Assembly (NCBI RefSeq): GCF_000266885.1
Contig: NC_018020.1
Coordinates: 3,162,001-3,226,000, forward strand
Direction of reading: 5' to 3'
Source: Turneriella parva DSM 21527
Lineage (GTDB): Bacteria > Spirochaetota > Leptospiria > Turneriellales > Turneriellaceae
Length of the DNA stretch: 64,000 nt
Numbering within the stretch: position 1 is the stretch's first letter; every line of letters begins with the position of its first letter. Below are positions 1 to 64,000 of the stretch, in pieces. The translations under genes and the position numbers were made by a program. Below the pieces are notes generated by a model, which made no database searches, was not told the origin of the DNA, and was given only the letters and a program-made list of their open reading frames with translations.

Positions 1-1236
1 CGTGCGGTAGACCTTGTCGGCAAAGTCTTTGCGTATCATCTTGCGATTCGGCGGTATCACCATCACGTCGAGCTTATAGATCTTGCGAAATTCTTCAGCT
101 TCGGTGTCGGCGGTACCGGTCATGCCCGCGAGCTTTTCGTACATACGAAAGAAGTTCTGAAACGTGATCGTTGCCAGCGTCTGGTTCTCTTGTTTAACAT
201 CGACCTTTTCTTTGGCTTCGATCGCCTGGTGCAGACCGTCGCTGTAGCGGCGGCCTTCCATGAGGCGGCCCGTGAATTCGTCGACGATAATGATTTCACC
301 CGACTGCACGACGTAGTCGACGTCGCGGCTGAAGAGTTTGTGTGCCTTGAGGCACTGGTGCACGTGGTGCACGAGTTCTACGTTCTGGGGTGCGTACAGG
401 TTTTCGACGTTCAAAAGTTTTTCGACCTTATGAACTCCTATTTCTGTCAGCAAGACTGAGCGCGCCTTTTCATCGACGTCGTAGTCGACCTTGTCTTCGA
501 GCGCCGGAATCACGCGGTTTACGCGCACGTATTCGCCGGCATCTTGATCGGCAGGGCCGCTGATTATCAGGGGGGTACGTGCTTCATCGATCAGAATCGA
601 GTCAACTTCGTCGACAATCGCGAAGTAATGCCCGCGCTGTACACGGTAGTTACGGTGGTCGACCATGTTATCGCGCAGATAGTCGAAGCCGAATTCGTTG
701 TTGGTGCCATAGGTGATGTCGGCGGCATAGGCTTCACGCTTTTTGGCGTGCGGCATATTGCTCTTGATCACGCCGGTCGTGAGGCCGTGAAAATCATAGA
801 GCGGGCGCATCCATTCGGCGTCGCGGCTCGCGAGGTAGTCGTTTACCGTGACGACGTGCACACCCTTACCGGTGAGGGCATTGAGATAAACCGCGAGAGT
901 CGCGGTGAGCGTTTTCCCTTCGCCCGTTTTCATTTCGGCAATTTTGCCTTCATTCAGTGCCATCGCGCCCATCAGCTGCACATCGAAGTGGCGCATCTTG
1001 AGCACGCGCAGCGAGGTTTCGCGCAGCACCGCAAATGCTTCGGGTAAAATTGAAATCAGTTTTTCGCCGTTGGCGATACGCTCTTTAAATGCGGGTGTTT
1101 TCGCGGCGAGTTCGGCGTCTGAGAGTTTTTGAATCTCAGGCTCGAGCGCGTTGATACGCTCAACGTAAGGGGTTATGCGCTTCAGGTCGCGTTCATATTT
1201 TGAACCGAAAAGAGCCTTGAGAACGAACTGTAACAT
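1..1236 (-). CDS. secA: SecA preprotein translocase ATPase, N-terminal 412 residues (cut by window edge)
   Basis: Motor ATPase of the Sec pathway; it pushes unfolded preproteins through SecYEG at the inner membrane. The reading frame is open from the ATG at 1236 down to base 1, so the C-terminal half lies outside the window. It begins [20 protein letters not shown], as SecA proteins do. Walker A is MKTGEGKT at about residues 102-109, the [19 protein letters not shown] Walker B region is near residue 210, and the [13 protein letters not shown] motif of NBD1/IRA occurs near residue 385. The stretch ending [19 protein letters not shown] is the usual linker into NBD2. It is the last gene before a 78-base gap to a same-strand SRPBCC gene, with no obvious terminator in the gap. 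Identification is very secure. Confidence 0.97.
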
Positions 1237-1314
1237 CGGGTAATCTTTGCCGAAAAGACATAGCGTCGATGAAAATCGCGCCTGAATTCAGCGCATGGCA
1301 TTCTGATGAGGCCG

Positions 1315-1767
1315 TCAGCCGGCTTCGAGTTTGCGCTTGAGATTCGAGAGCGCGAACGCCGACTGCCGCCGCATCTTCGGCCGCACGACAACCGGCTCAA
1401 ACCACCCCAAAAGCCCTTGAACGCGATAGGTAAGCGTGCGCCGAAACCGGGTCGTTGCACCCTCGCTGAAGAAGTCATAGTGAATCGTGAGGCTAAAAAG
1501 TGAGGAGCTTCCCTGAACCTCCCACACTTTGGCACGCTCGCTCAGCGTCACGCGGTACTCGGTCTTGCGGCTGATCTTGATAAAAGGATAGGTGACCGTG
1601 ATAATTTCACCGAAGGCATCGCCTCTTTGCAAAGGTACCCGCGGCAAGACCGCGGACTTCGATGCGGGATGCCATTCATGCCAAAGGTCGGGGCGGCTCA
1701 CGTAGTCGAAGACTTTTTCGGGTGGCGCGGCGATGAGAATTTCGTTTGTCAGAGTTGTTTCAGCCAT
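1315..1767 (-). CDS. SRPBCC-family (polyketide cyclase/START-like) protein
   Basis: A 150-residue protein of the SRPBCC helix-grip fold. The N-terminus TNEILIAAPPEKVFDYVSRPDLWHEWHPAS is the classical opening of this family (a strand followed by a helix of the type PxxVfdyvsdp..w..w). The rest alternates beta strands (ISRKTEYRVTLSERAKVWEV, TRFRRTLTYRV) and ends in a long basic helix, matching the fold. Members bind hydrophobic ligands, and the ligand here cannot be read from sequence. No signal peptide, so probably cytoplasmic. It starts three bases after the stop of the upstream outer-membrane protein gene, so the two are likely co-transcribed. Confidence 0.8.
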   Translation of the reverse strand: MAETTLTNEILIAAPPEKVFDYVSRPDLWHEWHPASKSAVLPRVPLQRGDAFGEIITVTYPFIKISRKTEYRVTLSERAKVWEVQGSSSLFSLTIHYDFFSEGATTRFRRTLTYRVQGLLGWFEPVVVRPKMRRQSAFALSNLKRKLEAG

Positions 1768-1770
1768 GCT

Positions 1771-2679
1771 TTAAAACCAAACATACCTGACTGACGCATG
1801 CAATGAAGCATTCGCCAGCGACTGCGAACTATCAAGCGTGAATTCGCTGCCGGGCGAAGACAACTTCGAAACCGAAGGCAGCACGACCTGCGCAATGACG
1901 CCCAGCTGCAGCGACGCGAACAGGTTGTAGTACGCAGTGCCCAGAACAACCGGCGCGATGGTGGTGTCGAAACTATACGTACCACTATTGAGGCGGTAGA
2001 CCGAAATGCCGGCGCCAGCCGCAGTTTCGATGTCTAAAAATTTCGGGAAAGCATACAGCCCCGCAAAGCGCAGGTTCAGATAACCCATCGTGCCCTGATC
2101 AGAAATTCGAATCGTGGTCGCGCCAGCTTGCAGCGCGCCCGATTTCGCCGGCAGCAAACCCGTCTCGGCGCCGAAATGAAATCCGTAGCGCTGGTACGCA
2201 AGATAATCAATCGTCATGCCAAAACCGTAGCCTGCTGAGTGCAGCGAATTCAATGGAATCACCATGCCCGCGTTCAGCCCTGTATAAAGTTTGGAGTTCA
2301 GAAGTAACTTATCAAACCACGTGCGCTCGGCCTCGACGCGTTTCTCTTCTGCGATTCGTGCCGCTTCGGCTGCGGCCGCTGCTTTTTTCGCTTCTGCTTC
2401 GGCAGCAGCTTTTCTGGCCTCTTCTGCTTCGAGCTGTTGCTTTGCTCGTTCATCTTCGGTTAAGTCAGGCACCTGCGCTGGCATGGTGTTTTCAGGTTTT
2501 ATTTTTTCTTCGTTGGATTTCGCGTCTTCTGTCGGTTTCACCTGCGTTTCTGTCTTTTTTTCTGCAGGTTTAACCGCTGGCTCCGCATTTTGGGCAAAGG
2601 TGGGTGACAGGGCGGATAATACCATAAAGCCCACAAGCAGCTTGCGGATCAGATTTTTTCCCGAATCGGTAGACGGCAT
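1771..2679 (-). CDS. Exported coiled-coil / predicted beta-barrel envelope protein
   Basis: Unrecognised envelope protein, 302 residues from the ATG at 2679; an ATG at 2733 in the same frame would overlap the divergent exonuclease gene. The start MPSTDSGKNLIRKLLVGFMVLSALSPTFAQ is a good signal peptide with cleavage after TFA. Next comes a 100-residue Lys/Glu/Ala/Pro-rich, TolA-like segment (EEARKAAAEAEAKKAAAAAE) likely to be a helical coiled coil. The last 160 residues alternate short aromatic and glycine-rich strands and end in VRYVWF; a terminal Phe is typical of outer-membrane barrels inserted by BAM. A plausible role is an OM barrel with a periplasm-spanning helix, but function is not assignable. 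Confidence 0.75.
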   Translation of the reverse strand: MPSTDSGKNLIRKLLVGFMVLSALSPTFAQNAEPAVKPAEKKTETQVKPTEDAKSNEEKIKPENTMPAQVPDLTEDERAKQQLEAEEARKAAAEAEAKKAAAAAEAARIAEEKRVEAERTWFDKLLLNSKLYTGLNAGMVIPLNSLHSAGYGFGMTIDYLAYQRYGFHFGAETGLLPAKSGALQAGATTIRISDQGTMGYLNLRFAGLYAFPKFLDIETAAGAGISVYRLNSGTYSFDTTIAPVVLGTAYYNLFASLQLGVIAQVVLPSVSKLSSPGSEFTLDSSQSLANASLHASVRYVWF

Positions 2680-2731
2680 GCAGGCAGAACGCAGAACCGC
2701 GGCGGCGCTGAAAAGCGAATTGTGGGTAACC

Positions 2732-3328
2732 ATGGGCGTAAATTGGAAGTTTCACCGGCACTATATTTTTCTTGATCTTGAAGCGACCTGCGCGCGTGAC
2801 AGCGGCATCGCCCGCGCCGAGCGCGAGACGATTGAAATTGGTGCGGTTGCCATCGATGCCGCGTCGAACATGACCGTTGCCACATTTCAAGAATACATCC
2901 GCCCTGTTCATCACCCCAGCCTCACCGCGTTTTGCACAGAACTGACGGGCATCACGCAGGCGACCGTCGATGCGGCGGCTTTCTTTCCGCATGTATTCGC
3001 GCGTTTTTCAGCCTGGGTTGCCGCTATCGAAGACTGTTTCTTGTTTTCATGGGGCCACTTTGATAAAAAACAACTCGTGCTCGACTGCCGCCGCCACCAG
3101 ATCGAGTACACGCTGCCCGCCGGCTTTCACGACTTCAAGGGCCTCTTCTTCAAAAAGCAGAAATTGTTACAGCGCGCCGGGCTCGAGGCAACCCTGGTGC
3201 AGCTGGGGCTGCGCTTCGAGGGCCGCCCGCACGGGGCGCTCGCCGATGCGCGCAATACCGCAAGGCTGTGGCGCTATATCAGGCCCGAAAGTGGTGAAAA
3301 ACTTCTCTCAAATAAATTGACGCTCTGA
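2732..3328 (+). CDS. DEDDh 3'-5' exonuclease (ERI1/KapD-like RNase T family)
   Basis: A 198-residue exonuclease of the DnaQ/RNase T superfamily. Exo I motif FLDLEATC supplies the first Asp-Glu pair; exo II lies around FSWGHFDKKQL; exo III is HGALADARNTARLW, giving the His-x4-Asp of the DEDDh type. The segment IGAVAID, then FQEYIRP and LTGIT matches the ERI1/KapD subgroup, which trims RNA 3' ends. The ATG at 2732 was chosen because the homology begins within 15 residues of it; the longer open frame upstream is antisense to the divergent envelope gene. The two divergent starts are only about 50 bases apart. It is followed after about 100 bases by tRNA genes. Confidence 0.85.
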   Translation: MGVNWKFHRHYIFLDLEATCARDSGIARAERETIEIGAVAIDAASNMTVATFQEYIRPVHHPSLTAFCTELTGITQATVDAAAFFPHVFARFSAWVAAIEDCFLFSWGHFDKKQLVLDCRRHQIEYTLPAGFHDFKGLFFKKQKLLQRAGLEATLVQLGLRFEGRPHGALADARNTARLWRYIRPESGEKLLSNKLTL

Positions 3329-3425
3329 CTAATTTGCCGCATTCGCCGTGAACGCTTTTGTGGATAAACATTCCGGCGAAGATGCCATCCATGGCAGCCG
3401 AAATGTCGAGCACATAGTGTGCTAC

Positions 3426-3498
3426 GAGAAGCTAGCTCAGTCGGTAGAGCAACTCCCTTTTAAGGAGTGGGTCCCGGGTTCGATTCCCGGGCTTCTCA
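3426..3498 (+). tRNA. tRNA-Lys (anticodon TTT)
   Basis: Full cloverleaf of 73 nt. Acceptor arm GAGAAGC pairs with GCTTCTC, D arm GCTC/GAGC, anticodon arm ACTCC/GGAGT around loop CTTTTAA with anticodon TTT, five-base variable loop, and T arm CCGGG/CCCGG around TTCGATT. The discriminator is A at 3498 and CCA is not encoded. Confidence 0.97.
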
Positions 3499-3590
3499 AA
3501 AGCTTGCCCGAGGCATGAGAGTTTTGTGGTTGTGCGCAACGCGCACCATCACAAGCAAATTCAAATGTGCGGGCAGGTTAAGAAGGATTA

Positions 3591-3662
3591 GTCCCCTTCG
3601 TCTAGCGGTTAGGACTCGGGATTTTCATTCCCGCAACAGGGGTTCGATTCCCCTAGGGGACG
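3591..3662 (+). tRNA. tRNA-Glu (anticodon TTC)
   Basis: Full cloverleaf of 72 nt. Acceptor arm GTCCCCT pairs with AGGGGAC, anticodon arm CGGGA/TCCCG surrounds loop TTTTCAT with anticodon TTC, and T arm AGGGG/CCCCT surrounds TTCGATT. The discriminator is G at 3662, the usual base for Glu. It lies 92 bases after tRNA-Lys and is followed at once by a terminator hairpin, so the two tRNAs probably form one transcription unit. Confidence 0.97.
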
Positions 3663-3671
3663 CACGATCGG

Positions 3672-3696
3672 GGCCGGCATTGCCGGCCTTTTTTTT
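3672..3696 (+). terminator. Rho-independent terminator of the tRNA unit
   Basis: Stem GGCCGGCA/TGCCGGCC followed directly by eight T. The T run overlaps the stop codon of the convergent ParE-type toxin gene. A near copy of this sequence together with the preceding GACGCACG occurs at 4288-4324 (see findings). Confidence 0.9.
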
Positions 3697-3991
3697 ATTG
3701 GGAAATACGTTCCACAATAGCTGTTCTATCACGGTTGGCGTGAAATACAGCGTGAATAAAAATAATGTCATCTGTGCATTCGTAGATGATCAGGTACGGG
3801 AAACGTTTCATAACGTATTGGCGACAGGTGTTCAGGCATATTGGAGAAGCCAGCGGAAACTTTAGCAAGAACGTAATAGCGGCGTCTAACTCCAGAAGAT
3901 AGCGTTGGGCAATCTCGGGGTTAATGCCTCGATACCATGCATTTGCTTGGCGAATGTCGATCTCGGCATCCGGCTTGACGATAATCTGCAC
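3695..3991 (-). CDS. RelE/ParE-family toxin
   Basis: A 98-residue toxin of the RelE/ParE superfamily. The N-terminus QIIVKPDAEIDIRQANAWYRGINPEIAQRYLLELDAA is the usual first strand and helical hairpin of ParE proteins, and RFPYLIIYECTDDIIFIHAVFHANRD is the C-terminal sheet with the family's RFPY..iY and vfH..Rd pattern. Known members poison gyrase or cleave mRNA on the ribosome; the target here cannot be told. The start is a GTG that shares its G with the antitoxin's TAG stop (TAGTG), implying translational coupling. The gene ends on the T tract of the tRNA terminator, and the pair sits between two copies of that terminator. Confidence 0.9.
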   Translation of the reverse strand: MQIIVKPDAEIDIRQANAWYRGINPEIAQRYLLELDAAITFLLKFPLASPICLNTCRQYVMKRFPYLIIYECTDDIIFIHAVFHANRDRTAIVERISQ

Positions 3992-4206
3992 TATTGTCCG
4001 AGGTCTTGTTTAAGATCTTCCCATGAGCGTCCGAGCATTGGGTTTTCGTGGTGTGCTTTCAGGCGGCGTTCCAGTTCGGCTTTTTGGTTGCCCGTGAGCT
4101 CTGCAGCGATACGCTGCTCCGCGTATTTTTCCCATATATCGAAAGCCAACTCTAGTTGTTCGGTTTCCGAAATCTTCTTCAGCAGCTCCGCAGTCTGACC
4201 GCTCAT
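3991..4206 (-). CDS. Antitoxin, addiction-module component family
   Basis: A 71-residue protein upstream of and overlapping the toxin by one base. Its C-terminus, with AELERRLKAHHENPMLGRSWEDLKQDL, matches the small 'addiction module component' antitoxins (TIGR02574-like), whose typical ending is ...P..g.sWeevk..l. The N-terminal half is acidic and helical with no clear DNA-binding motif visible. It should neutralise the ParE-type toxin and, as in related modules, may help repress the operon. The upstream 50 bases are AT-rich. Confidence 0.85.
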   Translation of the reverse strand: MSGQTAELLKKISETEQLELAFDIWEKYAEQRIAAELTGNQKAELERRLKAHHENPMLGRSWEDLKQDLGQ

Positions 4207-4298
4207 AGGCTCAAACTATCAAACAATTAGACGGCTGTCAAGGTTATTCGGTCACCCGAACAACACCTTTCGAACCGCGTCCCCCGAGACGCACGTCA

Positions 4299-4324
4299 GG
4301 GCCGGCCTTGCCTGCCCTTTTTTT
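4299..4324 (+). terminator. Terminator-like hairpin, near copy of the tRNA-Glu terminator
   Basis: GGGCCGGC pairs with GCCTGCCC with one mismatch and is followed by seven T. No gene on the plus strand ends here, which suggests that it is a duplicated remnant of the tRNA-Glu terminator rather than a working terminator in place. Confidence 0.6.
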
Positions 4325-4327
4325 GCC

Positions 4328-4362
4328 AAAAAAAAGGGCAGGCGGCCTAAGCCGGTCTGCCC
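4328..4362 (-). terminator. Rho-independent terminator downstream of flaB
   Basis: Read on the minus strand, GGGCAGaCCGGC and GGCCGcCTGCCC form a stem with loop TTA followed by eight T. It lies about 55 bases past the flaB stop. Confidence 0.85.
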
Positions 4363-4380
4363 TCGAAGTGAACCAGTAGA

Positions 4381-4411
4381 GTTTTTCGCCGCGCAACGCA
4401 CGGCGAAAAAC
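4381..4411. terminator. Bidirectional hairpin just after flaB
   Basis: GTTTTTCGCCG and CGGCGAAAAAC form a perfect 11-bp stem with a nine-base loop, ending six bases from the flaB stop codon. Each strand has five T at the 3' edge. It precedes the stronger terminator at 4328-4362, so flaB has two hairpins in series. Confidence 0.7.
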
Positions 4412-4417
4412 GTGAAA

Positions 4418-5281
4418 TTACCTGCCGTGTTCGATTAACGAAACAACAAGCTGAGCGGATAAGTTGGTGTGAGCCAACATCGCCGTACCACTCTGCAATT
4501 GCACCTGGTTTTTTGTGAACTCCAGCAGTTCTTCGGCCATGTCGGTGTCACGGATACGGCTTTCGGCCGCGACCATGTTTTCATGACCTGTTCTCAGCGC
4601 CTGCACCGTGGTTTCAATACGGTTGTAGTACGCACCTAAATCCGCCCGCTGGCGATTGAGATTATCGAGGGCATTATCTACTGTCCCGATCATCTGGTTC
4701 GCCTGAAACACCGTCGCGAGAGGTTTCTTGGCCGATTTCGCACCGTTGCCTTCGTAAAAGCCGAACGCACGGCCGTTCATTGTTTTAATGAACGCCTGAA
4801 TGCGCTGGTCTTTGTTCGGGCCGACGTGAAAGAAAATCGAGCCAAGCTTAGACCCGCGGGCATACCTGCCGGTCAGAAGCTTCATGCGGTTGAATTCGGC
4901 CGATGTACCGATGCGATCGACTTCGTCGATCAGCTGCGATACCTCAACCTGAATCTGCTGCCGGTCAGAATCGGAATAAATTCCGTTCGCCGACTGCACC
5001 GAAAGCTCGCGAATGCGCTGCAGAATATCGTTGACCTGACCCATGTTGCCTTCGGCAGTCTGAATGAACGAAAGTCCGTTCATTGCATTGTGCTCGGCCT
5101 GTTTCAAGCCCCTTATCTGCGTTCGCATTTTTTCTGACACGGCAAGATTTGTCGCGTCATCACCCGCGCGGTTGATGCGTTCGCCGGTTGACAATTTCTC
5201 AATCGATTTTTCAAACCGATTGTAGACTCTGTGCAACTGACGATTCACCTGCATCGCGGGCAGATTGTGATTGATCTGCAT
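4418..5281 (-). CDS. flaB: Flagellin, core protein FlaB of periplasmic flagella
   Basis: A 287-residue flagellin, the usual size for spirochaete FlaB core proteins, which lack the variable D2/D3 domains. The N-terminus (MQINHNLPAMQVNRQLHR, then KLSTGERINRAGDDA) and the C-terminus (AAESRIRDTDMAEELLEFTKNQ) are the conserved D0/D1 helices that polymerise into the filament. The ATG at 5281 follows a strong ribosome binding site, AAGGAGG, with seven bases between; the open frame upstream is not flagellin-like. It is monocistronic, with two terminators behind it. Just upstream of the RBS is a perfect 24-bp palindrome. The Maf-type gene at 57982 could glycosylate it, which is inference. Confidence 0.96.
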   Translation of the reverse strand: MQINHNLPAMQVNRQLHRVYNRFEKSIEKLSTGERINRAGDDATNLAVSEKMRTQIRGLKQAEHNAMNGLSFIQTAEGNMGQVNDILQRIRELSVQSANGIYSDSDRQQIQVEVSQLIDEVDRIGTSAEFNRMKLLTGRYARGSKLGSIFFHVGPNKDQRIQAFIKTMNGRAFGFYEGNGAKSAKKPLATVFQANQMIGTVDNALDNLNRQRADLGAYYNRIETTVQALRTGHENMVAAESRIRDTDMAEELLEFTKNQVQLQSGTAMLAHTNLSAQLVVSLIEHGR

Positions 5282-5307
5282 CTTCTCCCTCCTTGGAAAA
5301 TTCTTAA

Positions 5308-5331
5308 GGCTGTTTGTCATGACAAACAGCC
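5308..5331. promoter_or_regulatory. Perfect 24-bp palindrome in the flaB leader
   Basis: Half-site GGCTGTTTGTCA is followed at once by its exact complement TGACAAACAGCC. It ends 26 bases upstream of the flaB ATG, next to the AAGGAGG ribosome binding site. It could be an operator for a dimeric regulator or, if transcribed, an RNA hairpin controlling flaB translation. No T tract follows, so it is not a terminator. Confidence 0.7.
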
Positions 5332-5459
5332 CCAAGCCCAGTTGAGCCATCAATGGCCCCTGGCTACGGCGCCGCGAGGGCCGTTGATTGAGGTAAAAAA
5401 ATCTCCGAAGAGGGGGAGTTCTCTGTTTCAAGAGGCCGGGGCGCGCCCAAAGCACACCT

Positions 5460-5481
5460 CGCCGTAGTCGTAAATACGGCG
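5460..5481. repeat. Short inverted repeat upstream of flaB
   Basis: CGCCGTA (5460-5466) and TACGGCG (5475-5481) form a 7-bp stem with an eight-base loop, about 180 bases upstream of the flaB start. The remaining 5332-5667 interval has no gene that I can support; an additional weak hairpin followed by seven T (minus strand) lies around 5394-5418. Confidence 0.5.
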
Positions 5482-5667
5482 GCTGAAAGGCCTATCTGGA
5501 GTCATTCTGGCTTAGGTTGGGGCGAGCTGAGTTGAATTGGGGTAAGTCTCGTGACGTTATATATCCTCATTATGGGGTTTATGAAAAAAGTGCAAAAAAA
5601 TCGTGACGCAATTTTTAGGCCGGTATGCAAGAGTTGACAAGTGCCGTTCTCTACCCGACCTGTCGGC

Positions 5668-6021
5668 ATGGTCAGGTCTGCGCTTCTGGCGTTGCTCATT
5701 TTTGCGGCTTCGTGCAATCTCAATAAAGACGACGAAGAGACCTTTGGCATTTGCGTGCATTCGACGACCAAGCAGCCTAAACAGGCGGATTGCGTAACCG
5801 TCAACGGTGGCTCGAGTGTTTATACCTATTGCACAGACGAAAAAATCGAGAAAGACTGCAAGAACCTGAGCGCAGGCTGTTCGAACCCGTCTTCGCTCGC
5901 CACATACGACGACACGATTGTCTGGTATAAGGGCAAGAAGTGCGGTGAAAGCGGTTATACCGAAACCTGCACGGGAAATTCAAATTACAAAGCGTCGAAC
6001 CAGACTTTTTGTCCGCAGTAA
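5668..6021 (+). CDS. Small cysteine-rich lipoprotein
   Basis: A 117-residue unrecognised lipoprotein. The start MVRSALLALLIFAASC is a short signal peptide with lipobox FAAS-C, so the mature protein starts at that Cys; a GTG at 5641 in frame is a poorer start. The mature part has eight further cysteines, which suggests four disulfides in an extracytoplasmic protein. It is four bases upstream of the TldE-like gene. No homologous family is recognised. Confidence 0.75.
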   Translation: MVRSALLALLIFAASCNLNKDDEETFGICVHSTTKQPKQADCVTVNGGSSVYTYCTDEKIEKDCKNLSAGCSNPSSLATYDDTIVWYKGKKCGESGYTETCTGNSNYKASNQTFCPQ

Positions 6022-6024
6022 AAA

Positions 6025-7305
6025 TTGAAAAGCCTCGTCTCGGTATTGAAGAGAACGCCGGGCCTCAGGGGTTGGCAGGTGAGCAGGCTCGCCAAACGAT
6101 CGGTTGAGGTCTATTCGGTGCTCGGTGAGGTCGAAACGCTGCGTTGTAATGCAGTGCGCGACTATACTCTTCGCCTGCAAACGCCGGTCGATGATGCACT
6201 CATGGGCGAGAGCACGACGCGCTTTCAGAGAAAACCCGAATCTTTGGCGGGTCTCGTGGCCGACACGCAGCGGCGCGCGCGGCTCGTGCAGAACCCGGCT
6301 TACCGCTTTTCTGACAAGTACGTGCCCGATGGCGATACGAACGCGCTCTATGATGCCAAGATCGGCGAAGCTGCGGTCGACGCGGTTGTCGCGTATGCCG
6401 AATCGATTCATGCATACCGCACGAAGCATTTGGCGAAATTTCCCTTAAACAGCCTCGAGCTTTTTTTCGAAACGTTTGACTACCGTGTGCAGAACCATAT
6501 GGGGCTCGATGTCGATTCGACTTCGACGCGCGTCGTCTGCGACTATGTGCTGACAAGCCCCGACAACCGCCATGAGATCATGGGCATCAAGAAACGGCGC
6601 TACCTTGATCAGCTCGCGCTCGAAGCGCAGCTCGAAGAAGACGCGCGGGTGCTGGTCGATCTGCAGAACGCCGTGTTGCCCCCAACGGGTGAATTCTCCG
6701 TCGTGCTCGCGGGTGACGCGCTCGATTCACTCTTTGATTTTTTTGTCGCACAGCTCGACGGGCATGCGCTCTTTAACCGCTATTCTATTTTTCAGCAGGG
6801 TGATGCCGTCGTGCGCGATGCGCGCGAACCGCTGAAAATCAGTTCGAACCCGCGCCTTGCGGGCGGCATGCGCTCGTATGCATTCGATGAGCTGGGTTTT
6901 CAGGCAAGCCCTGTGACGCTCATTGAAGATTCGCACGTGCAGAATTTTCTGATCGACGGGCGCTACGCCGATCTTCTCAAAGCGAAGCAGACGAGTGCGC
7001 TCATGAATATCGAGGTGGCACCTGGCACGACGCCCTACGCTGATTTTCTGGGCGAGGGTGTGCTTGAACTCAGCAAGTTCTCGACGTTTCAACCGAATAC
7101 GATTTCGGGCGCGTTTTCAGGGGAAATTCGTCTCGGCTATCTGCACAAGAACGGTAAAAAAATACCGATCAAAGGCGGGTCGGTTTCGGGCAGCACGCAG
7201 GCGGCGTTTGCCCGCGCGCTGAAATCACGCGAAACCGAACAGCGTGCCGCGTATTGGGGGCCTAAAGGCGTCTTTTTCGAGAGTTTAACGATCGCCGGCG
7301 AATAA
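6025..7305 (+). CDS. TldE/PmbA-family protein
   Basis: A 426-residue member of the TldD/PmbA superfamily. The C-terminal two thirds carry the diagnostic order of motifs: FFVAQLDGHALFNRYSIFQQGD (start of the central beta domain), SYAFDELGFQASPVTLIEDSHVQNFL, NIEVAPG, then the glycine-rich end GAFSGEIRLGYLHKNGKKIPIKGGSVSG. The HExxxH zinc motif of TldD is not seen, so it fits the non-catalytic TldE subunit, which partners with TldD in degrading unfolded peptides and maturing peptide antibiotics. No tldD is in the window. The start is a TTG four bases after the lipoprotein stop. The first 14 bases after that TTG match part of the cloverleaf repeat described elsewhere. Confidence 0.88.
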   Translation: MKSLVSVLKRTPGLRGWQVSRLAKRSVEVYSVLGEVETLRCNAVRDYTLRLQTPVDDALMGESTTRFQRKPESLAGLVADTQRRARLVQNPAYRFSDKYVPDGDTNALYDAKIGEAAVDAVVAYAESIHAYRTKHLAKFPLNSLELFFETFDYRVQNHMGLDVDSTSTRVVCDYVLTSPDNRHEIMGIKKRRYLDQLALEAQLEEDARVLVDLQNAVLPPTGEFSVVLAGDALDSLFDFFVAQLDGHALFNRYSIFQQGDAVVRDAREPLKISSNPRLAGGMRSYAFDELGFQASPVTLIEDSHVQNFLIDGRYADLLKAKQTSALMNIEVAPGTTPYADFLGEGVLELSKFSTFQPNTISGAFSGEIRLGYLHKNGKKIPIKGGSVSGSTQAAFARALKSRETEQRAAYWGPKGVFFESLTIAGE

Positions 7306-7306
7306 C

Positions 7307-7344
7307 CGTTTATTTATTTTCGCGGTAGCCAAAATAAATAAACG
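7307..7344. repeat. AT-rich perfect 14-bp hairpin between genes
   Basis: CGTTTATTTATTTT and AAAATAAATAAACG pair perfectly around a ten-base GC-rich loop. It starts two bases after the TldE stop and ends eight bases before the next ATG, so it occupies the whole gap. It may act as a terminator-like or RNA-processing element. Confidence 0.7.
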
Positions 7345-7352
7345 ATCTCAGC

Positions 7353-7589
7353 ATGCGATATCTCAAGTCAGCGATGCCGGTGCCCGGCAAAGGCACGGCC
7401 TTTATGCTCTATGAAATTGAGGGCGAAAACACGATCGTGCGCATGCTGACGCATATACCCGAAGTGAATGAAATTAAGCTCTACCCGAACCCAAAGGTGA
7501 AGTCGCTGTTTCAGCCCGAGCGCCTCGACGAAGCGGCGAAAGAAGAGTTTGAATATATCTGGGACATGGGTTCAAGCGCCGGCTCATGA
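7353..7589 (+). CDS. Small conserved-looking protein of unknown function
   Basis: A 78-residue protein with no recognised family. It starts MRYLKSAMPVPGKGTAFMLYEI, predicted as two strands and a turn, and contains NTIVRMLTHIPEVNEIKLYPNPKV, followed by an acidic helix. No signal peptide or membrane segment. It overlaps the EVE-domain gene by four bases (ATGA), which argues that it is translated and coupled. Function unknown. Confidence 0.6.
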   Translation: MRYLKSAMPVPGKGTAFMLYEIEGENTIVRMLTHIPEVNEIKLYPNPKVKSLFQPERLDEAAKEEFEYIWDMGSSAGS

Positions 7590-8053
7590 AGGGCTTTATA
7601 CTCAAATCAGAACCCGACGCTTTCAGCATCGACGACCTCATGGCAAAACCCGGCCGCACTACATTGTGGGATGGCGTGCGCAACTACACGGCGCGCAATA
7701 ACCTCATGGCGATGAAGAAGGGTGACCGCGCCTTTTTTTACCACAGCAATTCGAAGCCCATCGCGATCGTGGGCGAAATGCAGGTTGTCGCCGAGGCCGT
7801 CGTCGACGAGACGCAATTCGATGCCAACGCGAAATACTTTGACCCGAAAAGCAGTATCGATAAACCGCGCTGGTTTGCGCCCAAACTCAAAGGTATCAAA
7901 AAGCTCGCATTTCCTTTGACCCGCGAGATGCTGCAGCAGAGTGCGCTCAAAGATTCGCGTCTGTTCAGGGAGTCGAGGCTTTCGGTCGTCGACCTGAATG
8001 ACGCAGAGCTGAAATTGCTCGATAAACTGATCAGAGAGGCAGGCAATAAATGA
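7586..8053 (+). CDS. EVE-domain protein (PUA/YTH-like fold)
   Basis: A 155-residue single EVE domain. The typical features are the start ILKSEPDAFSIDDL, the WDGVRNYTARNNLMAMKKGDRAFFYHSN core (compare W.gvRn..Arn.lr.m..Gd..ffYHS) and WFAPKLKG, ending in helices. These match the thymocyte nuclear protein 1 / EVE family, a PUA-like fold related to YTH domains and thought to bind modified bases in DNA or RNA. It overlaps both neighbours by four bases (ATGA), forming a tight three-gene operon with 7353-7589 and 8050-8589. Confidence 0.92.
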   Translation: MKGFILKSEPDAFSIDDLMAKPGRTTLWDGVRNYTARNNLMAMKKGDRAFFYHSNSKPIAIVGEMQVVAEAVVDETQFDANAKYFDPKSSIDKPRWFAPKLKGIKKLAFPLTREMLQQSALKDSRLFRESRLSVVDLNDAELKLLDKLIREAGNK

Positions 8054-8589
8054 ACAAGAAATTTTTACTCATCATCGTTGCGTTCACGCTCACGGTACCC
8101 GGGTTTTTTATTTTTTCGTACTGGCATCTTGGTGTTTTCAGCAGCGTCGACGTCGCGCCGCTCACCCGTTATCAGGCCGTTCTTTTTGGTGGCCGCCACC
8201 AGGGTGACTATAACAAGACGGGCGGCGAAGTGGTGAAAACCAAGAAGCTGCTGAAAAGCCTCGGCGCCGAATGCGAGCCGGTGCTTGTCTATTTCGAGAA
8301 CGCAATGAATACCGCCAAGCCAAACCTGAGGTCAGCAGGCGGATGTATCGTTGGCACGAATCTGCCAGCGAGCGTGCAGTCGGCTCTGAAAAAAGACGGC
8401 CGTGAAGCGATTACGCTCGACATCAAAAAGGGCTATCGCCTCACTACCTATGCGCAGACAGCCGTCGCACTCAGAAAAGTCTGGACTGAACTCGCGCGCC
8501 TTGCCGACAAAGGTAATGTGCTGAAGTTTCCCCTCGTGCAACTGGTGCGCGAAAACGGTAACAGCGAATTCTTAATTGGTGTAGAATGA
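8050..8589 (+). CDS. Membrane-anchored GyrI/TEX264-like protein
   Basis: A 179-residue protein. Residues 5-27 are one hydrophobic segment that anchors it, with the remainder outside or inside depending on topology. The soluble part has YQAVLFGGRHQGDYNKTGGEVVKTKKLL, then CEPVLVYFENAMNTAKPNLRSAGGCIVG, which has the pattern of GyrI-like/SOUL small-molecule binding domains: a G.Y..... helix, then a strand with yyd.p......R...G..v. The arrangement of one TM plus GyrI-like domain resembles eukaryotic TEX264, but this is judged by eye. Its stop codon lies inside the first arm of a large palindromic element shared with the convergent MarR gene. Confidence 0.65.
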   Translation: MNKKFLLIIVAFTLTVPGFFIFSYWHLGVFSSVDVAPLTRYQAVLFGGRHQGDYNKTGGEVVKTKKLLKSLGAECEPVLVYFENAMNTAKPNLRSAGGCIVGTNLPASVQSALKKDGREAITLDIKKGYRLTTYAQTAVALRKVWTELARLADKGNVLKFPLVQLVRENGNSEFLIGVE

Positions 8590-8741
8590 GTGTTTAACAG
8601 GCATCCGGAACCGCAAAAGCGGAAAGCAGCAAAGTCGCTTGCTTGCAAGCGACGACGCGCTTTAGCAGTCATTTGCGGACGCAAATGACGAGGCTTTTCG
8701 CTTTTGCGGGAGTTTTTCCGGAGCCTGCTAAACACTCATTC
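8584..8741. repeat. Cloverleaf palindromic element, copy 1
   Basis: Outer arms pair 8584-8627 with 8693-8741: GAATGAGTGTTTA with its complement, CAGGC/GCCTG, TCCGGAA/TTCCGGA and a 17-bp AT-rich helix with one G-T pair. Inside are two perfect hairpins, GTCGCTTGC/GCAAGCGAC (8634-8653) and GTCATTTGC/GCAAATGAC (8668-8689). The stop codons of both convergent genes lie in the arms. Copy 2 lies at 12186-12325 in inverted orientation. Confidence 0.85.
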
Positions 8742-9192
8742 TCGGGCGCGCGGCGAGGCCCAGTTTGCGAGTCAGGTTTGCGAGCGTTTCGAGCTCCTCT
8801 TTATTGAGGGCGCCCATCATGCGGTAGATGTTATTCATGTGTAGCGGAAAAATAGCGCTGATCAGCGATTCGCCGGTTGCCGTGAGCTCGACGCGAATCG
8901 TGCGCCGGTCGGCTTCGTCGCGGCTGCGGCGCACGAAATCGCGTTTTTCGAGGTTGTCGATAATCGTCGTCATGTTGGCGCCGCTGCGCAGAATCTTGCC
9001 CGCGAGGTCTTTCTGGTTCTGTGGGCCGAGGTGCAGCAAGATCTCGAGCACGCCGAGCTGCGAAAGCGTGAGCCCGTTTGCCTCGGCGTTGCGCGCGAGA
9101 ATGCCCTGTACGGTGTCGGCGCAGCGCATGAGCTTCACATAGGCGTCGACCTGTGCGAGTTCATCGCTGTTGCCCGAAAACCGCTTCGCCAT
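8728..9192 (-). CDS. MarR-family transcriptional regulator
   Basis: A 154-residue winged-helix regulator. The recognition region is TLSQLGVLEILLHLGPQNQKDLAGKILRSGANMTTIIDNLEKRDFVRRSRDEADRRTIRVELTATG: a helix-turn-helix followed by the wing with the DxRxxxv.LT.tG signature of MarR proteins. Flanking helices give the dimer interface. MarR proteins usually repress neighbouring genes and are released by small phenolic or acyl ligands; the adjacent acyl-CoA ligase and CitE-like lyase on the same strand are the natural targets, although no operator was identified. The stop codon is inside cloverleaf copy 1. Confidence 0.92.
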   Translation of the reverse strand: MAKRFSGNSDELAQVDAYVKLMRCADTVQGILARNAEANGLTLSQLGVLEILLHLGPQNQKDLAGKILRSGANMTTIIDNLEKRDFVRRSRDEADRRTIRVELTATGESLISAIFPLHMNNIYRMMGALNKEELETLANLTRKLGLAARPRMSV

Positions 9193-9239
9193 GCATTCTG
9201 CCTTGCGCGAAGCCTTAGGCAGTCAAGTAGAAGTGTGAG

Positions 9240-9341
9240 AGAAGTTCTGAAAAAGCCCAAATCAACAGCGCAAATGTCCTCATTGGTGCGCATGCTCTCG
9301 CGTGGCCTTCGACGCGCATGACATTTTCAGAACTTCTTTAG
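9240..9341. repeat. Long imperfect inverted repeat upstream of marR
   Basis: AGAAGTTCTGAAAA near 9240-9253 pairs with TTTTCAGAACTTCT near 9328-9341, and inside AAATGTC pairs with GACATTT (alternative register) and CGCGT with ACGCG. It fills the gap between the ligase stop and the marR start. It could terminate the ligase-lyase transcript or act as a marR leader. No T tract is present. Confidence 0.6.
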
Positions 9342-9350
9342 TCAGGTTTG

Positions 9351-10919
9351 CTAAACAATGCCCAACTCTTTCGGTATTTTTGAGCGCAGCACTTTGCCGT
9401 TCGCCGACCGGGGAAACTTGTCGAGCCGGTAGACCTTTTTCGGCAGCTTATACGATGCGAGCCGCTCTTTGCCCCACGAGAGCAATTGCTCTTCTGCGAA
9501 CGTGGCGCCTGGTTTTATCTGCACGCACATCGAGATCAGCGTCTTTTCGGGCCCAAGGTGCTCGGCGAATGCGACAATGTCGTCGAGTGCCGGATGGTCG
9601 CGGTAAACACGTTCGATCTCAAACGGCGAGACGCGGTAGCCGAACGATTTGATAATCTCATCGCGCCGACCCAAAAAGAAAATATAACCCTTAGCGTCTT
9701 GTATTGCATAGTCTCCGGTGAGAAACCAATCACCTTTAAACTGTGCTGCTGTTTGCTCGGCCGCGCGCCAATATTCGATAAATAGCCCGGGGTCGTTGCG
9801 GTTGATGCAGATCATGCCTTCTTCGCCGGCGGCGACGGGCTGCAGATTCTCGTCGAGCAGCTGCACGAGGTGGCCTGGCTGAATTTTACCCGCCGAGTTT
9901 TTCACAATATCGTCACCCTTTTTCTGCGAAATATAGTACGAACATTCAGACATCCCCAAACCTTCGTAGATCGGAAAACCGAAACGGCTCACCCAACCGT
10001 CTAAAACTTCGTCGGTGAGGTGTTCACCCGCGCACATGCAGTGCTTGAGTGAAGGCACGTCAGCAGCGGCGGCCTTTGTTTTCTGCAGAATCTGCCGAAA
10101 GATCGTCGGCACACCGATAAAAATATTGCAGCCGAATTCTTTGATAAGCGACAGCCATTTTTCGGGCGAGTTCTCGCCTTCGTAAACGATCACGGTCTTG
10201 CCGTGGTAGAGCGGGTCCATCATGGCGGTGCCGAGCACGTATGTCCAGTTGAACTTGCCCGAATGCAGAATGCGGTCGTCGCCCGTGAAATGAAACCAAT
10301 TTTCTGAGGCGGGCAAACGGCCGATGAGCGCCCGGTGCGCATGCAGCACACCTTTCGGGTAGCCGGTTGTGCCCGAAGTATAGACGAGATACGCCGGGTC
10401 GCCCGCCTTCGAGTTGTGGATTTCGAGCGCGGGCGTTTTTGCGCGCAGCTCGCCTTCAAAATCGACAGCGCCCTGAATGGTTTTGAGGCCTGAAACATAG
10501 AGCACCCCGAGTTCAGCTGACGGCATTTCCCCTGCTATGGATTTCCACAGCCCCTCTTCAGAGACCACTGCTGCAGCCCCTGAATTGGAGATGAGATAGC
10601 GCACCTCGGCTGCCGTCAGCATCGGCGACGTCGGTACCGGTATCACACCCGCGCGCATCGCGCCGAAAAAGGCGATCGGAAAAGCCACCGTATTGGGCAG
10701 GCGCAGCAGAATGCGCGAACCGGGTAGAATGCCCCGGTCTTTGAGCGAGCTTGCAAATCGCGCAGAGAGATCATCGAGCTCGGCGTAGCTGTACTCGCGC
10801 GCCGCGCCATCGCCGCTGGCGAAGATCATCGCTACCTGGTCTTGGCGATCGGTTGCCCGGTGGCGCGCGAGGCACTCCTGGGTGATGTTGAGAAACTCGG
10901 GTACGTTGTGGTTCATCAT
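9351..10919 (-). CDS. AMP-dependent acyl-CoA synthetase/ligase
   Basis: A 522-residue ANL-superfamily enzyme, cytoplasmic, that activates a carboxylic acid to an acyl-AMP and transfers it to CoA. Visible motifs in order: P-loop YTSGTTGYPKGV, A5-type GLGMSE, TGDY and GRRDEIIKSFGYRVSPFEIE (hinge and A8), and the terminal catalytic lysine in RSANGKVLRSKI. The sequence is closest in feel to benzoate/medium-chain acyl-CoA ligases, but the acid cannot be specified. It starts 21 bases after the CitE-like gene on the same strand, so the two are an operon. A shared pathway, such as activation of an acid followed by acyl-CoA lyase chemistry, is inferred. Confidence 0.92.
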   Translation of the reverse strand: MMNHNVPEFLNITQECLARHRATDRQDQVAMIFASGDGAAREYSYAELDDLSARFASSLKDRGILPGSRILLRLPNTVAFPIAFFGAMRAGVIPVPTSPMLTAAEVRYLISNSGAAAVVSEEGLWKSIAGEMPSAELGVLYVSGLKTIQGAVDFEGELRAKTPALEIHNSKAGDPAYLVYTSGTTGYPKGVLHAHRALIGRLPASENWFHFTGDDRILHSGKFNWTYVLGTAMMDPLYHGKTVIVYEGENSPEKWLSLIKEFGCNIFIGVPTIFRQILQKTKAAAADVPSLKHCMCAGEHLTDEVLDGWVSRFGFPIYEGLGMSECSYYISQKKGDDIVKNSAGKIQPGHLVQLLDENLQPVAAGEEGMICINRNDPGLFIEYWRAAEQTAAQFKGDWFLTGDYAIQDAKGYIFFLGRRDEIIKSFGYRVSPFEIERVYRDHPALDDIVAFAEHLGPEKTLISMCVQIKPGATFAEEQLLSWGKERLASYKLPKKVYRLDKFPRSANGKVLRSKIPKELGIV

Positions 10920-10940
10920 GATTCTCCTGTAATCTCTATC

Positions 10941-12113
10941 TTATTGTGCGGTGAGTGGCGGCCACCCCGGGTAGGGCCATATCTCGGCGAATTTCTCTGC
11001 GGGCAGGCTTGCAATCAGCCCTGAGACGACTTCCATAACTCCGGTATCCTGATTGCCGAGCATCATCGAACGCATCAGCAGCTGCAGCGCCTTCGCGAAC
11101 ATTGGCGGGTCCATCATTTCGTCTTCAAAGCGTATTGCCCCGCCGAGAAATGCATTGGCGCGAATCGCCTCTTCGAGAATGCGCAGCGAGCGGTGCAGGT
11201 CTTCGTTACCGGGCGAAAACCCGTAGCGCAGCAAGCGAATATGGTTGGGATGTATAACCTGCTTGCCGGTGAACCCCAGAGAAGCCTCGCGCAGTGCGTG
11301 GTCATGGATTATTCTCGCGTTCGGCTCTGCATGGCGGCCAAGCCACTCTGGCAAGAGCGCCACATCGGGTGGGTCGGCCGAAAGCAGCAATGTTTCAACT
11401 CCCCCTATAATGCCTTTGCCTGCAAGCCGGGCCTCAACCATGAGGCTGCACATGAACGGATAAAGCTCGTCTTGCCAGTTTTCGGCTGTGATCATCAGCT
11501 GCAGCGCACGCGAAAAGTCATGGATGCCGAAGACGACGTGCTCGACTTTGGGGTGAGCGAAAATCTGGTCGGCAATTTTCAGCGACTTGGGGTGCTCGAT
11601 AATCGGCTGAATCAGAATATCACCCGACAAAGAGGCGAGCAGCGAGCCGAGTTCATCGAGTTCGGCGATGCCGTGCTGTTCGCCAGCCTTCGCGAGCATC
11701 ACATCGTCGATGTAGGGGGCAATTTCTTTGAGTAGCGTCAGGTCGAGTGCGTGTTCGGGCGACGTGACCGGGTTAATGCGCACAGCGACACGCCCCGGTA
11801 TCGCGGCGCGAACGTCGGGCAATGACAAGCCCAGAAACTGCCGGCTGAGTGCCTTTTGCCGGCAGCCATCTTCGAGATCAAAAATCAGCGTGTGCGCTTC
11901 ACTCTGCCGCGCGTATTTCAAAAGCCGCTCGCGCGCTTCGGCTTCGGTCTCGTACCGGTTTTCGCGCGGCAGGTATTTGATGGGCGGGTAATAGAGCTGA
12001 ATACCGGGCCAGGTTGAGCGAATGCGCACTTCACGCGTCGCATGCTGCGCACTGCGGGTTTCTGCCTGCAGCGCGGCCCGCAGCTCTGCGCTGATTTCTA
12101 GCTTCTGAATCAT
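10941..12113 (-). CDS. HpcH/HpaI aldolase / citrate lyase beta (CitE-like) family protein
   Basis: A 390-residue TIM-barrel lyase of the CitE/malyl-CoA lyase group. Signature motifs are LIFDLEDG (metal and phosphate region), VAVRINPV (catalytic Arg), IQPIIEHPKSL, and GFTGKQVIHPNHI near the C-terminal third, which is the family's GfdGk..IHP motif. These enzymes cleave or form 3-hydroxyacyl-CoA or malyl-CoA C-C bonds using Mg2+. At 390 residues it is longer than CitE (about 290-300), with N-terminal 45 residues and a C-terminal helical tail extra. Probably first gene of an operon with the acyl-CoA ligase; cloverleaf copy 2 lies about 70 bases upstream. Confidence 0.9.
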   Translation of the reverse strand: MIQKLEISAELRAALQAETRSAQHATREVRIRSTWPGIQLYYPPIKYLPRENRYETEAEARERLLKYARQSEAHTLIFDLEDGCRQKALSRQFLGLSLPDVRAAIPGRVAVRINPVTSPEHALDLTLLKEIAPYIDDVMLAKAGEQHGIAELDELGSLLASLSGDILIQPIIEHPKSLKIADQIFAHPKVEHVVFGIHDFSRALQLMITAENWQDELYPFMCSLMVEARLAGKGIIGGVETLLLSADPPDVALLPEWLGRHAEPNARIIHDHALREASLGFTGKQVIHPNHIRLLRYGFSPGNEDLHRSLRILEEAIRANAFLGGAIRFEDEMMDPPMFAKALQLLMRSMMLGNQDTGVMEVVSGLIASLPAEKFAEIWPYPGWPPLTAQ

Positions 12114-12185
12114 GCGGCTAAATTAGCGCCGCACACCCTTATCGGAAATTAAATATCGATTGGGGTCTAATAATTTGATGTCAAA

Positions 12186-12325
12186 CGAGCAGGCTCCGGC
12201 AAAACTCCTGAAAAAGTGAAAAGCCTCGTCGTTTGTAATGCGGTTTCGGCGAAACCGCTCTACAAACGACTGCTAAAGCGGCCGAAACGGCCTGCTTTTC
12301 ACTTTTTCGGAGCCGTTCGCCTGCT
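12186..12325. repeat. Cloverleaf palindromic element, copy 2
   Basis: Outer arms: AGCAGGC/GCCTGCT (12188-12194 with 12319-12325), and a perfect 15-bp helix of 12210-12224 with 12294-12308. Inside are hairpin GTCGTTTGTA/TACAAACGAC with nested GCGGTTTC/GAAACCGC (12228-12270), spacer TGCTAAAGC, and hairpin GGCCG/CGGCC (12280-12292). It shares arms and spacer with the reverse complement of copy 1, but stem bases differ in matched pairs. It occupies most of the 12114-12350 gap. Confidence 0.85.
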
Positions 12326-12353
12326 AACAGGTTGCTGCTTCAGCAACCTGTTA
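12325..12353 (-). terminator. 13-bp hairpin at the end of the parvulin operon
   Basis: TAACAGGTTGCTG and CAGCAACCTGTTA pair perfectly around CTT, and the arm includes the TAA stop of the 12351-12941 gene. No T tract follows, so termination activity is uncertain. Confidence 0.6.
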
Positions 12354-12941
12354 GTCCAGAATCTTCTCGACCTTTTCGCCCTTTAAGACCTTTTCGAGTA
12401 TTTCCATGCGGGCATACGCATCTTCGGCGCGCTTGATCTCTTCGGGGGTTTTGCTGCCCGAAGCTTTCGCCTGGTCGATCACGCCGCGCATCTGTATGCG
12501 CTCGGCTTCGGTGTTGAGCTTCAGCTCATCCATGCGGGCGGCTGCGTAGCTGTCAGTGCGTTCCTGGTGTTTGGCGAGTTCTTGCTCGAAGATCTTGCCG
12601 TCGGCCATCGCCGTTTCAGACGGCACGAACATCGGTGCGCCATAGTCGTCGACCGGGCCCGGCGCTACCTTCGAGCGCAGATCAGACGCCCTGAAGGCAG
12701 GTGCACCCTTGAATTCAGGCTTTATGCGCGGCTCGTTCAGATTCTGCTGCTGCAGCGTCTCGCGCTCGAGGCGGTAGTTTTCGATATCCGGAAAGTCTTC
12801 ACGCGCGTCATAAGCAGAGGCGACGACTGTCACCTTATCTTTTCTCTCGTTGCTGGCCTGCTGGCCGGTGTTTTTCCAGGTAAAGAGCAGCACGACCACG
12901 AGTGCGGCAGCCGCCGCGAGCAGAATTTGTCTCTTTTTCAT
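12351..12941 (-). CDS. Membrane-anchored coiled-coil protein of unknown function
   Basis: A 196-residue unrecognised protein. MKKRQILLAAAAALVVVLLFTWK is an N-terminal membrane anchor or uncleaved signal; the remainder is polar, proline-containing in the middle (GAPAFRASDLRSKVAPGPVDDYGAPMFVP) and strongly helical at the C-terminus (about residues 120-196, rich in Glu, Lys, Arg and Ala). It overlaps the parvulin-like gene by four bases (ATGA), so it is translationally coupled to it and probably acts in the periplasm with it. No function can be assigned. Confidence 0.75.
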   Translation of the reverse strand: MKKRQILLAAAAALVVVLLFTWKNTGQQASNERKDKVTVVASAYDAREDFPDIENYRLERETLQQQNLNEPRIKPEFKGAPAFRASDLRSKVAPGPVDDYGAPMFVPSETAMADGKIFEQELAKHQERTDSYAAARMDELKLNTEAERIQMRGVIDQAKASGSKTPEEIKRAEDAYARMEILEKVLKGEKVEKILD

Positions 12942-14293
12942 TGTATTTTCCCCAGTTCGTTGGCGTTGATGCGAATATTCACGCGCTTCAGAATCTTCTT
13001 CTTGCGCGCATCAAATTCTTTCTTAAGGTCTAGCGCAGCGATTTCGCGTGCAATGTCGTCTTTCAGGTGCGTTGTTTCGTCCAGAGGGGGATATCCGTCT
13101 GTTCTTTTTTCGGCTTTGACGACTTCATAGCGGTCGCCGTCTCTCACCACTTCGCTTTCACCCTGTTTGGGCAGCATGCACAGTGTTTCGAGTCTCGGGC
13201 GCTTATGCAGTTCGGTATCGTTTTTGATGCCCTTGATGAGTCCCGGTTCGGCGTTATTCTTATCAGCAGCGAGCGAGTGTTTTTTGACCAGCGCCGCCAT
13301 GTCTGCGCCGGCATCGATTTTGTCGCGCAGGTTCTGCGCGAGATCGTAGTTCGTCAGCTGTATGTGGCGGCAGTCGACAGTCTGCACTTCTTTGTATTTG
13401 TCTTTGTTCGCTTCGTAGAACTCTTTGACCCGCCCGAACGATACTGATTTCGCGCGCTCTTTCACTGCGCTGTTGTCGGCATGCGGGTTGGCGTTCTCCA
13501 TGCCCATCTCATACCTGAGGTTGCGCGAGAGAATACTGTTACGCACAATTTTCATGAGATCTGTATATTCGGCCTTTTCTGCCGCGGGGGCTGCCTCGAC
13601 GAAGTCTTTCAAGAAGGCGCGGCGCAGGTAAGCCATCAGCAAATCTTCAAGCGATTTGGCGTGAGGGGCGGTAAAGAGGTGCAGCTTGCCCTGCTGAGGC
13701 AATGAGTCAAACAGCGCCGCATACGTGAGCTGCTTGTCCACGCCAATGCCATATTGGGCCAGCGCGACTTTTTCGGCTTCGGCGCGTTTTAGCGGTACAT
13801 TGGTGTACGCTGCCTCTGCCTTGTCGTCGAAAAGTGCTTTCTGCGTTGCCGTGTCGGGCAGCGACACCTTTTTCACATAAGATTTGAAGAGCTTTTCGGG
13901 GTTTTTGTCCCGTATGTAAAATGCCAGGGTCTCGTCAGAGGCCTTCTCGATCTCGGCTTCAATTGCCGCATCGGGCTTACCCGATTTCGATTTCAGATAT
14001 TCTGCTGCGAGATAATGATCGGCGACGAGCATAAAAACGGCGCTGCGGGCATCTTTCGCCTCGGGCAATCTTGCGCGCCTTGCAGCTTCGAGAAAATTGG
14101 TAAAAACACGGGTGGTAATGCGCAGGTCGCCGCTCGTCGCGATGACACCCGTCTCAGTCAGGTCGTAAGTGACCTTGCCGCTACATGATAAAACAATCGC
14201 CGTGCAGAGCACGGCGATTGCCAGCATATGGGTTACGGGCTTCGCACAGATGGCCGTCCGTGGCCAGCGAAAGCCCCAGAACCTCGTGTTCAC
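12938..14293 (-). CDS. Parvulin-type peptidyl-prolyl isomerase (SurA/PpiC-like) lipoprotein
   Basis: A 451-residue periplasmic foldase. A lipobox (LCTAIVLSC) follows a hydrophobic stretch; the start is either the GTG at 14293, which overlaps the stop of the upstream gene (GTGA), or the ATG at 14227 directly before the hydrophobic core. The N-terminal half is a long helical chaperone region (FTNFLEAARRARLPEAK...). The region near residues 320-420, VDCRHIQLTNYDLAQNLRDKIDAGADMAALVKKHSLAADKNN, followed by GESEVVRDGDRYEVVKAEKR, matches the parvulin pattern HIlv....A..l...l..GadF..LA...S.d. It likely helps fold outer-membrane proteins. The isomerase active-site residues are degenerate, so chaperone action may dominate. 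Confidence 0.82.
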   Translation of the reverse strand: MNTRFWGFRWPRTAICAKPVTHMLAIAVLCTAIVLSCSGKVTYDLTETGVIATSGDLRITTRVFTNFLEAARRARLPEAKDARSAVFMLVADHYLAAEYLKSKSGKPDAAIEAEIEKASDETLAFYIRDKNPEKLFKSYVKKVSLPDTATQKALFDDKAEAAYTNVPLKRAEAEKVALAQYGIGVDKQLTYAALFDSLPQQGKLHLFTAPHAKSLEDLLMAYLRRAFLKDFVEAAPAAEKAEYTDLMKIVRNSILSRNLRYEMGMENANPHADNSAVKERAKSVSFGRVKEFYEANKDKYKEVQTVDCRHIQLTNYDLAQNLRDKIDAGADMAALVKKHSLAADKNNAEPGLIKGIKNDTELHKRPRLETLCMLPKQGESEVVRDGDRYEVVKAEKRTDGYPPLDETTHLKDDIAREIAALDLKKEFDARKKKILKRVNIRINANELGKIQ

Positions 14294-15330
14294 GGTCTAC
14301 GAGCAATAGACTGTGCTGTCACAGCCGCTACGGCAGCGCGAATGCGTGGCAGAAGTTTTTCTGCGCAGGCAACTTCGTTGCTGGTGTAGTCGTTCGTGTA
14401 AACCGCATAGCAGTTGGTTGTCGACCATTGCGCCATGTTCTTTACGATATTCTCTGCAGACATGTTCGCAAACAGCGGATACAGAGCCTGTGCTTCGGCG
14501 AGTTTTGCCGCAGTTTGGCTGATCTTGTACGAAGGGTTGTAATAGTTGTCTTCGACAAAACCTTCGAAGTCTGTATGGTCTTTGCCATAATAGGCACCCG
14601 CGTGGTGTGGCTGCGATGCGTCTTCAATGTAGTGGTAGCAGCGCGCAATCAGCGTGAGGTTACCGCTCGCGACATAGCCCACCGGGCCGTCGATCAGCGC
14701 CGCGCAGGCACTCGCACCCGACACGTGGTTCACATCTTGATAGTCTTTGTCGAAACCGCTGGTCGAGAATCGGCATGAGCCACCGCAGAGGTTTCTCATG
14801 CGGCTGATCGTGTCGCTCGTCGGGTTCAGGTTATAGTTATAGACTTCTGAAACCCAGTCATAGTCACCTGTTGCGTTGTCGCCAACAAGGTTATAGAGCG
14901 TGCGGCTGCGGTAATAGTTGTAGCCCATGGGCTTCTGTGCGTGCGAGTCTGTGTAAGGCGATGCGTTAAATGCATTCACGAAGTGCGAAAGCGCCACGTA
15001 ATATGCTACATCCACCAAACCGAAAAGCGACGGCGAACCGTTGCGTGACCATGACCACCACGCGTCGAACCAGATGTCGTTGCCGAGCGGGTAGTTGGGC
15101 TGTGGAATATCTTCGTCTTTTGCCTGGTTGCCATACGCTGTTTTGGCAGCGCTGAGCGAACCGTAGCGCGTGATGAGCTTCTGCACCGCGGCCTGCGCCT
15201 GTGGGTTCGAAGTCATGCTGTTCAAGAGGTCGATCGCATCTTGCGACAGACGGCTGTGGGTTTGTCCCTTCCACGCGAACGCGGTCGAGGCTGTCAGCAG
15301 CATCAGAACGATAGCTGTGAACTTTTTCAT
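14290..15330 (-). CDS. Secreted zinc-dependent phospholipase C / S1-P1 nuclease-fold enzyme
   Basis: A 346-residue exported protein. The ATG at 15330 follows AAAGGAG and opens a 19-residue signal peptide (MKKFTAIVLMLLTASTAFA) whose cleavage leaves Trp20 as first mature residue. Bacterial zinc phospholipases C and S1/P1 nucleases also begin with Trp, whose amino and carbonyl groups bind zinc. Further ligands fit: H25 (WKGQTHSRL), H233/D237 and H242 in CYHYIEDASQPHH, and H252/E256 in DHTDFEGFVE. The substrate, phospholipid or nucleic acid, cannot be decided. It probably heads an operon with the parvulin-like gene, with which it overlaps. Its leader contains two hairpins. Confidence 0.85.
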   Translation of the reverse strand: MKKFTAIVLMLLTASTAFAWKGQTHSRLSQDAIDLLNSMTSNPQAQAAVQKLITRYGSLSAAKTAYGNQAKDEDIPQPNYPLGNDIWFDAWWSWSRNGSPSLFGLVDVAYYVALSHFVNAFNASPYTDSHAQKPMGYNYYRSRTLYNLVGDNATGDYDWVSEVYNYNLNPTSDTISRMRNLCGGSCRFSTSGFDKDYQDVNHVSGASACAALIDGPVGYVASGNLTLIARCYHYIEDASQPHHAGAYYGKDHTDFEGFVEDNYYNPSYKISQTAAKLAEAQALYPLFANMSAENIVKNMAQWSTTNCYAVYTNDYTSNEVACAEKLLPRIRAAVAAVTAQSIARRP

Positions 15331-15385
15331 TGAGTCTCCTTTGACACATGTAGCGCGAACCGTGCCCGTGGGCACCCTCTACGGT

Positions 15386-15437
15386 CTTCGCCTTGTCGGC
15401 CATCGTGGCCAGCGAAGCCTCGAAACATCATGTTTCG
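15386..15437. promoter_or_regulatory. Two hairpins in the leader of the phospholipase-like gene
   Basis: CTTCGC/GCGAAG encloses GGCCA/TGGCC (15386-15417); directly next to it CGAAACAT/ATGTTTCG pair around one base (15421-15437). They lie 55-110 bases upstream of the ATG at 15330 and could be leader structures or an operator. The rest of 15438-15600 shows AT-rich promoter-like sequence but no gene. Confidence 0.45.
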
Positions 15438-15601
15438 CAGGTGTTTACGCCTTTATTGTACGGTTTTCCCGTATCTGCTATAATATTGCAACAGTTGTAT
15501 ACCGAGTGCCAAAAAAATGACATCGATGTCATTAAGGTGATAATTTGTTCTCATTTAGAGAAGGGGATCTATTCGGTAGTATAGCCCACAGACCGTCTGG
15601 G

Positions 15602-15905
15602 TCAATTTTGCTCAAGACGCAGAATTTTAACTGGTGTTACAATGGAAAGACCCGCCAGTTTTCCGTAAGAGACGAAATCCAGATCGCGCATCACAATATA
15701 TTCTGCCTTGGCTGCAATAGCACAATCGATAACAATGCGATCATCTTTATGTTGCAACTCAATGCCCTCGCTTCTGATCGGACTAACTTTTGTTGCCAGT
15801 TCTTCGCAGCAAGCCAGACTGTGAGAGAAGCGCCTCGCGGCCCCCATATTTTTGTAGCCCTTAAACCCCGAAAGGCGTTTACAGCCTGACTCATTGCTTC
15901 CCCTT
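15602..15905 (-). pseudogene. Remnant of a PIN-domain (VapC-like) toxin
   Basis: The frame ending at 15602 encodes CCEELATKV, then DDRIVIDCAIAAKAEYIVMRDLDFV and LSIVTPVKIL. This is the second half of a PIN-domain nuclease: the D..iv.cA..a.AdyIvT.D.Dll...g..ivtp..fl pattern. The N-terminal half with the first catalytic Asp is missing, and the frame is closed by a stop near 15909 without a good start codon; the ATG at 15847 is inside the domain. No antitoxin gene is adjacent. A decayed toxin-antitoxin unit is the simplest reading. A short overlapping frame (15691-15894) is a shadow. Confidence 0.65.
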
Positions 15906-15946
15906 ACTTACGGAATTCCCAATTTTATTGCCGACAGGAGCTACCT

Positions 15947-18900
15947 ATGAGAACGTCAAAATTTCCATCGCTGATTGTATTTTGTGCATCTACGCTTCTA
16001 ATCCCATATTGCAAGGGCAATCCTGCCTTAAAATTTTCCAACGGTACTGACGGCATTGTCGCTGCGCCAGATGCCAATAACGTAGCGGCGGTTATCAGCG
16101 CTGAGAACGGCGGCGTCATTCAATTGCAAAACATGCGTCTGACAATACCTGCCGGAGCCTTAGAACGTGATACGGAAATTAACGCCGAATGGACTGATGT
16201 CTCAGCACCTGCATTTGATGGGGCGACTAAAATGGGGCATGGCGTCAAGTTTTCGCCTGAAGGTTTGCAGTTTCAAAAGCCCGTCGAGGCAGAATTCTGT
16301 TTTTCTTCCGCTGAGTTTTCAACCAGAAATCTCAATGAGAAAAGCGCACAAGTATATTATGCCGATGACGAAGGCGAACTTGTTGGCATGAGCGGTTTCG
16401 TCGATACGAACCGACATTGCGTGACGGGTAGTCTGGAGCATTTTTCAGTCTATATTCCAGCAGCGCAATTATTGGGCGTTGGCAATACGCAACCTAACGT
16501 CTCAGGAGCAAATTTTCTGCCATCGGGCGCGACAATCATGGCGGGACTTCCGGTGAGAGTTCGGACAACCATTACAGATTTTAACACCGGCAGTACGCCC
16601 GGTACCATTGTTAGCGCCTTTTTAATTTATTGCCGCACAGGCGATGCTTCGTGCAGCTTGACACCTGCATCTGCAACCAACAAAGTTCCATTGCAACCTG
16701 ATACTACCGATGCGGGCGTAGCTAACAGGTATTTTGCTACAATTCCTGAATCGTTTGTAACGCTTGCCGGTTTTCGTTATCGTTTCGTTGCGACCGATCA
16801 GGTTGGCGTTACACGACAAACCGGGATTGGCACTCGCTCGGTTACCCGAACAGCAACTGCTTTGCGTTTTAACCCGCCTGCACCTTTCAATATCAGCGCG
16901 GGTTTTGTTCGCAATCTGACATTGCAGGCGAATGACGGTACCGCCTGGCGCAACATTGCGGCTGATAACTTCAGTATTTCAGGCGGCATTGGTACTGTCT
17001 CACGCTCTGGCTCATCAACCGTGCAACTGGCTGCCGTGACCAAGGGGGTAGGCAGCATAAATGCAACCGCTGGTGCATTTACAGCATCGGTGCCCGTAAA
17101 TGTTCTGACGGGTATGCTGACGCACATTGAACTGATGGACAACAATCAGGTCATCATCACGAACCCTATCAACATGGCTGCAGGCCAAACATACGCGTTC
17201 GATGCTCTCGGGTACGACGCTTTCGGGAATACAGCAGTTATCAACCCTACGTTCACAGTGCAAGGTGGCGTCGGAACCGTCAGTGCAGCCGCAGTATTCA
17301 CGGCATCTGGCACTGCGCCATTGACGGGTACCGTGACTTCGACGATTGGCGGGATATCTGATACCGTTGCCATCAACGTTTATACGCAGCCGACGGTAGT
17401 CAGCACCAATCCGGCCGATGGAGCGGTGGGTATAGCGGCAAATACGCCCATTGCCGTAATATTTTCTGAGCCAATGGCGCCCGCCACACTTGTAGCATCC
17501 ACGACTTCGGGGTGCTCGGGTTCTATTCAAATTTCTTCAGATAATTTCCTAAGCTGTATCGCTGTCGTTTCAGCGGCTCCTTCAATGTCGGCGGCGGGTA
17601 CTGTCGCCACTTTTCAGCCATTACTGCCCTTAGCGTCGGGAAATGTTTATCAAATTCGGGTTACTACTGCGGCTCAGAGCGTGAACTTAATTAATCTGAG
17701 TCTGTATACCTCAGACACCGGTATCTCGCCGAGCGTAAATAATGCTGGAAATGCCATTTGGGCACAGAGTGTCGCAGCTGGCAATGGTTATTCCGGTTTC
17801 TGGGCGACAGCGACAGATTCGGCTGGCAATGTTTATGCGGCGGGTCTTCAGGCTGGGAATCTATCATATACCTATGGTAGTCAGGTAGTTACGGGTGTTT
17901 CCACAAACGTCAATGCCGTTTTGGTCAAATATGATTCAACCGGAGTGCCACAATGGGCGCGAACGGTAGATGCGGGTGGTAGTTACTCCTTATTTCAGGC
18001 ATTGACTGTCGATACGACAGGCCATATCTATGTTGCGGGTATCCAACACGGCACCAGCACATTCATTTACGGTGGTCAGAGCGTTTCCGGCGGGTCAACC
18101 CTATCCAATGCTGTGATAGTCAAGTATGATACATCTGGTACTGCGCTATGGGCCAGAAGTGTGGGCGTAACCAGCGGTGGTCAGACTGAATTTCGCGGCC
18201 TAACAGTCGATGGCGCCAGCAATATTTTTGCCGTGGGATATCAGTTCGGAAATGGTGTCTATACCTATGGCAGCCAATCTTTAGCCGGGGCAGTTGGCGG
18301 TTGGAATAATGCCGTGCTCGTAAAGTACGATGCATCTGGCACTGCCTTGTGGGCACGCAGCGTGTCTGCCGGGGCAAGTCATTCGCAATTTAACGGTGTG
18401 ACCGTAGATATTTCAGGCAATAATGTCTACGCCGCAGGTTACCAGAGAGGTACAAGTTTGTTCAATTACGGCGGCGCCGCAGCAGCCGGGCTATCGTTGA
18501 TTGGAAACGCCTTATTGGTAAAATACGACGCGGCAGGTGTAGCGCTTTGGGCGCAGGCTTCTGGTGCTGCAACCAGCGATGCTGCGGAGTTCGGTTCCGT
18601 GACTCTCGACTCTTCGGGAAATATTTATGTCGCGGGTAAACAACAGGGTACTGCCACAGTCAACTATGGGGGGCAAACCGTTAGCGGTGTGAACGCCGGT
18701 TTGAACAGTGTCTTGATAAAATATGATGTCGCTGGAAATGCGCTTTGGGGCTTTGGCGCAACTTCAGGGGGCGATTGGAGTCAGTTTGCATCAGTTCAGA
18801 CTGACCCTAATGGGAATGTATTTGTTGCGGGGTACCAGCAAGGTACAGGCTCATTTGCGTATGGCGGTCAGAGCATAGCTGGTTCAGCAGCAGCTGCGAA

Positions 18901-19123
18901 TGCAGTACTTCTGAAATTGAACTCCGCTGGGGTTGTTCTTTGGGCGCGGACAACTAGCTCAGGCACCGGATCATCCAGATTTAATTCTCTCACTTCAGAC
19001 AGTGTAGGCAACATTTATGCCGCAGGCTTTCAACTCGGCGCAAGCCAAGTAATATACGGCACTCAGCCAGCGGTCGGTGCATACGCATCAGGAAACAACA
19101 CGGTAATTGTTAAATATCAATAA
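15947..19123 (+). CDS. Large surface lipoprotein with Ig-like domains and seven SBBP propeller repeats
   Basis: A 1058-residue exported protein starting after AGGAG. MRTSKFPSLIVFCASTLLIPYC is a lipoprotein signal with Cys22 as anchor. Residues 50-170 resemble a ZU5-like beta domain (GGVIQLQNMRLTIPAGAL...). Residues 280-480 are bacterial Ig-like repeats, and 485-600 an SbsA-type Ig domain (STNPADGAVGIAANTPIAVIFSEPM). From about residue 610 to the end there are seven repeats of some 60-65 residues, each with ...G..vYaaG.q.G...y.yGgq...G....NavlvKyd..G..lWar..., the SBBP beta-propeller repeat; seven copies would close one propeller. Expected at the cell surface, perhaps as a binding protein. The gene is less GC-rich than its neighbours, hinting at transfer. 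Confidence 0.88.
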   Translation: MRTSKFPSLIVFCASTLLIPYCKGNPALKFSNGTDGIVAAPDANNVAAVISAENGGVIQLQNMRLTIPAGALERDTEINAEWTDVSAPAFDGATKMGHGVKFSPEGLQFQKPVEAEFCFSSAEFSTRNLNEKSAQVYYADDEGELVGMSGFVDTNRHCVTGSLEHFSVYIPAAQLLGVGNTQPNVSGANFLPSGATIMAGLPVRVRTTITDFNTGSTPGTIVSAFLIYCRTGDASCSLTPASATNKVPLQPDTTDAGVANRYFATIPESFVTLAGFRYRFVATDQVGVTRQTGIGTRSVTRTATALRFNPPAPFNISAGFVRNLTLQANDGTAWRNIAADNFSISGGIGTVSRSGSSTVQLAAVTKGVGSINATAGAFTASVPVNVLTGMLTHIELMDNNQVIITNPINMAAGQTYAFDALGYDAFGNTAVINPTFTVQGGVGTVSAAAVFTASGTAPLTGTVTSTIGGISDTVAINVYTQPTVVSTNPADGAVGIAANTPIAVIFSEPMAPATLVASTTSGCSGSIQISSDNFLSCIAVVSAAPSMSAAGTVATFQPLLPLASGNVYQIRVTTAAQSVNLINLSLYTSDTGISPSVNNAGNAIWAQSVAAGNGYSGFWATATDSAGNVYAAGLQAGNLSYTYGSQVVTGVSTNVNAVLVKYDSTGVPQWARTVDAGGSYSLFQALTVDTTGHIYVAGIQHGTSTFIYGGQSVSGGSTLSNAVIVKYDTSGTALWARSVGVTSGGQTEFRGLTVDGASNIFAVGYQFGNGVYTYGSQSLAGAVGGWNNAVLVKYDASGTALWARSVSAGASHSQFNGVTVDISGNNVYAAGYQRGTSLFNYGGAAAAGLSLIGNALLVKYDAAGVALWAQASGAATSDAAEFGSVTLDSSGNIYVAGKQQGTATVNYGGQTVSGVNAGLNSVLIKYDVAGNALWGFGATSGGDWSQFASVQTDPNGNVFVAGYQQGTGSFAYGGQSIAGSAAAANAVLLKLNSAGVVLWARTTSSGTGSSRFNSLTSDSVGNIYAAGFQLGASQVIYGTQPAVGAYASGNNTVIVKYQ

Positions 19124-19395
19124 GCCGGGTATTTTGACTCACAAGTTGCGAAAGACCAAAGAAACCATTACTCCGAGCAACAGACTAGCCCTAAGCCTGA
19201 CACCGCGCCGCACTCATCTCAAGTGTCTCCGAGCATCGAGCGGGTTTTTCCGCGTGAATGCATGAAATATATTGACCCCGTTCATTGCCTGTAGACACTG
19301 CTCGTTTCGCCGCCTGTTTCTGATTGAGATAGCAGAAATCTTGATTATAAATGGGCATTTGGTGGGTAACGCACATTTGGGTAGGCTTAGACCAG
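19124..19395. other. Gap without a recognisable gene
   Basis: Between the propeller lipoprotein and the decayed NlpC/P60 copy. Short frames exist on both strands but none has family features, a ribosome binding site or sensible composition. No strong hairpin was seen. Confidence 0.5.
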
Positions 19396-19835
19396 CTAGC
19401 GGATCTCGACAAACCACTTTTTCCAATATAGATGCTTGAGCTTTTCTTAGCGAATGACTGCACCTTCTTTGTGTGCGTGAATAAAACGGTCTTCGTCAAA
19501 GTAAATGCCGATCTGGCCTGCGATCGCGTTATCGTTCAAAAAGAAAATCACGTCGTTTTTTGGGGTTACGCGTGAGTTTCAGCATCGGACGCATGTAGAT
19601 TGCGCCATGGGGCATTGTAAGGCCGTGCTGGTTATAGAGGTAAAGCACCAGCCCCCTGCAATCTAAACCTGTTGGCGATGCGCCGGCGAATTTGTAGGGC
19701 AGGTTGAGGTAACTCTGCGCACCGCTCGCCCCAGCATCGCGAATCTGGGTTTCAGTCGACACATGGGTCGCCGCTGCGGTTTTCGTCGCATGCACGCTGG
19801 TGCGCGGCGGGGTACGACTTCAGCGAGCAACGGTT
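19396..19835 (-). pseudogene. Decayed duplicate of the NlpC/P60 hydrolase gene
   Basis: Read on the minus strand this is a copy of the intact gene at 21930-22445. It keeps QSYLNLPYKFAGASPTGLDC, LVLYLYNQHG and MRPMLKLTRNPKK almost unchanged. It is broken by at least three lesions: a frameshift after EVVPR near 19810, a frameshift after NPKK near 19560, and an in-frame TAA near 19450. The catalytic motif DCSG has become DCRG. Homology starts right behind the stop codon of the large lipoprotein gene (19835), which lies between the two copies, so the duplication breakpoint is very near that stop. Confidence 0.88.
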
Positions 19836-21844
19836 CATATTCCATTCGTCTCAAAACGGTATAAATCCACATTGAGAAAATCCCCGCCTGATATATTGCC
19901 AACAGATACGATTCTGCCATGGCCCTGGTACGCGCCGAAGTTGGGGGTGTACATGCAGGCTTCGTTTGATTCGCAGAGGCCGTTGTCGTTGCCGCGCGCG
20001 TCGTTTAGAATTTCGTAGGCGTTTCTGAGCGCGCGTGTGGTGCAAATGCTTGCCTGCCAGGCGCCGCCCTCGCCTTCGCACGCGCCTTGATCTGTGTAGC
20101 CGGGCAGGCTGCATACTGCGTCGCCCCAGACAGCACCGTGAATTGCGGTGCAGGCGTCGGCTGTGCCTGCCTGCCAGTGGTGAAAGTACATGTCGTCTGT
20201 GCCGGGCACCGGCAGCACCTCGCGCAGTTGCGTGTCGGTACTTCTCAGGCGAAGGTCCCAGATGCGGCAGCTGCCGCTGGTGCAGGCGCCGCGGTGCGTC
20301 GTGTCGAAGTGTGCAATCGCCGCTTCACGGCCATAGCCGCGGTGCCGGCTTTCGAAACGAAAATAGTCGGCGATCGAGCCGAAGGTGGCAAGCCCGGCGG
20401 CGTCAGACTGGTTTGCCGTGTCGTCGGCGGTGACGCGGCCGACAAATGCCGCGTTAAAATTCAGCGAGGTGGTGAGCGTAAAATCTGAGGCATTTTGCGC
20501 AATGCAGCTGGCGTCAATGCCGTGCGTGCCGGCGCCGACCGCGCAGAGGGCATTCGTTTGGCCATAGCGCACCTGACCTGAAAAATATTCAAAGTTGGCG
20601 GTCGAGCTGATACGGGCCTGCGCACTTCCGATCGCGACATTGACAAAAGTATTGCGCACGCCAGCGGTGCCGATGCCAAAACTCTCGTTATTTACATAGA
20701 GCATGTTCATAAACGTGCTGTCTTCGATCGGGCCGCCGCGCAGGCCCTGCACCGCTAGATTCGCGCCGGTGTGGTTGATGCCGATGTGCCCTGTGTAGGT
20801 TTGCGAGTTACCCGTCGAATAGCCATAGTCGGCGTTATGCAGTGTGAGCCCCACCGAAACAAGATTATGGTTACCGGCCGCATCGAGCAGCCATCTGCCA
20901 TTACTGAGAATCACTTCGTTAAAGATATTGCCGACGCCGCTGCCGACAAAGTCGATGCCTGCGTTAAAGACGCGCGTAAAGCTCACCCGTGCATAATTTG
21001 TTGAGGCAAACACGATGCGGCGATTCGCAAAGTTGCTGCCGCGCACCGCACAGAAGTTTGAGTTCGTGAGGTTAAGCGCGCTGTTGGTTGCGCCCGTCGA
21101 ATCTGTCGTCGCTTCTACCCAGTTGAAGCTATTGCTGGGGCTGATGTGGTGCAGAACAGCGGTGGTCGCGATAACAACGCCCGGCTGCGTCACGAGCGCC
21201 GCCCGCGCCCCCGAGAGAAACAGCTGTTTGCCCGGGCTTGTGGTAAACATATAGACTGTGTCGCTGTTATTCAGGTCAAGCGACGAGGGTGAAGCAACAT
21301 CGGTGAAATCTCTCACAATCGGGTTCGTGTACCAGAGCGTGGGTTCAGTCGAGGCGCTGCCGGCAGAATCTGTGACAGTGACCGAGTTCAGCCGCCATGA
21401 ACCAGTACCTGAAAAATCCAACAAGTGGGATAGATAACGTTCTTCGGCGAGCCCACCCGTGACCATATTCGGCACGCCATTGATCATCGCGCAGCGCCAG
21501 GTGAACGCACCCAACGCATCGGTCGCGTTAAGCCCCGCACAATCGCTGCGATTGGTGACAGGCACGCGTTTCATTTCGCCGCCGTGCAGGCAGCTCGAGG
21601 CAAGGCCTGTCTCTGCCCCGTCGCAGAGAGTGCCCGTTGCCGTCAGCGCGCCGGTACCGTCGTTGCGCACGTACTGCAACCAGTTTGTCGCAGCGGCGTA
21701 AACTGGTTGCACTTCGCCCACCTGCGGCGCGGCGGGCGTACCCTCAAATTTCTTTTTGATGCGGTCGAGTTCAGAGAGCAGCGAGCCGCAGCGGGTGAAG
21801 GCGAGGCAAAGTACAATGATGACAGACGATGTTCGTAGGTTCAA
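19835..21844 (-). CDS. Large lipoprotein of unknown function, possibly beta-helical
   Basis: A 669-residue exported protein. MNLRTSSVIIVLCLAFTRC is a lipoprotein signal with Cys19 as anchor. The N-terminal part has a short helix and then a region rich in Ser, Thr, Asn and Gly. The middle (about residues 200-480) has many short strand-turn units with N and G at turns (NNIFNEVILSNGRW, NHNLVSVGLTLHNADYGYSTGNSQ), suggesting a parallel beta-helix, though no catalytic motif is visible. The C-terminal 150 residues are rich in Cys and Trp (CTAIHGAVWGDAVCSLPGYTDQGACEGEGGAW). The gene lies between the intact and decayed NlpC/P60 copies, so its 3' end touches the duplication junction. Confidence 0.75.
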   Translation of the reverse strand: MNLRTSSVIIVLCLAFTRCGSLLSELDRIKKKFEGTPAAPQVGEVQPVYAAATNWLQYVRNDGTGALTATGTLCDGAETGLASSCLHGGEMKRVPVTNRSDCAGLNATDALGAFTWRCAMINGVPNMVTGGLAEERYLSHLLDFSGTGSWRLNSVTVTDSAGSASTEPTLWYTNPIVRDFTDVASPSSLDLNNSDTVYMFTTSPGKQLFLSGARAALVTQPGVVIATTAVLHHISPSNSFNWVEATTDSTGATNSALNLTNSNFCAVRGSNFANRRIVFASTNYARVSFTRVFNAGIDFVGSGVGNIFNEVILSNGRWLLDAAGNHNLVSVGLTLHNADYGYSTGNSQTYTGHIGINHTGANLAVQGLRGGPIEDSTFMNMLYVNNESFGIGTAGVRNTFVNVAIGSAQARISSTANFEYFSGQVRYGQTNALCAVGAGTHGIDASCIAQNASDFTLTTSLNFNAAFVGRVTADDTANQSDAAGLATFGSIADYFRFESRHRGYGREAAIAHFDTTHRGACTSGSCRIWDLRLRSTDTQLREVLPVPGTDDMYFHHWQAGTADACTAIHGAVWGDAVCSLPGYTDQGACEGEGGAWQASICTTRALRNAYEILNDARGNDNGLCESNEACMYTPNFGAYQGHGRIVSVGNISGGDFLNVDLYRFETNGI

Positions 21845-21929
21845 GCATGGGCTCCGGGCGCATACTCTTCACGGCGACCCGCATCGCGTCAAACAGATTG
21901 CCGATTTTACGCAGATACGAAGGGCGGTA

Positions 21930-22445
21930 TCAGATCACCGAACGAATTTCAACGAAACGTTTCTTCCAATACGGATGCTTGAGCTTTTCGTAGCGAATCA
22001 CCGCACCTTCTTTGGGCGCATGGATAAAACGCTCTTCGTCGATGTAGATGCCGACATGGCCCGCGATGTTGTTGTCGTTCAGAAAGAAAATGACATCGCC
22101 TTTTTTGGGGTTGCGCGTGAGTTTCAGCGTCGGTCGCATATAAATGACACCGTGCGGCATCGTGAAGCCGTGCTGGTTGTAGAGGTAGAGCACGAGTCCG
22201 CTGCAATCGAAGCCTGTCGGCGAGGCGCCGCCAAATTTATAGGGCAGGTTGAGGTAGCTCTGCGCGCCGCGCACCACTGCGTCGCGTATCTGCGATTCAG
22301 TCGGTAGCCGTGTCGCCGCTGCAGTCTTGGTCGCGTGCACACTCGTGCGTGGTACAACTTCAACCAGCAGCAGGGCTGCCGCAGAGGTGAAAGCCAGCCA
22401 AAACTTGTATTTGGGCCGCTTGAGCTTTGATTTGATTCGCTGCAC
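21930..22445 (-). CDS. NlpC/P60-family cell-wall hydrolase
   Basis: A 171-residue peptidoglycan endopeptidase. An N-terminal basic stretch and hydrophobic segment (KFWLAFTSAAALLLVEVVP) export or anchor it. The catalytic domain from about residue 55 has the standard order: LNLPYKFGGASPTGFDCSG with the nucleophile Cys, then NIAGHVGIYI with the catalytic His, and FIHAPKEGAVIRY with the third polar residue. It should cut D-Glu-to-diamino-acid bonds in stem peptides in the periplasm. It is upstream of the large lipoprotein gene (85-base gap), and a broken copy lies beyond that gene. Confidence 0.93.
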   Translation of the reverse strand: MQRIKSKLKRPKYKFWLAFTSAAALLLVEVVPRTSVHATKTAAATRLPTESQIRDAVVRGAQSYLNLPYKFGGASPTGFDCSGLVLYLYNQHGFTMPHGVIYMRPTLKLTRNPKKGDVIFFLNDNNIAGHVGIYIDEERFIHAPKEGAVIRYEKLKHPYWKKRFVEIRSVI

Positions 22446-22490
22446 GAGACATTATTTGTGCGCCGCACAAGGCGTCAAGCCGAATGCGAC

Positions 22491-22526
22491 CGTAATTTTT
22501 GCAGGGCAACGCCCGCAAAAATTACG
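22491..22526. repeat. Hairpin upstream of the 22539 gene
   Basis: CGTAATTTTTGC (22491-22502) pairs with GCAAAAATTACG (22515-22526), and GGGC/GCCC continue the stem around AAC with one bulged A. It ends 12 bases before the ATG at 22539, so it may hide or expose that start. Confidence 0.65.
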
Positions 22527-22538
22527 ATAATCCAATAT

Positions 22539-23249
22539 ATGCTGCGCAGGCTTTTGGGTAATCTCGCTCCTTCAATCGACCGCATGATCGAGCGCATACC
22601 GCCGCATATTCGTGACATTATACAGAAGGCTTCACTCGCGTTCGCCGCGCTGTTGGCGCTGATTGTCATCATCTCAGGCGTCAACAAAGGCCTCAGAGAA
22701 GCGCAACCGACAGGTGTTCGCCTCGTCGAGCGCAGCCGCGATCTGTTTTACCTGCAAGAGATGCGCGAAGAATATGCGAAAAAGCGCAAACTCGTCGAAG
22801 ATGTTGAAGTCGACCCGCTCGAGTTTCCGTCGCGGCAGAAGGCTGCCGATGAAACGCAGTTCACGCCGATGGGCCGCGACACGATGGGCCATCTCATGGG
22901 TGAAAAAGAAGAGATGCTCAAGCACGAAGACGCGCTGCGCCCGAAAGAGAAATCCCCCGGTTATCTCGGTGACAGTGCGCTCGTGCCGCGCTTAACGCCT
23001 GACAAGAAGACCATCGATGATCAAGATACATTGCTTTCGCGGGACAAGATCGGCTCGCAAAAACCTGCACCAGAAGAAAAACCAGCCATCGAACCCATGC
23101 TGCAGCCTGGCGCTTCGCCAGCGCGCGTGAATGCCGCCCGCCAGCGCGATGTTTTTGACGAGGTGGATTCACCCCGTTCTCAGCCTGCACCGGCACCGAA
23201 GACTGCAACGCCGCCACCCAAAAAAGGCAAGTTCGAATACATGGATTGA
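22539..23249 (+). CDS. Single-pass membrane protein of unknown function
   Basis: A 236-residue protein. Residues 1-25 are basic and amphipathic (MLRRLLGNLAPSIDRMIERIPPHIR), then a membrane span (KASLAFAALLALIVIISGV), a charged helical region and a Pro/Lys-rich disordered tail ending KKGKFEYMD. The ATG at 22539 was chosen because the upstream open frame runs through the hairpin. It is directly followed by an exported TPR protein and the gmk-miaA-hfq cluster. The arrangement suggests an envelope role, but no family is recognised. Confidence 0.7.
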   Translation: MLRRLLGNLAPSIDRMIERIPPHIRDIIQKASLAFAALLALIVIISGVNKGLREAQPTGVRLVERSRDLFYLQEMREEYAKKRKLVEDVEVDPLEFPSRQKAADETQFTPMGRDTMGHLMGEKEEMLKHEDALRPKEKSPGYLGDSALVPRLTPDKKTIDDQDTLLSRDKIGSQKPAPEEKPAIEPMLQPGASPARVNAARQRDVFDEVDSPRSQPAPAPKTATPPPKKGKFEYMD

Positions 23250-23256
23250 TATCGAC

Positions 23257-24195
23257 ATGGCCATTTTCAGCAGACTCGTTCTCTTTGCCCTGTGCGTCGT
23301 CATGCCCGCCGGGCTCTTTGCCCGCGGCAAGAAATATGACGAGCGCGGCAACCCGATAAACGCTGAGGCGCCGAGCGCCGAAGCCGGCGCAGCGCTACCC
23401 GCGAATGCCGTGCCTGCATCAAATTCAGAAGGTAATTTAACCCCGGTGGCACCTGCGCCCGCAACGCCGGCAGACACCATACCCGCTGAGCAGGCTGCCA
23501 GCGACGAGAAAAACGAAGAGGCTGAAGCCGCCCGGTCAGTGAAGAATGCACCTACAAAGGTCTATCTCGAAAATGCCGAGCTTTACCAGCGTTCAAACCG
23601 CACTGACCGTTCGCTCGAGAACCTGAAAAAATCGCAAGAAGCCGGTGAAGATGGCTTTAGCCGCGAAGCAAGGCTCAAGGCGCTGTCGCTGCGTGCCCGC
23701 CGCGGCGAAGCAGGGCTTGAGGGTGAGGCCGAAGCGTTCGACGACAAACTCAAATTGCAGGCGTACCTTGCGATCGCCGATGGCTACCAGACCTGTGCGC
23801 GCGAGCAGACGAAAAAGAACGACTGCCTGCGCGACGCCGAGCGCATGTACGCATATGTCGGCGAACTGCAACCGCGTTCGCGCGAGGGCGTGCTTGCACG
23901 GCTGCGCCTCGGGCTATTGCTCATCGAATCGGGGCGCCACGAGGCGGCGCTGCCGCACCTGACGCGCACACTCATGAACGAGAATAGCCAGGCCGAAGGC
24001 CTTGAGCTACCGCTCGACCGCGCGTATTTTATGCTGGGCCAGCTCTATGAGCGGCCATGGTACCATAAAGACGGGCATAAGGCAGAGGTTGCCTACCGGC
24101 AGGTACTCAAATTTGCGGGCAGCCCTTACCATGCAGCCGCTAAAGAGCGCCTGCAGCACCTGGGCCGTTTTTCGACGGGCTCTCTGCGGCCTTAA
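23257..24195 (+). CDS. Exported TPR-repeat protein
   Basis: A 312-residue protein with signal peptide MAIFSRLVLFALCVVMPAGLFA. After a Pro/Ala-rich linker (to about residue 95) come helical pairs with TPR features: VYLENAELYQRSNRTDRSLENLKKSQEAGED, YLAIADGYQTCAREQTKKNDCLRDAERMYAYVGEL, and LGLLLIESGRHEAALPHLTRTLMN, followed by YFMLGQLYERPWYHKDGHKAEVAYRQVLKFAGSPYHAAAKERL. Probably a periplasmic scaffold, similar in kind to the Tol-Pal associated TPR proteins, though no closer assignment is possible. It starts seven bases after the previous gene's stop. Confidence 0.78.
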   Translation: MAIFSRLVLFALCVVMPAGLFARGKKYDERGNPINAEAPSAEAGAALPANAVPASNSEGNLTPVAPAPATPADTIPAEQAASDEKNEEAEAARSVKNAPTKVYLENAELYQRSNRTDRSLENLKKSQEAGEDGFSREARLKALSLRARRGEAGLEGEAEAFDDKLKLQAYLAIADGYQTCAREQTKKNDCLRDAERMYAYVGELQPRSREGVLARLRLGLLLIESGRHEAALPHLTRTLMNENSQAEGLELPLDRAYFMLGQLYERPWYHKDGHKAEVAYRQVLKFAGSPYHAAAKERLQHLGRFSTGSLRP

Positions 24196-24235
24196 TCCTG
24201 ATTTACGCGCCACCGTGCATAACGATGGTGTATGA

Positions 24236-24796
24236 ATGTTTGAGCGCCCGCTCTTTGTTATTTCAGCACCCTCAGGCGCCGGCAAGAACAGCCTCATCAA
24301 CGTTCTTTTGCAAAAAGAGCCACGCCTTTCGCATTCGATTTCATCGACGACGCGGCGCCAGCGCGGCACCGAACAAGAGGGAGTGAACTACTATTTTCTG
24401 AGCCGCGAAGAGTTCGAAAAGCGCGTGGCCGAGGGTGCGTTTCTCGAATATGCGCGCGTGCTCGATAACTATTACGGCACCGAAATTCGCGAGCTCGAAC
24501 GCATTTTCGATTCGGGTAAATACCCGATTCTCGACATCGACGTGCAGGGGGCGCAGACGCTGCGCGGCAAGGTGCGGCGCATGGTGAGTCTCTTTATTAT
24601 TCCCCCTGACATGCAAGAGCTCGAACGCCGTCTCAGGGCGCGCGGTTCTGAGAGCGAGGCCGAGATTCAGAGCAGGCTGCAGCTTGCGCGTCTCGAAATC
24701 ATGGAAAAAGAAAACTTTGACTATGTCGTGGTGAACGACGACCTCATGCAGGCAGCCGAAGAGCTTGCGAAGATCGTCAGAGCGCACATGGTCTGA
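24236..24796 (+). CDS. gmk: Guanylate kinase
   Basis: A 186-residue enzyme phosphorylating GMP to GDP, the usual length. The P-loop is ISAPSGAGKNSLI; the Asn after Lys is tolerated because the family commonly has the hydroxyl residue one step later (as in GKGT). The GMP-binding region SHSISSTTRRQRGTEQEGVNYYFLSREEFE (key residues S, T, R, Y) and the LDIDVQGA motif are intact. The ATG at 24236 starts the homology; an ATG at 24232 is out of frame. It is followed closely by miaA and hfq, a gene order found in many bacteria with parts of it conserved. Confidence 0.96.
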   Translation: MFERPLFVISAPSGAGKNSLINVLLQKEPRLSHSISSTTRRQRGTEQEGVNYYFLSREEFEKRVAEGAFLEYARVLDNYYGTEIRELERIFDSGKYPILDIDVQGAQTLRGKVRRMVSLFIIPPDMQELERRLRARGSESEAEIQSRLQLARLEIMEKENFDYVVVNDDLMQAAEELAKIVRAHMV

Positions 24797-24800
24797 CGCC

Positions 24801-25772
24801 ATGAAGCCGAAGGTCATCGTCGTCACGGGGGCGACCGCAAGCGGCAAATCGGCCTTTATCTACGACCAGCTCGGCGATCTGCCGCTCATGCTCATCAACG
24901 CCGATTCGCGGCAGGTTTACGCCGATCTGCCTGTCAGCTCTGCATCACCCACGGCGAAAGAGCGTGCGCTCTTTGATCACAGGTTGTATAATTTTTTACC
25001 GCTCGATGCGGTCTTTTCAGCCGGGCAGTTTATGCGCAAAGCGCGCGGCCTTTTGCAAGAGGCGCATGCGGCGCAGCAGATACCTCTGATCTGCGGCGGC
25101 ACATATTTCTACCTGCAGGCGCTTTTTGCCGGGCTTTTGCCCGAAACTCCGATCAGCGATCAGGTGAAGGCTGAGGTTGAGCAGATGGCGCGCGTAGACG
25201 CTTATGCGAGACTTGAAGCAATGGATGCAGTCGCAGCTTCGAATATACATCCTCATAACGAAGCGAGGCTCAAACGTGCGCTGATGCTGTGCATCGAACG
25301 CGGTGGCGCGATAAGCTCACTGCCGCGCGAAGGGGCCATTTTGCCCGAATACGAAGTGCTGTTGCTGATTTTTGACCCCGCGCGCGAGCTTGTGAGGCAG
25401 CGCGCCGCCGCCCGTATCGCGCGCATGTTCTCTGAGGGCCTTCTCGCTGAAGTTGCCCGTGCGGCGAAGTTGATTGCGGGCAGCGCGCCGGGCAAAAACT
25501 GGCGTGAATTTGCTGCCCTGACGGGGATCGGCGTCAGCGAGTTTTTCGATTACGCAGAACTGAACTCGGTTGCGATTGAAGACTTAGACGAAGCGGCGCA
25601 GCAGCAGATAGCCGCAAAAATTCTGCAGAATACCATGCACCTCGTGAAACGCCAGGCGACCTGGTATCGCAACGCGAAACCGCAACCAGAGAATACAAAA
25701 ACAGTTGACCCGTCTTATGACAATGACCGAATTGCCGCGCTTGTCAAAGATTTTATCGGCCGGGTACCATGA
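24801..25772 (+). CDS. miaA: tRNA dimethylallyltransferase
   Basis: A 323-residue enzyme that adds dimethylallyl to A37 of tRNAs reading codons beginning with U. Signature motifs: P-loop [30 protein letters not shown] with the catalytic Asp, [22 protein letters not shown], and RLKRAL plus KRQATWYRN near the C-terminus. Start chosen at the ATG 24801, four bases past the gmk stop. It overlaps hfq by four bases (ATGA). Length is normal. Confidence 0.96.
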
Positions 25773-26011
25773 CCAAAAATAACCTGCAAGATTTCATATT
25801 GAACCAGATTCGCAAAGAGAAAATGGGCATCACCATCTATCTTTCGAACGGGGTGCCGATCAAGGGCAGGGTGGTCAGCTTTGACAATTTCACGATCGTG
25901 CTCGAGCACGACCACAAGCAGACGCTTGTCTACAAGCACGCGGTGACGACAATTTCGCCTGAAAAGCCGATAAAACTGCATAATCCCGAAGCCGGCTCTG
26001 AGGATGAATAG
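25769..26011 (+). CDS. hfq: RNA chaperone Hfq
   Basis: An 80-residue Sm-like protein forming hexameric rings that bind small RNAs and mRNAs. The core [42 protein letters not shown] is the Sm1 motif with the proximal-face Gln, Asn and Phe residues, and [10 protein letters not shown] is Sm2 (the Y-K-H motif). A short acidic tail follows. It is translationally coupled to miaA by a four-base overlap. Confidence 0.97.
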
Positions 26012-26014
26012 CCA

Positions 26015-26977
26015 TTGTTCGGTGATTTTTTCAGAAGATCATTTCAGATTCTGACTCTGGCGGCGGTTGCTACCGTCATCTACCAGAATATTCTACTGGT
26101 GCCCGGCGGGCACGTCACTTTCTTACAGGCACAATATTCAGACTCGGGCATCGAGGGTACGGGGTTTTATGCCTACAACGCCGGATTCACCTTCGTTCCC
26201 AGCCTTTTTGTGCCGGGCAGATTTCGCCGCTACGATCTGCAGGTTTCACCGCGTGTTCAAGAAGTGAAACTGAAGCTGCCGTTACGCTTCAGCGCGTACC
26301 TGCGCATGAGCGACCTTTTTTACGTACAGGCCCGCCTGCGCGTCGAAGCCGAATTCAGCCGCGCTGACGCATTCACTGCACTCAAGGCGCTCGAATACCG
26401 CCCGCTCGAACGCGACAAATTTGTCGAAGAGCAGCTGCAGTTTCTGGCGGCCGAATTTTTTCTCGATGCAGTCGGTGACGAACGGGCATTGGCTACAGTC
26501 AAAAACCGGCTCGCGCAGTTTTTCAACAATACCAATCTGGCAGAAATTCAGGCGCGGCTCGACCGGCAGCTCAAGGGTAACTGGCTGAAACTCAAAACGG
26601 TCGACCTGCGCGACCTTTATGTGCCCGATAACGAACTCTACGCGGCCCAAACCCGAAACCTCGGCGAAGTGGCTGCGGCAGACCGGCGCGCGCTGCTCAC
26701 GCAGATTGAACGCGAGGCCGATCTCGCGCTCGAACGCAAACGTAACCTTGAAGAATTCAACAAAGCCGAGAAAATGTCTGCGCTGATTGGCGAAAACCCC
26801 GACATTCTCGAGTACTATAAGATAGAAAAGATTGCCCCCCGTGCAGGCCAGGTGATACTGGACGCTTCAGCACGCGGCAATTCTGCGTACAAAGGTGAAT
26901 TACCGAACAAAAAAAGGCGAGGCACAGATGGCAACAGCGAAAACAAAGGCGAAACCGGCGGAGAAATCATCCGCTAA
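26015..26977 (+). CDS. Membrane protein with possible SPFH-like domain
   Basis: A 320-residue protein starting at a TTG four bases after the hfq stop. The N-terminus has a membrane segment (ILTLAAVATVIYQNILLVPGG), then a region with beta strands and helices, including FRRYDLQVSPRVQEVKLKLPLRFSAYLRMSDLFYVQARLRVEAEF, and a long charged helix (ALLTQIEREADLALERKRNLEEFNKAEKM). This order of one TM, a beta domain with 'derivation' type strands, and a coiled coil is that of SPFH/prohibitin proteins, but the match is weak and judged by eye. Its last 50 bases overlap the manC start. Confidence 0.6.
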   Translation: MFGDFFRRSFQILTLAAVATVIYQNILLVPGGHVTFLQAQYSDSGIEGTGFYAYNAGFTFVPSLFVPGRFRRYDLQVSPRVQEVKLKLPLRFSAYLRMSDLFYVQARLRVEAEFSRADAFTALKALEYRPLERDKFVEEQLQFLAAEFFLDAVGDERALATVKNRLAQFFNNTNLAEIQARLDRQLKGNWLKLKTVDLRDLYVPDNELYAAQTRNLGEVAAADRRALLTQIEREADLALERKRNLEEFNKAEKMSALIGENPDILEYYKIEKIAPRAGQVILDASARGNSAYKGELPNKKRRGTDGNSENKGETGGEIIR

Positions 26978-28082
26978 CAAGCCGGCAGAAAAGAACGGCG
27001 CGAAGCCCCTCGTCAAGCCGGGCAAAGTCACCAAAGAATTTGCCGCAAACGGCAAACCATTCGTCATGATCATGGCAGGCGGCTCGGGTACGCGCCTGTG
27101 GCCGATGAGCCGTGTCAGCCGCCCGAAGCAGCTCATCAATATCACCGGTAAACGGTCACTCATCGAAGAGGCGGTTGAGCGCGCGAAACTGCTTACTACA
27201 CCCGACCGCATCTATATCGGCACCAACAAAGATCTCGCCCTCAAAATTCAGAAGGTAGTAAAGCTCGACAAGAAGCAATACCTGCTCGAGCCCGCAGCGC
27301 GCAATACCGCACCCATCATCGCATACTTTGCGTCATACCTCAAGGCACACGGCGCCGACGACGCCTCGGGCCTCGTCATTCTGGCAGCCGATCACCATAT
27401 TGAACCCGTCGACAAGTGGGCAGAGACAGTGAAGCTCGCGCTCAGCCGCGCGGCAGAGCGCATCTGGTGCATGGGCATTCAACCGACGCGCGCCGAAACG
27501 GGCTATGGCTACATCGAAGCGGGTATCGAAGTTGCGCCGCGCATGAGCGCGATCTCTAGCTTTCGCGAAAAACCCGATTACCAGACCGCGAGCCATTATC
27601 TCACGACCGAACGCCATTTCTGGAACTCGGGAATGTTTATCTTCTCTCTCGGCCGAATTCGTGAAGACTTTCGCATCTACCAGAGCGAGATGCTGAAGCA
27701 GGCAGACCAGTGCGCGCAGAGCACGGCGAACCTCGCCAAAATATTCCCCAAAATGCAGAACATTTCGATCGACTACGCGATCATGGAAAAGACCAAAAAG
27801 GTCGGTCTGATTCGTGCAGACTTCACCTGGGACGACGTCGGTTCATTTGACGCTTTGGCGCGCATTCATGCTGCCGATGCAACCGGCAACCACGTGATTC
27901 AGGGTAAGGTGATCAGCCACCGCGCTAAAGGTAACATCATCAAAACCAATTTCACGGTCGCGCTGCTGGGCCTTGAAAACTGCGTGTTGATTGAAGACGA
28001 GGGCGTTCTGCTCATCGCGAAGCGCGAAGCGCTGCCCGATATTCGCGACCTGCGCGAAAAAGCACCCGATCAGCTACTCTGA
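26928..28082 (+). CDS. manC: Mannose-1-phosphate guanylyltransferase
   Basis: A 384-residue enzyme making GDP-mannose for surface polysaccharide. Motifs: nucleotidyl transferase signature MIMAGGSGTRLWPMSRVSRPKQ, EPAARNTAPI, ILAADHHIEP, FREKPDYQTA and FWNSGMFIF, and FTWDDVGSF. No C-terminal isomerase domain. The start is the ATG at 26928 with AAGGCGAGG upstream; this gives an unusual 40-residue N-terminal extension rich in Lys, Ala and Pro, ahead of the first family motif. A later start is possible, but no well-placed ATG precedes the motif. The 3' end overlaps the convergent sigma factor gene by 13 bases. Confidence 0.93.
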   Translation: MATAKTKAKPAEKSSANKPAEKNGAKPLVKPGKVTKEFAANGKPFVMIMAGGSGTRLWPMSRVSRPKQLINITGKRSLIEEAVERAKLLTTPDRIYIGTNKDLALKIQKVVKLDKKQYLLEPAARNTAPIIAYFASYLKAHGADDASGLVILAADHHIEPVDKWAETVKLALSRAAERIWCMGIQPTRAETGYGYIEAGIEVAPRMSAISSFREKPDYQTASHYLTTERHFWNSGMFIFSLGRIREDFRIYQSEMLKQADQCAQSTANLAKIFPKMQNISIDYAIMEKTKKVGLIRADFTWDDVGSFDALARIHAADATGNHVIQGKVISHRAKGNIIKTNFTVALLGLENCVLIEDEGVLLIAKREALPDIRDLREKAPDQLL

Positions 28083-28702
28083 CGTTTCGCGTTCGCCCGT
28101 GGCGCGCGATCTTTCTGGCGTTCGTCGATGCCGCGCCGCAGCTTCTTGTAGGCAAGATTCAGCTTTTCGAACACCGTCGACCGGGCAAGCCCCGTCGCCT
28201 CAGTGATTTCATCGATTTTTTTGCGCTGAAAGAAACGCAGTTCAATCAGCAGAGCCAGTTCTGCCGGCAGCTCGCGCACTGCGCTCAGCATTCGACTGAT
28301 CTGTTCTTTCTCGATTTCAGCGTTTTCACCGCCCGGTAGAGAAGCGGCCTGCATTTCAAAAAAGTCGCTCTGCGGCGACAGCTGCACTTCTTTGCGTCGC
28401 TTTTTCAGAAACTTCTCGGCGGTGCGAAACAGAATTGTCGTCGCCCAGCCCAGAAAAGGCCTGTCGGGGTTATAGCGGGGCAGGGCAGAATAACATTCAA
28501 GCCAGAAATCCTGCGTGATTTCTTCTGCGCTGGCGATGTCGACAGGGTACCTGATCGTCACAAGCCTTGCAAACGGGCGCTGGTGGCGCCCGATCAGTTC
28601 GGCAAAAATTTTCTCGGCGTCAGTCTTGGTGCCCGTGAGGTGTTCACCGAGTTCAGCCCGCTTGAGCTCGCGTATGAGATCCTCATCTTTGAGGTGTTGC
28701 AT
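28070..28702 (-). CDS. RNA polymerase sigma factor, sigma-70/ECF-like
   Basis: A 210-residue alternative sigma factor. Region 2 is seen as ITQDFWLECYSALPRYNPDRPFLGWATTILFRTAEKFLKKRRKE (2.2-2.4, including FLgWATtI), and region 4 as LPAELALLIELRFFQRKKIDEITEATGLARSTVFEKLNLAYKKLR, a helix-turn-helix. No N-terminal region 1.1 or region 3, which is the ECF layout, with about 60 residues before region 2. No anti-sigma gene is adjacent on this strand, so regulation is unclear. Target promoters are not known. Confidence 0.9.
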   Translation of the reverse strand: MQHLKDEDLIRELKRAELGEHLTGTKTDAEKIFAELIGRHQRPFARLVTIRYPVDIASAEEITQDFWLECYSALPRYNPDRPFLGWATTILFRTAEKFLKKRRKEVQLSPQSDFFEMQAASLPGGENAEIEKEQISRMLSAVRELPAELALLIELRFFQRKKIDEITEATGLARSTVFEKLNLAYKKLRRGIDERQKDRAPRANAKRQSS

Positions 28703-29021
28703 AGCTGAATAGAACGCGAAGAATTAAAATGCCGGTACCGGGGCGCCGTTGTTATTTGCAGTATTGAACCCGCAAATAGCCGCCGGCCAGTTAGCCAGCG
28801 ATTGTGGAGGCCTCACGTAACGCGCTACTCTTCGGGGTGTACCCCTACTTTTGCCTCGTTGCAAATTTTGGCCTCCGATTTTCATACATTGGTTCAAAAC
28901 TTAAAAATAAAAGCCCGAACGTCCCAGAGACCGGCTCGCCTCATTGGCGTAACGCATTGGCAGAGCAATCACAAAAGTGACTTCAAAATTTACGGGGCAG
29001 GGCCGCATTAGAGTCGGGTCG
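28703..29021. ncRNA. Structured gap, possible small RNA or leader
   Basis: No protein gene is supported in this 319-base gap between the sigma factor start and pth. It contains TATTTGC/GCAAATA around 28754-28780, and GGAGGCC (about 28806-28812) that can pair with GGCCTCC (about 28869-28876), enclosing GGGG-TGTA-CCCC. This nested fold suggests an RNA, but no known family (SRP, 6S, tmRNA) motif was found. Confidence 0.3.
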
Positions 29022-29555
29022 ATGAAGCCGACAATCGCCTGCGTGGGGCTCATGAATCCCGGCGATCGCTACCGTTTTACGCGCCACAACGCCGGGGCGA
29101 TGGCGCTCGATGCTCTCTGGCCGTCGGCAAGTTACACAGCAATCAAGTCGCTCGCGGCCGAGATTGCCGAAACCGACGAGGGCGACACGCGGCTGCTGCT
29201 CGTTAAGCCGCAGACTTTCATGAATCTTTCAGGCCAGGCAGTCGGCGCTGTTTTGAAAAAATTCAACATTGCTCCGGCGAAACTTGTGGTTTTTCACGAC
29301 GAGGTCGAGCTCGATAACGGCGTCGTGCGCCATAAATTCGGCGGTGGGCACAAAGGTCACAATGGCCTGCGCAGCATCATCGGCGTCATCGGCAGTGCGG
29401 ATTTTCACCGTATTCGTGTCGGCGTCTCACGCCCGGCGAACCGTGACGATGGCATTGCTGATTATTTGCTTTCGGTGCAGCCGGCAGCGCAAAGAATAAC
29501 CGCCGATAAGCTCTTGCCCGTGTGGCAAGAAATAATCGGCGGTTTGGCGAAATAA
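29022..29555 (+). CDS. pth: Peptidyl-tRNA hydrolase
   Basis: A 177-residue esterase that frees tRNA from peptidyl-tRNA. Motifs: CVGLMNPGDRYRFTRHNAG with the catalytic His (usually GLGNPG, here GLMNPG), KPQTFMNLSGQAV, VFHDEVELDNG with the catalytic Asp, and GGGHKGHNGLRSI followed by FHRIRVGVSRP. The ATG at 29022 matches the family start. Length slightly below the usual 185-195. No ribosomal L25 gene is next to it. Confidence 0.95.
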   Translation: MKPTIACVGLMNPGDRYRFTRHNAGAMALDALWPSASYTAIKSLAAEIAETDEGDTRLLLVKPQTFMNLSGQAVGAVLKKFNIAPAKLVVFHDEVELDNGVVRHKFGGGHKGHNGLRSIIGVIGSADFHRIRVGVSRPANRDDGIADYLLSVQPAAQRITADKLLPVWQEIIGGLAK

Positions 29556-29592
29556 CTGGCTGCTGCTTTGGCAGCCCGTTCTGATTGGACTA

Positions 29593-29617
29593 AAGAAGAA
29601 CCTTTAAGGCTCTTCTT
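29593..29617 (-). terminator. Hairpin at the end of the TRAP operon
   Basis: AAGAAGA/TCTTCTT and CCTT/AAGG pair with small bulges; the arm includes the stop codon of dctM. It lies between the convergent pth and dctM genes. No T tract, so termination is uncertain. Confidence 0.45.
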
Positions 29618-31232
29618 CAGCTGTGGTTTCTTTCGTGTATACGACTTTATCGAGCGTCATGGTTGTCTTTTCGCCCTTGGTTTTAGGCGCTTTGACGACC
29701 TTGAACGTTTTTACGGTCTCACCCGATTTTACCGTAATGCTCTTCAAACCTTCAATTTCGAGTGTTGCCTCAGCCATTTTCGGCAGGTACTTTGACCCGA
29801 CGCCACCAATGGGGGGGGCCAGGCGGGCGATACCGTCATCGGTTATTTCGAGCGTTCCCGAAGCTGACTTCCATTTGCCGACAAAAACCTGCTGCTCTTC
29901 TGTGAGCTGCTTGCCCTGTTCGGTCTTGGCCGCCGGCTGAGAGCTGAGCGTTGTCTTCTGTTTTTCGCCTGCGTTCTTCAGCGGAAAGAGCGCGATTTCA
30001 GGTATGCTGGTGATGATACCGAGACACACGAGAAATACGAGCACAATGGGCGCGACGGCCTTGATCACCTGACCCAGAGGTACCTTGAATATACTCGAGG
30101 CCACGAAGAGGTTCACACCCACCGGTGGCGTCAGGTAACCAATCTCGAGGTTGACGATCATGATAATGCCGAAGTGAATCGGGTTAATACCGTAGTGAAT
30201 CGCCATCGGGGCGAGCAGCGGCGCCAGCACGAGAATAGCACTCATGATATCCATGAACATGCCCACGATGAGCAGCAAGATATTCACGCCGATCAGAAAG
30301 CCCACTTTGTTCGAGATCAGGGCTGACATTTTTTCAACGAGCGCCTGCGGAATCTGCTCTTCGGTCATGAACTTGTTCAGGCTCACAGCGAGCAAAAGAA
30401 TCAAGAAAAGCGTACCGAGCATTTCGGCGCTCTCAGAGAAAATCGCCGGCAACTTCTTGAGCGACAGCTCGCGGTGAATCAGAATCTCGACGAAAACCGC
30501 ATAGATCACGGCAATCGCCGCAGATTCAGTCGCCGTAAACCAGCCGGTATAGATGCCACCGAGAATGATGACCGGCATGAGCAGAGCCAAAATACCGCTT
30601 TTGAGCGATTTGAGAATATCTGCCATCACCCATTTGCCGCGTTCCATTTTCCAGCCCCTGAAGACTGAATAGATGACGAGCGCGGTTAAAAGTAAGAGGC
30701 CTGGCCCAATACCCGCGAGAAAGAGGTCGATCACCGAGACGCCGACCATGATCGCATAAATAATCATGGGAATACTCGGCGGAATGATGATACCGAGCGT
30801 ACCGCCCGCGGCCAGAATTCCCATAGAGAAATTCTGGTTGTAGCCGGCCTGGCGCAGGGCAGGGTACATGACCCCTCCGATTGCGATCAGCGTTACGGGC
30901 GAAGAGCCCGAAATGGCCGCGAAGATACCGCACGATATAACTCCGGCAACTGCAAGACCCGATGGTATCGGGGCCGTAACAGAACGGCCCACGTCGATCA
31001 GCCTGCGCGCAATCGACCCATGTGTCATGAGGTTACCCGCTAATATAAAGAGCGGAATCGCCAGCAATATCTCTTTGTCGGCGCCGTAATAGAGGTCGCC
31101 AATGATGTTCGATAGCCCGCCATTTCCCATGAAGAGAAAGCAATAGCCTGTGACGGCACCGATAATCACGAAGAGGGGTTGCCCAAAAAGTATGAGCAGC
31201 AGAATGAGCAGCAGAAGTCCAGCGACTACCAT
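29604..31232 (-). CDS. TRAP transporter large permease (DctM/TatM) with C-terminal extension
   Basis: A 542-residue inner-membrane protein. Residues 1-418 are the DctM permease: many hydrophobic spans and motifs such as IPLFILAGNLMTHG, CGIFAAISGSSPVTLIAIGGVMYPALRQAGY, GGTLGIIIPPSIPMIIYAI and LEIGYLTPPVGVNLF. It drives solute uptake with ion gradients. After residue 418 comes a 124-residue extension not found in usual DctM: a polar linker, then a probable beta domain (FVGKWKSASGTLEITDDGIARL, YLPKMAEATLEIEGLKSITVKSG), and an acidic end. This tail would lie outside the last membrane helix. It is the last gene of the tatT-dctP-dctQ-dctM operon, with the dctQ stop and its start one base apart. Confidence 0.93.
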   Translation of the reverse strand: MVVAGLLLLILLLILFGQPLFVIIGAVTGYCFLFMGNGGLSNIIGDLYYGADKEILLAIPLFILAGNLMTHGSIARRLIDVGRSVTAPIPSGLAVAGVISCGIFAAISGSSPVTLIAIGGVMYPALRQAGYNQNFSMGILAAGGTLGIIIPPSIPMIIYAIMVGVSVIDLFLAGIGPGLLLLTALVIYSVFRGWKMERGKWVMADILKSLKSGILALLMPVIILGGIYTGWFTATESAAIAVIYAVFVEILIHRELSLKKLPAIFSESAEMLGTLFLILLLAVSLNKFMTEEQIPQALVEKMSALISNKVGFLIGVNILLLIVGMFMDIMSAILVLAPLLAPMAIHYGINPIHFGIIMIVNLEIGYLTPPVGVNLFVASSIFKVPLGQVIKAVAPIVLVFLVCLGIITSIPEIALFPLKNAGEKQKTTLSSQPAAKTEQGKQLTEEQQVFVGKWKSASGTLEITDDGIARLAPPIGGVGSKYLPKMAEATLEIEGLKSITVKSGETVKTFKVVKAPKTKGEKTTMTLDKVVYTKETTAEEEP

Positions 31233-31778
31233 CTATTCACCCTTCCCTGAAACTTCAGCTTCGAGCTGAAGCGCTTCTTCGGCTTCGTTCAGATCTTTGG
31301 GTCTGATCTCTGAGATAAACGCATAGGTGAAATGGCGAACGGCCATCGACGCGAGCGTGTAGGGTATTACACCCTGCACGAGCCACATCGGCAGTTCAGT
31401 CACCGGCGTTTTATCGCCGGTTTCGAGACTATGCAGAATGTATTTCAGCGCAAAAAATGCCATCGTGGCGCAGAAAGCCGAAATCAGAAAGTGCTCCAAT
31501 GATTTGAGCACCGGCTGAAAGCTTTTGGGCCACAACTTGTCGGCGATTTCGGGACGTAAATGCCCGCCTTTCGATGACGTAATGGACGCGCCGAGAAGGC
31601 CCGCCCACAACATCAGGTGAAGTGATAGTTTCTGCGCCCAGACGATGCCGTCTTTCAGCACGTTTCTGCCGAAGACGTCCATAACCATGAGCACCATAAT
31701 GGTTGCAATACAAATGCCCGCGATCCATTTTTCGAGGCGGGCCATTGCGTCCAATATGAGTTTCATTATACTCAGCAT
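31233..31778 (-). CDS. TRAP transporter small permease (DctQ/TatQ)
   Basis: A 181-residue membrane protein with four spans. The family pattern is present: LEKWIAGICIATIMVLMVMDVFGRNV, then WAQKLSLHLMLWAGLLGASITSSKGGHLRPEI, which corresponds to the DctQ motif with the GaS.a...g.Hi.vd. stretch. It associates with the large permease to make the transporter's membrane domain. Located 14 bases after dctP and ends one base before dctM starts. Confidence 0.92.
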   Translation of the reverse strand: MLSIMKLILDAMARLEKWIAGICIATIMVLMVMDVFGRNVLKDGIVWAQKLSLHLMLWAGLLGASITSSKGGHLRPEIADKLWPKSFQPVLKSLEHFLISAFCATMAFFALKYILHSLETGDKTPVTELPMWLVQGVIPYTLASMAVRHFTYAFISEIRPKDLNEAEEALQLEAEVSGKGE

Positions 31779-31792
31779 CAGACCTCTCTGGT

Positions 31793-32812
31793 TTATTTGC
31801 CGCAGGCCGCTTTGCCCGCTTTGATCTTAGCGTAAATCATCGAAGATTTGCCGCCGATCTGGCCGACCATCTGCTCTGCCAGGCCCGAAGCTGCATTCTT
31901 AAACGCTGCCTTTTCGCCGCCCGAAAGTTTGATGATCTGTACATTGTTCGATTCGAGCGCCTTAATCAGCTGCCCGCTCAGGCGGCGTACCGCACGGCGT
32001 GCGCGTGGCGCGAGGCCGTTGCCGTCGCCCATCAAAATCTTTTTCTGATCGGGGGTTAATCCGTCAAAAAACGATTTGCTGTAAACGATCGCTGCAGGCT
32101 GGTAGATGTGCTCGGTAACCGTGTAGAACTTGATCGATGTCTGCCATTCAGCGGCCAGGGTCATGAGCGCTGTCTGGTCGAAGCCCTCAACCACACCGGT
32201 TTGCAGCGCCGGTAGAACCTCGGGCACTGCAATCGGCACGGGGCTCGCGCCGATCTTTTTCCAGTAGGCAAGGTGAACCTTTGACTCTTGCGCGCGAATT
32301 TTCACACCGCGCAGATCGCCCGGAGTTTTGATGGGTTTGTTTTTGGTGCCGATGTTGCGATAACCATTTTCAGCCCAGGTCACAAACACGAGGCCTTTCT
32401 CAGCAAAAAGCTGAGTAAATGGCTCGAGCAGGTGCTTGTCGAGTACGCAGTCTGCCTGCTTTTGGCTGTCGAAGAGATACGGCACTTCGATCAGGTCGAG
32501 TTCAGGCACCGCGGCCGCGAGCGCCGTGGCGGTGAGGCCACCGCCCTGAATGCGCCCGCGCTGAATACCCTGAAGAATTTCATGCTCGCCGCCCAGCTGC
32601 CCGCCGAGGTATACCTTGAGCTTGATATTCTTATTGCTCTCCTTTTCGATGCGGCGCTTGAGGCCGTAGAGCTCGTCAGACCAGGGAGTACCTGATGGGG
32701 CGACGGTGCCGACTTTGAGCGTCACGTCTTTCGCCTGCGACGACACGTCGCCGTTCACGAAGACGAGCGCCGCCAGCGATGTGGTGATTGCTGCTTTCTT
32801 TAATGAATTCAT
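31793..32812 (-). CDS. TRAP transporter substrate-binding protein (DctP/TatP)
   Basis: A 339-residue periplasmic binding protein. It has signal peptide MNSLKKAAITTSLAALVFVNGDVSSQA, followed by the DctP fold: TLKVGTVAPSGTPWSDELYGLKRRIEKES, LKVYLGGQLGGEHEILQGIQRGRIQGG, then the conserved Arg region VKIRAQESKVHLAYWKKIGASPVPIAVPEVLPALQTGVVEGFDQT. The Arg in KIRAQES normally contacts the ligand carboxylate. With TatT present, it resembles TP0957 (TatP) of Treponema pallidum, for which hydrophobic ligands have been proposed. The ligand here is unknown. Confidence 0.93.
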   Translation of the reverse strand: MNSLKKAAITTSLAALVFVNGDVSSQAKDVTLKVGTVAPSGTPWSDELYGLKRRIEKESNKNIKLKVYLGGQLGGEHEILQGIQRGRIQGGGLTATALAAAVPELDLIEVPYLFDSQKQADCVLDKHLLEPFTQLFAEKGLVFVTWAENGYRNIGTKNKPIKTPGDLRGVKIRAQESKVHLAYWKKIGASPVPIAVPEVLPALQTGVVEGFDQTALMTLAAEWQTSIKFYTVTEHIYQPAAIVYSKSFFDGLTPDQKKILMGDGNGLAPRARRAVRRLSGQLIKALESNNVQIIKLSGGEKAAFKNAASGLAEQMVGQIGGKSSMIYAKIKAGKAACGK

Positions 32813-32820
32813 GTATTACC

Positions 32821-33744
32821 TCAGTCGAAGTTTCTCGTTTCAATTTCTTTGAGAAATTTCTTCGCCTTGCCTTGCTCGATGATCTGCTCAGGCACCCACT
32901 CAGGTCGGCCGAGATCTTTCGGATTGCCGTTAATCGCGATGTTCATGTGTTTTTCGAACAGGGCTTTATCGAGTTTTTTAGCGGCCCATACATCTGCGAA
33001 AAATACGTGGTTACCAAAGAAATTTGGAGCAAGCTGAATTGCTTTTTCGAAGTTTTCTTTGCCTTTCGCCATGCTGCCGGTAGGTGAGAGCGTCTCAGCA
33101 CCGCCGTAGTATCGGTAAACCGCACCAAAGAAATAGTTCGGGTCGAGTGCTTCTACGCGCTTGACCATTTTGGTAAACTTGCCTTTGTTCTTCAATAGAG
33201 TGGTTGTGCCTTCAAGACGAGACCAGCGCGCAAACGCGGCGTAACGCCAGTAGATTGAATCGATGTAGTCTTTGCCAAGCAGTTCGAGACCATCTTCGAT
33301 GCTGCTGCCGGCGAGCAGTTTTTTCTTGAATGCCGGTTCGAGCGACATCGCTTTTTCAGCGTACTGGATTGCCTTGTCATACGCCTTCGTGAGTTCAGGT
33401 TTCACCTGCTTCTCTGTGTCTTCTGTCAGGCGCAGAAAGATGTGGCCGTCGGCATACGTGTAAAACGCGCGTGCCGCGATGATGTGGTACTCGTAGTTTG
33501 AAGGGTTGTTTTTTACCAGCTCTTCAATTTTGGGCAGCGCTTTCACGAGTTCAGCTTCGATGTGGCGGTTTTCCCACAGTTTGGCGACGTCGGCTGGCAG
33601 GCCTTTGCTGTCAGCGCGCACCGCATCAGAAATTGCGACACCGCGCGAAGTACCGCAGGCCGAAAATACCATGGAAACTGCAGCGACGCATGAAAGCGCG
33701 AGCAGATAATGCCGGTAGAATTTTTTGTTTGTTTTTGTTGTCAT
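32821..33744 (-). CDS. tatT: TRAP-associated TPR lipoprotein (TatT family)
   Basis: A 307-residue lipoprotein. Signal with lipobox VSMVFSAC near residue 30. The body is helical with TPR-like pairs: NYEYHIIAARAFYTYADGHIF, AYDKAIQYAEKAMSLEPAFK, MVKRVEALDPNYFFGAVYRYYGGAE, ENFEKAIQLAPNFFGNHVFFADVWA. The layout and the placement directly before dctP match the T component (TP0956 in Treponema pallidum), a periplasmic trimer that docks with the P component. The nine-base gap to dctP argues for one operon. An inverted repeat lies 20-70 bases upstream of its ATG. Confidence 0.92.
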   Translation of the reverse strand: MTTKTNKKFYRHYLLALSCVAAVSMVFSACGTSRGVAISDAVRADSKGLPADVAKLWENRHIEAELVKALPKIEELVKNNPSNYEYHIIAARAFYTYADGHIFLRLTEDTEKQVKPELTKAYDKAIQYAEKAMSLEPAFKKKLLAGSSIEDGLELLGKDYIDSIYWRYAAFARWSRLEGTTTLLKNKGKFTKMVKRVEALDPNYFFGAVYRYYGGAETLSPTGSMAKGKENFEKAIQLAPNFFGNHVFFADVWAAKKLDKALFEKHMNIAINGNPKDLGRPEWVPEQIIEQGKAKKFLKEIETRNFD

Positions 33745-33764
33745 TTAGATTCCTCCAGGGTGAT

Positions 33765-33816
33765 TAAATGTGTGTTGTCAACAATGTCCTCATGTTCTGT
33801 CGAGTCAACACATTTA
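33765..33816 (-). promoter_or_regulatory. Inverted repeat upstream of the TRAP operon
   Basis: TAAATGTGT (33765-33773) and ACACATTTA (33808-33816), with flanking GTTG/CAAC, lie between the tatT start and the divergent DUF2147 gene. It is a possible operator, but no promoter box is convincing. The rest of 33817-34050 contains no gene that I can support. Confidence 0.4.
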
Positions 33817-34050
33817 GCCGAAATAGCGGATTATTTTTGTATGCAGCGCAACAAGGCTGATAGTTGACAGTTGTTTTCTTTCGGTGATGCGCATGGTTAT
33901 CTGCACGGCAGAGAGTGCCAAAAAAAATGTGAGGATTGTCTGCGTGCACGTCTTGGCGCATGTCATTGCTGCATCCCCACATCTTTTTCGATGCTTGTTG
34001 CCGTGCGGCATAATTGCTTGACCTTTGCAGCGATGAATGCAGCGTACCGC

Positions 34051-34491
34051 ATGAAAAAACTGACACTGCTATTTCTCGCATCTTTGGTTGCAGCGCCGGC
34101 GCTCTTCGCGAACGACGTTGCCGGCACGTGGATGACCATCGACGACGAATCGGGCAAACCACGTTCGTACATTGATATTTGGGTCGAGAACGGAATCGCC
34201 ACCGGCAAGATCACGAAAATTCTGGCGATAAAACCCGGTGAGAACACAAACCCGCTCTGCACCGAATGCAAGGGCGCCGACTACAACAAGCCAGTTGTGG
34301 GCCTGGTGATTCTGCGGGGCTTCAAACAAGACGGCAACGAATGGAATGGGGGCACGATCATGGACCCGAATAATGGCAAGACCTACAAGTGCAAGATCAA
34401 GTCTGAGAACAACGGGCAGACCCTGCGCGTTCGCGGTTATGTCGGTATTTCTATGTTTGGCCGCACCCAAATCTGGAAAAAGCTGAAATAG
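34051..34491 (+). CDS. Exported DUF2147-family protein
   Basis: A 146-residue protein with signal peptide MKKLTLLFLASLVAAPALFA. The mature part opens DVAGTWMTIDDESGKPRSYIDIWVENG, followed by GKITKI and NPLCTECKGADYNKPVVGLVILRGFK, WNGGTIMDPNNGKTYKCKI, LRVRGYVGISMFGRTQIWKK. This is the full DUF2147 pattern (G.W.t.d..g........i...g.l.G.i, Gk.Y...., lkvRGYiG.s.fGrtq.W). It is a small exported beta-rich domain of unknown role. Start at the ATG 34051 because the signal peptide begins there. Confidence 0.92.
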   Translation: MKKLTLLFLASLVAAPALFANDVAGTWMTIDDESGKPRSYIDIWVENGIATGKITKILAIKPGENTNPLCTECKGADYNKPVVGLVILRGFKQDGNEWNGGTIMDPNNGKTYKCKIKSENNGQTLRVRGYVGISMFGRTQIWKKLK

Positions 34492-34504
34492 CCCGTTTCT
34501 CGTC

Positions 34505-34535
34505 ATTTTATGCGCGCCCGTTGCGCGCATAAAAT
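34505..34535. repeat. 13-bp perfect hairpin between DUF2147 and fliD genes
   Basis: ATTTTATGCGCGC (34505-34517) and GCGCGCATAAAAT (34523-34535) pair around loop CCGTT. Only A-rich sequence follows, so it is not a classical terminator on the plus strand. Confidence 0.65.
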
Positions 34536-34591
34536 AAATCGCTTTACCCTTTTGCGATATCGGCCGAAAAGCTGAATAGGGGACATAAGAT

Positions 34592-36664
34592 ATGCCAGCG
34601 CCGCAAATGCCAGGTCTCGCGTCGGGAATCGACACGAAAGATATCATCAGAAAGCTCGTCGAGGTCGAAAAGGCGCCGATCACGCGGCTCGAGAATAATA
34701 AGAAAGACCTCTCTGACACCACGAAGGCCCTGGGTGAACTCAGAAAACGCACAAAAACTCTGCAAGATGCACTGCACGCGATGGCGTCTTTCGAAGCGGC
34801 TTTCGAACAGAAGCGCCTGAACTCGACGCCTGCAGGCGTCGTCGACGGTAGCGTGCGCAAGAACGCGCCACCTTCGCGCCACACACTGCAGGTGATGAAG
34901 CTGGCCTCAAATTTGAGTTTTGCCAGCTCGCCGCAATCGTTGCGGACCAAATTACCCGCTGCGAAGCTCAAAATCGGCGCAACCGAATCAGAGTTTGCCG
35001 GCGGTACGCTGCAGTCACTGCGCGAGCACCTGCAAAAATACCATAACAAAGACATCACGACCAAAACGGTGCAGATTAAAGAAGACGAATCAATCCTCAT
35101 TATAGACAGCGTTGCGCAGGGCGAAGATGCCTTGCTGAAAATAGAAGACCCAGACGGATTGCTCAAGAGCCTCGGGCTTTTGGCCGTTAACTCGACCCCC
35201 GACTTTGGTAAAAAAGACTCAAAAGATAAACCCAAAGACGAAAAAGACGCGAAGAAAGAGCCTGAACCCAAAGAGACGACTGAAAAAGAACGCTGGCTGA
35301 TTCAGCCGCAGCAGCTCGAGGCGACAAGCGGCGCCAAAGGAGTGCCGGCCGAAGACAAAAAGTCGCTCGCGATCGCCGACAGTTCCGCAACCCTCTACAA
35401 GTTTCTTGCGGGGCAGAATTCAGAAGAACGCCGCCTGACGAGCATTTCGGTAGCTGCGATGGCGTCGCTCGGCGATCATGAAGAAGATGCGGCGCCCGAT
35501 TCGCTGAGCGACGGGGTGCGCGAGAACATCAATATCAAAGGTATCGAGCTCGAAACCTACAATATAACCCGCACGCGCGAAAAAGAGATTATGAAGCGCG
35601 CAGATTTCGGCGTTGTGCTGAAATATGGCGATAAAGAAGAGCGCCATAAACTTTCGGGACTTACGGGGCCGCAGACATTTGCCGTCGCGAAAGGTCTCAC
35701 CGGCGTCGAATTTTACGCCAATGGCGCCGACATCATATTCGAGCCGCTTGAACTGACGTATGCGGTGAAGCCGCAGCCCAAAGTCGACTTGACCGAGAAC
35801 AAAGAAGCCAAAACACCCGCTGAAGCAGAGCAGAGAAAGATTTTTCCCAATCTGCTGCGCGCCGCGCAGAATGCCGAACTCAAAATCGACGGCATACAGA
35901 TTAGCCGCAAGTCGAACAGCAACCTGGGCGATATCATCGAAGGTGTGTCTCTGAATCTGCTGAAAACCTCACAGGACAATGTCGAAACCGAAATTCTGAA
36001 CGACAACGATGCGGCGAAAAAGCAGGTGCTGGCGTTTGTGAAAGCCTATAACGAGCTGCTGCAGTTCTCAGACGATGTGGCGAAGACGGCGAAGATCAAA
36101 GAAGCGGGCAAGTACCGCGAAATGCGCGCCGAATCGGGTGTGCTTGCAACCAATGCCACAATTCGCCAGCTCGTCAATGGCCTGAAGGTACACACTTCGA
36201 ATGCATACCCGACGAACCGCGACCCGCATATACGCACACTCACGCAGATCGGCATTTCAACCGGCGCGATCGGTGGCAAGCGTGAAGAGGTGATTAAGGG
36301 CTATCTCGAAGTCGACGAGGCTAAACTTGCACAGATGCTGGCAGAACACCCGGCAGCGGTGAAAGAGCTTTTCGCGATCGATACCAACGGTGACCTGCGC
36401 ATCGACAACGGCTACGCGCACGTTGTCGAAAACTTTCTTGAACCTTACACGCGCTTTACTCGCGGCCTTATTTCAGAGCAGATTAAGTCGAACGCCGAAC
36501 GCGTGAAGCAGCTCGACCGCGATATCAAGCGGCAAGAAGAGCATGTGAAGAGCTATGAGACCAAGCTCAAAACCAAGTTTGGTTATATGGAAAGTTCTGT
36601 GCAGAAGAGCAAATCGACCGGCACGTTTCTCAAGCAAAAACTGGGTGGTGGCGACGGCCGCTGA
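34592..36664 (+). CDS. fliD: Flagellar cap/hook-associated protein 2 FliD
   Basis: A 690-residue protein forming the cap under which flagellin assembles. N-terminal region PQMPGLASGIDTKDIIRKLVEVEKAPITRLENNKKDL is the conserved FliD_N motif; the C-terminal region IQISRKSNSNLGDIIEGVSLNLLKTS..., AFVKAYNELLQF and GLISEQIKSNAERVKQLDRDIKRQEEHVKSYETKLKTKFGYMESSVQKSKS is FliD_C with the D0 coiled coil. At about residues 205-235 there is a highly charged insert (KKDSKDKPKDEKDAKKEPEPKE). The length is above that of enterobacterial FliD (about 470) but usual for spirochaetes. SD AGGGGA precedes the ATG. Confidence 0.93.
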   Translation: MPAPQMPGLASGIDTKDIIRKLVEVEKAPITRLENNKKDLSDTTKALGELRKRTKTLQDALHAMASFEAAFEQKRLNSTPAGVVDGSVRKNAPPSRHTLQVMKLASNLSFASSPQSLRTKLPAAKLKIGATESEFAGGTLQSLREHLQKYHNKDITTKTVQIKEDESILIIDSVAQGEDALLKIEDPDGLLKSLGLLAVNSTPDFGKKDSKDKPKDEKDAKKEPEPKETTEKERWLIQPQQLEATSGAKGVPAEDKKSLAIADSSATLYKFLAGQNSEERRLTSISVAAMASLGDHEEDAAPDSLSDGVRENINIKGIELETYNITRTREKEIMKRADFGVVLKYGDKEERHKLSGLTGPQTFAVAKGLTGVEFYANGADIIFEPLELTYAVKPQPKVDLTENKEAKTPAEAEQRKIFPNLLRAAQNAELKIDGIQISRKSNSNLGDIIEGVSLNLLKTSQDNVETEILNDNDAAKKQVLAFVKAYNELLQFSDDVAKTAKIKEAGKYREMRAESGVLATNATIRQLVNGLKVHTSNAYPTNRDPHIRTLTQIGISTGAIGGKREEVIKGYLEVDEAKLAQMLAEHPAAVKELFAIDTNGDLRIDNGYAHVVENFLEPYTRFTRGLISEQIKSNAERVKQLDRDIKRQEEHVKSYETKLKTKFGYMESSVQKSKSTGTFLKQKLGGGDGR

Positions 36665-36761
36665 TGTTGCTCATCCCGAGCCCGCGCCCGCGAGTTACGG
36701 CATCGGATGACCTCCCTTATTTCTGATAGACGAAAAGTGTGAGCTGCCGCACTTGTGTCAA

Positions 36762-37679
36762 ATGGCAGCCACAAAAAAGGTCAGCGTCGTCATACCGACG
36801 CTCAATGAAGAACGCGATTTACCGGTTTTACTGGGTTCGCTGAAAGCGCAGACGTTTCGCGATTTCGAAATTATTGTCGGCGATGCGGGTTCAAAAGACC
36901 GCACGCGCCAGATCGCCGAAGAGCATGGCGCCAGAGTTGTTCAGGGCGGCATGCCTGGCGTGGGCCGCAATCGGGGCGCCGAGGTGGCAAATGGCGAATA
37001 CCTGTTCTTTTTCGATGCCGATGTTTCGCTGCCGCCCGATTTTCTGGCGAAAGCTGTCGCCGAAATGGATGGCGAATTTATCGATCTGGCAACGTGCGAG
37101 TTTCATCCGCTGTCAGATTTGAGGCTCGACAAGATTCTGTTTGCGTTCGCCAATCTGTCGGTGAAGATGAATGCCAACGGCAACCCGCGCGCCGCAGGTT
37201 TTTGTATTTTTATCACCAAACGCCTGTTTGACCGAATCGGCGGTTTCGATGAAAGCCTCAAGCTCGCCGAAGACCATGACCTGGTCGATCGTGCCGCGAA
37301 ATTCAGACCTCTTCATGTTTTGAAATCTACCTCGCTGCAGGTGAGCGTGCGCCGTCTTGCCAAAGAAGGGCGGTTCTCGCTGATACAGAAATACTTTCAG
37401 GTCGAAATGCACCTGATGACGAAAGGTAAGGTGCGCGACGACATTATCGAATACGAGTTCGGCAACTTCAAAGACGAAAGCAAAGAGCCTGTTAAAAAGG
37501 CGATGGACCAGTTTGAAGAGCGTCTGATAAAGCTCGAAGCGCAATACAACGACTGGTCGCAAAAAGTGCAGAGTTTGCCGATGATGGAGCGCGTGCGCGA
37601 AACGCAGGGCCGGCTCAAACAGAGCGCCGACGCATTGACGCAGAGTCTCAAAGAACTTTTTTCAGCGAAACAGGCTTAA
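36762..37679 (+). CDS. Family 2 glycosyltransferase
   Basis: A 305-residue GT-A-fold enzyme. The start KVSVVIPTLNEERDLPVLLGSLKAQTFRDFEIIVGDAGSKDRT is the GT2 nucleotide-sugar motif, FFFDADVSLPPDF holds the DxD, and LAEDHDLVDRA is the ED catalytic motif. The C-terminus is helical and charged. Acceptor unknown; envelope polysaccharide or lipid is plausible. The ATG at 36762 is preferred to the TTG at 36753. Its last bases overlap the convergent GH1 gene by four. Confidence 0.92.
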   Translation: MAATKKVSVVIPTLNEERDLPVLLGSLKAQTFRDFEIIVGDAGSKDRTRQIAEEHGARVVQGGMPGVGRNRGAEVANGEYLFFFDADVSLPPDFLAKAVAEMDGEFIDLATCEFHPLSDLRLDKILFAFANLSVKMNANGNPRAAGFCIFITKRLFDRIGGFDESLKLAEDHDLVDRAAKFRPLHVLKSTSLQVSVRRLAKEGRFSLIQKYFQVEMHLMTKGKVRDDIIEYEFGNFKDESKEPVKKAMDQFEERLIKLEAQYNDWSQKVQSLPMMERVRETQGRLKQSADALTQSLKELFSAKQA

Positions 37680-39031
37680 GTAGGTTCTGAACCGGCCGCA
37701 ATGAGCCGGCTGTACCAGTAACCGCTGTCTTTTATGGTGCGCTTTTGTGTGCCGTAATCGACGTGCGTCAGGCCGAAGCGGGCGTGGTAACCCTCAGCCC
37801 ATTCGAAATTATCGAGCAGCGACCAGGCAAAGTAGCCTGCAATCTTCACGCCTTCGCTTTTGGCCCGCTGCACGGCGCGCAGATATTCGCGTAGGTATTC
37901 GATGCGGTAGCTGTCTGCGACACGGCCCTGCACGACCTGATCATGAAAGGCAGCCCCGTTTTCCGTCACGTACAGTTTTTTAATCTCAGGGTAACTTCCA
38001 TATTTCTTCAGCAGGTCATAGATTCCCTGCGGATAGATTTCCCAGCGCATGGCCGTCTCGGGCACATTGGGGTCGTTCTTTAGCTCGCGCCAGTGCACAA
38101 ACGGAATAAACCGGCTGTATTTCACGCGCTTGCGCGTATACGTGTTGAGCCCCCAGAAGTCAAAATCGAACTGCAGCTTCTGCATGTCGCCGGCTCTAAT
38201 GTGCTTCTCGATGCGCCGCAAGGCGGGAAAATGCGCCGTTGGGTAACCGCGGCCAAGAACCGGCTCGAGATAGAACGTATTAAAGAGGGTATCGAATCTT
38301 TGCGCCGCCAGAACATCGCGCGGGCTTGTCGACGCCGGGTAAGCCGCGGTGGCTGAAATTGTGGTGCCGATTTCTGCCGAACCAACGACCGCTCTCAACG
38401 CGCGGGCGCCTTCGGCCTGGGCGAGCAGCACATGATGGCTTGCCGCGAAGAAACCCCTGAGCGACCTTCGGCCGGGTGCGTGCAACCCGAGAAGATTACC
38501 AAGAGACAAGAAAATCATCGGTTCGTTGAACACAATAAAATCTTTGACCCGGTCGCCGAGGCGGCGCCCCACGAGCGATGCGAAATCTGCGAAGCGGCCG
38601 ATAGTGTCTCGATTGATCCATCCCCCTTTGTCTTCGAGGTATTGTGGCATGTCCCAGTGGTATAGGGTGATAAATGGCCTGATGTTCGCCCTGAGCAGCT
38701 TGTCGACAAGGCGTGAATAGAAATCGGTGCCCCGAATATTCTCGGCGCCGCCAATCGTTGGCTGCAGCCGCGGCCAGCTGATCGAAAAGCGGTACGCCTG
38801 CAGGTTCAGTTTCTGCATGATCGCCACGTCTCCGTCGACCCTGTGATAATGGTCGCAGGCGACGCGGCCGTGTTCGCGATTCTTGATTTTTCTTCGGCGG
38901 CGGGTGAAGGTATCCCAAATCGAATCGGTTTTGCCATCAGCGTCGTGCGCGCCTTCTATCTGGTATGCGGATGTAGCAGCGCCGAAAACGAAATCGCCGA
39001 AATCAGCCCTTTTCAGTTCTGCCGTGCTCAC
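37676..39031 (-). CDS. Glycoside hydrolase family 1 beta-glucosidase
   Basis: A 451-residue cytoplasmic (no signal peptide) TIM-barrel hydrolase of beta-linked glucosides or related sugars. Motifs: FVFGAATSAYQIEGAHDADGKTDSIWDTF at the N-terminus, IVFNEPM with the acid/base Glu, LYVTENGAAFHD with the nucleophile Glu, and YFAWSLLDNFEWAEGYHARFGLTHVDY near the C-terminus. Length is normal. It overlaps the upstream lipid kinase-like gene by four bases (ATGA), so both are likely co-expressed. Confidence 0.95.
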   Translation of the reverse strand: MSTAELKRADFGDFVFGAATSAYQIEGAHDADGKTDSIWDTFTRRRRKIKNREHGRVACDHYHRVDGDVAIMQKLNLQAYRFSISWPRLQPTIGGAENIRGTDFYSRLVDKLLRANIRPFITLYHWDMPQYLEDKGGWINRDTIGRFADFASLVGRRLGDRVKDFIVFNEPMIFLSLGNLLGLHAPGRRSLRGFFAASHHVLLAQAEGARALRAVVGSAEIGTTISATAAYPASTSPRDVLAAQRFDTLFNTFYLEPVLGRGYPTAHFPALRRIEKHIRAGDMQKLQFDFDFWGLNTYTRKRVKYSRFIPFVHWRELKNDPNVPETAMRWEIYPQGIYDLLKKYGSYPEIKKLYVTENGAAFHDQVVQGRVADSYRIEYLREYLRAVQRAKSEGVKIAGYFAWSLLDNFEWAEGYHARFGLTHVDYGTQKRTIKDSGYWYSRLIAAGSEPT

Positions 39032-40089
39032 TCGCCGCGAATGCCCAAAAAGCGAATAGATGGCCCGACGGATATTTTCATCGTCGCCATGCCGGTAAAG
39101 AGTTCGCCATCGAGGCAGGGGTTGAGGCCCTCGCTCTCGCGCGAAACTATATCGATCGTTTCCGATGTGGTCTGTACCAGTTCTTTGCCGATATAGTCTC
39201 TGCCTGCAAACAGGTTCGGCAGGTTGGCAAAAACCTCGTGCGGCTCAAGAAAGCCGACATGCATATGCAGTTTTTTGTCCCGGTCTGCCTGCGCGAAGAG
39301 TTTAATGAGGTTTTTGATTTCGATCGCAATTGAACCCACGTTCAGCGTATTGATGCGCTTATAGGGCACCGCCTTGCCGTCGATCTTGACATCGACCGCT
39401 ACTGGCTCAAACACATCGTTCGAATAGTTGATCACGTCTTTGGGCATATAACCTTCGAACCATGAGCCTTTGAATGCCGTCGAAGTGAAGGTCTTCGTAA
39501 TCACTTCGACGACTGTCTGCAGCGAAGGTTTATGGCTTTCGTAATACTTATTGAAAAACTTCTGCGCGATGCCTGCGAGCGCGCCCGAAAACGCCAGCTT
39601 GCGATACGACTTGCCGAGATGTTCTTTTGTGTATTTGCCCTCTATAAAGAAGGTTCTCAGTGGCGTCGCCGGGGGAAGCTCACCCGCATCGAGAATCTTG
39701 CGTATTTTCCGGAGTATTTTGAAGGTACCACCGTGTGCGCCGACCTTTTTTGCCAGAAAATCAATCGTGCCGCCATTGGTGGGCACGAAAATTGGCATGT
39801 GCTGCTCAATCGCCTCGCGCTTGGTCTTGTCGAGTATCTCGAGATAGGTGTTGATCACCCAGTGAATGGTGCCATCGCCGCCGTCGCAGACAATATAGGG
39901 CACTTTGTGTGCCGCAAATTCAGAAAGAATCGATTTCAGCTGGTCGATATTGCGGCTTTCTTTGACCAGCCCGTGCTTGCCGATGATGCGCTGCAGCTCT
40001 TTGCTGCGGTGCGATGATGCCGCATTCTTGCCCGCGTAAGGGTTGGTGATAATGCCCAGCGGCGGATGAACAGCGGCGGTTTCTTTCAT
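39028..40089 (-). CDS. Diacylglycerol kinase-family (DAGK catalytic domain) protein
   Basis: A 353-residue protein with the lipid/sphingosine kinase catalytic fold. It starts GIITNPYAGKNAASSHRSKELQRIIG, the NP.aGk motif, and has VPYIVCDGGDGTIHWVINTYLE, the ATP-binding GGDGT motif. FVPTNGGTIDFLAKKVG is a variant of the P.GTgNdfAr motif, so the substrate may differ from diacylglycerol. The C-terminal part is beta-rich and ends FLGIRGE. Upstream of and overlapping the GH1 gene, 10 bases downstream of the SRPBCC gene stop. Confidence 0.85.
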   Translation of the reverse strand: MKETAAVHPPLGIITNPYAGKNAASSHRSKELQRIIGKHGLVKESRNIDQLKSILSEFAAHKVPYIVCDGGDGTIHWVINTYLEILDKTKREAIEQHMPIFVPTNGGTIDFLAKKVGAHGGTFKILRKIRKILDAGELPPATPLRTFFIEGKYTKEHLGKSYRKLAFSGALAGIAQKFFNKYYESHKPSLQTVVEVITKTFTSTAFKGSWFEGYMPKDVINYSNDVFEPVAVDVKIDGKAVPYKRINTLNVGSIAIEIKNLIKLFAQADRDKKLHMHVGFLEPHEVFANLPNLFAGRDYIGKELVQTTSETIDIVSRESEGLNPCLDGELFTGMATMKISVGPSIRFLGIRGE

Positions 40090-40099
40090 GGTCAGCGGG

Positions 40100-40585
40100 T
40101 CAGAGCAGGGCTTTGATCACTTCATAGTCGCGTTCAATGCCCTTGCGAAACGAGCTGGCAATCTGCGATTCGAGAATGCCGCCGATCAGCGCCATGTTGA
40201 CCTTCACGGTGATTTCGTATTCGCGGCGCGAACTAGTTTCCGATTCGCCGACATATTTAGTAACCCCTGAGATTCTGAGGCGGTCTGGGTTCTGCTCTTG
40301 CATCACCTCAAAACGGTTGATTTTGCTCGCGGTATCAAAGCGCGCGGTCTCTGTCATGTTGAGAAAACCCGCGGGCACCATCGAGCGCACCGCTTCGGGT
40401 ATCTTGTCTGAGAACGAAAAAGCGCGCTTGGTCACGATCACGCTGCCTTCTTCTCTGCGATCAAGAATCTCTTGCTTTTTCAGCGCCTCTTGTTTCGAGA
40501 CGTCTTCAAAGCGGCGCTCGCGGGCCGACAACACCGCATCGACCGAAGCGGGAAAACTCTGCACGAGCCTGAAGGTGGTAGCCAT
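40100..40585 (-). CDS. SRPBCC/DUF2505-like protein
   Basis: A 161-residue protein. The start MATTFRLVQSFPASVDAVLSARERRFEDVSKQEAL and the rest (VIVTKRAFSFSDKIPEAVRSMVPAGFLNMTETARFD..., RISGVTKYV, SSRREYEITVKVNMALIGGILESQIASSFRKGIERDYEVIKALL) show the SRPBCC order: strand, two short helices, a curved sheet and a long C-terminal helix. It most resembles DUF2505. The ATG at 40585 is chosen since upstream codons fall in a hairpin and lack family similarity. Function unknown; lipid binding is plausible. Confidence 0.72.
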   Translation of the reverse strand: MATTFRLVQSFPASVDAVLSARERRFEDVSKQEALKKQEILDRREEGSVIVTKRAFSFSDKIPEAVRSMVPAGFLNMTETARFDTASKINRFEVMQEQNPDRLRISGVTKYVGESETSSRREYEITVKVNMALIGGILESQIASSFRKGIERDYEVIKALL

Positions 40586-40635
40586 AAGATTGTGGCCGCA
40601 TAGTTTTAACGCCACCTGCTCTGGAAAGAGTTTTC

Positions 40636-40683
40636 CAATTTGGGTTACGAAATCCGCCGAGGCGGGTTTCGTAACCCAAATTG
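40636..40683. repeat. 23-bp hairpin between divergent genes
   Basis: CAATTTGGGTTACGAAA (40636-40652) pairs exactly with TTTCGTAACCCAAATTG (40667-40683), and the inner CCGCC/GGCGG plus one T-G pair closes to a two-base loop. It lies between the divergent SRPBCC and receiver-GGDEF genes and leaves no room for an ordinary terminator; a regulatory or mobile-repeat role is possible. Confidence 0.8.
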
Positions 40684-40741
40684 CACCTGCAGGCCAAAAT
40701 TGTGCTTTTCCGCCAAAGATGGGGGGCGCCGATGCCGAATA

Positions 40742-41764
40742 ATGACTATGGCCGGGGCAGAGCGTTTTTTGATACTCGAAGACGATGCGGCCTTTGCCCA
40801 GGGGCTGGGACAGGTGCTCGCGCCGCTGGGGCAGACCCGGTTTACCATGTATCCCGAAAGACTGCCCGAAATCATCGCCGATTTCAAACCGACACTGCTG
40901 ATCGTCGATTACAACCTGAACCATCCCACGCTGAATGGCATTAAAGCGACCCGCCTCGTGCGGCAGAATCCCGAAACGAACCTGTTACCGGTCTTGCTGC
41001 TGTCGGGCGAAGACGACATGGCAGTCATCGAAGAGGCCTTTAAGAGCGGCATAGACGACTATGTATTAAAACCCGTCATACCGCGGTTTCTGGTTGCGAA
41101 GATTGAGAACCTGCTCTTTCAATCGCGCAAGAAACTCAACGCACAGGCGCTCTCGGGTCTGCCGGGCAATGCCGCGATCGAGACGGAGTTCTATCTTCGG
41201 CTCGCGCGCAAGCGCCCGTTTTCAGTCGCGTACACAGACCTCGATAACTTTAAGCCGTTCAACGACGAAAAAGGCGTCAAGCGCGGCGATCAAGCGATAC
41301 AGGTAATTGCGCAGATTCTTTACCAGCTGCGGCGCGAGGCAACCCGCGAAGACCTGTTCATCGGCCACCTCGGGGGCGATGACTTCTTTTTGCTCGGGGG
41401 CAAGACGCAGGTGCGCATCGCGACGCGTAAACTCGAAGAGCAATTTGCCGCCGCGGCGAAGGCATTTTTCACTGCAGACGAACTGAAAAATGGCCATTAC
41501 CGCGGCAGCGACAGGCAGGGCCAGTTTCGGTTTTTTCCGCTGCTGACGCTTTCGACCGCGGTGCTCGACGGCATCACGAAAGATACGGTGGCGGATTTTC
41601 TTCAGCTGACGCAACTGGCGTCTGTGGCGAAAAAGGCCGCAAAAAAAGCTGAGAAGCGCGTCACCCATTTTGAGGCGGTTGAGCTCAAAGCGTCCAGCCG
41701 GCCGGCGAGCCTGTACAGGGAGACAAAAAGCCGTGCCAAAAAAAAGCGCAGCGCAGCGGGATAA
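40742..41764 (+). CDS. Response regulator with receiver and GGDEF-like domains
   Basis: A 340-residue two-domain protein. Residues 8-125 are a receiver: FLILEDDAAFAQ (acidic pair), TLLIVDYNLNHPTLNG with the phospho-accepting Asp, LLLSGEDD and DYVLKPV with the conserved Lys. Residues 150-300 are a GGDEF-type domain: FSVAYTDLDNFKPFND (metal-binding Asp) and LFIGHLGGDDFFLLGG, where the signature reads GGDDF in place of GGDEF. It may therefore be a weak or inactive cyclic-di-GMP cyclase. A basic tail follows (SRAKKKRSAAG). Start at the ATG 40742, with GGGGGG upstream; an ATG at 40748 also fits. Confidence 0.85.
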   Translation: MTMAGAERFLILEDDAAFAQGLGQVLAPLGQTRFTMYPERLPEIIADFKPTLLIVDYNLNHPTLNGIKATRLVRQNPETNLLPVLLLSGEDDMAVIEEAFKSGIDDYVLKPVIPRFLVAKIENLLFQSRKKLNAQALSGLPGNAAIETEFYLRLARKRPFSVAYTDLDNFKPFNDEKGVKRGDQAIQVIAQILYQLRREATREDLFIGHLGGDDFFLLGGKTQVRIATRKLEEQFAAAAKAFFTADELKNGHYRGSDRQGQFRFFPLLTLSTAVLDGITKDTVADFLQLTQLASVAKKAAKKAEKRVTHFEAVELKASSRPASLYRETKSRAKKKRSAAG

Positions 41765-41823
41765 AAATAAAATAGTGCTCTGCCTCGTGACTCCACTCTC
41801 AAAACTTTCAGCAGGTATTCAAC

Positions 41824-42135
41824 ATGTCAGATATAGCTAAGTATCTTATCGATTTTCTGGTCTACATTGGGCTTGGCGCAGCGATCAGCTGGTTCTTTTT
41901 CTACCTGAGGCGTCTCGACCTCTTCGGCGGGTTTCTCGGTGCCGCGGTTGTCGCGCTGATCGGTTCAATTCTGGGAGCCTTTCTTCTGCAAAAGCCGCTC
42001 AAATTCATCATCGACGGTATGCAAAACGGCCTCGGTATCAGCAACGTGAACATCATTGCGGCGCTGATTGGTGGTGTCACGAGCGTGCTGCTGCTGAGCA
42101 AGATCAATAACGGCCGCAAACGCAAAGATTACTGA
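41824..42135 (+). CDS. Small GlsB/YeaQ/YmgE-like membrane protein
   Basis: A 103-residue protein with three hydrophobic segments: YLIDFLVYIGLGAAISWFFFYL, LFGGFLGAAVVALIGSILGAFLL and NIIAALIGGVTSVLLL, glycine-rich, then a basic end NNGRKRKDY. This fits the transglycosylase-associated (GlsB/YeaQ) membrane protein family, of unknown function and often stress-linked. It is followed after three bases by a lipoprotein gene. Confidence 0.7.
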   Translation: MSDIAKYLIDFLVYIGLGAAISWFFFYLRRLDLFGGFLGAAVVALIGSILGAFLLQKPLKFIIDGMQNGLGISNVNIIAALIGGVTSVLLLSKINNGRKRKDY

Positions 42136-42138
42136 GAA

Positions 42139-42633
42139 GTGCGGCACGCATCAGTATTCAGAGCAGTCTGCCTTTCGATTTTCATCTTCATCGGCTGTGA
42201 CAGCCGAAATCACAGCGGGCTGAATGACCTCAGCGACGCTTTTCGACGCCCTGAGTACCAGGGCGGTAGCGACGGTTGGGGTGCTGCGCGCCGCCGAAGG
42301 TTGCTGGTACGCTATCTTGAGGCGAAGGGCGCAAGGTTCACCACGATGATAGAGGGCAGAAATGATCTGAATCCTCATGATAAATACCGCAGGGTGCACC
42401 TGGTCACCGGGGCTGGCGGGCAAGAGGGTGCTGCGGTGAAACACCTCACTTACGTACTCGATACGCCCGGGAAAACGCAAAATAGCGACGCGCAAAGAGA
42501 GTGTGACCGATTGTTATTTCAACAGCTGAACGTCTGGGCAAAGACCGGCACCGAGCCTCTGCACCTGGCAATGGAAGCCAGTTGCAGGCAGGTGCCTTAT
42601 GGTTTGACGCGGCAGGTTCGCGAGCAAATGTAA
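42139..42633 (+). CDS. Putative lipoprotein
   Basis: A 164-residue protein from a GTG start three bases after the preceding gene. MRHASVFRAVCLSIFIFIGC is a lipoprotein signal (lipobox IFIG-C). The mature part is polar with ARRRRLLVRYLEAKGARFTTMIEGRNDLNPHDKYRRVHLV and two further cysteines. No family recognised. It lies four bases before ispH and may share its transcript. Confidence 0.68.
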   Translation: MRHASVFRAVCLSIFIFIGCDSRNHSGLNDLSDAFRRPEYQGGSDGWGAARRRRLLVRYLEAKGARFTTMIEGRNDLNPHDKYRRVHLVTGAGGQEGAAVKHLTYVLDTPGKTQNSDAQRECDRLLFQQLNVWAKTGTEPLHLAMEASCRQVPYGLTRQVREQM

Positions 42634-42636
42634 ACG

Positions 42637-43572
42637 ATGAAAGAGATTATCGTCGCAGCGCCCAGGGGATTCTGCGCCGGCGTCGATCGCGCGATTTCGA
42701 TCGTCGAAAAGGCACTCGAAGTTTATGGGGCGCCTCTCTATGTTCACCATGAAATCGTACACAACAAGCACGTGGTCGCGGGGCTGCGCGAAAAGGGTGT
42801 CGTCTTCGTCGATACGATCGATGAAATACCAGCCGCGCAGACCGTTATCTTCAGCGCGCATGGTGTTTCGCCTGCCGTCGTCGCCCTCGCGAAAGAAAAG
42901 AATCTCAAAATTCTCGATGCCACCTGCCCGCTGGTGACGAAGGTGCACATTGAGGCCCGGCGCTATGCGCGCGAAGGCTATAAGATTGTGCTCATCGGGC
43001 ACAAAGACCATATCGAAGCGCGTGGTACCTATGGCGAGGCGCCAGACCAGATGACGATTGTCGAGACGCTTGCCGACATTGATTTATTGGCATTTTCACC
43101 CACAGAGAAGTTGGCCTACCTGACACAGACGACACTTTCTGTGCGCGACACGCGTGGGCTGATCGAGCGCCTGCGCGAACGTTTTCCGCAGATCGAAGGC
43201 CCGAGCTCGAGCGACATCTGCTATGCGACGACGAACCGGCAAGAGGCCGTTTCGGCGATTGCGCCGAAGGTAAAAGTAATGTTCGTGATCGGTTCGCGCA
43301 ATTCGAGCAATTCGAATCGCCTCAAAGAACTCGCCGAATCAGAGGGCACCCGGGCATTTCTTATCGATAACGCGAATGATATTTCAACGGAGCAATTGGC
43401 GGGGGCAGATTCAGTGGGCCTCACTGCCGGCGCGTCGGCGCCCGAAGTTCTGGTGCAGCAGGTGACGGCAAGGCTCAAAGATGAATTCGGCTTCATGACT
43501 GTCAGTGAGCTGCGCCTGAAAGAAGAAGACGTGATTTTCAAGCTCCCCAAAGAATTGCTCACCGCTTCGTAA
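42637..43572 (+). CDS. ispH: 4-hydroxy-3-methylbut-2-enyl diphosphate reductase
   Basis: A 311-residue iron-sulfur enzyme, the last step of the MEP isoprenoid pathway making IPP and DMAPP. The three cluster cysteines are visible in PRGFCAGVDRA, LDATCPLVTKVH and SSDICYATTNRQEAV. His residues in YVHHEIVHNKHVV and FSAHGVSP and the GSRNSSNSNRL motif bind substrate. Length is normal. Its stop overlaps the next start (TAATG). Confidence 0.97.
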   Translation: MKEIIVAAPRGFCAGVDRAISIVEKALEVYGAPLYVHHEIVHNKHVVAGLREKGVVFVDTIDEIPAAQTVIFSAHGVSPAVVALAKEKNLKILDATCPLVTKVHIEARRYAREGYKIVLIGHKDHIEARGTYGEAPDQMTIVETLADIDLLAFSPTEKLAYLTQTTLSVRDTRGLIERLRERFPQIEGPSSSDICYATTNRQEAVSAIAPKVKVMFVIGSRNSSNSNRLKELAESEGTRAFLIDNANDISTEQLAGADSVGLTAGASAPEVLVQQVTARLKDEFGFMTVSELRLKEEDVIFKLPKELLTAS

Positions 43573-45422
43573 TGCGCTTTCTGCTCTGCATATTTCTTGC
43601 GACTCTGCCTCTGGCGGCGCAGACTTATGACGAGGTGTTGGCGCTCACCAAACAGGGTATCATAGCCTACAACCAGAAGCGTCTTTCTGAATCGCGCCAG
43701 ATGCTCGCGAATGCACTCGATTTTGATTCGACCTGGAGACCCACTGTGCTGCACCACGGCAAAGCGTATGCCGACCTGCTCATTGCAGAATTGCACATAC
43801 GCAACACAGTCAAACTGATAGCGTTTGAAAAATTCGAAAACGCGGAGCGCGAACTCGATGAAGCCGAAGCGACGTTTCCCGGGCATTTACGCATTCCCGA
43901 ACTGCGCGAACTGCTCTTAAAGAAGCGTGCTGATAATACGAAGCAGATTTTGCTGAAGATGCCCGAAGCCAAGCGCAAGGCTTACGAAGAGCAGATGCAA
44001 AAGGCACAGGCGGCGATGGATGCCTCGAAGTATGCCGAGGCTATGCACTTTTACAGCGGTGCACTCAAAATCGCACCCGATTCGCTCGATGCCAAAATGG
44101 GGTACGCCGAAGCGGAACGGTTGCTCAACCAAGAAGACGGCGATCAAAAGGTCGCAGGCCTCTTTCGCCAGGCCGAGAAACATGAAAAGGACCGCCGCTT
44201 CGCGCAGGCTGTTTCGGTATACGACAAGATTCTGCGCATCGAACCCCGAAACAGTCAGGCTATAGAGCGCAGGGCGGCGCTCATCGATTTTATGCAACAG
44301 CAGCTCGGCAAAGGCGAGCGCAAAAACCTCGCGAAAGAATACCTGCTGAGCGGCAATGAGGCGTTTCGTAAAACAGACTACAACCTGGCGATCGAGCACT
44401 ACCGTGTCGGTCAGGCGCTCGACCCGAAGCTTGCCAACTGGGATGAACTGATCAAAAAGGCGATGGCCGCCAAAAAAGCCCAGGAAGAAAATCTCTACAC
44501 CGACCGGCTCAAAGAACTCGAGCGCCGCTACCAGTCAGCGATGCTGCAGCTGTTGCTCGAGAATTATCCGGCGGCGATTGAAGACCTAGAGGTTGTGATT
44601 TCGATTGCGACGCAGTTTAAACAAGACGAAACGAAAAAACACGCCGAACAGCTGCTGCAGCGCGCGAAAGAGGCGATGCTGCGGCAAGACGACGAGTTCA
44701 TCACGCGCGACTCGCCTTACTTTAATTTCGTACAGTCTTTAACTTCATTGGGCATGACGAGCTACAAAAACCGGGACTGTATTGCCACGCAGCAGCATTT
44801 TGGGGCGATTGTAGAGATATTTCCCAAAAACAGAATATCGAACCAGTACATTCTTTCATGCACGATTATTCTGAACCCCGAACGCAAAGACGGCATCATT
44901 CAAGATCTGATCGATACGATCTACCGCACGAAAGATACCAATGCATACGAAGCCCGGCGCTTTTTCGAGATTCTGAAATTCATAGACCCGAAAAATCCCG
45001 TGATACCGCAGCTCGAACGCGAGCTCGCCGAAAAGACGCAGCTGCTGAAAAAATCGGTGCAGCCCGCAGAATTTCTCGAAGCCCTGTATAAAAAGGCTTT
45101 GCTATTATCGCAGAGCGACCCCGAGGCGGCGTTGCAGGTGCTGCGGCAGCTTCTGGCCGAAGACCCCGATAACGCGAAAGCGCGCGCGCTTTTTGCCCGT
45201 ATCGAAGGGCGTATCAACCGCGCCAAGTGGGCCGAATCGGATATTCCGATTGCGCCCCGCGCGATGAAGGCCTACGCAGACGGCATCGTCTATTACAACA
45301 CCGGGCAGCTGGCAGAAGCCCGTGCCTCGTTTGCACTGGCGCTCGAGCTGGCCCCGAATTTCGACCGGGCTGTCGTTGCGCTCAAAAAGTGCGACTCGTA
45401 TGCGAAGGGGGCTAAGTTCTGA
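43572..45422 (+). CDS. Large exported TPR-repeat protein
   Basis: A 616-residue protein. The signal peptide MRFLLCIFLATLPLAAQ is followed by many TPR units, such as ALTKQGIIAYNQKRLSESRQMLANALDFDSTW, AMDASKYAEAMHFYSGALKIAPDSLDAKMGYAEAERL, VYDKILRIEPRNSQAIERRA, LSGNEAFRKTDYNLAIEHYRVGQALDPK, and near the end AYADGIVYYNTGQLAEARASFALALELAPNFDRAVVAL. It is expected to be a periplasmic scaffold. Coupled to ispH by TAATG, and the next gene begins over its stop. It precedes a CHAT-like protein gene. Confidence 0.85.
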   Translation: MRFLLCIFLATLPLAAQTYDEVLALTKQGIIAYNQKRLSESRQMLANALDFDSTWRPTVLHHGKAYADLLIAELHIRNTVKLIAFEKFENAERELDEAEATFPGHLRIPELRELLLKKRADNTKQILLKMPEAKRKAYEEQMQKAQAAMDASKYAEAMHFYSGALKIAPDSLDAKMGYAEAERLLNQEDGDQKVAGLFRQAEKHEKDRRFAQAVSVYDKILRIEPRNSQAIERRAALIDFMQQQLGKGERKNLAKEYLLSGNEAFRKTDYNLAIEHYRVGQALDPKLANWDELIKKAMAAKKAQEENLYTDRLKELERRYQSAMLQLLLENYPAAIEDLEVVISIATQFKQDETKKHAEQLLQRAKEAMLRQDDEFITRDSPYFNFVQSLTSLGMTSYKNRDCIATQQHFGAIVEIFPKNRISNQYILSCTIILNPERKDGIIQDLIDTIYRTKDTNAYEARRFFEILKFIDPKNPVIPQLERELAEKTQLLKKSVQPAEFLEALYKKALLLSQSDPEAALQVLRQLLAEDPDNAKARALFARIEGRINRAKWAESDIPIAPRAMKAYADGIVYYNTGQLAEARASFALALELAPNFDRAVVALKKCDSYAKGAKF

Positions 45423-45433
45423 AATATCTGCTC

Positions 45434-46444
45434 TTGACTGAAAGCTCGGCTGCCGCCCGCAAGAAAAGCAGAGCCTCGGGCATTGCCGCGATCGTCAGCG
45501 ATGACTTTACACACCTTTTACGCATCGAAGACCTGCGCCGCCGCAAAAACCTGACGCCTTGGATTCGCCGCAAGAACTCGGTGCCGGTTGATGTGCGCAT
45601 CAGGTTTCGCGCTAACGGCGAACACCCGCTGGCCGCAGCGGAGTTTCGGCCATTTATCGAAGCGGCACGCCGCCCCGGTAGCCCGCAGAGTGAAGTGCGC
45701 ATTCACGGCGTCGCGGAAAAATTTGTGCTGCATGTTGGCGGTGAAGGCCTGTTGTCAGCTCTGGCTTTCGACCGTAGCATCATCCGCCTTAGAAGCGAGC
45801 TGAAGCGAATACAACAGGTGCTAGGCAGCTTTCGTGTGACGCTCGTTTCTGATTCGATGGCAGAACTAAGCGAGCTCTACCGGCTGAAACTCGCCACGGG
45901 CATCACGCTACAGGGCGAAAGGCCGCTGACCCGAAGAACCCGGTTTCGCCGTGAAATCAGAGACGTGCTGGTGCTCACGAATATTTCGGGCAGCGCTTTG
46001 CCGATGCTCGAGCACGCGCTGCCATTCTGGTCGAAGGGTGTTCAGGGTTTTCGCTTTCGCCATGTCTACGGCCAGTTGAGCCAGCGGCGCGTTGAATCGG
46101 CACTTGAGATGCGGGAGTGGCAGCTCGTCGTCTACCGCGGGCACGGGTCGGTTGCGGGTGGGAAACTTTGCCTTAACCTCAGCGATGGTGCATACGCCAT
46201 GCCGCAGTTGAATACAGCGCTCTATGTGCACAGCGCGTGCCTTGCACAGGGGGAGAACCTGTCGCTGCATGATTTGCCGGCGCAGAACACACTCACTCCG
46301 CTGGAATATCTCAGCGATTTTGACGATGCCAGCCTCATGGTGGTCTTGCTGGAGCGCTACCAGGCAACAGGTTCGCTGCCGGCTGCGATTCGCGCGGTGC
46401 AGCAGATTTATCCGCAGTTCGTTTGCCTCTCTACTGGCCCATGA
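45434..46444 (+). CDS. CHAT-like (caspase-fold) protein
   Basis: A 336-residue protein without signal peptide. The C-terminal half fits a CHAT/caspase-like peptidase: DVLVLTNISGSALPMLEHALPFW (first strand and helix), then LVVYRGHGS with candidate catalytic His237, GKLCLNLSDGAYAMPQL (strand of the type L.L.dg.....), and ALYVHSACLAQGE with candidate Cys269. These give the His...Cys dyad and its hGHG and SAC contexts. The N-terminal half is basic with no recognised domain. The listed start is TTG; the in-frame CTG at 45419 overlapping the TPR stop gives a natural-looking N-terminus (KYLLLTES). Proteolytic activity is inferred. Confidence 0.65.
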   Translation: MTESSAAARKKSRASGIAAIVSDDFTHLLRIEDLRRRKNLTPWIRRKNSVPVDVRIRFRANGEHPLAAAEFRPFIEAARRPGSPQSEVRIHGVAEKFVLHVGGEGLLSALAFDRSIIRLRSELKRIQQVLGSFRVTLVSDSMAELSELYRLKLATGITLQGERPLTRRTRFRREIRDVLVLTNISGSALPMLEHALPFWSKGVQGFRFRHVYGQLSQRRVESALEMREWQLVVYRGHGSVAGGKLCLNLSDGAYAMPQLNTALYVHSACLAQGENLSLHDLPAQNTLTPLEYLSDFDDASLMVVLLERYQATGSLPAAIRAVQQIYPQFVCLSTGP

Positions 46445-47267
46445 GCAGGCCTGAGCGCGCCGCCTCGTGCGCAATCAGCATTTTCTTGCGCGTCGCGCCC
46501 CACCGATATTGGTTGAAGGCACCTGTCTTGCGAATGACCCGGTGGCAGGGTATAAGGCACGCAATCGGATTTTTCGCAACTGCAGAAGCCGCCGCGCGCA
46601 CACCCCGCGGCGAACCGGCAGCGGTAGCGAGCTGGTCATAGGTGACGAGAGTCGACTCGGGTACGAGCAGCAACGCCTGCCACACCTTCAGCTGAAAATT
46701 TGTGCCGCAAAGATACAAATCGGGTTTCTGGCCACCGTGATCGAGGTATGCCGCGATGTCGGCGTTTGGCGTTTCAACCTCCCGTAGCCGCGCCGCCGGA
46801 AACCTGCGCCGCAGATTCGACACCAGCGCCGCGATTGGGCCATTTTGCAGAAACTGCAGCTCGCAGATGCCGCGGTCGGTTTCGGCGATGAAGACTTTGC
46901 CAAACCGCGTATCTTGAATGCCATGGCGGATTTCAAGGCCTGCACCGGCTGAACGCCATTCGCCGGGCGTCACCGCTTCTGTGGTCACCAAAAGATCGTG
47001 CAGTCTGCCGGTGCCGCTGAGCCCGAGGTGAAAGGCTGCCTCGACAAGATCGCGGCTCGATTCGAGCACGGTCAAGGCATATTCCCGGCGCAAGAATTGC
47101 AGATAACGCTTCGGCGGCACGCCAACATAGTGTGAAAACAGGCGATCGAAGTAGAAATCCGACAAACCTGAGGCTGCGCGCAGCTCGACGGTTTCGGGAA
47201 CCTTCGGGTAGACCGAGTCAGCGTATTCAATGATGCGCGCCATGGTTTCATAGTGGTTGTCTTGCAT
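46431..47267 (-). CDS. Ada-like regulator fused to O6-methylguanine-DNA methyltransferase
   Basis: A 278-residue protein. Residues 10-105 are an AraC-type helix-turn-helix region (GLSDFYFDRLFSHYVGVPPKRYLQFLRREYA...). Residues 110-275 are the methyltransferase: DTRFGKVFIAETDRGICELQF, GTNFQLKVWQALLLVP, then SPRGVRAAASAVAKNPIACLIPCHRVIRKTG with the acceptor Cys in PCHR. This is Ada without its N-terminal zinc domain. It removes methyl from O6-methylguanine and may regulate its own repair response. Its 3' end overlaps the convergent CHAT-like gene by 14 bases. Confidence 0.93.
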   Translation of the reverse strand: MQDNHYETMARIIEYADSVYPKVPETVELRAASGLSDFYFDRLFSHYVGVPPKRYLQFLRREYALTVLESSRDLVEAAFHLGLSGTGRLHDLLVTTEAVTPGEWRSAGAGLEIRHGIQDTRFGKVFIAETDRGICELQFLQNGPIAALVSNLRRRFPAARLREVETPNADIAAYLDHGGQKPDLYLCGTNFQLKVWQALLLVPESTLVTYDQLATAAGSPRGVRAAASAVAKNPIACLIPCHRVIRKTGAFNQYRWGATRKKMLIAHEAARSGLLMGQ

Positions 47268-47404
47268 GGAAAACGCAATATCATAAAGGTGGGCGCGGTC
47301 GGCGACCCGAATCTTGCGAATCCGATTTTAATAAGCCGGAGCAATAGCCCGATCTGGTCTCATCATTGTACTCGACCGTATGAAATCCTCCTCTATTATG
47401 TCAC

Positions 47405-49903
47405 ATGGCGAAGGGCAAGGGTAAAGGCAAAGGCGAGCAAGACGAAAAATTGCCTACCACGGTTGCAAAAGAGATTATTCCGGTCGAGATCGAAGACCAG
47501 ATGAAAAAGTCGTACCTGGCGTACGCGATGAGCGTCATTGTCGGGCGCGCTCTGCCCGACGTGCGCGACGGTCTAAAACCCGTACACCGCCGCATTCTGC
47601 ACGCGATGAACGAGCGTGCATGGCGGCAAGACAGGGCCTACGTCAAGTCAGCCAAGATTGTGGGTGAGGTAATCGGTAACTACCACCCGCATGGCGATTC
47701 AGCAGTTTATGACACCATGGTGCGCATGGCGCAACCATTTTCACTGCGACAGGTTCTGATCGACGGTCAGGGTAACTTCGGCTCGGTCGACGGTGACCCC
47801 GCGGCGGCATACCGCTATACAGAGGCCCGCCTCACGGGCATGGCTGAAGAATTGCTGCGCGACATCGACAAAGAGACCGTCAACTTCAACGACAACTTCG
47901 ACGGCACGCGCCGTGAGCCGCAGGTATTGCCCGCAGCGTGGCCGAATCTTCTCGTCAACGGTTCGTCGGGCATCGCGGTCGGTATGGCGACGAAGATACC
48001 TCCGCATAATCTTAAAGAAGTCGTTTCAGCGCTCGAGCTGCTTATCGACAACCCCGACGTGAGCATCAAAGAGCTGATGAAAAAGGTACCGGCGCCTGAC
48101 TTTCCGACCGGGGGTATCATCATCGGCAAAGACGGCCTGAAATCGGCGTACACCACAGGGCGCGGCTCGATTAAAATTCGTGCCGTCGCAAATATCGAAG
48201 AAAACTCGCGCGGGCGCGAGGCCATCATTGTCACTGAAATACCCTATGAAGTGCGTAAAAACGACTTGCTCGCGCGCATCGCCGATCTGGTGAACAGCAA
48301 GAAGATCGAAGGCATTTCAGAGATTCGTGACGAATCTGACCGCACTGGCATGCGCATCGTGTTCGAACTGCGCAAAGAGGCGCAGGCGAATATTGTTCTG
48401 AACCAGCTGTACCAGCATACCGCGCTGCAGATCAACTACGGCATTATCTTTCTCGCGCTCGTCAATCAAGAGCCGAAGCTTTTGAATCTCAAACAGATGC
48501 TGCAGCACTACCTGACGCACCGCCGCGAGGTGATCGAACGCAGAACCAAGTATGACCTCAGAAAGGCCGAAGAGCGCGCTCATATTCTCGAGGGCCTCAA
48601 GATCGCGCTCGACTTTATCGACGAAGTCATCAAGATCATTCGCAAGAGTGAAACAGTCGATATCGCGCGCTCGTCGCTCATGAAGCGCTTTAAGCTCTCT
48701 GAAATACAGTCGAATGCAATTCTCGAGATGAGACTGCAAAAACTGACTTCACTCGAATCGAAAAAGATTCTCGAAGAGTTAAACGAGATCAAAAAGCTGA
48801 TCGGCGAGCTCAAGGCGATTCTCAAATCAGAGAGCAAAATGCTCGGTATTATCAAGAGCGAACTCGGCGTCGTGACGCAAAAACACGGCATCGATAGGGC
48901 ATCTGAAGTCTCGCTCGTCGACGCCGATTCACTTAAAATGGACACCGAAGATCTCATTCAGAATGAGAACGAAGTGATTACCATCTCTGAGGGTGGTTAC
49001 ATTCGCCGCATGCCGCTCGACACCTTCAAGCGCCAGCACCGCGGTGGCAAGGGCGTGATTTCGGGCGGTAAAAAAGAAGATGCACTAAAGCATGTTCATT
49101 TCTGCCAGAGCCTCGATTATCTGCTGTTCTTCTCAACGCGCGGCAAAGTCTTCTACATGAAGGCGTATGAAGTGCCCGAAGCGACCAAAGACGCGCGAGG
49201 CAAGCACATCAAGGGCTTTCTCAGCCTGGGTGCCGACGAGGTTGTCACGGTCATTCGTTCGGTCACCGACTTCAGCGAAAAGAAATACCTGCTCATGCTG
49301 ACCCGGCTCGGCATCATCAAGAAACTCGAACTTAGCCAGATCTCGAACGCCAAAAAGGGTGGAGTGATGGCGATGCAGTTTAAGGCGTCTGAAAAGGACT
49401 ATCTGGTCGATGTTGCGATTGTTGACGACAAAGACGATATCTTTATGGCCACTGCTGAAGGGGCGGGCCTGAGAACCAATCTCGGCAAGATGCGCCCACA
49501 GGGCCGCGCCGCCTCGGGTATCATCGGCATGACGCTCGAAGGCCAGGACTACATGAGCGGACTCGATGTTGTGAGAGGCAATAAGTCATTCTTGCTGGTC
49601 GTCAGCGAAAGTGGTTATGGCAAACGCGTGAAATATGACGAGTTTGGTTCAAAAGGGCGTGGCGGCAAAGGCATGGCGTTCTTCAAATCGACAGACAAAA
49701 CGGGTAAAGCTGTCGCGATTCGCACTGTAACCGAAGACGCAGAAGTCATAGTCACAACTCTCTCTGGCATGGTGCTGCGCAGCGAAGTGAAACAAATTGC
49801 GCTGCAGGGACGAACGGCTTCGGGTGTGCGTGTCGTCGATATCACAGCGGGCGATAAAGTTGCAGACATGACTGTCTATATACCCGAGACCACAACCAAA
49901 TGA
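47405..49903 (+). CDS. gyrA: DNA gyrase subunit A
   Basis: An 832-residue topoisomerase subunit that breaks and rejoins DNA. The N-terminal Lys-Gly-rich tail (MAKGKGKGKGEQDEK) leads to the core: YLAYAMSVIVGRALPDVRDGLKPVHRR, the quinolone-region HPHGDSAVYDTMVRMAQ, and AAYRYTEARL with the active-site Tyr. The C-terminal pinwheel carries a GyrA-box, KRQHRGGKGVI. Not ParC, because the box is present. A membrane protein gene overlaps its stop by four bases. Confidence 0.96.
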   Translation: MAKGKGKGKGEQDEKLPTTVAKEIIPVEIEDQMKKSYLAYAMSVIVGRALPDVRDGLKPVHRRILHAMNERAWRQDRAYVKSAKIVGEVIGNYHPHGDSAVYDTMVRMAQPFSLRQVLIDGQGNFGSVDGDPAAAYRYTEARLTGMAEELLRDIDKETVNFNDNFDGTRREPQVLPAAWPNLLVNGSSGIAVGMATKIPPHNLKEVVSALELLIDNPDVSIKELMKKVPAPDFPTGGIIIGKDGLKSAYTTGRGSIKIRAVANIEENSRGREAIIVTEIPYEVRKNDLLARIADLVNSKKIEGISEIRDESDRTGMRIVFELRKEAQANIVLNQLYQHTALQINYGIIFLALVNQEPKLLNLKQMLQHYLTHRREVIERRTKYDLRKAEERAHILEGLKIALDFIDEVIKIIRKSETVDIARSSLMKRFKLSEIQSNAILEMRLQKLTSLESKKILEELNEIKKLIGELKAILKSESKMLGIIKSELGVVTQKHGIDRASEVSLVDADSLKMDTEDLIQNENEVITISEGGYIRRMPLDTFKRQHRGGKGVISGGKKEDALKHVHFCQSLDYLLFFSTRGKVFYMKAYEVPEATKDARGKHIKGFLSLGADEVVTVIRSVTDFSEKKYLLMLTRLGIIKKLELSQISNAKKGGVMAMQFKASEKDYLVDVAIVDDKDDIFMATAEGAGLRTNLGKMRPQGRAASGIIGMTLEGQDYMSGLDVVRGNKSFLLVVSESGYGKRVKYDEFGSKGRGGKGMAFFKSTDKTGKAVAIRTVTEDAEVIVTTLSGMVLRSEVKQIALQGRTASGVRVVDITAGDKVADMTVYIPETTTK

Positions 49904-50406
49904 TACAATTCTGGCGGTTGGGTCTGAAGCGCGCACCCGTGATGTGGGTGCTGGCGGGTATTCTCTACCTCATTGCCTATATTGAAACTGCCGTCTTTAT
50001 TCGGTACGAGAAGTTTTTGAGCACCAGCAACACGCTGCTGCTTTACGCTTTCGGACTGCTACTGCTCGGCTTTGCCTTTGGCGTGCTCATGGTGCAGGCC
50101 ATCTTGTGCCGCTCGCTGCGCTATGAAATTGGCAACTTTGAAATGCTGGGCTTTACCCGCCTCAAGATACTCAGCTACTATTCGATGCAGAATATATTTG
50201 TGGCGCTGCTGGCTCTCTTGCCCGCAGTTTCAACTGATCTCATTTTGAGCAACTTCTTCTCTCAAAAGAGTATGCCGATCGCAAGTTTCGAGAGGGTGAT
50301 TGCGGGCCAGTTTGCGCTGGGTATTTTGCTCGTGGCAAGTTTTGGTATTTTCGCCGTTATCTACTCGCGGCAGTCACCCGCGCTTCTGCTCAAAGAAAAA
50401 ATCTGA
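49900..50406 (+). CDS. Multi-span membrane protein (FtsX-like permease fragment-like)
   Basis: A 168-residue protein with four hydrophobic spans (VMWVLAGILYLIAYIETAVFI, LLLYAFGLLLLGFAFGVLMVQAI, NIFVALLALLPAVSTDLIL, QFALGILLVASFGIFAVIYS). The motif LRYEIGNFEMLGFTRLKIL and the end YSRQSPALLLKEKI resemble the permease domain of FtsX/MacB-type ABC proteins (r..eig.lralGfsr..i...; R.....Pa..Lr). A half-sized relative of that family is plausible; no ATPase gene is next to it. Overlaps gyrA by four bases (ATGA). Confidence 0.6.
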   Translation: MIQFWRLGLKRAPVMWVLAGILYLIAYIETAVFIRYEKFLSTSNTLLLYAFGLLLLGFAFGVLMVQAILCRSLRYEIGNFEMLGFTRLKILSYYSMQNIFVALLALLPAVSTDLILSNFFSQKSMPIASFERVIAGQFALGILLVASFGIFAVIYSRQSPALLLKEKI

Positions 50407-50415
50407 TTTTGGGCA

Positions 50416-51249
50416 ATGCACGCTGCCAGCCGCGCCGCAATCGAAAAAATTACCGGCCCATGGCTGAAGGTTTCAGAACTTAAGGGCGGCAGCATCGCCT
50501 CTATTTCGCGCATTGACGCTGTAAATGGCCCTTATGTGCTCAAGCAACACAAGACGCCGCCAGATGGTTTTTTCGCCTCAGAAAGAGCGTGCCTCGAAAC
50601 ACTGAAATCTGCCGGCGTGCCTACACCCGAAATCATAACCGCAGGCGAAGATTTTCTGCTCATGAGCTATATCGCGCCGGGTGAAGTCGCTGAGGCAGCG
50701 GCTGGCGAAGCGCTCGCGCACCTGCACAACACCCGCAGCCCACAATGCGGATTTCAACAAGACACGTATCTGGCAACCTTCTTGCAGCCCAACGCACCCG
50801 CGTCTGCGTGGGCTGATTTCTATCTTGACCATAGGCTTGCCCCGATGCTCGGTAGGCTCGATCTTGAGAGCGCAGAGCTGAATCTCTGGCGCGATTTTGG
50901 CAAAACGGTGCGCCCGCATCTCGGTAAGGTGAACGAATTTTCGCTGCTTCACGGCGATCTGTGGCCGGGCAATCTGCTCTACGGCGAGACGGGGCCGGTC
51001 TTTATCGACCCGGCATGTTATTTTGGCGACGGCCTCGTCGACATTGCGATGTCGCGGCTCTTTGGCGGGTTGGGTGAGGCGTTCTATGCAAGCTATTTCT
51101 CGCTCTTGCCGCCGCGTGAAGATTCAGAGCTATTGCAGCAGGTTTATCAGGTTTACCCACTGCTGACACATGCCGTGCTGTTCGGCAGCGCTTATTATGC
51201 ACAGGCGCAGTCGATTCGCGATGATTTTCTTGTCAGCCGTGGCCCGTGA
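50416..51249 (+). CDS. Fructosamine kinase-family protein
   Basis: A 277-residue small-molecule kinase. SISRIDAVNGPYVLKQHK has the ATP-binding Lys, LLHGDLWPGNLLYG the catalytic HGDLw.gN, and VFIDPACYFGDGLVDIAMSRLFGGLGEAFYASY is the DpA.y.Ghre.dlam..lFGGf signature of the fructosamine/ketosamine kinase family. It phosphorylates glycation products on proteins or similar sugar amines. Length is normal (about 280-300). Starts ten bases after the previous stop. Confidence 0.93.
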   Translation: MHAASRAAIEKITGPWLKVSELKGGSIASISRIDAVNGPYVLKQHKTPPDGFFASERACLETLKSAGVPTPEIITAGEDFLLMSYIAPGEVAEAAAGEALAHLHNTRSPQCGFQQDTYLATFLQPNAPASAWADFYLDHRLAPMLGRLDLESAELNLWRDFGKTVRPHLGKVNEFSLLHGDLWPGNLLYGETGPVFIDPACYFGDGLVDIAMSRLFGGLGEAFYASYFSLLPPREDSELLQQVYQVYPLLTHAVLFGSAYYAQAQSIRDDFLVSRGP

Positions 51250-51258
51250 AGCCGAGGC

Positions 51259-52170
51259 CTACTTTCGCCGGCGTTTCTTCGCCGTTGGCTTTTTGCTTTT
51301 TTTTGCCCGGTGTTCGGCGGCGAAATCTTCTATAAAACTCATATTGTCAGTAATGACCATATCGGCGCCCTGGGCAAAGAGTTCGCGCGCCCGCGCGGCA
51401 TCGTTGACTGTCCAGATGGCGATGCCATAACCGCGGCGCTTCAGTGCCTGCAACAGGCTCGCCGTTGCCGTGGAGTGGTGCAGGTGAATGTTGTCGGGCA
51501 ATAGAACGTGACGATAGAGCCAGCACTTGAAGCGGGCGAAAATACCCGGTTCGATGAGCAATCCGACCGGGCATCGCGTGCCGGTATTTTTCATATGCCA
51601 AAGCGTGAGAAAGTGAAAGCCTGAATAGCAGACGCGCGGCGCCGCACCCGTTTCGTTGACGACCTGATCGACCAGCGGCTCGAGCTTCGTATTAAAATCG
51701 AACCGGTCGCGCTTGATTTCAACGTTGACGAACGAAGTTTTCTGAATATTGCGCAGCACTTCAGAGAGCAGGGGTACCGGCTCATGCGCCTGCTGATTTT
51801 TTCTTGAAGTACCCGCCGGATTCAGATAATGCGCTGCATTCAACCTGGCGATTTCGTGGTAGCTGCGCTCTTCGACGCGGCCTTTGCCATTTGTCGTGTG
51901 TGCGAGTGTGGGGCCGTGCAGCAGCACGATCTTCTTGTCGCGGCTCATGCGCACATCGAGTTCGTGCGCGCGAAACCCGAGCTTTTCTGAGGCTTTGAAC
52001 GCCGCCAGCGTGTTCTCGGCGACGGCGCCCATTTTGCCATGACCCCGGTGCGTGGCGACCATCGGCTTGAAATCAGTAAAGTAACTTGCGAAACTCCTGG
52101 GCTGGTGGCGGTAAGACCTGAAGGCGAGATAAATCGTGGCGGCAAGGGCCGCCGCACCGGCGAAAATCAT
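51259..52170 (-). CDS. Glycerophosphodiester phosphodiesterase (GDPD) family protein
   Basis: A 303-residue enzyme with an N-terminal membrane anchor (MIFAGAAALAATIYLAFRSYR). The GDPD domain is clear: VATHRGHGKMGAVAENTLAAF (HRG, ENT), ELDVRMSRDKKIVLLHGPTL (E.Dv, lHD-like, here HGP), VPLLSEVL, FVNVEIKRD, and AIWTVND with GADMVITDN. It hydrolyses glycerophosphodiesters to glycerol-3-phosphate. It ends in a Lys/Arg-rich tail (KKSKKPTAKKRRRK). The ATG at 52170 overlaps the pgi stop (ATGA); a longer upstream frame is an antisense shadow of no use. Confidence 0.93.
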   Translation of the reverse strand: MIFAGAAALAATIYLAFRSYRHQPRSFASYFTDFKPMVATHRGHGKMGAVAENTLAAFKASEKLGFRAHELDVRMSRDKKIVLLHGPTLAHTTNGKGRVEERSYHEIARLNAAHYLNPAGTSRKNQQAHEPVPLLSEVLRNIQKTSFVNVEIKRDRFDFNTKLEPLVDQVVNETGAAPRVCYSGFHFLTLWHMKNTGTRCPVGLLIEPGIFARFKCWLYRHVLLPDNIHLHHSTATASLLQALKRRGYGIAIWTVNDAARARELFAQGADMVITDNMSFIEDFAAEHRAKKSKKPTAKKRRRK

Positions 52171-53417
52171 CGCAGGTCGAAAACCGGCTGCACCGCTTCT
52201 TCGACGTTCTCGCCGCGCAGCAGCTTCTTGCAGATAATTTTGCCGGCCTCGACGCCTGGCTGATCGAACGGATTGATCTCCCACAGGTAGCCGAGATACG
52301 ATACAACATGCATCCAGAAACAGAACCAGCGCGCCATTTCTGTTTCAGAAAGATCGCTGAGCATGTATTCGGCTACCGGCCGTTCTTTCGCCGACAGCGC
52401 CGATTCAATGCTCTTCATCTGCGCATTCAGAATCTGGCTCATCGACTTGTCGGCGAAGTCGCCGCGAATTTCAGAGCTGATGAGGCTGTCGCGTGACCCG
52501 TAACTCTGCGTGTGTACGAAGCAGTGCAGGTGGCGGTTTGAAGCCTCCATAAAATATTGCAGCAGCGAGTGCTGGTCTTCGGGGCCCTGCACGATCATGG
52601 GCAGCGCGGCGATGTGGGGTTTTTTGCCGAGCGATTCGGCCCAGAGCTGCACGAGCCAGCGGCCCCAGTCGACGAGGTCGGCGGCATAAACCCAAAACGC
52701 GACGCCGGTGAAGCGCGCGGCGAAAAGATTATAAAAGTGGATTGCCGTTTGTTTGGCGACATTTTCGGCCACGGGAATCGAAATCTCCCATTCAGCGTTG
52801 GCCTCATCGAATGCGGTGAGAAAAGCCTTCACGTTGTAATCGACGAACATCGCCGGCATCATACCGACGGGAGAGACGATGCTGAAGCGGCCGCCGAGAT
52901 CTTTGGGTATTAAGAAGGTATTTTTTGAGTTTGCTCCCAAATCTTTGATCGCCGCCGGTTCGCTCGTCACGAAATATTCGGGCACACCGGGAAAAAACTG
53001 GCGAAAGAGCGACAGATTTGCCCGGGTTTCAAGAGTTGTGCCCGACTTCGACACCACCAGAACTGCCGTTTGTTTCTGCTCGGCAATCTGCGCAATTTTC
53101 TGCATCTTTGACGGGTGCGGGCCCTCCCAGAAAATCAGGCGGTCGCTGTGTGCGTCGATCAGCGCCTTGAGCGCGATGCCGCCGAGAGATGAGCCACCGA
53201 TGCCGATGACGATAAGGGTTTGTGCGTCGAGCTGCCTCAGTTCTGCCGCCCATTTCTCGAGCGGTGCCAGTTCGCTGGTCTTCATGTAGTCTGTAGAAAA
53301 AGCGGCCGGCCATTTTCTAAAACCGGCGTGCATCAGCGCGTCGAGTTCTTGCGCCCGACCCATTGACTGCCAGTTCATCCAGAATTTGTTGGCGGAAAAG
53401 CGAACCTCATGCGACAT
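52167..53417 (-). CDS. pgi: Glucose-6-phosphate isomerase
   Basis: A 416-residue short-form isomerase. The signatures are LIVIGIGGSSLGGIALKALI (SIS fold), VVSKSGTTLETRANLSLF (phosphate-binding SGTT), GGRFSIVSPVGMMPAMF with the key Arg, and QGPEDQHSLLQYFMEA with the catalytic Glu and His. Bacterial short forms are 415-450 residues, so it is complete. It interconverts glucose-6-P and fructose-6-P. Translationally coupled to the downstream GDPD gene. Confidence 0.96.
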   Translation of the reverse strand: MSHEVRFSANKFWMNWQSMGRAQELDALMHAGFRKWPAAFSTDYMKTSELAPLEKWAAELRQLDAQTLIVIGIGGSSLGGIALKALIDAHSDRLIFWEGPHPSKMQKIAQIAEQKQTAVLVVSKSGTTLETRANLSLFRQFFPGVPEYFVTSEPAAIKDLGANSKNTFLIPKDLGGRFSIVSPVGMMPAMFVDYNVKAFLTAFDEANAEWEISIPVAENVAKQTAIHFYNLFAARFTGVAFWVYAADLVDWGRWLVQLWAESLGKKPHIAALPMIVQGPEDQHSLLQYFMEASNRHLHCFVHTQSYGSRDSLISSEIRGDFADKSMSQILNAQMKSIESALSAKERPVAEYMLSDLSETEMARWFCFWMHVVSYLGYLWEINPFDQPGVEAGKIICKKLLRGENVEEAVQPVFDLR

Positions 53418-53492
53418 GGCGGTAGAGAGTGCCTGCTAACTGATTGTGTAAAGAATATTACGCGGCATCGGGCGTTAATACAGTATCCCAAA

Positions 53493-54260
53493 ATGCTGCG
53501 ATACGATCGTTACGAAGGGCAGAGGGACAAAACAGTGATTATTCTGCACGGACTCTTTGGTTCGGCAAAAAACTTCTCTTCAGTCGCCGCCGCGCTGACG
53601 CCGTATGCTACTGTTTATGCATACGACGCGCGTAACCATGGGCTTTCGCACCACACGGCGACGCATAACCTGAACGAGCTCAGCGAAGATCTTGCTGAGT
53701 TTATCACCGAGCAGCAGATTAAAAATCCTATTCTGATCGGCCATTCGCTGGGCGGCCTCACCGCGATGGATTACATAAGGCGAAGGGGAGACACCGTCAG
53801 GGCGCTTGTCGTGCTCGATATCGCGCCGCGAACCTACCCGCTGGGGCATGAAAAAGAAATTGCCGCACAGAAAATCATGGTGAGCGCCATGGCGACGCGC
53901 AAAGATATCGACGATGTGATGCAGAAGGTTCTGCCTGACAGAGTGGTGCGTCAATTCTTGCAGATGAACATCGGCCGCGATGAAACCGGCCAGTTCGTTT
54001 GGCAGAACAACATTGCTGCGATCGAAGATTCGAAATCGCGCACGGTGTTTCCGCCTTATGAAAATCCGCTCTTTCGTGGCCCCGTGCTGTCGATTCGCGG
54101 CCTCAGGTCAGACTACGTCACCAATGAGGATATAGTCCGAATGCGCGCCGCCTTTCCGCTGCTCGAGTCACACGATTTACCCGATGCGGCGCACTGGCTG
54201 CACCACACCCACCGTGACGAGGTCACCAGGCTGATCTCGGCGTTTGTGCAGCGGGTCTGA
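53493..54260 (+). CDS. Alpha/beta hydrolase (YbfF-like esterase)
   Basis: A 255-residue cytoplasmic hydrolase. VIILHGLFGSAKNF is the oxyanion HGlfGs motif, YAYDARNHGLSHH follows, the nucleophile is in ILIGHSLGGLTAMDY, LVVLDIAPRTYPLG contains the strand before the acid, and PDAAHWLHHTHRDEV carries the catalytic His. Similarity is to YbfF esterases, which act on short acyl esters; the physiological substrate is unknown. The ATG at 53493 starts the family domain. Confidence 0.92.
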   Translation: MLRYDRYEGQRDKTVIILHGLFGSAKNFSSVAAALTPYATVYAYDARNHGLSHHTATHNLNELSEDLAEFITEQQIKNPILIGHSLGGLTAMDYIRRRGDTVRALVVLDIAPRTYPLGHEKEIAAQKIMVSAMATRKDIDDVMQKVLPDRVVRQFLQMNIGRDETGQFVWQNNIAAIEDSKSRTVFPPYENPLFRGPVLSIRGLRSDYVTNEDIVRMRAAFPLLESHDLPDAAHWLHHTHRDEVTRLISAFVQRV

Positions 54261-54310
54261 CCGCCTTACCCGCCTGGCCATCTGGCGCTTGCTGCGGTGC
54301 TTCATCGCGA

Positions 54311-57073
54311 TTGACGCCCTCTGTGAACTACCGGTTTCGTCTAAGGGTTAAGGTTACCCTTTTGCGACGTCACATCTCTTCTGTTTCCCGCTCTTTTATA
54401 CCGTTTACCGCGATCGTTACAGCCGTGGCGTTCGCTGTTGCGACGCACAATTATATTCATGCTCAGGCCGAACGCTACATCGGCAAGAAAATTCGCAAAA
54501 TAGAGTTCAAGGGCAACATCAATGTTTCCCGCGATACGATCTACAACGATATTATACAGATGAAAGAAGGGCAGACACTCACCGTGCCGCTGTTAAACGG
54601 CGACATCAAGGCGCTCTTTGGCGAAGGTTCTTTCGCCTACGCCCGTGTTGAGGGCGAAGACCTGAACGACGGCGTGGCCCTTACCTTTTACGTTCAAGAG
54701 CGCCCGCGCGTCAAAGATATCAGCTTTCTTGGCCTCGACGAGCTTTCGGCAACCGACGTACAGCAGGCAATTCCGCTGAAAGAAGATGATATTTTCACCG
54801 ACCGCAAGGTCTCAGATTCGATACAGCGCATTCTCGCCAAGTACCGCGAGAAGGGGCTTTTCAACGCGAGCGTGCGTGTGCGCAAAAGTGACGTTGATGA
54901 CAAGAAAAATACCATCAACATCACGTTCGTGGTCGATGAGGGCGAAAATATCAAAATCGCCAAAATCAACCTACTGGGTGTCACCAAAGCCGACCCCGAA
55001 GATGTTCTCTCGGTGCTTGAACTCGAAGAAGACGGTTTCATCGCTGACGGCACTTTTAAGAGCGACACCTTCGAAAAAGACAAGAACAGCATTTTGGATT
55101 TTTACAAGAATCAGGGTTTTCTCGACGTCGAGCTAGAAGATGCCCGTTACGACTATCGCTGGAAAAATCCCAAAACACAAGAAGAACGGGTCATTGTCAT
55201 TACATACAAGGTAAAAGAAGGTGACCAGTATTTCTACAATGGCTATGACATCGCGTGGGATGAACGCTTTCTTAACCCAACTACCAAGAAGCAGCTCTTT
55301 AGCCGGGACAAAGTCGAAGAGTTCTTTGAATATACGACCAGCGATGTCGGTTCGGTGCTCGATAACGGCAAGTTTAACCGTGACCGCGGTATCGTCAACT
55401 ACCTGTATTCACAAGAAGGCTACATCTATGCGCGCGTTCAGCCTGAACGTACTGTAATACCGCTGACGAAAGAAGCGATCGAAGAAAAACGCAATTCGGT
55501 TCAGCAAAAAGAATCGGAGCAAAAGGGTGGCGATTATTATAACCTAAAGCGACTCTCGCGCATACTGGAAAGCAGCCCAGAGCTCAAAGGCAAAAAATTT
55601 GTGCATACGAAGTTCGTCATTGCCGAAGGCGACAAGGGTTTTATCGAAAACATCATCATCAAGGGCAATAAGAAGACTCTCGATAAGGTAATTCGCCGGG
55701 AGCTCATCATTCATGAGGGTGAACTTTTCAATTCAGAACTTGTGCAACGTTCACGCGAGCGCGTGCACAACCTGCAATTCTTCAAAGAAGTGAACGTTGA
55801 CGCGCGGCCGGGTTCGAGCGAAGGCAAGATGAACCTTGTGATCGATGTCGAAGAACAGCCCACCGGCACGATCTCTCTCGGCGGTGGTTATGGAACGAAT
55901 ACCGGTTTTTCTATTTTTACAGAGGTAGCAGAAAACAACCTCAACGGTACCGGACAGCGCATTTCGGGTCGCGTTGAATTTGGTCCATTAAGAACGGCGC
56001 TCGAAGCCTCGTGGACCGAGCCCTGGCTCTTCGATACGCCCTGGTCGCTGACTCTGACGGGCTTTTATGTGCGCCGGCGCGTACTTTCAGGCTCGATCAG
56101 CATTGCGCCCAATGACGAATCGGCGACGTACAACCTCGATACTGTGGGTACCACAATCGGCATCGGTCACCGTCTCTTCATTAACTGGGGGCACTACCAC
56201 CGCTATTCGCCGCAGCTTTCGGTCGCGAACAGCGCCTCGAGTATGGTCGACGATAACGTATTTCTTCTCGTTCAGCGGGGCTGGCAGGTCAAGAACACCA
56301 TTACCAATGGCATCTTCTATGACAACCGCGATAATATCTTTAATACAACACGCGGCACGCGTTTCGAATTCTCGCATGACTTTGTCGGCAATATCCTGGG
56401 CGGCCAAGACCACTTCATGCGCTACTATCCGCAGTTTGACTTTTTCTGGTGGATGATGGATTACACCTTCTTTAACCTGATACGCAAGAACGTTCTGCGG
56501 CGCTGGCGCGTGGTGAACGAGGTGCGTGCCTCTGCGACTTTCACACAGCCGATTAAACCATTCTGGGGTTCGCAAGATAACGCCGAAAACCCTTATGTCG
56601 AAATTCAAGACCGCCTTTACCTCGGTGGTTACGAGAGCTTACGCGGCTGGACACTCTTTGACCCGCTCTATGGCGACACCCCCGCAGGCAGCACCTGGCG
56701 TAACGGCGGTTCGCACCGCATTCTGTTCGGCAGCGAGATTCGCGTACCGGTTGAGCCTTCGCTTTTCTGGCTCGTGCTGTTCTTCGATGCGGGTGCGCTC
56801 TACCAGAATCAGGCTGAATATAGTTTTAGCTCGACGACTCCGGCGGCGACAATCAATGCGTATAACTCAGCGGCGCTCACGCAGCAGAATTTTTCTCTTA
56901 ACTACTTTCGTTACAGCTGGGGTTTTGGCTTTCGCTTGCAGATTCCAATTCTGCCGCTGCGAATATATCTCGCCAAACGCCTTCTATGGGATCAAGACCT
57001 CGGTTGGTTCAAAGACTACCCGAACCAAAGCGGCTTTGAATTCGTCTTCGGTATCGGCGACCGCCGTTTCTGA
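54311..57073 (+). CDS. bamA: Outer-membrane protein assembly factor BamA
   Basis: A 920-residue outer-membrane protein that inserts beta-barrels. N-terminal basic and hydrophobic region ending THNYIHAQA is the signal peptide. Five POTRA domains follow (e.g. IRKIEFKGNINVSRDTI, VKDISFLGLDELSATDVQQAI, IAKINLLGVTKADPEDVL, and IENIIIKGNKKTLDKVIRRELIIHEGELFN), then the barrel from about residue 530 with GGGYGTNTGFS, LGGYESLRGW (the surface-loop motif that in E. coli is VRGF), and the terminal FGIGDRRF. Listed start TTG 54311; the in-frame TTG at 54362, eight bases after AAGG, may be the true one. serB follows seven bases later. Confidence 0.95.
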   Translation: MTPSVNYRFRLRVKVTLLRRHISSVSRSFIPFTAIVTAVAFAVATHNYIHAQAERYIGKKIRKIEFKGNINVSRDTIYNDIIQMKEGQTLTVPLLNGDIKALFGEGSFAYARVEGEDLNDGVALTFYVQERPRVKDISFLGLDELSATDVQQAIPLKEDDIFTDRKVSDSIQRILAKYREKGLFNASVRVRKSDVDDKKNTINITFVVDEGENIKIAKINLLGVTKADPEDVLSVLELEEDGFIADGTFKSDTFEKDKNSILDFYKNQGFLDVELEDARYDYRWKNPKTQEERVIVITYKVKEGDQYFYNGYDIAWDERFLNPTTKKQLFSRDKVEEFFEYTTSDVGSVLDNGKFNRDRGIVNYLYSQEGYIYARVQPERTVIPLTKEAIEEKRNSVQQKESEQKGGDYYNLKRLSRILESSPELKGKKFVHTKFVIAEGDKGFIENIIIKGNKKTLDKVIRRELIIHEGELFNSELVQRSRERVHNLQFFKEVNVDARPGSSEGKMNLVIDVEEQPTGTISLGGGYGTNTGFSIFTEVAENNLNGTGQRISGRVEFGPLRTALEASWTEPWLFDTPWSLTLTGFYVRRRVLSGSISIAPNDESATYNLDTVGTTIGIGHRLFINWGHYHRYSPQLSVANSASSMVDDNVFLLVQRGWQVKNTITNGIFYDNRDNIFNTTRGTRFEFSHDFVGNILGGQDHFMRYYPQFDFFWWMMDYTFFNLIRKNVLRRWRVVNEVRASATFTQPIKPFWGSQDNAENPYVEIQDRLYLGGYESLRGWTLFDPLYGDTPAGSTWRNGGSHRILFGSEIRVPVEPSLFWLVLFFDAGALYQNQAEYSFSSTTPAATINAYNSAALTQQNFSLNYFRYSWGFGFRLQIPILPLRIYLAKRLLWDQDLGWFKDYPNQSGFEFVFGIGDRRF

Positions 57074-57080
57074 TATCGTC

Positions 57081-57980
57081 ATGGAATCTCGCCGCCTCGT
57101 TCTTATCGCGCGGGAAAACCTCTCTGAGTTACTTTCGGCAGTAGCCTCGGCCGTAAAAGTCGACTGGCAGCCAAAGAAAGAGGCCCTTTCGGGTACAATG
57201 TGTACCGTCGGCGAAAGCAGCTTCAACCGGGTGAGCGTACCGATCGCGGCTGTGGACGCCGGGGCAGAACAGGCGATTCGCGAAGTGATGCAGGCACATT
57301 CGGGTGCGAATCTGGTCGCATACGCGCTCAAGGCCGCGCATAAGGTTTCACCACGACTTGTCGTATTCGATACCGATTCAACTTTCATCAACCAGGAAGT
57401 CATCGATGAAATCGCCGCCTTCGCCGGTTTTAAGAAAGAAGTAGCCGAAATTACCGAGCGGGCAATGCGCGGCGAACTCGATTTCAATAAGGCTCTGGCA
57501 GAACGCGTTTTGCTTCTCAAAGGCGTTTCAGCAGAGGTGTTGCCCGAAATTAAGCGCAGCCGCCTTTCTCTTTCTCACGGTGCATCTGAGCTTGTCGAAA
57601 GCCTGCATGCGCGCGGTATTTTCACCTATCTGCTTTCGGGGGGCTTTAGCTTCTTCACCTCAGCATTTCGCCGCGACCTCAAACTCACGGGCGATTTCGC
57701 AAATGAACTCGAAATCGTTGACGGCCGCCTCACAGGCAAGACGCTGGGCGCCATTGTGAACCGGCAACGTAAGGCAGAACTACTCAGAGAGCTGGCAACT
57801 CAGCACGGTGTATCGATCGCCGAGACTGTTGCAGTCGGCGATGGCGCGAATGATATCGACATGGCGGTCGAAAGCGGCATGGGCGTCGCCTTCTGCGCGA
57901 AGCCTGCACTGGTGAATGCCGTCAATGCTGCGATTTTCGAGCGTGACCTGCGTTTTGTGGCCGAGCTTGCATTCGCCTGA
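57081..57980 (+). CDS. serB: Phosphoserine phosphatase
   Basis: A 299-residue HAD-family enzyme, last step of serine synthesis. Motif I is VFDTDSTFINQEVIDEIAAFAG (nucleophile DxDST), the cap has ITERAMRGELDFNKALAERVLLLKG, motif II is YLLSGGFSFFTSAF, and the end has ETVAVGDGANDIDMAVESGMGVAFCAKP with motif III/IV GDGANDI. The N-terminal 85 residues are an extra domain, ACT-like in position. The ATG at 57081 is eight bases past bamA. Note that bamA overlaps a longer frame that is not used. Confidence 0.95.
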   Translation: MESRRLVLIARENLSELLSAVASAVKVDWQPKKEALSGTMCTVGESSFNRVSVPIAAVDAGAEQAIREVMQAHSGANLVAYALKAAHKVSPRLVVFDTDSTFINQEVIDEIAAFAGFKKEVAEITERAMRGELDFNKALAERVLLLKGVSAEVLPEIKRSRLSLSHGASELVESLHARGIFTYLLSGGFSFFTSAFRRDLKLTGDFANELEIVDGRLTGKTLGAIVNRQRKAELLRELATQHGVSIAETVAVGDGANDIDMAVESGMGVAFCAKPALVNAVNAAIFERDLRFVAELAFA

Positions 57981-57981
57981 C

Positions 57982-59769
57982 ATGGCCGATCTCGAAGCGC
58001 TTCTTACGTCTCATCTTGAGCATTTCAAAACACACCACGAGCTGGTCGGCACGTTAGACCCGGCATCCATTTTTCAGAGCCTGAGTTCGCCCGAGCGTGA
58101 TGCTCTTGCCGAAGGTGTGGTGAGTCGCCGCTGGCAACTCAGCGGCAAGCTCTTGCATTCAGAACGCGATGCAGGCCGCGAGGCTGCGCGCGCGGCCGCA
58201 GCCTTCGGTTCGGCCCGGGCGATTGTCTGCGTTTCAGTGGGTGCAGGCTATTTGTTGGCGCACCTGCCTGCAGCATTGCGCTCTGTCTTGATAATTGAGC
58301 CGAACCCTTTTTGCGTGGCCGCACTCTTGCTCGCGGGCGAATTCAAGAAATGCCACGCGCGCATCACCCTCGTTGCAGATACGCTTGCGGCAGCCGACGC
58401 GCTTGAGACGATTCTGCCGTGGCTTCAGGGCAAGAACCTCAAGCAGACGATTGTTTACGTGCACCCGGCGGCACGGGCCGCAGAGCCATCGCTCTACACG
58501 CGTGCCTATGAGCGTGTGGTTCAGTTATTCGAGAAGCGCAGCGTCAACCAGGCGACAATTGTCAAATTTCAGCGGCTGTGGAACAAGAACATATTTCTAA
58601 ACCAGCGTGTGATGCACAGTGCAGGCACGCTGAATGATTTGCTGCAGACCGGTGCACCCGAGGCAATCGTGCTCGCGGGTGCGGGGCCCTCACTCGCGAG
58701 TTCATTCGACGACCTGAGGCAGCACCGCAGCCGCTTCTTGCTCATGGCCGCAGACACCGCAGTCGTGCCGCTCGCGAAGGCAGGTCTCTATCCCGATTTG
58801 GCATTTGCCGCCGACCCGCAATGGGTTAACCACCATTTCGCCGAAACCGCAGATGCAGCGCGCCCTGCGTGGGTGATGGACCCGGTTGTCTGCCCGCAGA
58901 TACCGCGCGCTCTCGTCGATCGCGGCGCAAAACTTTTTTTCTGGAACAATGTCTTCTTAAGCGATCGCCTGCTGCGCAGTGTCGATCGCGGTGACGTGGC
59001 CCATGGCGGTTCGGTATCGACAAATGCGTTTGATATTGCCTTGCGCTGGCTGGGTACCCGTAGTGACGCATCTGCGCCCGCGAGACTCATTCTCGTCGGT
59101 CAAGACCTGTCTTTCCCGAACCGGCAGGCACACTGCAAGGGAGCAGTACTGGAGGCGCAGGTCTATGCGCGCTCGCACCGCCTGAACGCCATGGAGCAGC
59201 ACAACCTGCGGCAGATGCGCGCTTTGCCGGTGCTCTGGGTGAAGGGCATCAGGCAGGCAAAGGTTGCGACGAATGCCAAACTCAAGATCTTTCTCGAATG
59301 GTTTGCGGCGCGTGCCGCCGAAAAGAACGAACCGGTGCGGCTGATTAACGCAACGCATGACGGTGCAGAAATCGCGGGTTTTGAACATGTCGATTTGCCG
59401 ACTGCACTTACTGGCGTCGAGCCCCGTGAAAACCCGGTGGGCAAAATTGCGCCACGCGGGCCGGGGCAGGTTCGTGATATATCCCGACTGATTGTAGATT
59501 TTACCATGATCATGCGCCTTATGCGCGAAAATGAAAACCTGAGCCGCGTGCTTATGCCCGATCAGAAAACCGTGCAGAAGCTGAACGCCAACGACGCTGC
59601 GTTCAAAAACCTGAGGCAGGCAAAGGACATTGCGGCACTCGCACAGCAGGCGCTGATTCTCAAGATCACCGAACAGGGCGAAGAGGTGAACGCACCCGAG
59701 TTCTACCGCGCTATGGCGCAGGCCGCGCGCGAGGCGAGGCATTGGGCACGAAAGGTTTTCGGCGCCTGA
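57982..59769 (+). CDS. Maf-type motility accessory glycosyltransferase (DUF115)
   Basis: A 595-residue protein of the motility-associated factor family, whose members add sugars to flagellin in Campylobacter and others. The DUF115 core is seen as APEAIVLAGAGPSLASSFDDLRQHRSRFLLMAADTAVVPLAKAGLYPDLAFAADPQWVNHHF, and YGGSVS-like HGGSVSTNAFDIALRWLG, with LILVGQDLSFPNRQAHCKG; the N-terminal region contains ILIIEPNPFCVA, a Rossmann-like strand. Starts one base past the serB stop. Its likely target is the FlaB encoded at 4418-5281 or another flagellar protein, which is inference. Confidence 0.87.
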   Translation: MADLEALLTSHLEHFKTHHELVGTLDPASIFQSLSSPERDALAEGVVSRRWQLSGKLLHSERDAGREAARAAAAFGSARAIVCVSVGAGYLLAHLPAALRSVLIIEPNPFCVAALLLAGEFKKCHARITLVADTLAAADALETILPWLQGKNLKQTIVYVHPAARAAEPSLYTRAYERVVQLFEKRSVNQATIVKFQRLWNKNIFLNQRVMHSAGTLNDLLQTGAPEAIVLAGAGPSLASSFDDLRQHRSRFLLMAADTAVVPLAKAGLYPDLAFAADPQWVNHHFAETADAARPAWVMDPVVCPQIPRALVDRGAKLFFWNNVFLSDRLLRSVDRGDVAHGGSVSTNAFDIALRWLGTRSDASAPARLILVGQDLSFPNRQAHCKGAVLEAQVYARSHRLNAMEQHNLRQMRALPVLWVKGIRQAKVATNAKLKIFLEWFAARAAEKNEPVRLINATHDGAEIAGFEHVDLPTALTGVEPRENPVGKIAPRGPGQVRDISRLIVDFTMIMRLMRENENLSRVLMPDQKTVQKLNANDAAFKNLRQAKDIAALAQQALILKITEQGEEVNAPEFYRAMAQAAREARHWARKVFGA

Positions 59770-59809
59770 AAACGCTTTACGATTGCGGTTCGGCTGTGCA
59801 ACCTGCTGC

Positions 59810-61078
59810 ATGTTTCGCTTAACCGCCTTTGCTGCCTTCATGGCAGCGTTGGGTGTCTCGCCGCTAGCGGCGCAGAAACAACAAAAGACAGTGGCCGTTG
59901 TTAACTTCGTCAACAGCGCCGGCCAGCCAGGTCTCAACTATCTGAAGACTGCGTTACCCGAATCGATCAGTGGTTCGCTGAGCGCGTCGCGCGAAGTGCG
60001 CGTCGTCGAGCGCAGCGGACTTACAAACATACTCAAAGAAATAGAACTCGAGCAGAGTGGGGTCGTGAACACGGGCGAGGTGGCGCGCGCGGGAAAACTT
60101 GCCCGCGCCGACGTGCTGCTCATGGGCAGCTTCTCAGGAAACCCTGAAAGAATTACCGTCACGCTCAAGGCCGTCGATGTCGCAACGGGAGTAGTGCTTG
60201 AAGGGCGCAGCGTGTCTGCGCCGCTATCAGACATTCTTGAACAGTGCGGGCAGACTTCGCTTGCAATGGCGGCCGCGATTGCCGGCGGCAAGACAGGCCT
60301 TCTCACCGTCACGAGTGCCCCCGATGGAGCCGAGGTGCTTGTCGATGGCATCGTCGCCGGCAAGACCCCACTCGTTGAATACAAGGTCACAGCCGGCCAG
60401 CACACGCTGTTTGTGCGCAAGTCGGGTTATCAAGAGGCAGAGAAGAATGTTACCATACGCGCAGGTGCTACCGAACGCATCAGCGAAACGCTCGCACCCG
60501 CGCGCGAGAGCGTGCAGATGTTCATGGGCTTCGGCTACCAGCGTGTTTTTCCGTCAGCTGCTGCGCTGCAGGCAGGCAATTTGTTCTCAGGCCAGCTCGG
60601 CGTCAATTTTGGCCGCTGGACTGCCGACATCGCCTTTGCGTTCAACAACAGCTGGAACCACACCTATACCTATGCGACGCCGTTCGGCACGCTTTCGCAA
60701 AAACGAGAATACACGCTCAGTTCTTTTTTATTGGGCATCGCCGTTGAACCCTTTTCGCTTGGGCAATACGTGTCGCCTTACGTGGGCGTCTTCGGCGGCT
60801 ATACGATTGTGAACGATTATCGTTTCAAAGGCAGCGATGATGAACGCGAGCGCGTTGCCTCTTATGATCTATTGCAATTGGGCGTCAAAGCGGGCATTGA
60901 GATCATGCCGAAGTTGAGCGTGAGCCTGTTTCTCGAAGGTCGGTATAACGCGTTTACCAGCGCGATTCAGCGCTCAACTTTCGTGAGCCAGGGCATTCTT
61001 GGCGAACCGACGTCGACGACGAGCGATCTGAATCTCACGAATTTCTCGATCGGCGGCGGCGCGCGTCTGAATTTCTGA
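59810..61078 (+). CDS. Exported CsgG-like/PEGA-domain outer-membrane protein
   Basis: A 422-residue protein. Signal MFRLTAFAAFMAALGVSPLAA. Residues 22-170 resemble the CsgG/FlgO fold: KTVAVVNFVNSAGQPGLNYLKTALPESISGSLSASREVRVVERSGLTNILKEIEL, and ARADVLLMGSFSG. A PEGA domain follows at about 185-235: GLLTVTSAPDGAEVLVDGIVAGKTPLVEYKVTAGQHTLFVRKSGY. The last 170 residues are barrel-like, ending GGGARLNF with a terminal Phe. It is probably an OM protein with a periplasmic domain; role unknown. The upstream GTG 59783 adds a poor extension. Confidence 0.82.
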   Translation: MFRLTAFAAFMAALGVSPLAAQKQQKTVAVVNFVNSAGQPGLNYLKTALPESISGSLSASREVRVVERSGLTNILKEIELEQSGVVNTGEVARAGKLARADVLLMGSFSGNPERITVTLKAVDVATGVVLEGRSVSAPLSDILEQCGQTSLAMAAAIAGGKTGLLTVTSAPDGAEVLVDGIVAGKTPLVEYKVTAGQHTLFVRKSGYQEAEKNVTIRAGATERISETLAPARESVQMFMGFGYQRVFPSAAALQAGNLFSGQLGVNFGRWTADIAFAFNNSWNHTYTYATPFGTLSQKREYTLSSFLLGIAVEPFSLGQYVSPYVGVFGGYTIVNDYRFKGSDDERERVASYDLLQLGVKAGIEIMPKLSVSLFLEGRYNAFTSAIQRSTFVSQGILGEPTSTTSDLNLTNFSIGGGARLNF

Positions 61079-61098
61079 AAGTCAGGAGGATTGATAAC

Positions 61099-61554
61099 AT
61101 GAAAAAGACAATTGCACTCATTTTCACCGGCGCGCTGTTTTTGCCCGCCTGCAACCAGATAGAAGAGCAGCCCAAGACCCCGATCTTTGAAGGCACGAAA
61201 GAGATATCGCTGACTTTGCCTCTAAACAACGGCACGATCGGTACTGCGATGACCTACAGTGTCCCCAGCGAGGTCAAATTCGTAGTATTCGGTCTTTTCA
61301 ATGCTCAAATCACGACGTCGGGCAAGACGATTACAAATCCGGGTGCATTTGTGGCGGGCAGTCGCGATGGACTTTCGGATTTTGTGAGAGGATCGCAGAC
61401 GCGCGCTTCATTACATTCATACAACCAGACCACAAAAGACTTCAACGCGGCCGCTAGTGACCCAGGAAATAACAACTATTATTGGGCCGTCTGGGGTTAC
61501 GATCAATACGGTAATTTAACCCACTCTTCGGCGCAGCGTCAGGTTACCTTTTAG
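61099..61554 (+). CDS. Small lipoprotein
   Basis: A 151-residue lipoprotein after a strong RBS (AGGAGG, nine bases before ATG). Signal MKKTIALIFTGALFLPAC with lipobox LPA-C. The mature region looks like one Ig-like or fibronectin-like beta domain (ISLTLPLNNGTIGTAMTYSVPSEVKFVVFGLFN..., NYYWAVWGYDQYGNLTHSSAQRQVTF). Located 20 bases after the PEGA protein gene, so co-transcribed and likely localised with it. No function assigned. Confidence 0.75.
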   Translation: MKKTIALIFTGALFLPACNQIEEQPKTPIFEGTKEISLTLPLNNGTIGTAMTYSVPSEVKFVVFGLFNAQITTSGKTITNPGAFVAGSRDGLSDFVRGSQTRASLHSYNQTTKDFNAAASDPGNNNYYWAVWGYDQYGNLTHSSAQRQVTF

Positions 61555-61624
61555 CTGTTATGCATTTGATACTCGGGTCATGTATGTAGGCCAAGGCTCA
61601 AAAATCGCCGGCATAAAGAATTGT

Positions 61625-61707
61625 AAACCGCAGAGGACACGGAGTAACACAGAGGTAGAAGTTTTCTAAATCTTTCCTCCGTGTACCTCCGCGTCCTCCG
61701 TGGTTAA
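61625..61707. repeat. GC-rich imperfect palindrome of a dispersed-repeat type
   Basis: AACCGCAGAGGACACGGAG... on the left (61625-61660) is imperfectly complementary to ...CCTCCGTGTACCTCC and CGTCCTCCGTGGTTAA on the right (61672-61707). Purine-rich GAGGACACGGAG units of this kind are recalled as dispersed repeats in several bacterial groups. It fills most of the 61555-61768 gap between a lipoprotein gene and mqo. Confidence 0.7.
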
Positions 61708-61768
61708 ATTCATCTTGGCTAAAAAGCACACCGCTGCGCACTTAACCTTTCGTGCCAATCCGCTCGAT

Positions 61769-63247
61769 CTATTTCAATTTAAGAATCTTCGCGGTGCGCT
61801 TGCGGGTGCGCTGAACCAGCGCGGCGCTCTTTTGCAGCGCGGCTTCACTGGCAGGTATCATCTTCTTGAGCCGCTTCTGCCACGCGGGCGTTTCCATTTT
61901 GCTCTCGAAGCACTTTTGCAGAATATCGAGACCCACTGCGGCAGATGTCGAGGCGCCGAGCAGCGCCACCAGCGAGCCATCGGCCGCGGCGATAATTTCA
62001 GTGCCGAACTCGAGAACTCCGCCTTCTTCTTCGTCGGCGCGAATGACCTGCACCCGCTGGCCTGCGGTGAGAAGTTCCCAGTCTTCTGACTTCGCTTCGG
62101 GCATAAACTCCCTGAGCGCCTGCATGCGCTCTTCATGAGACTGCGTCGCCTGCTCGATCAGGTATTTGGTGAGCGAGAGGTTATGCAGTCCCGCCGAAAT
62201 CATCGGAATAATGTTCGTGAACTCGAGTGACTTCATGAGGTCGAGGTATGAACCCTTCTTCAAGAACTTGGTCGAAAAACCCGCATAAGGGCCGAACAGC
62301 AGTTCTTTTTTGCCGTCGATGAAGCGCGTGTCGAGATGTGGCACGGACATCGGCGGCGTGCCGACGGCTGCTTTGCCATAGACCTTTGCGTGGTGGCGTT
62401 CGATCACATCTCGGTTTTTGCAGCGCAGCCACTGGCCGCTCACCGGAAAACCGCCATAACCTTTGGCTTCTGCGATGTCTGACTTCTCGAGCAGAGGCAG
62501 AGCGCCGCCGCCCGCGCCAATAAAAATGAAGTTTGAATCGATATGAAACTTTTTCTTTTTTTTCGTGTCGACGACTGTGAGGTTCCACTGGCCGTTTTCG
62601 TCGCGGTCAATGTCGCGCACTTCGTGGTTGTAGAGAATATTGACGCCGGGCTGCTTTTCGAGCCACGCGAACATCGCGCGGGTGAGTTCACCGTAATTGA
62701 GGTCGGTACCGCATTCCATGCGCGTCGCCGCGATTTCGGCTTTCGGGGCGCGCCCCTGCATTATGATCGGCGCCCAGGCAGCGAGATCACGCGGTTTCGT
62801 CGTGAGCTTCATGCCTTTAAAAAGCGGCGAATCTTTGAGAGCGATAAAGCGCCTTTTCAAGAACGCGATATTATCTTTGCCCGTGACAAAGCTGAGATGG
62901 GGTACCTGGCGAATGAAACGCTCGGGGTTCTTGACATAACCCTTTTCGACCAGGTGCGCCCAGAACTGGCGAGAGACTTCGAATTCAGCGGCGATGCGTG
63001 TGGCCTTCGAAATATCGACCTTGCCGCGCCCTTTTTGCGGGGTGTAGTTGAGCTCGCAGAACGCCGAGTGTCCGGTGCCGGCATTGTTCCAGGCGTCGGT
63101 GCTTTCGCGCGCCGCCTCGCCCAGGCGCTCATAGACGGTGATCGTGGTTTCGGGTTCGAGCTCTTTGAGCATCATCGCGACTGTCGCGCTCATGATACCC
63201 GCCCCGATCATGATCGCGTCGGGTGGTGTCTGTTGGTTCTTTTTCAT
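61769..63247 (-). CDS. mqo: Malate:quinone oxidoreductase
   Basis: A 492-residue FAD enzyme, peripheral on the inner membrane, oxidising malate to oxaloacetate and passing electrons to quinone. The N-terminus PDAIMIGAGIMSATVAMMLKELEP is the GxGxxxA FAD motif; WNNAGTGHSAFCELNYTP is the diagnostic Mqo motif; TRMECGTDLNYGELTRAMF, FIFIGAGGGALPLLEKS, GYGGFPVSGQW and LLFGPYAGFSTKFLKKGSYLD follow. Length is normal. Its ATG overlaps the RsbW-like stop (ATGA). Confidence 0.96.
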   Translation of the reverse strand: MKKNQQTPPDAIMIGAGIMSATVAMMLKELEPETTITVYERLGEAARESTDAWNNAGTGHSAFCELNYTPQKGRGKVDISKATRIAAEFEVSRQFWAHLVEKGYVKNPERFIRQVPHLSFVTGKDNIAFLKRRFIALKDSPLFKGMKLTTKPRDLAAWAPIIMQGRAPKAEIAATRMECGTDLNYGELTRAMFAWLEKQPGVNILYNHEVRDIDRDENGQWNLTVVDTKKKKKFHIDSNFIFIGAGGGALPLLEKSDIAEAKGYGGFPVSGQWLRCKNRDVIERHHAKVYGKAAVGTPPMSVPHLDTRFIDGKKELLFGPYAGFSTKFLKKGSYLDLMKSLEFTNIIPMISAGLHNLSLTKYLIEQATQSHEERMQALREFMPEAKSEDWELLTAGQRVQVIRADEEEGGVLEFGTEIIAAADGSLVALLGASTSAAVGLDILQKCFESKMETPAWQKRLKKMIPASEAALQKSAALVQRTRKRTAKILKLK

Positions 63248-64000
63248 TGGGGAATTCGTTTGGTCAAGATGACCTGGTTACCTTTTTCGTTGAAGACGAC
63301 TGAGTCAAAAACATTGCGTGTCATGATAATGCCCCGGCCGTGCTCGAGCATTGCCATATATTCGTCGTTTTCGGCGCGGGTGATGAATCCGCCGTGGTCA
63401 AAGCCTTCGCCCTCGTCGGTGATGCGAAACATGAGCACTTTGCCGTTGATAAGGTAGTCGACGAGTACGCCACGGCGCGCGAATTTCGGGTCTTTTTGCC
63501 TTGAAATCAGAAAATCCATATAATCGCCGTTCTCGATCGCCCGGGTTTTTTCATCGAAGGTGATGCCCAGATTGCCGTGTTCGATCGCATTAATGAGTAT
63601 CTCACGAAAGCAAATGCGAATCGTATTGACGACCGGATACGAAAAATAGCGGTTTAGTCTTTCGCAGATCTTCTGGCTCAGAATTTCGGCATGGGTCACG
63701 TTATTCGTGATGCGGTATTGGCCTTTTTCTTTTTCGAGAAAACGCTGCGAGATGTCTTCTTGAATGCGTGAGGCCTTGCCCAGAATTTCGACCTGCCAGT
63801 GAATCAGGTTCTTCTGCAGCGTGACATTGAGGTCGACAGGCTCGTACATGTGCTTCTTTCTGAGTGTCGTGCGAAAGTTTACGAGAGTCTTCTCTTCAAG
63901 AAAGAGCCGAACGTGTTCACGAACGATATTGCGGTTGAGCTCTATATCCCCCTCTAAACCGTCGGGCACAAAATCGTAGAGCCGTTTGCCGACCATTTCT
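63244..64000 (-). CDS. RsbW-like ATP-binding protein, 5' end cut by window
   Basis: The frame is open to base 64000, so the N-terminus may lie outside; an ATG at 63996 gives 250 residues. The C-terminal 140 residues are a GHKL/HATPase fold of the anti-sigma kinase type: CFREILINAIEHGNLGI (N-box), FRITDEGEGFDHGGF (G1), and MLEHGRGIIMTRNVFDSVVFNEKGNQVILTKRI (G2). The N-terminal part has VGKRLYDFVPDGLEGDIELN, resembling a PAS domain. It may be a sensor switch kinase regulating a sigma factor. Overlaps mqo by four bases. Confidence 0.78.
   Translation of the reverse strand, partial: EMVGKRLYDFVPDGLEGDIELNRNIVREHVRLFLEEKTLVNFRTTLRKKHMYEPVDLNVTLQKNLIHWQVEILGKASRIQEDISQRFLEKEKGQYRITNNVTHAEILSQKICERLNRYFSYPVVNTIRICFREILINAIEHGNLGITFDEKTRAIENGDYMDFLISRQKDPKFARRGVLVDYLINGKVLMFRITDEGEGFDHGGFITRAENDEYMAMLEHGRGIIMTRNVFDSVVFNEKGNQVILTKRIPQ

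Follow-up and report, generated by a model that had tools for sequence, protein, structure and literature searches.

The 64,000-nt stretch of the Turneriella parva DSM 21527 genome analysed here (the window; bases 3,162,001–3,226,000 of a contig of 4,384,015 bases, the whole genome measuring 4,409,302 bases) contains two look-alike palindromes in inverted orientation, which raises the question whether they are a chance pair, a repeat that spreads as a structure, or copies of a fold kept by selection. Both were found where the original prediction had placed them, with a 48-nt stretch of one matching the other at 90%, and both fold better than shuffled DNA (z of -11.1 for copy 1 and -10.6 for copy 2, with 0/200 shuffles as good). 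The predicted differences between their arms do come in pairs (GCAAAAGCG with CGCTTTTGC, and GAAAAAGTG with CACTTTTTC). The limits were redrawn: the first element, proposed at 8584–8741, is correctly located but the repeat proper covers about 8593–8732, the outermost 10-bp arms (AGAATGAGTG/CACTCATTCT) being part of the flanking genes and missing from other copies, and the second, also correctly located at 12186–12325, extends to about 12354 and includes a 5′ hairpin (12324–12354) that is present in most other near-full copies and missing from copy 1. The proposed cloverleaf is indeed a branched fold, but it takes the form of a three-way junction borne by a long stem, and in most copies a separate hairpin comes before it.

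Read 5′ to 3′ on the module strand, the parts follow each other as a 5′ hairpin P0 (YTARCAGGTTCC...GGAACCTGYTAR, found in most near-full T. parva copies), an outer stem (GCAGGC/GCCTGC), the inner stem P1, hairpin A (ranging in size from GCGNAGC up to 30-odd nt), the joint GCTTTAGCA, hairpin B, the joint GAG and the return arms, with P1, the two hairpins and the two joints forming the three-way-junction core. Copy 1 (TTTAACAGGC ... GCCTGCTAAA, 8593–8732, + strand, without 5′ hairpin), delimited by alignment to other near-full copies, has its P1 arms at 8611–8627 and 8693–8709, hairpin A at 8634–8653, the GCTTTAGCA junction, conserved among copies with unrelated stems, at 8659–8667, hairpin B at 8668–8689 and the conserved GAG junction at 8690–8692 (all + strand). 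Copy 2 lies on the - strand, with a stem-and-junction part at 12186–12323, a core located by covariance model R2 at 12213–12305, and P0 (CTAACAGGTTGC...GCAACCTGTTAG) at 12324–12354.

A search with a covariance model, as had been proposed for this pair, located the element at about 50 distinct places in the genome with two models, and the family is also present in relatives, so that the two palindromes are not a chance pair. BLAST with copy 1 as query gave 59 matches in the T. parva genome (the best 13 at E≤2e-22), the covariance model built from 22 copies gave 83, opposite-strand and partial matches included, and a second model of the core alone gave 52. The family in T. parva thus numbers about 50 copies, which are dispersed and whose flanks are unrelated; lone 5′ hairpins were also found in places. 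Scanning of 60 related genomes, mostly draft metagenome assemblies, detected the core in 6/6 other Turneriella (2–27 copies each) and, with 6 copies, in one genome from a sister genus; the remaining 53 spirochaete genomes of this set lacked it. The exact short-core pattern, searched against 84,980 species, returned 22 records, of which 21 were spirochaete metagenome-assembled genomes and one was a Pseudomonas contig, about as many as expected by chance. Carriage by phages was rejected, as the exact core was missing from IMG/VR, as was a known structured RNA, since Rfam 15 at gathering thresholds and at E≤1 gave only tRNAs above family cut-offs. The literature searched held no description of these repeats, which constitute a small mobile DNA element family previously unrecorded in Turneriella.

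The stems of divergent copies have almost no sequence in common, with pairing retained throughout and the joints fixed. The core model was derived from 11 short-hairpin copies, because MAFFT misaligned the left arms where hairpin A is long; in these 11 divergent cores 96.4% of cells were paired, and 17/23 pairs showed changes on both sides. Extension to 82 cores from several species gave 97.2% standard pairs, with 444 cells changed on both sides versus 119 in shuffles, and no more than 49% pairing in slid-partner controls. Because the alignment of 82 copies was made by fitting to the model, it leans towards structure, which does not apply to the 11-sequence alignment, and the counts in both treat copies as independent where these are related to one another. 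As the stem bases have nearly all changed in matched pairs, the fold itself matters.

Paired changes can also arise without selection on the fold, if template switching between the arms during replication keeps palindromes perfect. Such switching is known to create, maintain and repair hairpins (PMC8794818), and there are indications of it in this family: the terminal repeats change in step at both ends (L167 versus L168), and the outer arms of copy 1 may have been made in this way. Its right-hand outer arm (8733–8742, +) is the native 3′ end of a MarR-like gene, with homologous sequence at the empty site of the sister species G003, while its partner (8583–8592, +) contains GAATGA, which matches how the left-hand gene natively ends in G003, and otherwise resembles the right flank copied in inverted orientation. 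These odd arms would be best explained by a switch at the shared GAATGA. Template switching as sole cause predicts no strand bias: where palindromes are maintained or corrected only as DNA, about as many A-C as G-T mismatches are expected. In the core helices we counted 39 ungapped G-T versus 6 A-C (23:5 in inner stem P1 and 16:1 in hairpin B; 46:7 on the model alignment), unlike the terminal repeats (5:14), the 5′ hairpin (4:4) and the sequence just outside the inner stem (24:26), with the significance of these counts being optimistic, as copies are not independent. Because G-T exceeds A-C in the core helices and not elsewhere, the fold appears to be selected on the module strand, and within the core only. 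Template switching also leaves unexplained why the unpaired joints are invariant in copies with no stem sequence in common, and as an account of the fold without selection it is improbable, while it is probably the source of many of the paired changes.

Copies at tRNA genes allowed the same position to be compared between species. The interval between tRNA-His and tRNA-Leu contains the element at the same place and in the same orientation in T. parva and in the relative G005, with most stem bases replaced, in pairs, and the joints kept but for one base (GCACTTTAGCA in G005). In G001 the outer stem is present at this site and the core has collapsed, and in G004 and G006 the site has no element, which limits how general this copy is. 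At the tRNA-Gln site the G003 orthologue is 90% identical in the element versus 67% in the downstream flank, and at a further orthologous site (1,725,952) the G003 element is 97.6% identical versus 88–93% for the flanks. The rewriting of stems in pairs at the tRNA operon, together with the massive covariation and the one-strand G-T excess of the core, bears out the proposal of a fold kept by selection.

The elements are also mobile. The site of copy 1 is empty in G003, as are two more T. parva sites, and the orthologous site of copy 2 in G003 has a degenerate remnant without core and 5′ hairpin, the latter absence leaving a clean TA junction; when 12 sampled G003 copies were compared with a set of T. 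parva copies, two had an orthologue in that set and 10 had none. Element ends were set by anchored patterns, as gapped alignment of flanks over-extended them. T. parva copies have short ends (YTARCAGG/CCTGYTAR) and TA-like junctions only, and the subfamily of G004, G005 and G006 has the core between terminal inverted repeats of about 22 bp, with ends of about GGGCGCGNGATTTNTYAGGGGG and its complement. Target duplications of 8 bp, with 7 or 8 of the 8 positions matching, were present in 11/16 GGGCGCG-ended copies versus 2/240 mismatched flank pairs, and were seen in this subfamily only, the subfamilies differing in their ends. Since in that subfamily the core lies inside terminal inverted repeats with 8-bp duplications, it moves as DNA. 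The idea of a repeat that spreads as a structure, put forward at the outset as the alternative to a selected fold, likewise holds, given some 50 copies with unrelated flanks, empty sites in the sister species and target-site duplications in relatives. A minimal 74-bp element in G005 (L237, 1112–1185) consists of nearly just the two terminal repeats (GGGCGCGCGATTT...), and G004 harbours a sister element family (for example L225, 3018–3220, and L231, 717 onwards) with ends GGGCGCGGGATAAATCAGGTGG, a multi-hairpin core arranged differently and apparent 8–9 bp duplications (AAAATAGAT at L231).

Movement as DNA allows for a reading in which the fold is kept for DNA, with a structure-reading transposase or nuclease recognising the folded single strand in transposition, and the resident copies simply being recent. 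The strand bias alone is no proof of RNA, because G-T beats A-C in single-stranded DNA too, and the module strand folds better with DNA energies as well (73/84). REP/IS200-type transposases use single-strand palindromes as their substrate, T. parva has three Y1 transposases, and one copy of the element is nested in the loop of hairpin B of another (L111, at 3447687–3447828 of the T. parva genome). Against this, each Y1 gene lies by its own palindromes and the element flanks 0/3 of them, the search for Y1 genes in G003, G004 and G009, which all carry the family, gave no match, duplications of 8 bp are indicative of a DDE-type enzyme, and the tRNA-operon copy stayed put while its stems were rewritten. 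We consider a fold kept for DNA unlikely, and a RAYT/REPtron system was rejected as mover on the same Y1 evidence. The three Y1 genes are RAYT-like (L031, L032 and L033, at 4295927, 24872 and 1284493), and the perfect palindromes flanking them, one each (GGGGTAGGTTTAAACCTACCCC, CCACGGGTTTAAACCCGTGG and CCACCGAATTAATTCGGTGG), represent separate REP-type families.

The position of the elements relative to genes was assessed with genes called by longest ORF. Of the T. parva copies, 44 were assessed, and 30 share their strand, on the module side, with the gene upstream, 19 of these lying between convergent genes; this orientation at gene ends is compatible with an RNA-acting repeat of the ERIC/Correia kind. 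At the other 14 the upstream gene is on the opposite strand, which speaks against a role in the host transcript. At about 20/44 copies a stop codon is located inside the 5′ foot; the TAA within P0 of copy 2 is the stop codon of the ORF at 12351–12941 (- strand), and in the MarR-like gene the TAG overlaps with copy 1 and is, judging from G003, a native stop. These stop codons, together with the one clean TA junction without 5′ hairpin in G003, would fit a TA-targeting palindromic repeat that is tolerated only for restoring stop codons, with the fold a by-product of long inverted repeats. Already weakened by the covariation counts and the one-strand G-T excess, this account does not explain why two separate hairpins covary while the joints stay fixed, nor the tRNA-operon copies and a different-ended subfamily with 8-bp duplications, and is highly improbable. 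In the GGGCGCG-ended copies a TTGAC sequence was found at most 50 bases downstream in 10/16, versus 3.9% background and 2/16 on the mirror side. These boxes, in the right flanks of L153, L154, L156, L158–L161, L164, L187 and the T. parva copy at 3445751, lie about 11–42 bases downstream in a fixed orientation, which suggests a targeting rule in the relatives not found in the literature searched. They resemble -35 boxes, and since no convincing -10 boxes were found near them, they are putative promoter elements.

ERIC and Correia repeats have TA as target. The single clean TA junction in our data concerns the 5′ hairpin only, and the Turneriella family further differs from these repeats in sequence and in having another subfamily with 8-bp duplications. 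It has in common with ERIC, NEMIS/Correia and RUP that these are palindromic mobile repeats, often at gene ends, whose RNA fold can change mRNA processing (PMC10969869), and we found no equal to the extent of its covariation in the literature searched. A close resemblance also exists with QMITE2 of Coxiella burnetii and other prokaryotic miniature inverted-repeat transposable elements (MITEs), which have terminal inverted repeats of 23–29 bp and direct repeats of 7–9 bp, and are short and non-autonomous with a non-coding core, with many at gene 3′ ends and having a stable predicted transcript fold (PMC10969869). The Turneriella elements likewise are short, non-autonomous and non-coding, with many dispersed copies, terminal inverted repeats, target-site duplications and positions at gene 3′ ends; unlike QMITE2, they have a covarying three-way-junction core with fixed joints, common to subfamilies with different ends. 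A terminal-repeat search of seven genomes, six of which are drafts, found no autonomous transposon with the same ends as possible source of the transposase, and as their ends were not matched to any such transposon, we classify the elements as MITE-like rather than as MITEs of a named transposon. REP/REPIN sequences with RAYT, such as the GTAG and CGTC palindromes, are also dispersed extragenic palindromes, and for CGTC repeats a known transposase is likewise lacking (PMC3733652), but REPs are single hairpins of 20–40 bp with an unpaired tag and the Turneriella element is a branched structure of about 140–190 nt. Identity with CGTC-tagged REPs was rejected, because divergent copies do not conserve the tag, and integron attC sites (RYYYAAC/GTTRRRY core sites beside gene cassettes) were rejected by inspection, as the ends GTTAGCA/CTGCTAA do not fit and the copies are dispersed singly.

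Taken as a whole, the data are best explained by lineage-restricted, short, non-autonomous MITE-like elements which carry a structured one-strand module, probably acting as RNA in the host transcript, to which we assign a probability of about 0.6. A putative transposase, supplied in trans, would move the element as DNA via its ends, and at many T. parva sites the 5′ foot YTA(A/G) serves as stop codon to the gene upstream, so that the module could be read into the 3′ untranslated RNA of that gene as the folding strand, with P1, hairpins A and B and the invariant joints GCTTTAGCA and GAG. Selection would then keep the fold, even as template switching and point mutation replace the stem bases pair by pair. 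We infer from the resemblance to ERIC and Correia repeats that the folded RNA most likely affects how stable the host transcript is or how it is processed, the invariant joints being a candidate binding or cleavage site. Small mobile palindromes are common in bacteria, and whether their fold is selected or a by-product of inverted repeats is seldom testable; the Turneriella family makes this question directly testable by offering dozens of copies whose joints are identical and whose stems are unrelated, an internal control for strand bias, and a tRNA-operon copy that two species have at a fixed site.

Rather doubtful in our opinion, the core may instead be a functional non-coding RNA that is independent in Turneriella and old at sites such as tRNA operons, and that mobile ends of at least two kinds have captured, of which one lands at stop codons and the other about 10–45 bp upstream of the -35-like TTGAC boxes in one fixed orientation. 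If true, this would be a structured regulatory RNA carried as transposon cargo.

Two other palindromic structures were observed in the window. The first is located just upstream of the MarR-like gene (9240–9337; AGAAGTTCTGAAAA ... TTTTCAGAACTTCT) with 70 nt between its arms, and had no further copy among the loci fetched. The second (40542–40683) is a long, near-perfect hairpin with 23-bp arms and a 2-nt loop, preceded by a second, partly complementary arm.

Follow-up and report, generated by a model that had tools for sequence, protein, structure and literature searches.

A conserved CHAT/separase-like cysteine peptidase family predicted in one spirochaete order, encoded beside a TPR-repeat protein gene

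The stretch of the Turneriella parva DSM 21527 genome analysed here (64,000 nucleotides, hereafter the window; the genome comprises 4.41 Mb in 2 contigs) encodes a member of an unrecognised, conserved family of CHAT/separase-like peptidases whose TPR gene is provided in trans. The predicted structure gives good support to a caspase-fold cysteine peptidase of the CHAT/separase-like family with its TPR partner on a neighbouring gene, and a novel two-gene protease system, as the first-pass annotation had ventured, is plausible. We consider it probable that the product is a putative cytoplasmic, regulatory endopeptidase of clan CD with a genetic tie to a TPR protein of the envelope. The data show the gene structure, the linkage, a predicted fold and the invariance of the presumed dyad; catalysis, cytoplasmic location, TPR export and coupled translation are inferred.

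Three overlapping genes make up the locus, all on the forward strand. The first, ispH/lytB (42637–43572; Pfam LYTB, E = 9.3e-96), encodes HMBPP reductase, and its TAA stop codon is overlapped by the ATG (43572) of a gene for a 616-residue TPR-repeat protein (43572–45422; Pfam TPR_2, E = 4.6e-18, six stretches). The stop codon of the TPR gene is overlapped in turn by the start of the peptidase gene (45419–46444; CTGA), the two being separate open reading frames in different frames that share 4 nt. Relatives show the same order of ispH, TPR and protease genes. The peptidase had previously been described as a basic protein of 336 residues, encoded behind the TPR gene, with His237 in YRGHG and Cys269 in VHSACLAQGE 32 residues apart. 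The motifs, their spacing and the basic character (pI 10.0; 46 Lys and Arg against 32 Asp and Glu) all held, and both residues are real, but the gene most likely begins at CTG 45419 rather than TTG 45434, which lengthens the protein to 341 residues and renumbers the pair as His242 and Cys274. We prefer this start because the aligned N-terminus of the relatives begins there, with an LKY, MKY or MNY motif opening the protein in 10 of 11 genomes (six from the genus and five others), because a CTG (four) or TTG (two) overlaps the TPR stop codon in the six genus members (CTGA/TTGA), and because a Shine-Dalgarno-like AAGGGGG (45405–45411, forward strand) lies 7 nt upstream, with a similar A/G-rich stretch ahead of the start in the genus members. 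The five other genomes examined use ATG. An in-frame TAA at 45413–45415 permits no start upstream of 45416, and a longer protease reading frame therefore has no room.

Expression as a TPR-CHAT fusion would need a −1 frameshift at the TPR stop codon, and was rejected: by eye, the junctions contain no slippery heptamer and, beyond the genus, the TPR stop codon and the ATG start stand in other relations to one another. A mobile or phage origin was also set aside, since a scan of viral contigs with one short sequence pattern returned no relatives, none were found among plasmids, no viral structure matched the protease model at E 0.001, and the GC and GC3 of the gene resemble those of the two genes upstream. 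Nor was a defence system recognised: PADLOC had no family for five proteins (the two from the window and three further CHAT homologues), and the Pfam-matched neighbours comprise a DAGK-type kinase, a response regulator/GGDEF protein, ispH, a methylguanine methyltransferase, a gyrase/topoisomerase IV A subunit and a fructosamine-kinase type protein. The earlier statement that no CRISPR genes lie nearby can be widened, as the RAMP/Cas7-11 family PF03787 has no match in the whole genome of the window (0/1; controls 4/14), and we therefore see no link to type III-E CRISPR.

Conservation within the family centres on the presumed active site. The other 11 homologues share 17–44% identity with the protease of the window, and only eight columns are invariant across the 12 sequences: Y239, R240, G241, H242, H271, C274, P294 and D300. 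These include the presumed catalytic base, His242 (46142–46144, forward strand; YRGH), and the presumed nucleophile, Cys274 (46238–46240, forward strand; HxxC), separated by 32 residues in ten homologues and by 30 in two; conservation of both residues in homologues, which had been proposed as a check, is thus complete (12/12). Among four genus members (six pairs), identity is 74–80% for ispH and 63–73% for the TPR protein, and falls to 31–38% in the N-terminal half of the protease and 40–48% in its CHAT domain. Judged from these alignments, the protease evolves much faster than its neighbours within the genus while its dyad stays fixed, which suggests that the chemistry is conserved while partners or substrates change. 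Fast sequence change, and the lack of detectable similarity to Pfam CHAT, would also suit a caspase-fold relic or adaptor that has kept its fold and lost catalysis; with His and Cys among so few invariant columns in 12 homologues, we think this very unlikely.

The predicted structure carries the assignment to the CHAT proteins. An AlphaFold2 model built with 11 sequences (pLDDT 84.4, pTM 0.80) places a CHAT/caspase-fold domain at residues 176–341 (45944–46441, forward strand), as does its VIA-align superposition on SAVED-CHAT. From residue 182 to 338 the model runs through a strand, helices, a strand, a helix, strand 236–240 (followed directly by RGH), a hairpin, strand 268–271 (followed directly by SAC), a strand, two helices and a strand, and this predicted order is that of the caspase type. 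In VIA-align, where middling Z scores are common, SAVED-CHAT (Z 13.2, 158 residues, rmsd 3.0), MALT1 (Z 12.8), caspase-7 (Z 12.5), other caspases, the Craspase TPR-CHAT and separase were tied at Z 12–13. Model and superpositions thus agree with the CHAT-like caspase fold originally suggested from motifs. Superposition of the whole model (residues 1–341) aligned 274 residues of the Craspase TPR-CHAT (Z 13.1, rmsd 5.1), 281 of human separase (7nj1; Z 12.6, rmsd 6.6), 255 of Chaetomium separase (5fby) and 272 of DdvA residues 625–991 (Z 11.7, rmsd 5.1), and the top Foldseek matches were to DdvA (E = 2.8e-7 and 3.4e-7), the best of them over nearly the whole chain. The Craspase, separase and DdvA alignments take in the N-terminal half, at rmsd values mostly between 5 and 7. 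That half forms a predicted alpha/beta domain (residues 1–175; 45419–45943, forward strand) located where Csx29 and separase carry their pseudo-caspase domain. Searched alone, it gave matches below the level of trust, the best being to an unrelated fold, a YTH domain (Z 6.8, 79 residues), followed by a pantothenate kinase (Z 6.2, 75 residues), and the absence of separase and Csx29 from that match list excludes nothing; we therefore call it a pseudo-caspase domain by inference from its position in the full model.

At the sequence level the link to known CHATs is suggestive. Pfam, NCBIfam and PADLOC returned no credible family match for the protease, and Pfam CHAT (PF12770), an operational rather than structural yardstick, matched none of the 12 homologues at E up to 10; the same profile matches other CHATs in 16 of the 18 genomes of the order and in 110 of 198 genomes of a phylum sample. 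Single-sequence and profile searches of the PDB likewise brought up neither a CHAT nor a caspase (E up to 10). In hhalign against 36 known CHATs, the family scored 24.97 (E = 0.0054) and brought the His, the Cys and a stretch of two Asp residues into approximate register. None of 300 column-shuffled and two of 300 block-shuffled decoys reached that score; a preceding batch of 100 column-shuffled decoys peaked at 28.9, against 25.0 observed.

In these searches the protease gene appears confined to one spirochaete order, in 13 of its 18 genomes. A single-sequence search of 61 genomes found it in 12, one of them the genome of the window; a 12-row profile recovered the same 12 among the 18 genomes of the order and nothing in the other 380 of 392 genomes of the phylum. 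The thirteenth (G003) holds only the first protease residues, at a contig end. Scanning genome contigs with one short degenerate pattern yielded ten relatives, all from spirochaetes or uncultured MAGs. TPR and protease genes are adjacent in ten of the 13 genomes (in G001 the 5′ end of the TPR gene is lost to a contig end), and two more (G003 and G010) are cut by contig ends in a manner consistent with adjacency, so that the protease follows the TPR gene directly in 12 of 13 genomes with both genes, bearing out the tight linkage first noted in the window. In the remaining genome (G008) the two are apart, and a protease with a shorter N-terminal half lies behind flagellin-like genes. Full-length TPR orthologues occur in 15 of the 18 genomes, 13 with the protease and two without (G014 and G016, from one family), where ispH and TPR are followed by other genes; in G007 (54% complete), G012 and G013 neither gene was found. 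Of the 15 genomes carrying the TPR gene, 13 also have the protease, against none of the three that lack it (Fisher 0.012, uncorrected for kinship). As ispH lies directly 5′ of the TPR gene in nine loci (the window, L054–L056, L060, L062 and L063–L065; L058 and L059 are left out of the count), and the pair is kept where the protease is missing, ispH-TPR looks like a wider pair to which the protease was either added or from which it was lost in one family.

This distribution bears on whether the two products meet at all. The two genes could simply share a transcript, the cytoplasmic protease and a TPR protein of the envelope being unrelated and having no functional contact, as their differing predicted compartments, the relocated protease of one genome and its absence from both genomes of the family keeping ispH-TPR would allow. 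Linkage that persists across two families at 17–20% protease identity, with no protease found lacking a TPR gene, speaks against mere neighbourhood, which we regard as possible rather than probable.

Compartments weigh on any contact. A hydrophobic, signal-peptide-like N-terminus is present in all 14 complete TPR orthologues by a hydropathy reading rather than a trained predictor (one truncated orthologue, L053, was set aside), in the window as MRFLLCIFLATLPLAA (43572–43619, forward strand). The window protease has no signal-peptide-like start and no membrane segment, its highest 19-residue Kyte-Doolittle mean being 1.21; the highest among the 12 homologues, 1.88, is internal (L010). From these features the TPR protein is most likely exported and the protease presumably cytoplasmic, which strengthens the original caveat that a signal peptide on the TPR protein argues against direct interaction. 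Export of the TPR protein would make direct regulatory contact difficult, and three readings follow: contact before export, contact via a third component, or no contact at all. The separation argues against a single complex of the two proteins, a two-polypeptide equivalent of Csx29 or separase in which the TPR superhelix would restrain the protease or present its substrate. The order TPR, accessory domain, CHAT is that of fused TPR-CHAT proteins (in the available part of PMC10028731), the genes overlap at stop and start, the protease gene was not found without the TPR gene, and the whole model aligns with the protease part of Craspase; set against these are the 14/14 signal-like N-termini beside a window protease with no export signal, the two of 15 genomes that keep the TPR gene alone, and the one in which the genes are separated. 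We hold such a complex as a tentative possibility. The TPR protein might instead be the substrate, cleaved when not yet exported or misdirected. The neighbouring gene product can be a CHAT target, as with Csx29 on Csx30 (in the available part of PMC10028731), and the linkage is tight; however, no cleavage site was identified and the TPR gene is kept without a protease in two of 15 genomes, making this unlikely.

Under the preferred reading, of a regulatory endopeptidase genetically tied to the envelope TPR protein, the protease would be made from an ispH-tpr-chat operon by translational coupling. An N-terminal accessory domain in the pseudo-caspase place would precede the caspase-fold domain, in which His242 would activate Cys274. 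The protease depends genetically on the gene for the TPR protein, which is most likely exported, and either its activity or its target may be linked to that protein or to the envelope process the protein serves. It might, for example, cut a cytoplasmic substrate upon failure of the process, substrate and trigger both being a guess. An improbable further reading is an export-failure switch: with the TPR protein normally secreted, the two would meet only if stalled secretion left TPR precursor in the cytoplasm, where it would bind and activate or feed the protease, which would then cut a cytoplasmic substrate. This would amount to a split TPR-CHAT with a membrane between its halves for as long as the envelope is intact. 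Searches of the open-access literature, judged on titles and abstract openings, gave no paper naming the TPR and protease pair. The family adds a CHAT-fold protease invisible to Pfam, NCBIfam and PADLOC, with neither CRISPR nor any other recognised defence gene close by. If the pair acts together, it would show how the design of fused TPR-CHAT and separase can be divided between two genes, and would tie such a protease to the cell envelope.

Among known systems, the canonical CHAT (PF12770) at C1:1998609 of the same genome shares the catalytic layout on visual inspection (FAGH and NSC), but it is recognised by Pfam (E = 1.4e-25), has 665 residues, and belongs to a family that aligns weakly to that of the protease. 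DdvA, a transmembrane anti-sigma factor (PDB 8rot and 8rw5), is the best Foldseek match; it is a single large membrane protein to which the PDB title gives an anti-sigma role, whereas the protease has 341 residues and no membrane segment, and the signal that inactivates DdvA is stated as unknown in the available part of PMC4374960. The protease aligns with the two-domain protease part of human and Chaetomium separase and shares the His/Cys dyad; it differs in having no helical-repeat region in cis, and the PDB search returned no match by sequence. Published dyads are H585/C627 and H2003/C2029 (available part of PMC9729208) and H615/C658 (available part of PMC10028731). In Csx29 a helical N-terminal domain and a TPR domain are followed by the pseudo-caspase CHAT1 and an active CHAT2 with resemblance to separases (available part of PMC10028731). 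Like this TPR-CHAT of Craspase, the protease has a predicted accessory and CHAT domain, a His/Cys dyad and a TPR partner gene; unlike it, the dyad residues are 32 rather than 42–43 positions apart, and the TPR repeats are carried on a separate, signal-peptide-bearing protein.

Upstream of the ispH-TPR-protease locus, positions 40640-41764 of the window encode a response-regulator protein with a GGDEF domain. The pairing of ispH with the TPR-repeat protein gene was retained in two genomes from one family of the order, G014 and G016, where the protease gene is absent (extracted loci L063:4770-6674 and L064:4761-6782). In genome G008, the protease gene lies apart from ispH-TPR on contig C117 (L066:5703-6599), where it is preceded by flagellin-like genes, and its product has a shorter N-terminal half and keeps both the His and the Cys.

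The T. parva genome also encodes, elsewhere, a second CHAT protein of 665 aa (C1:1998609-1999421; L075), which is canonical and matches the Pfam CHAT model PF12770 (E = 1.4e-25), with counterparts of similar size across much of the order and of ~600 aa in the class.
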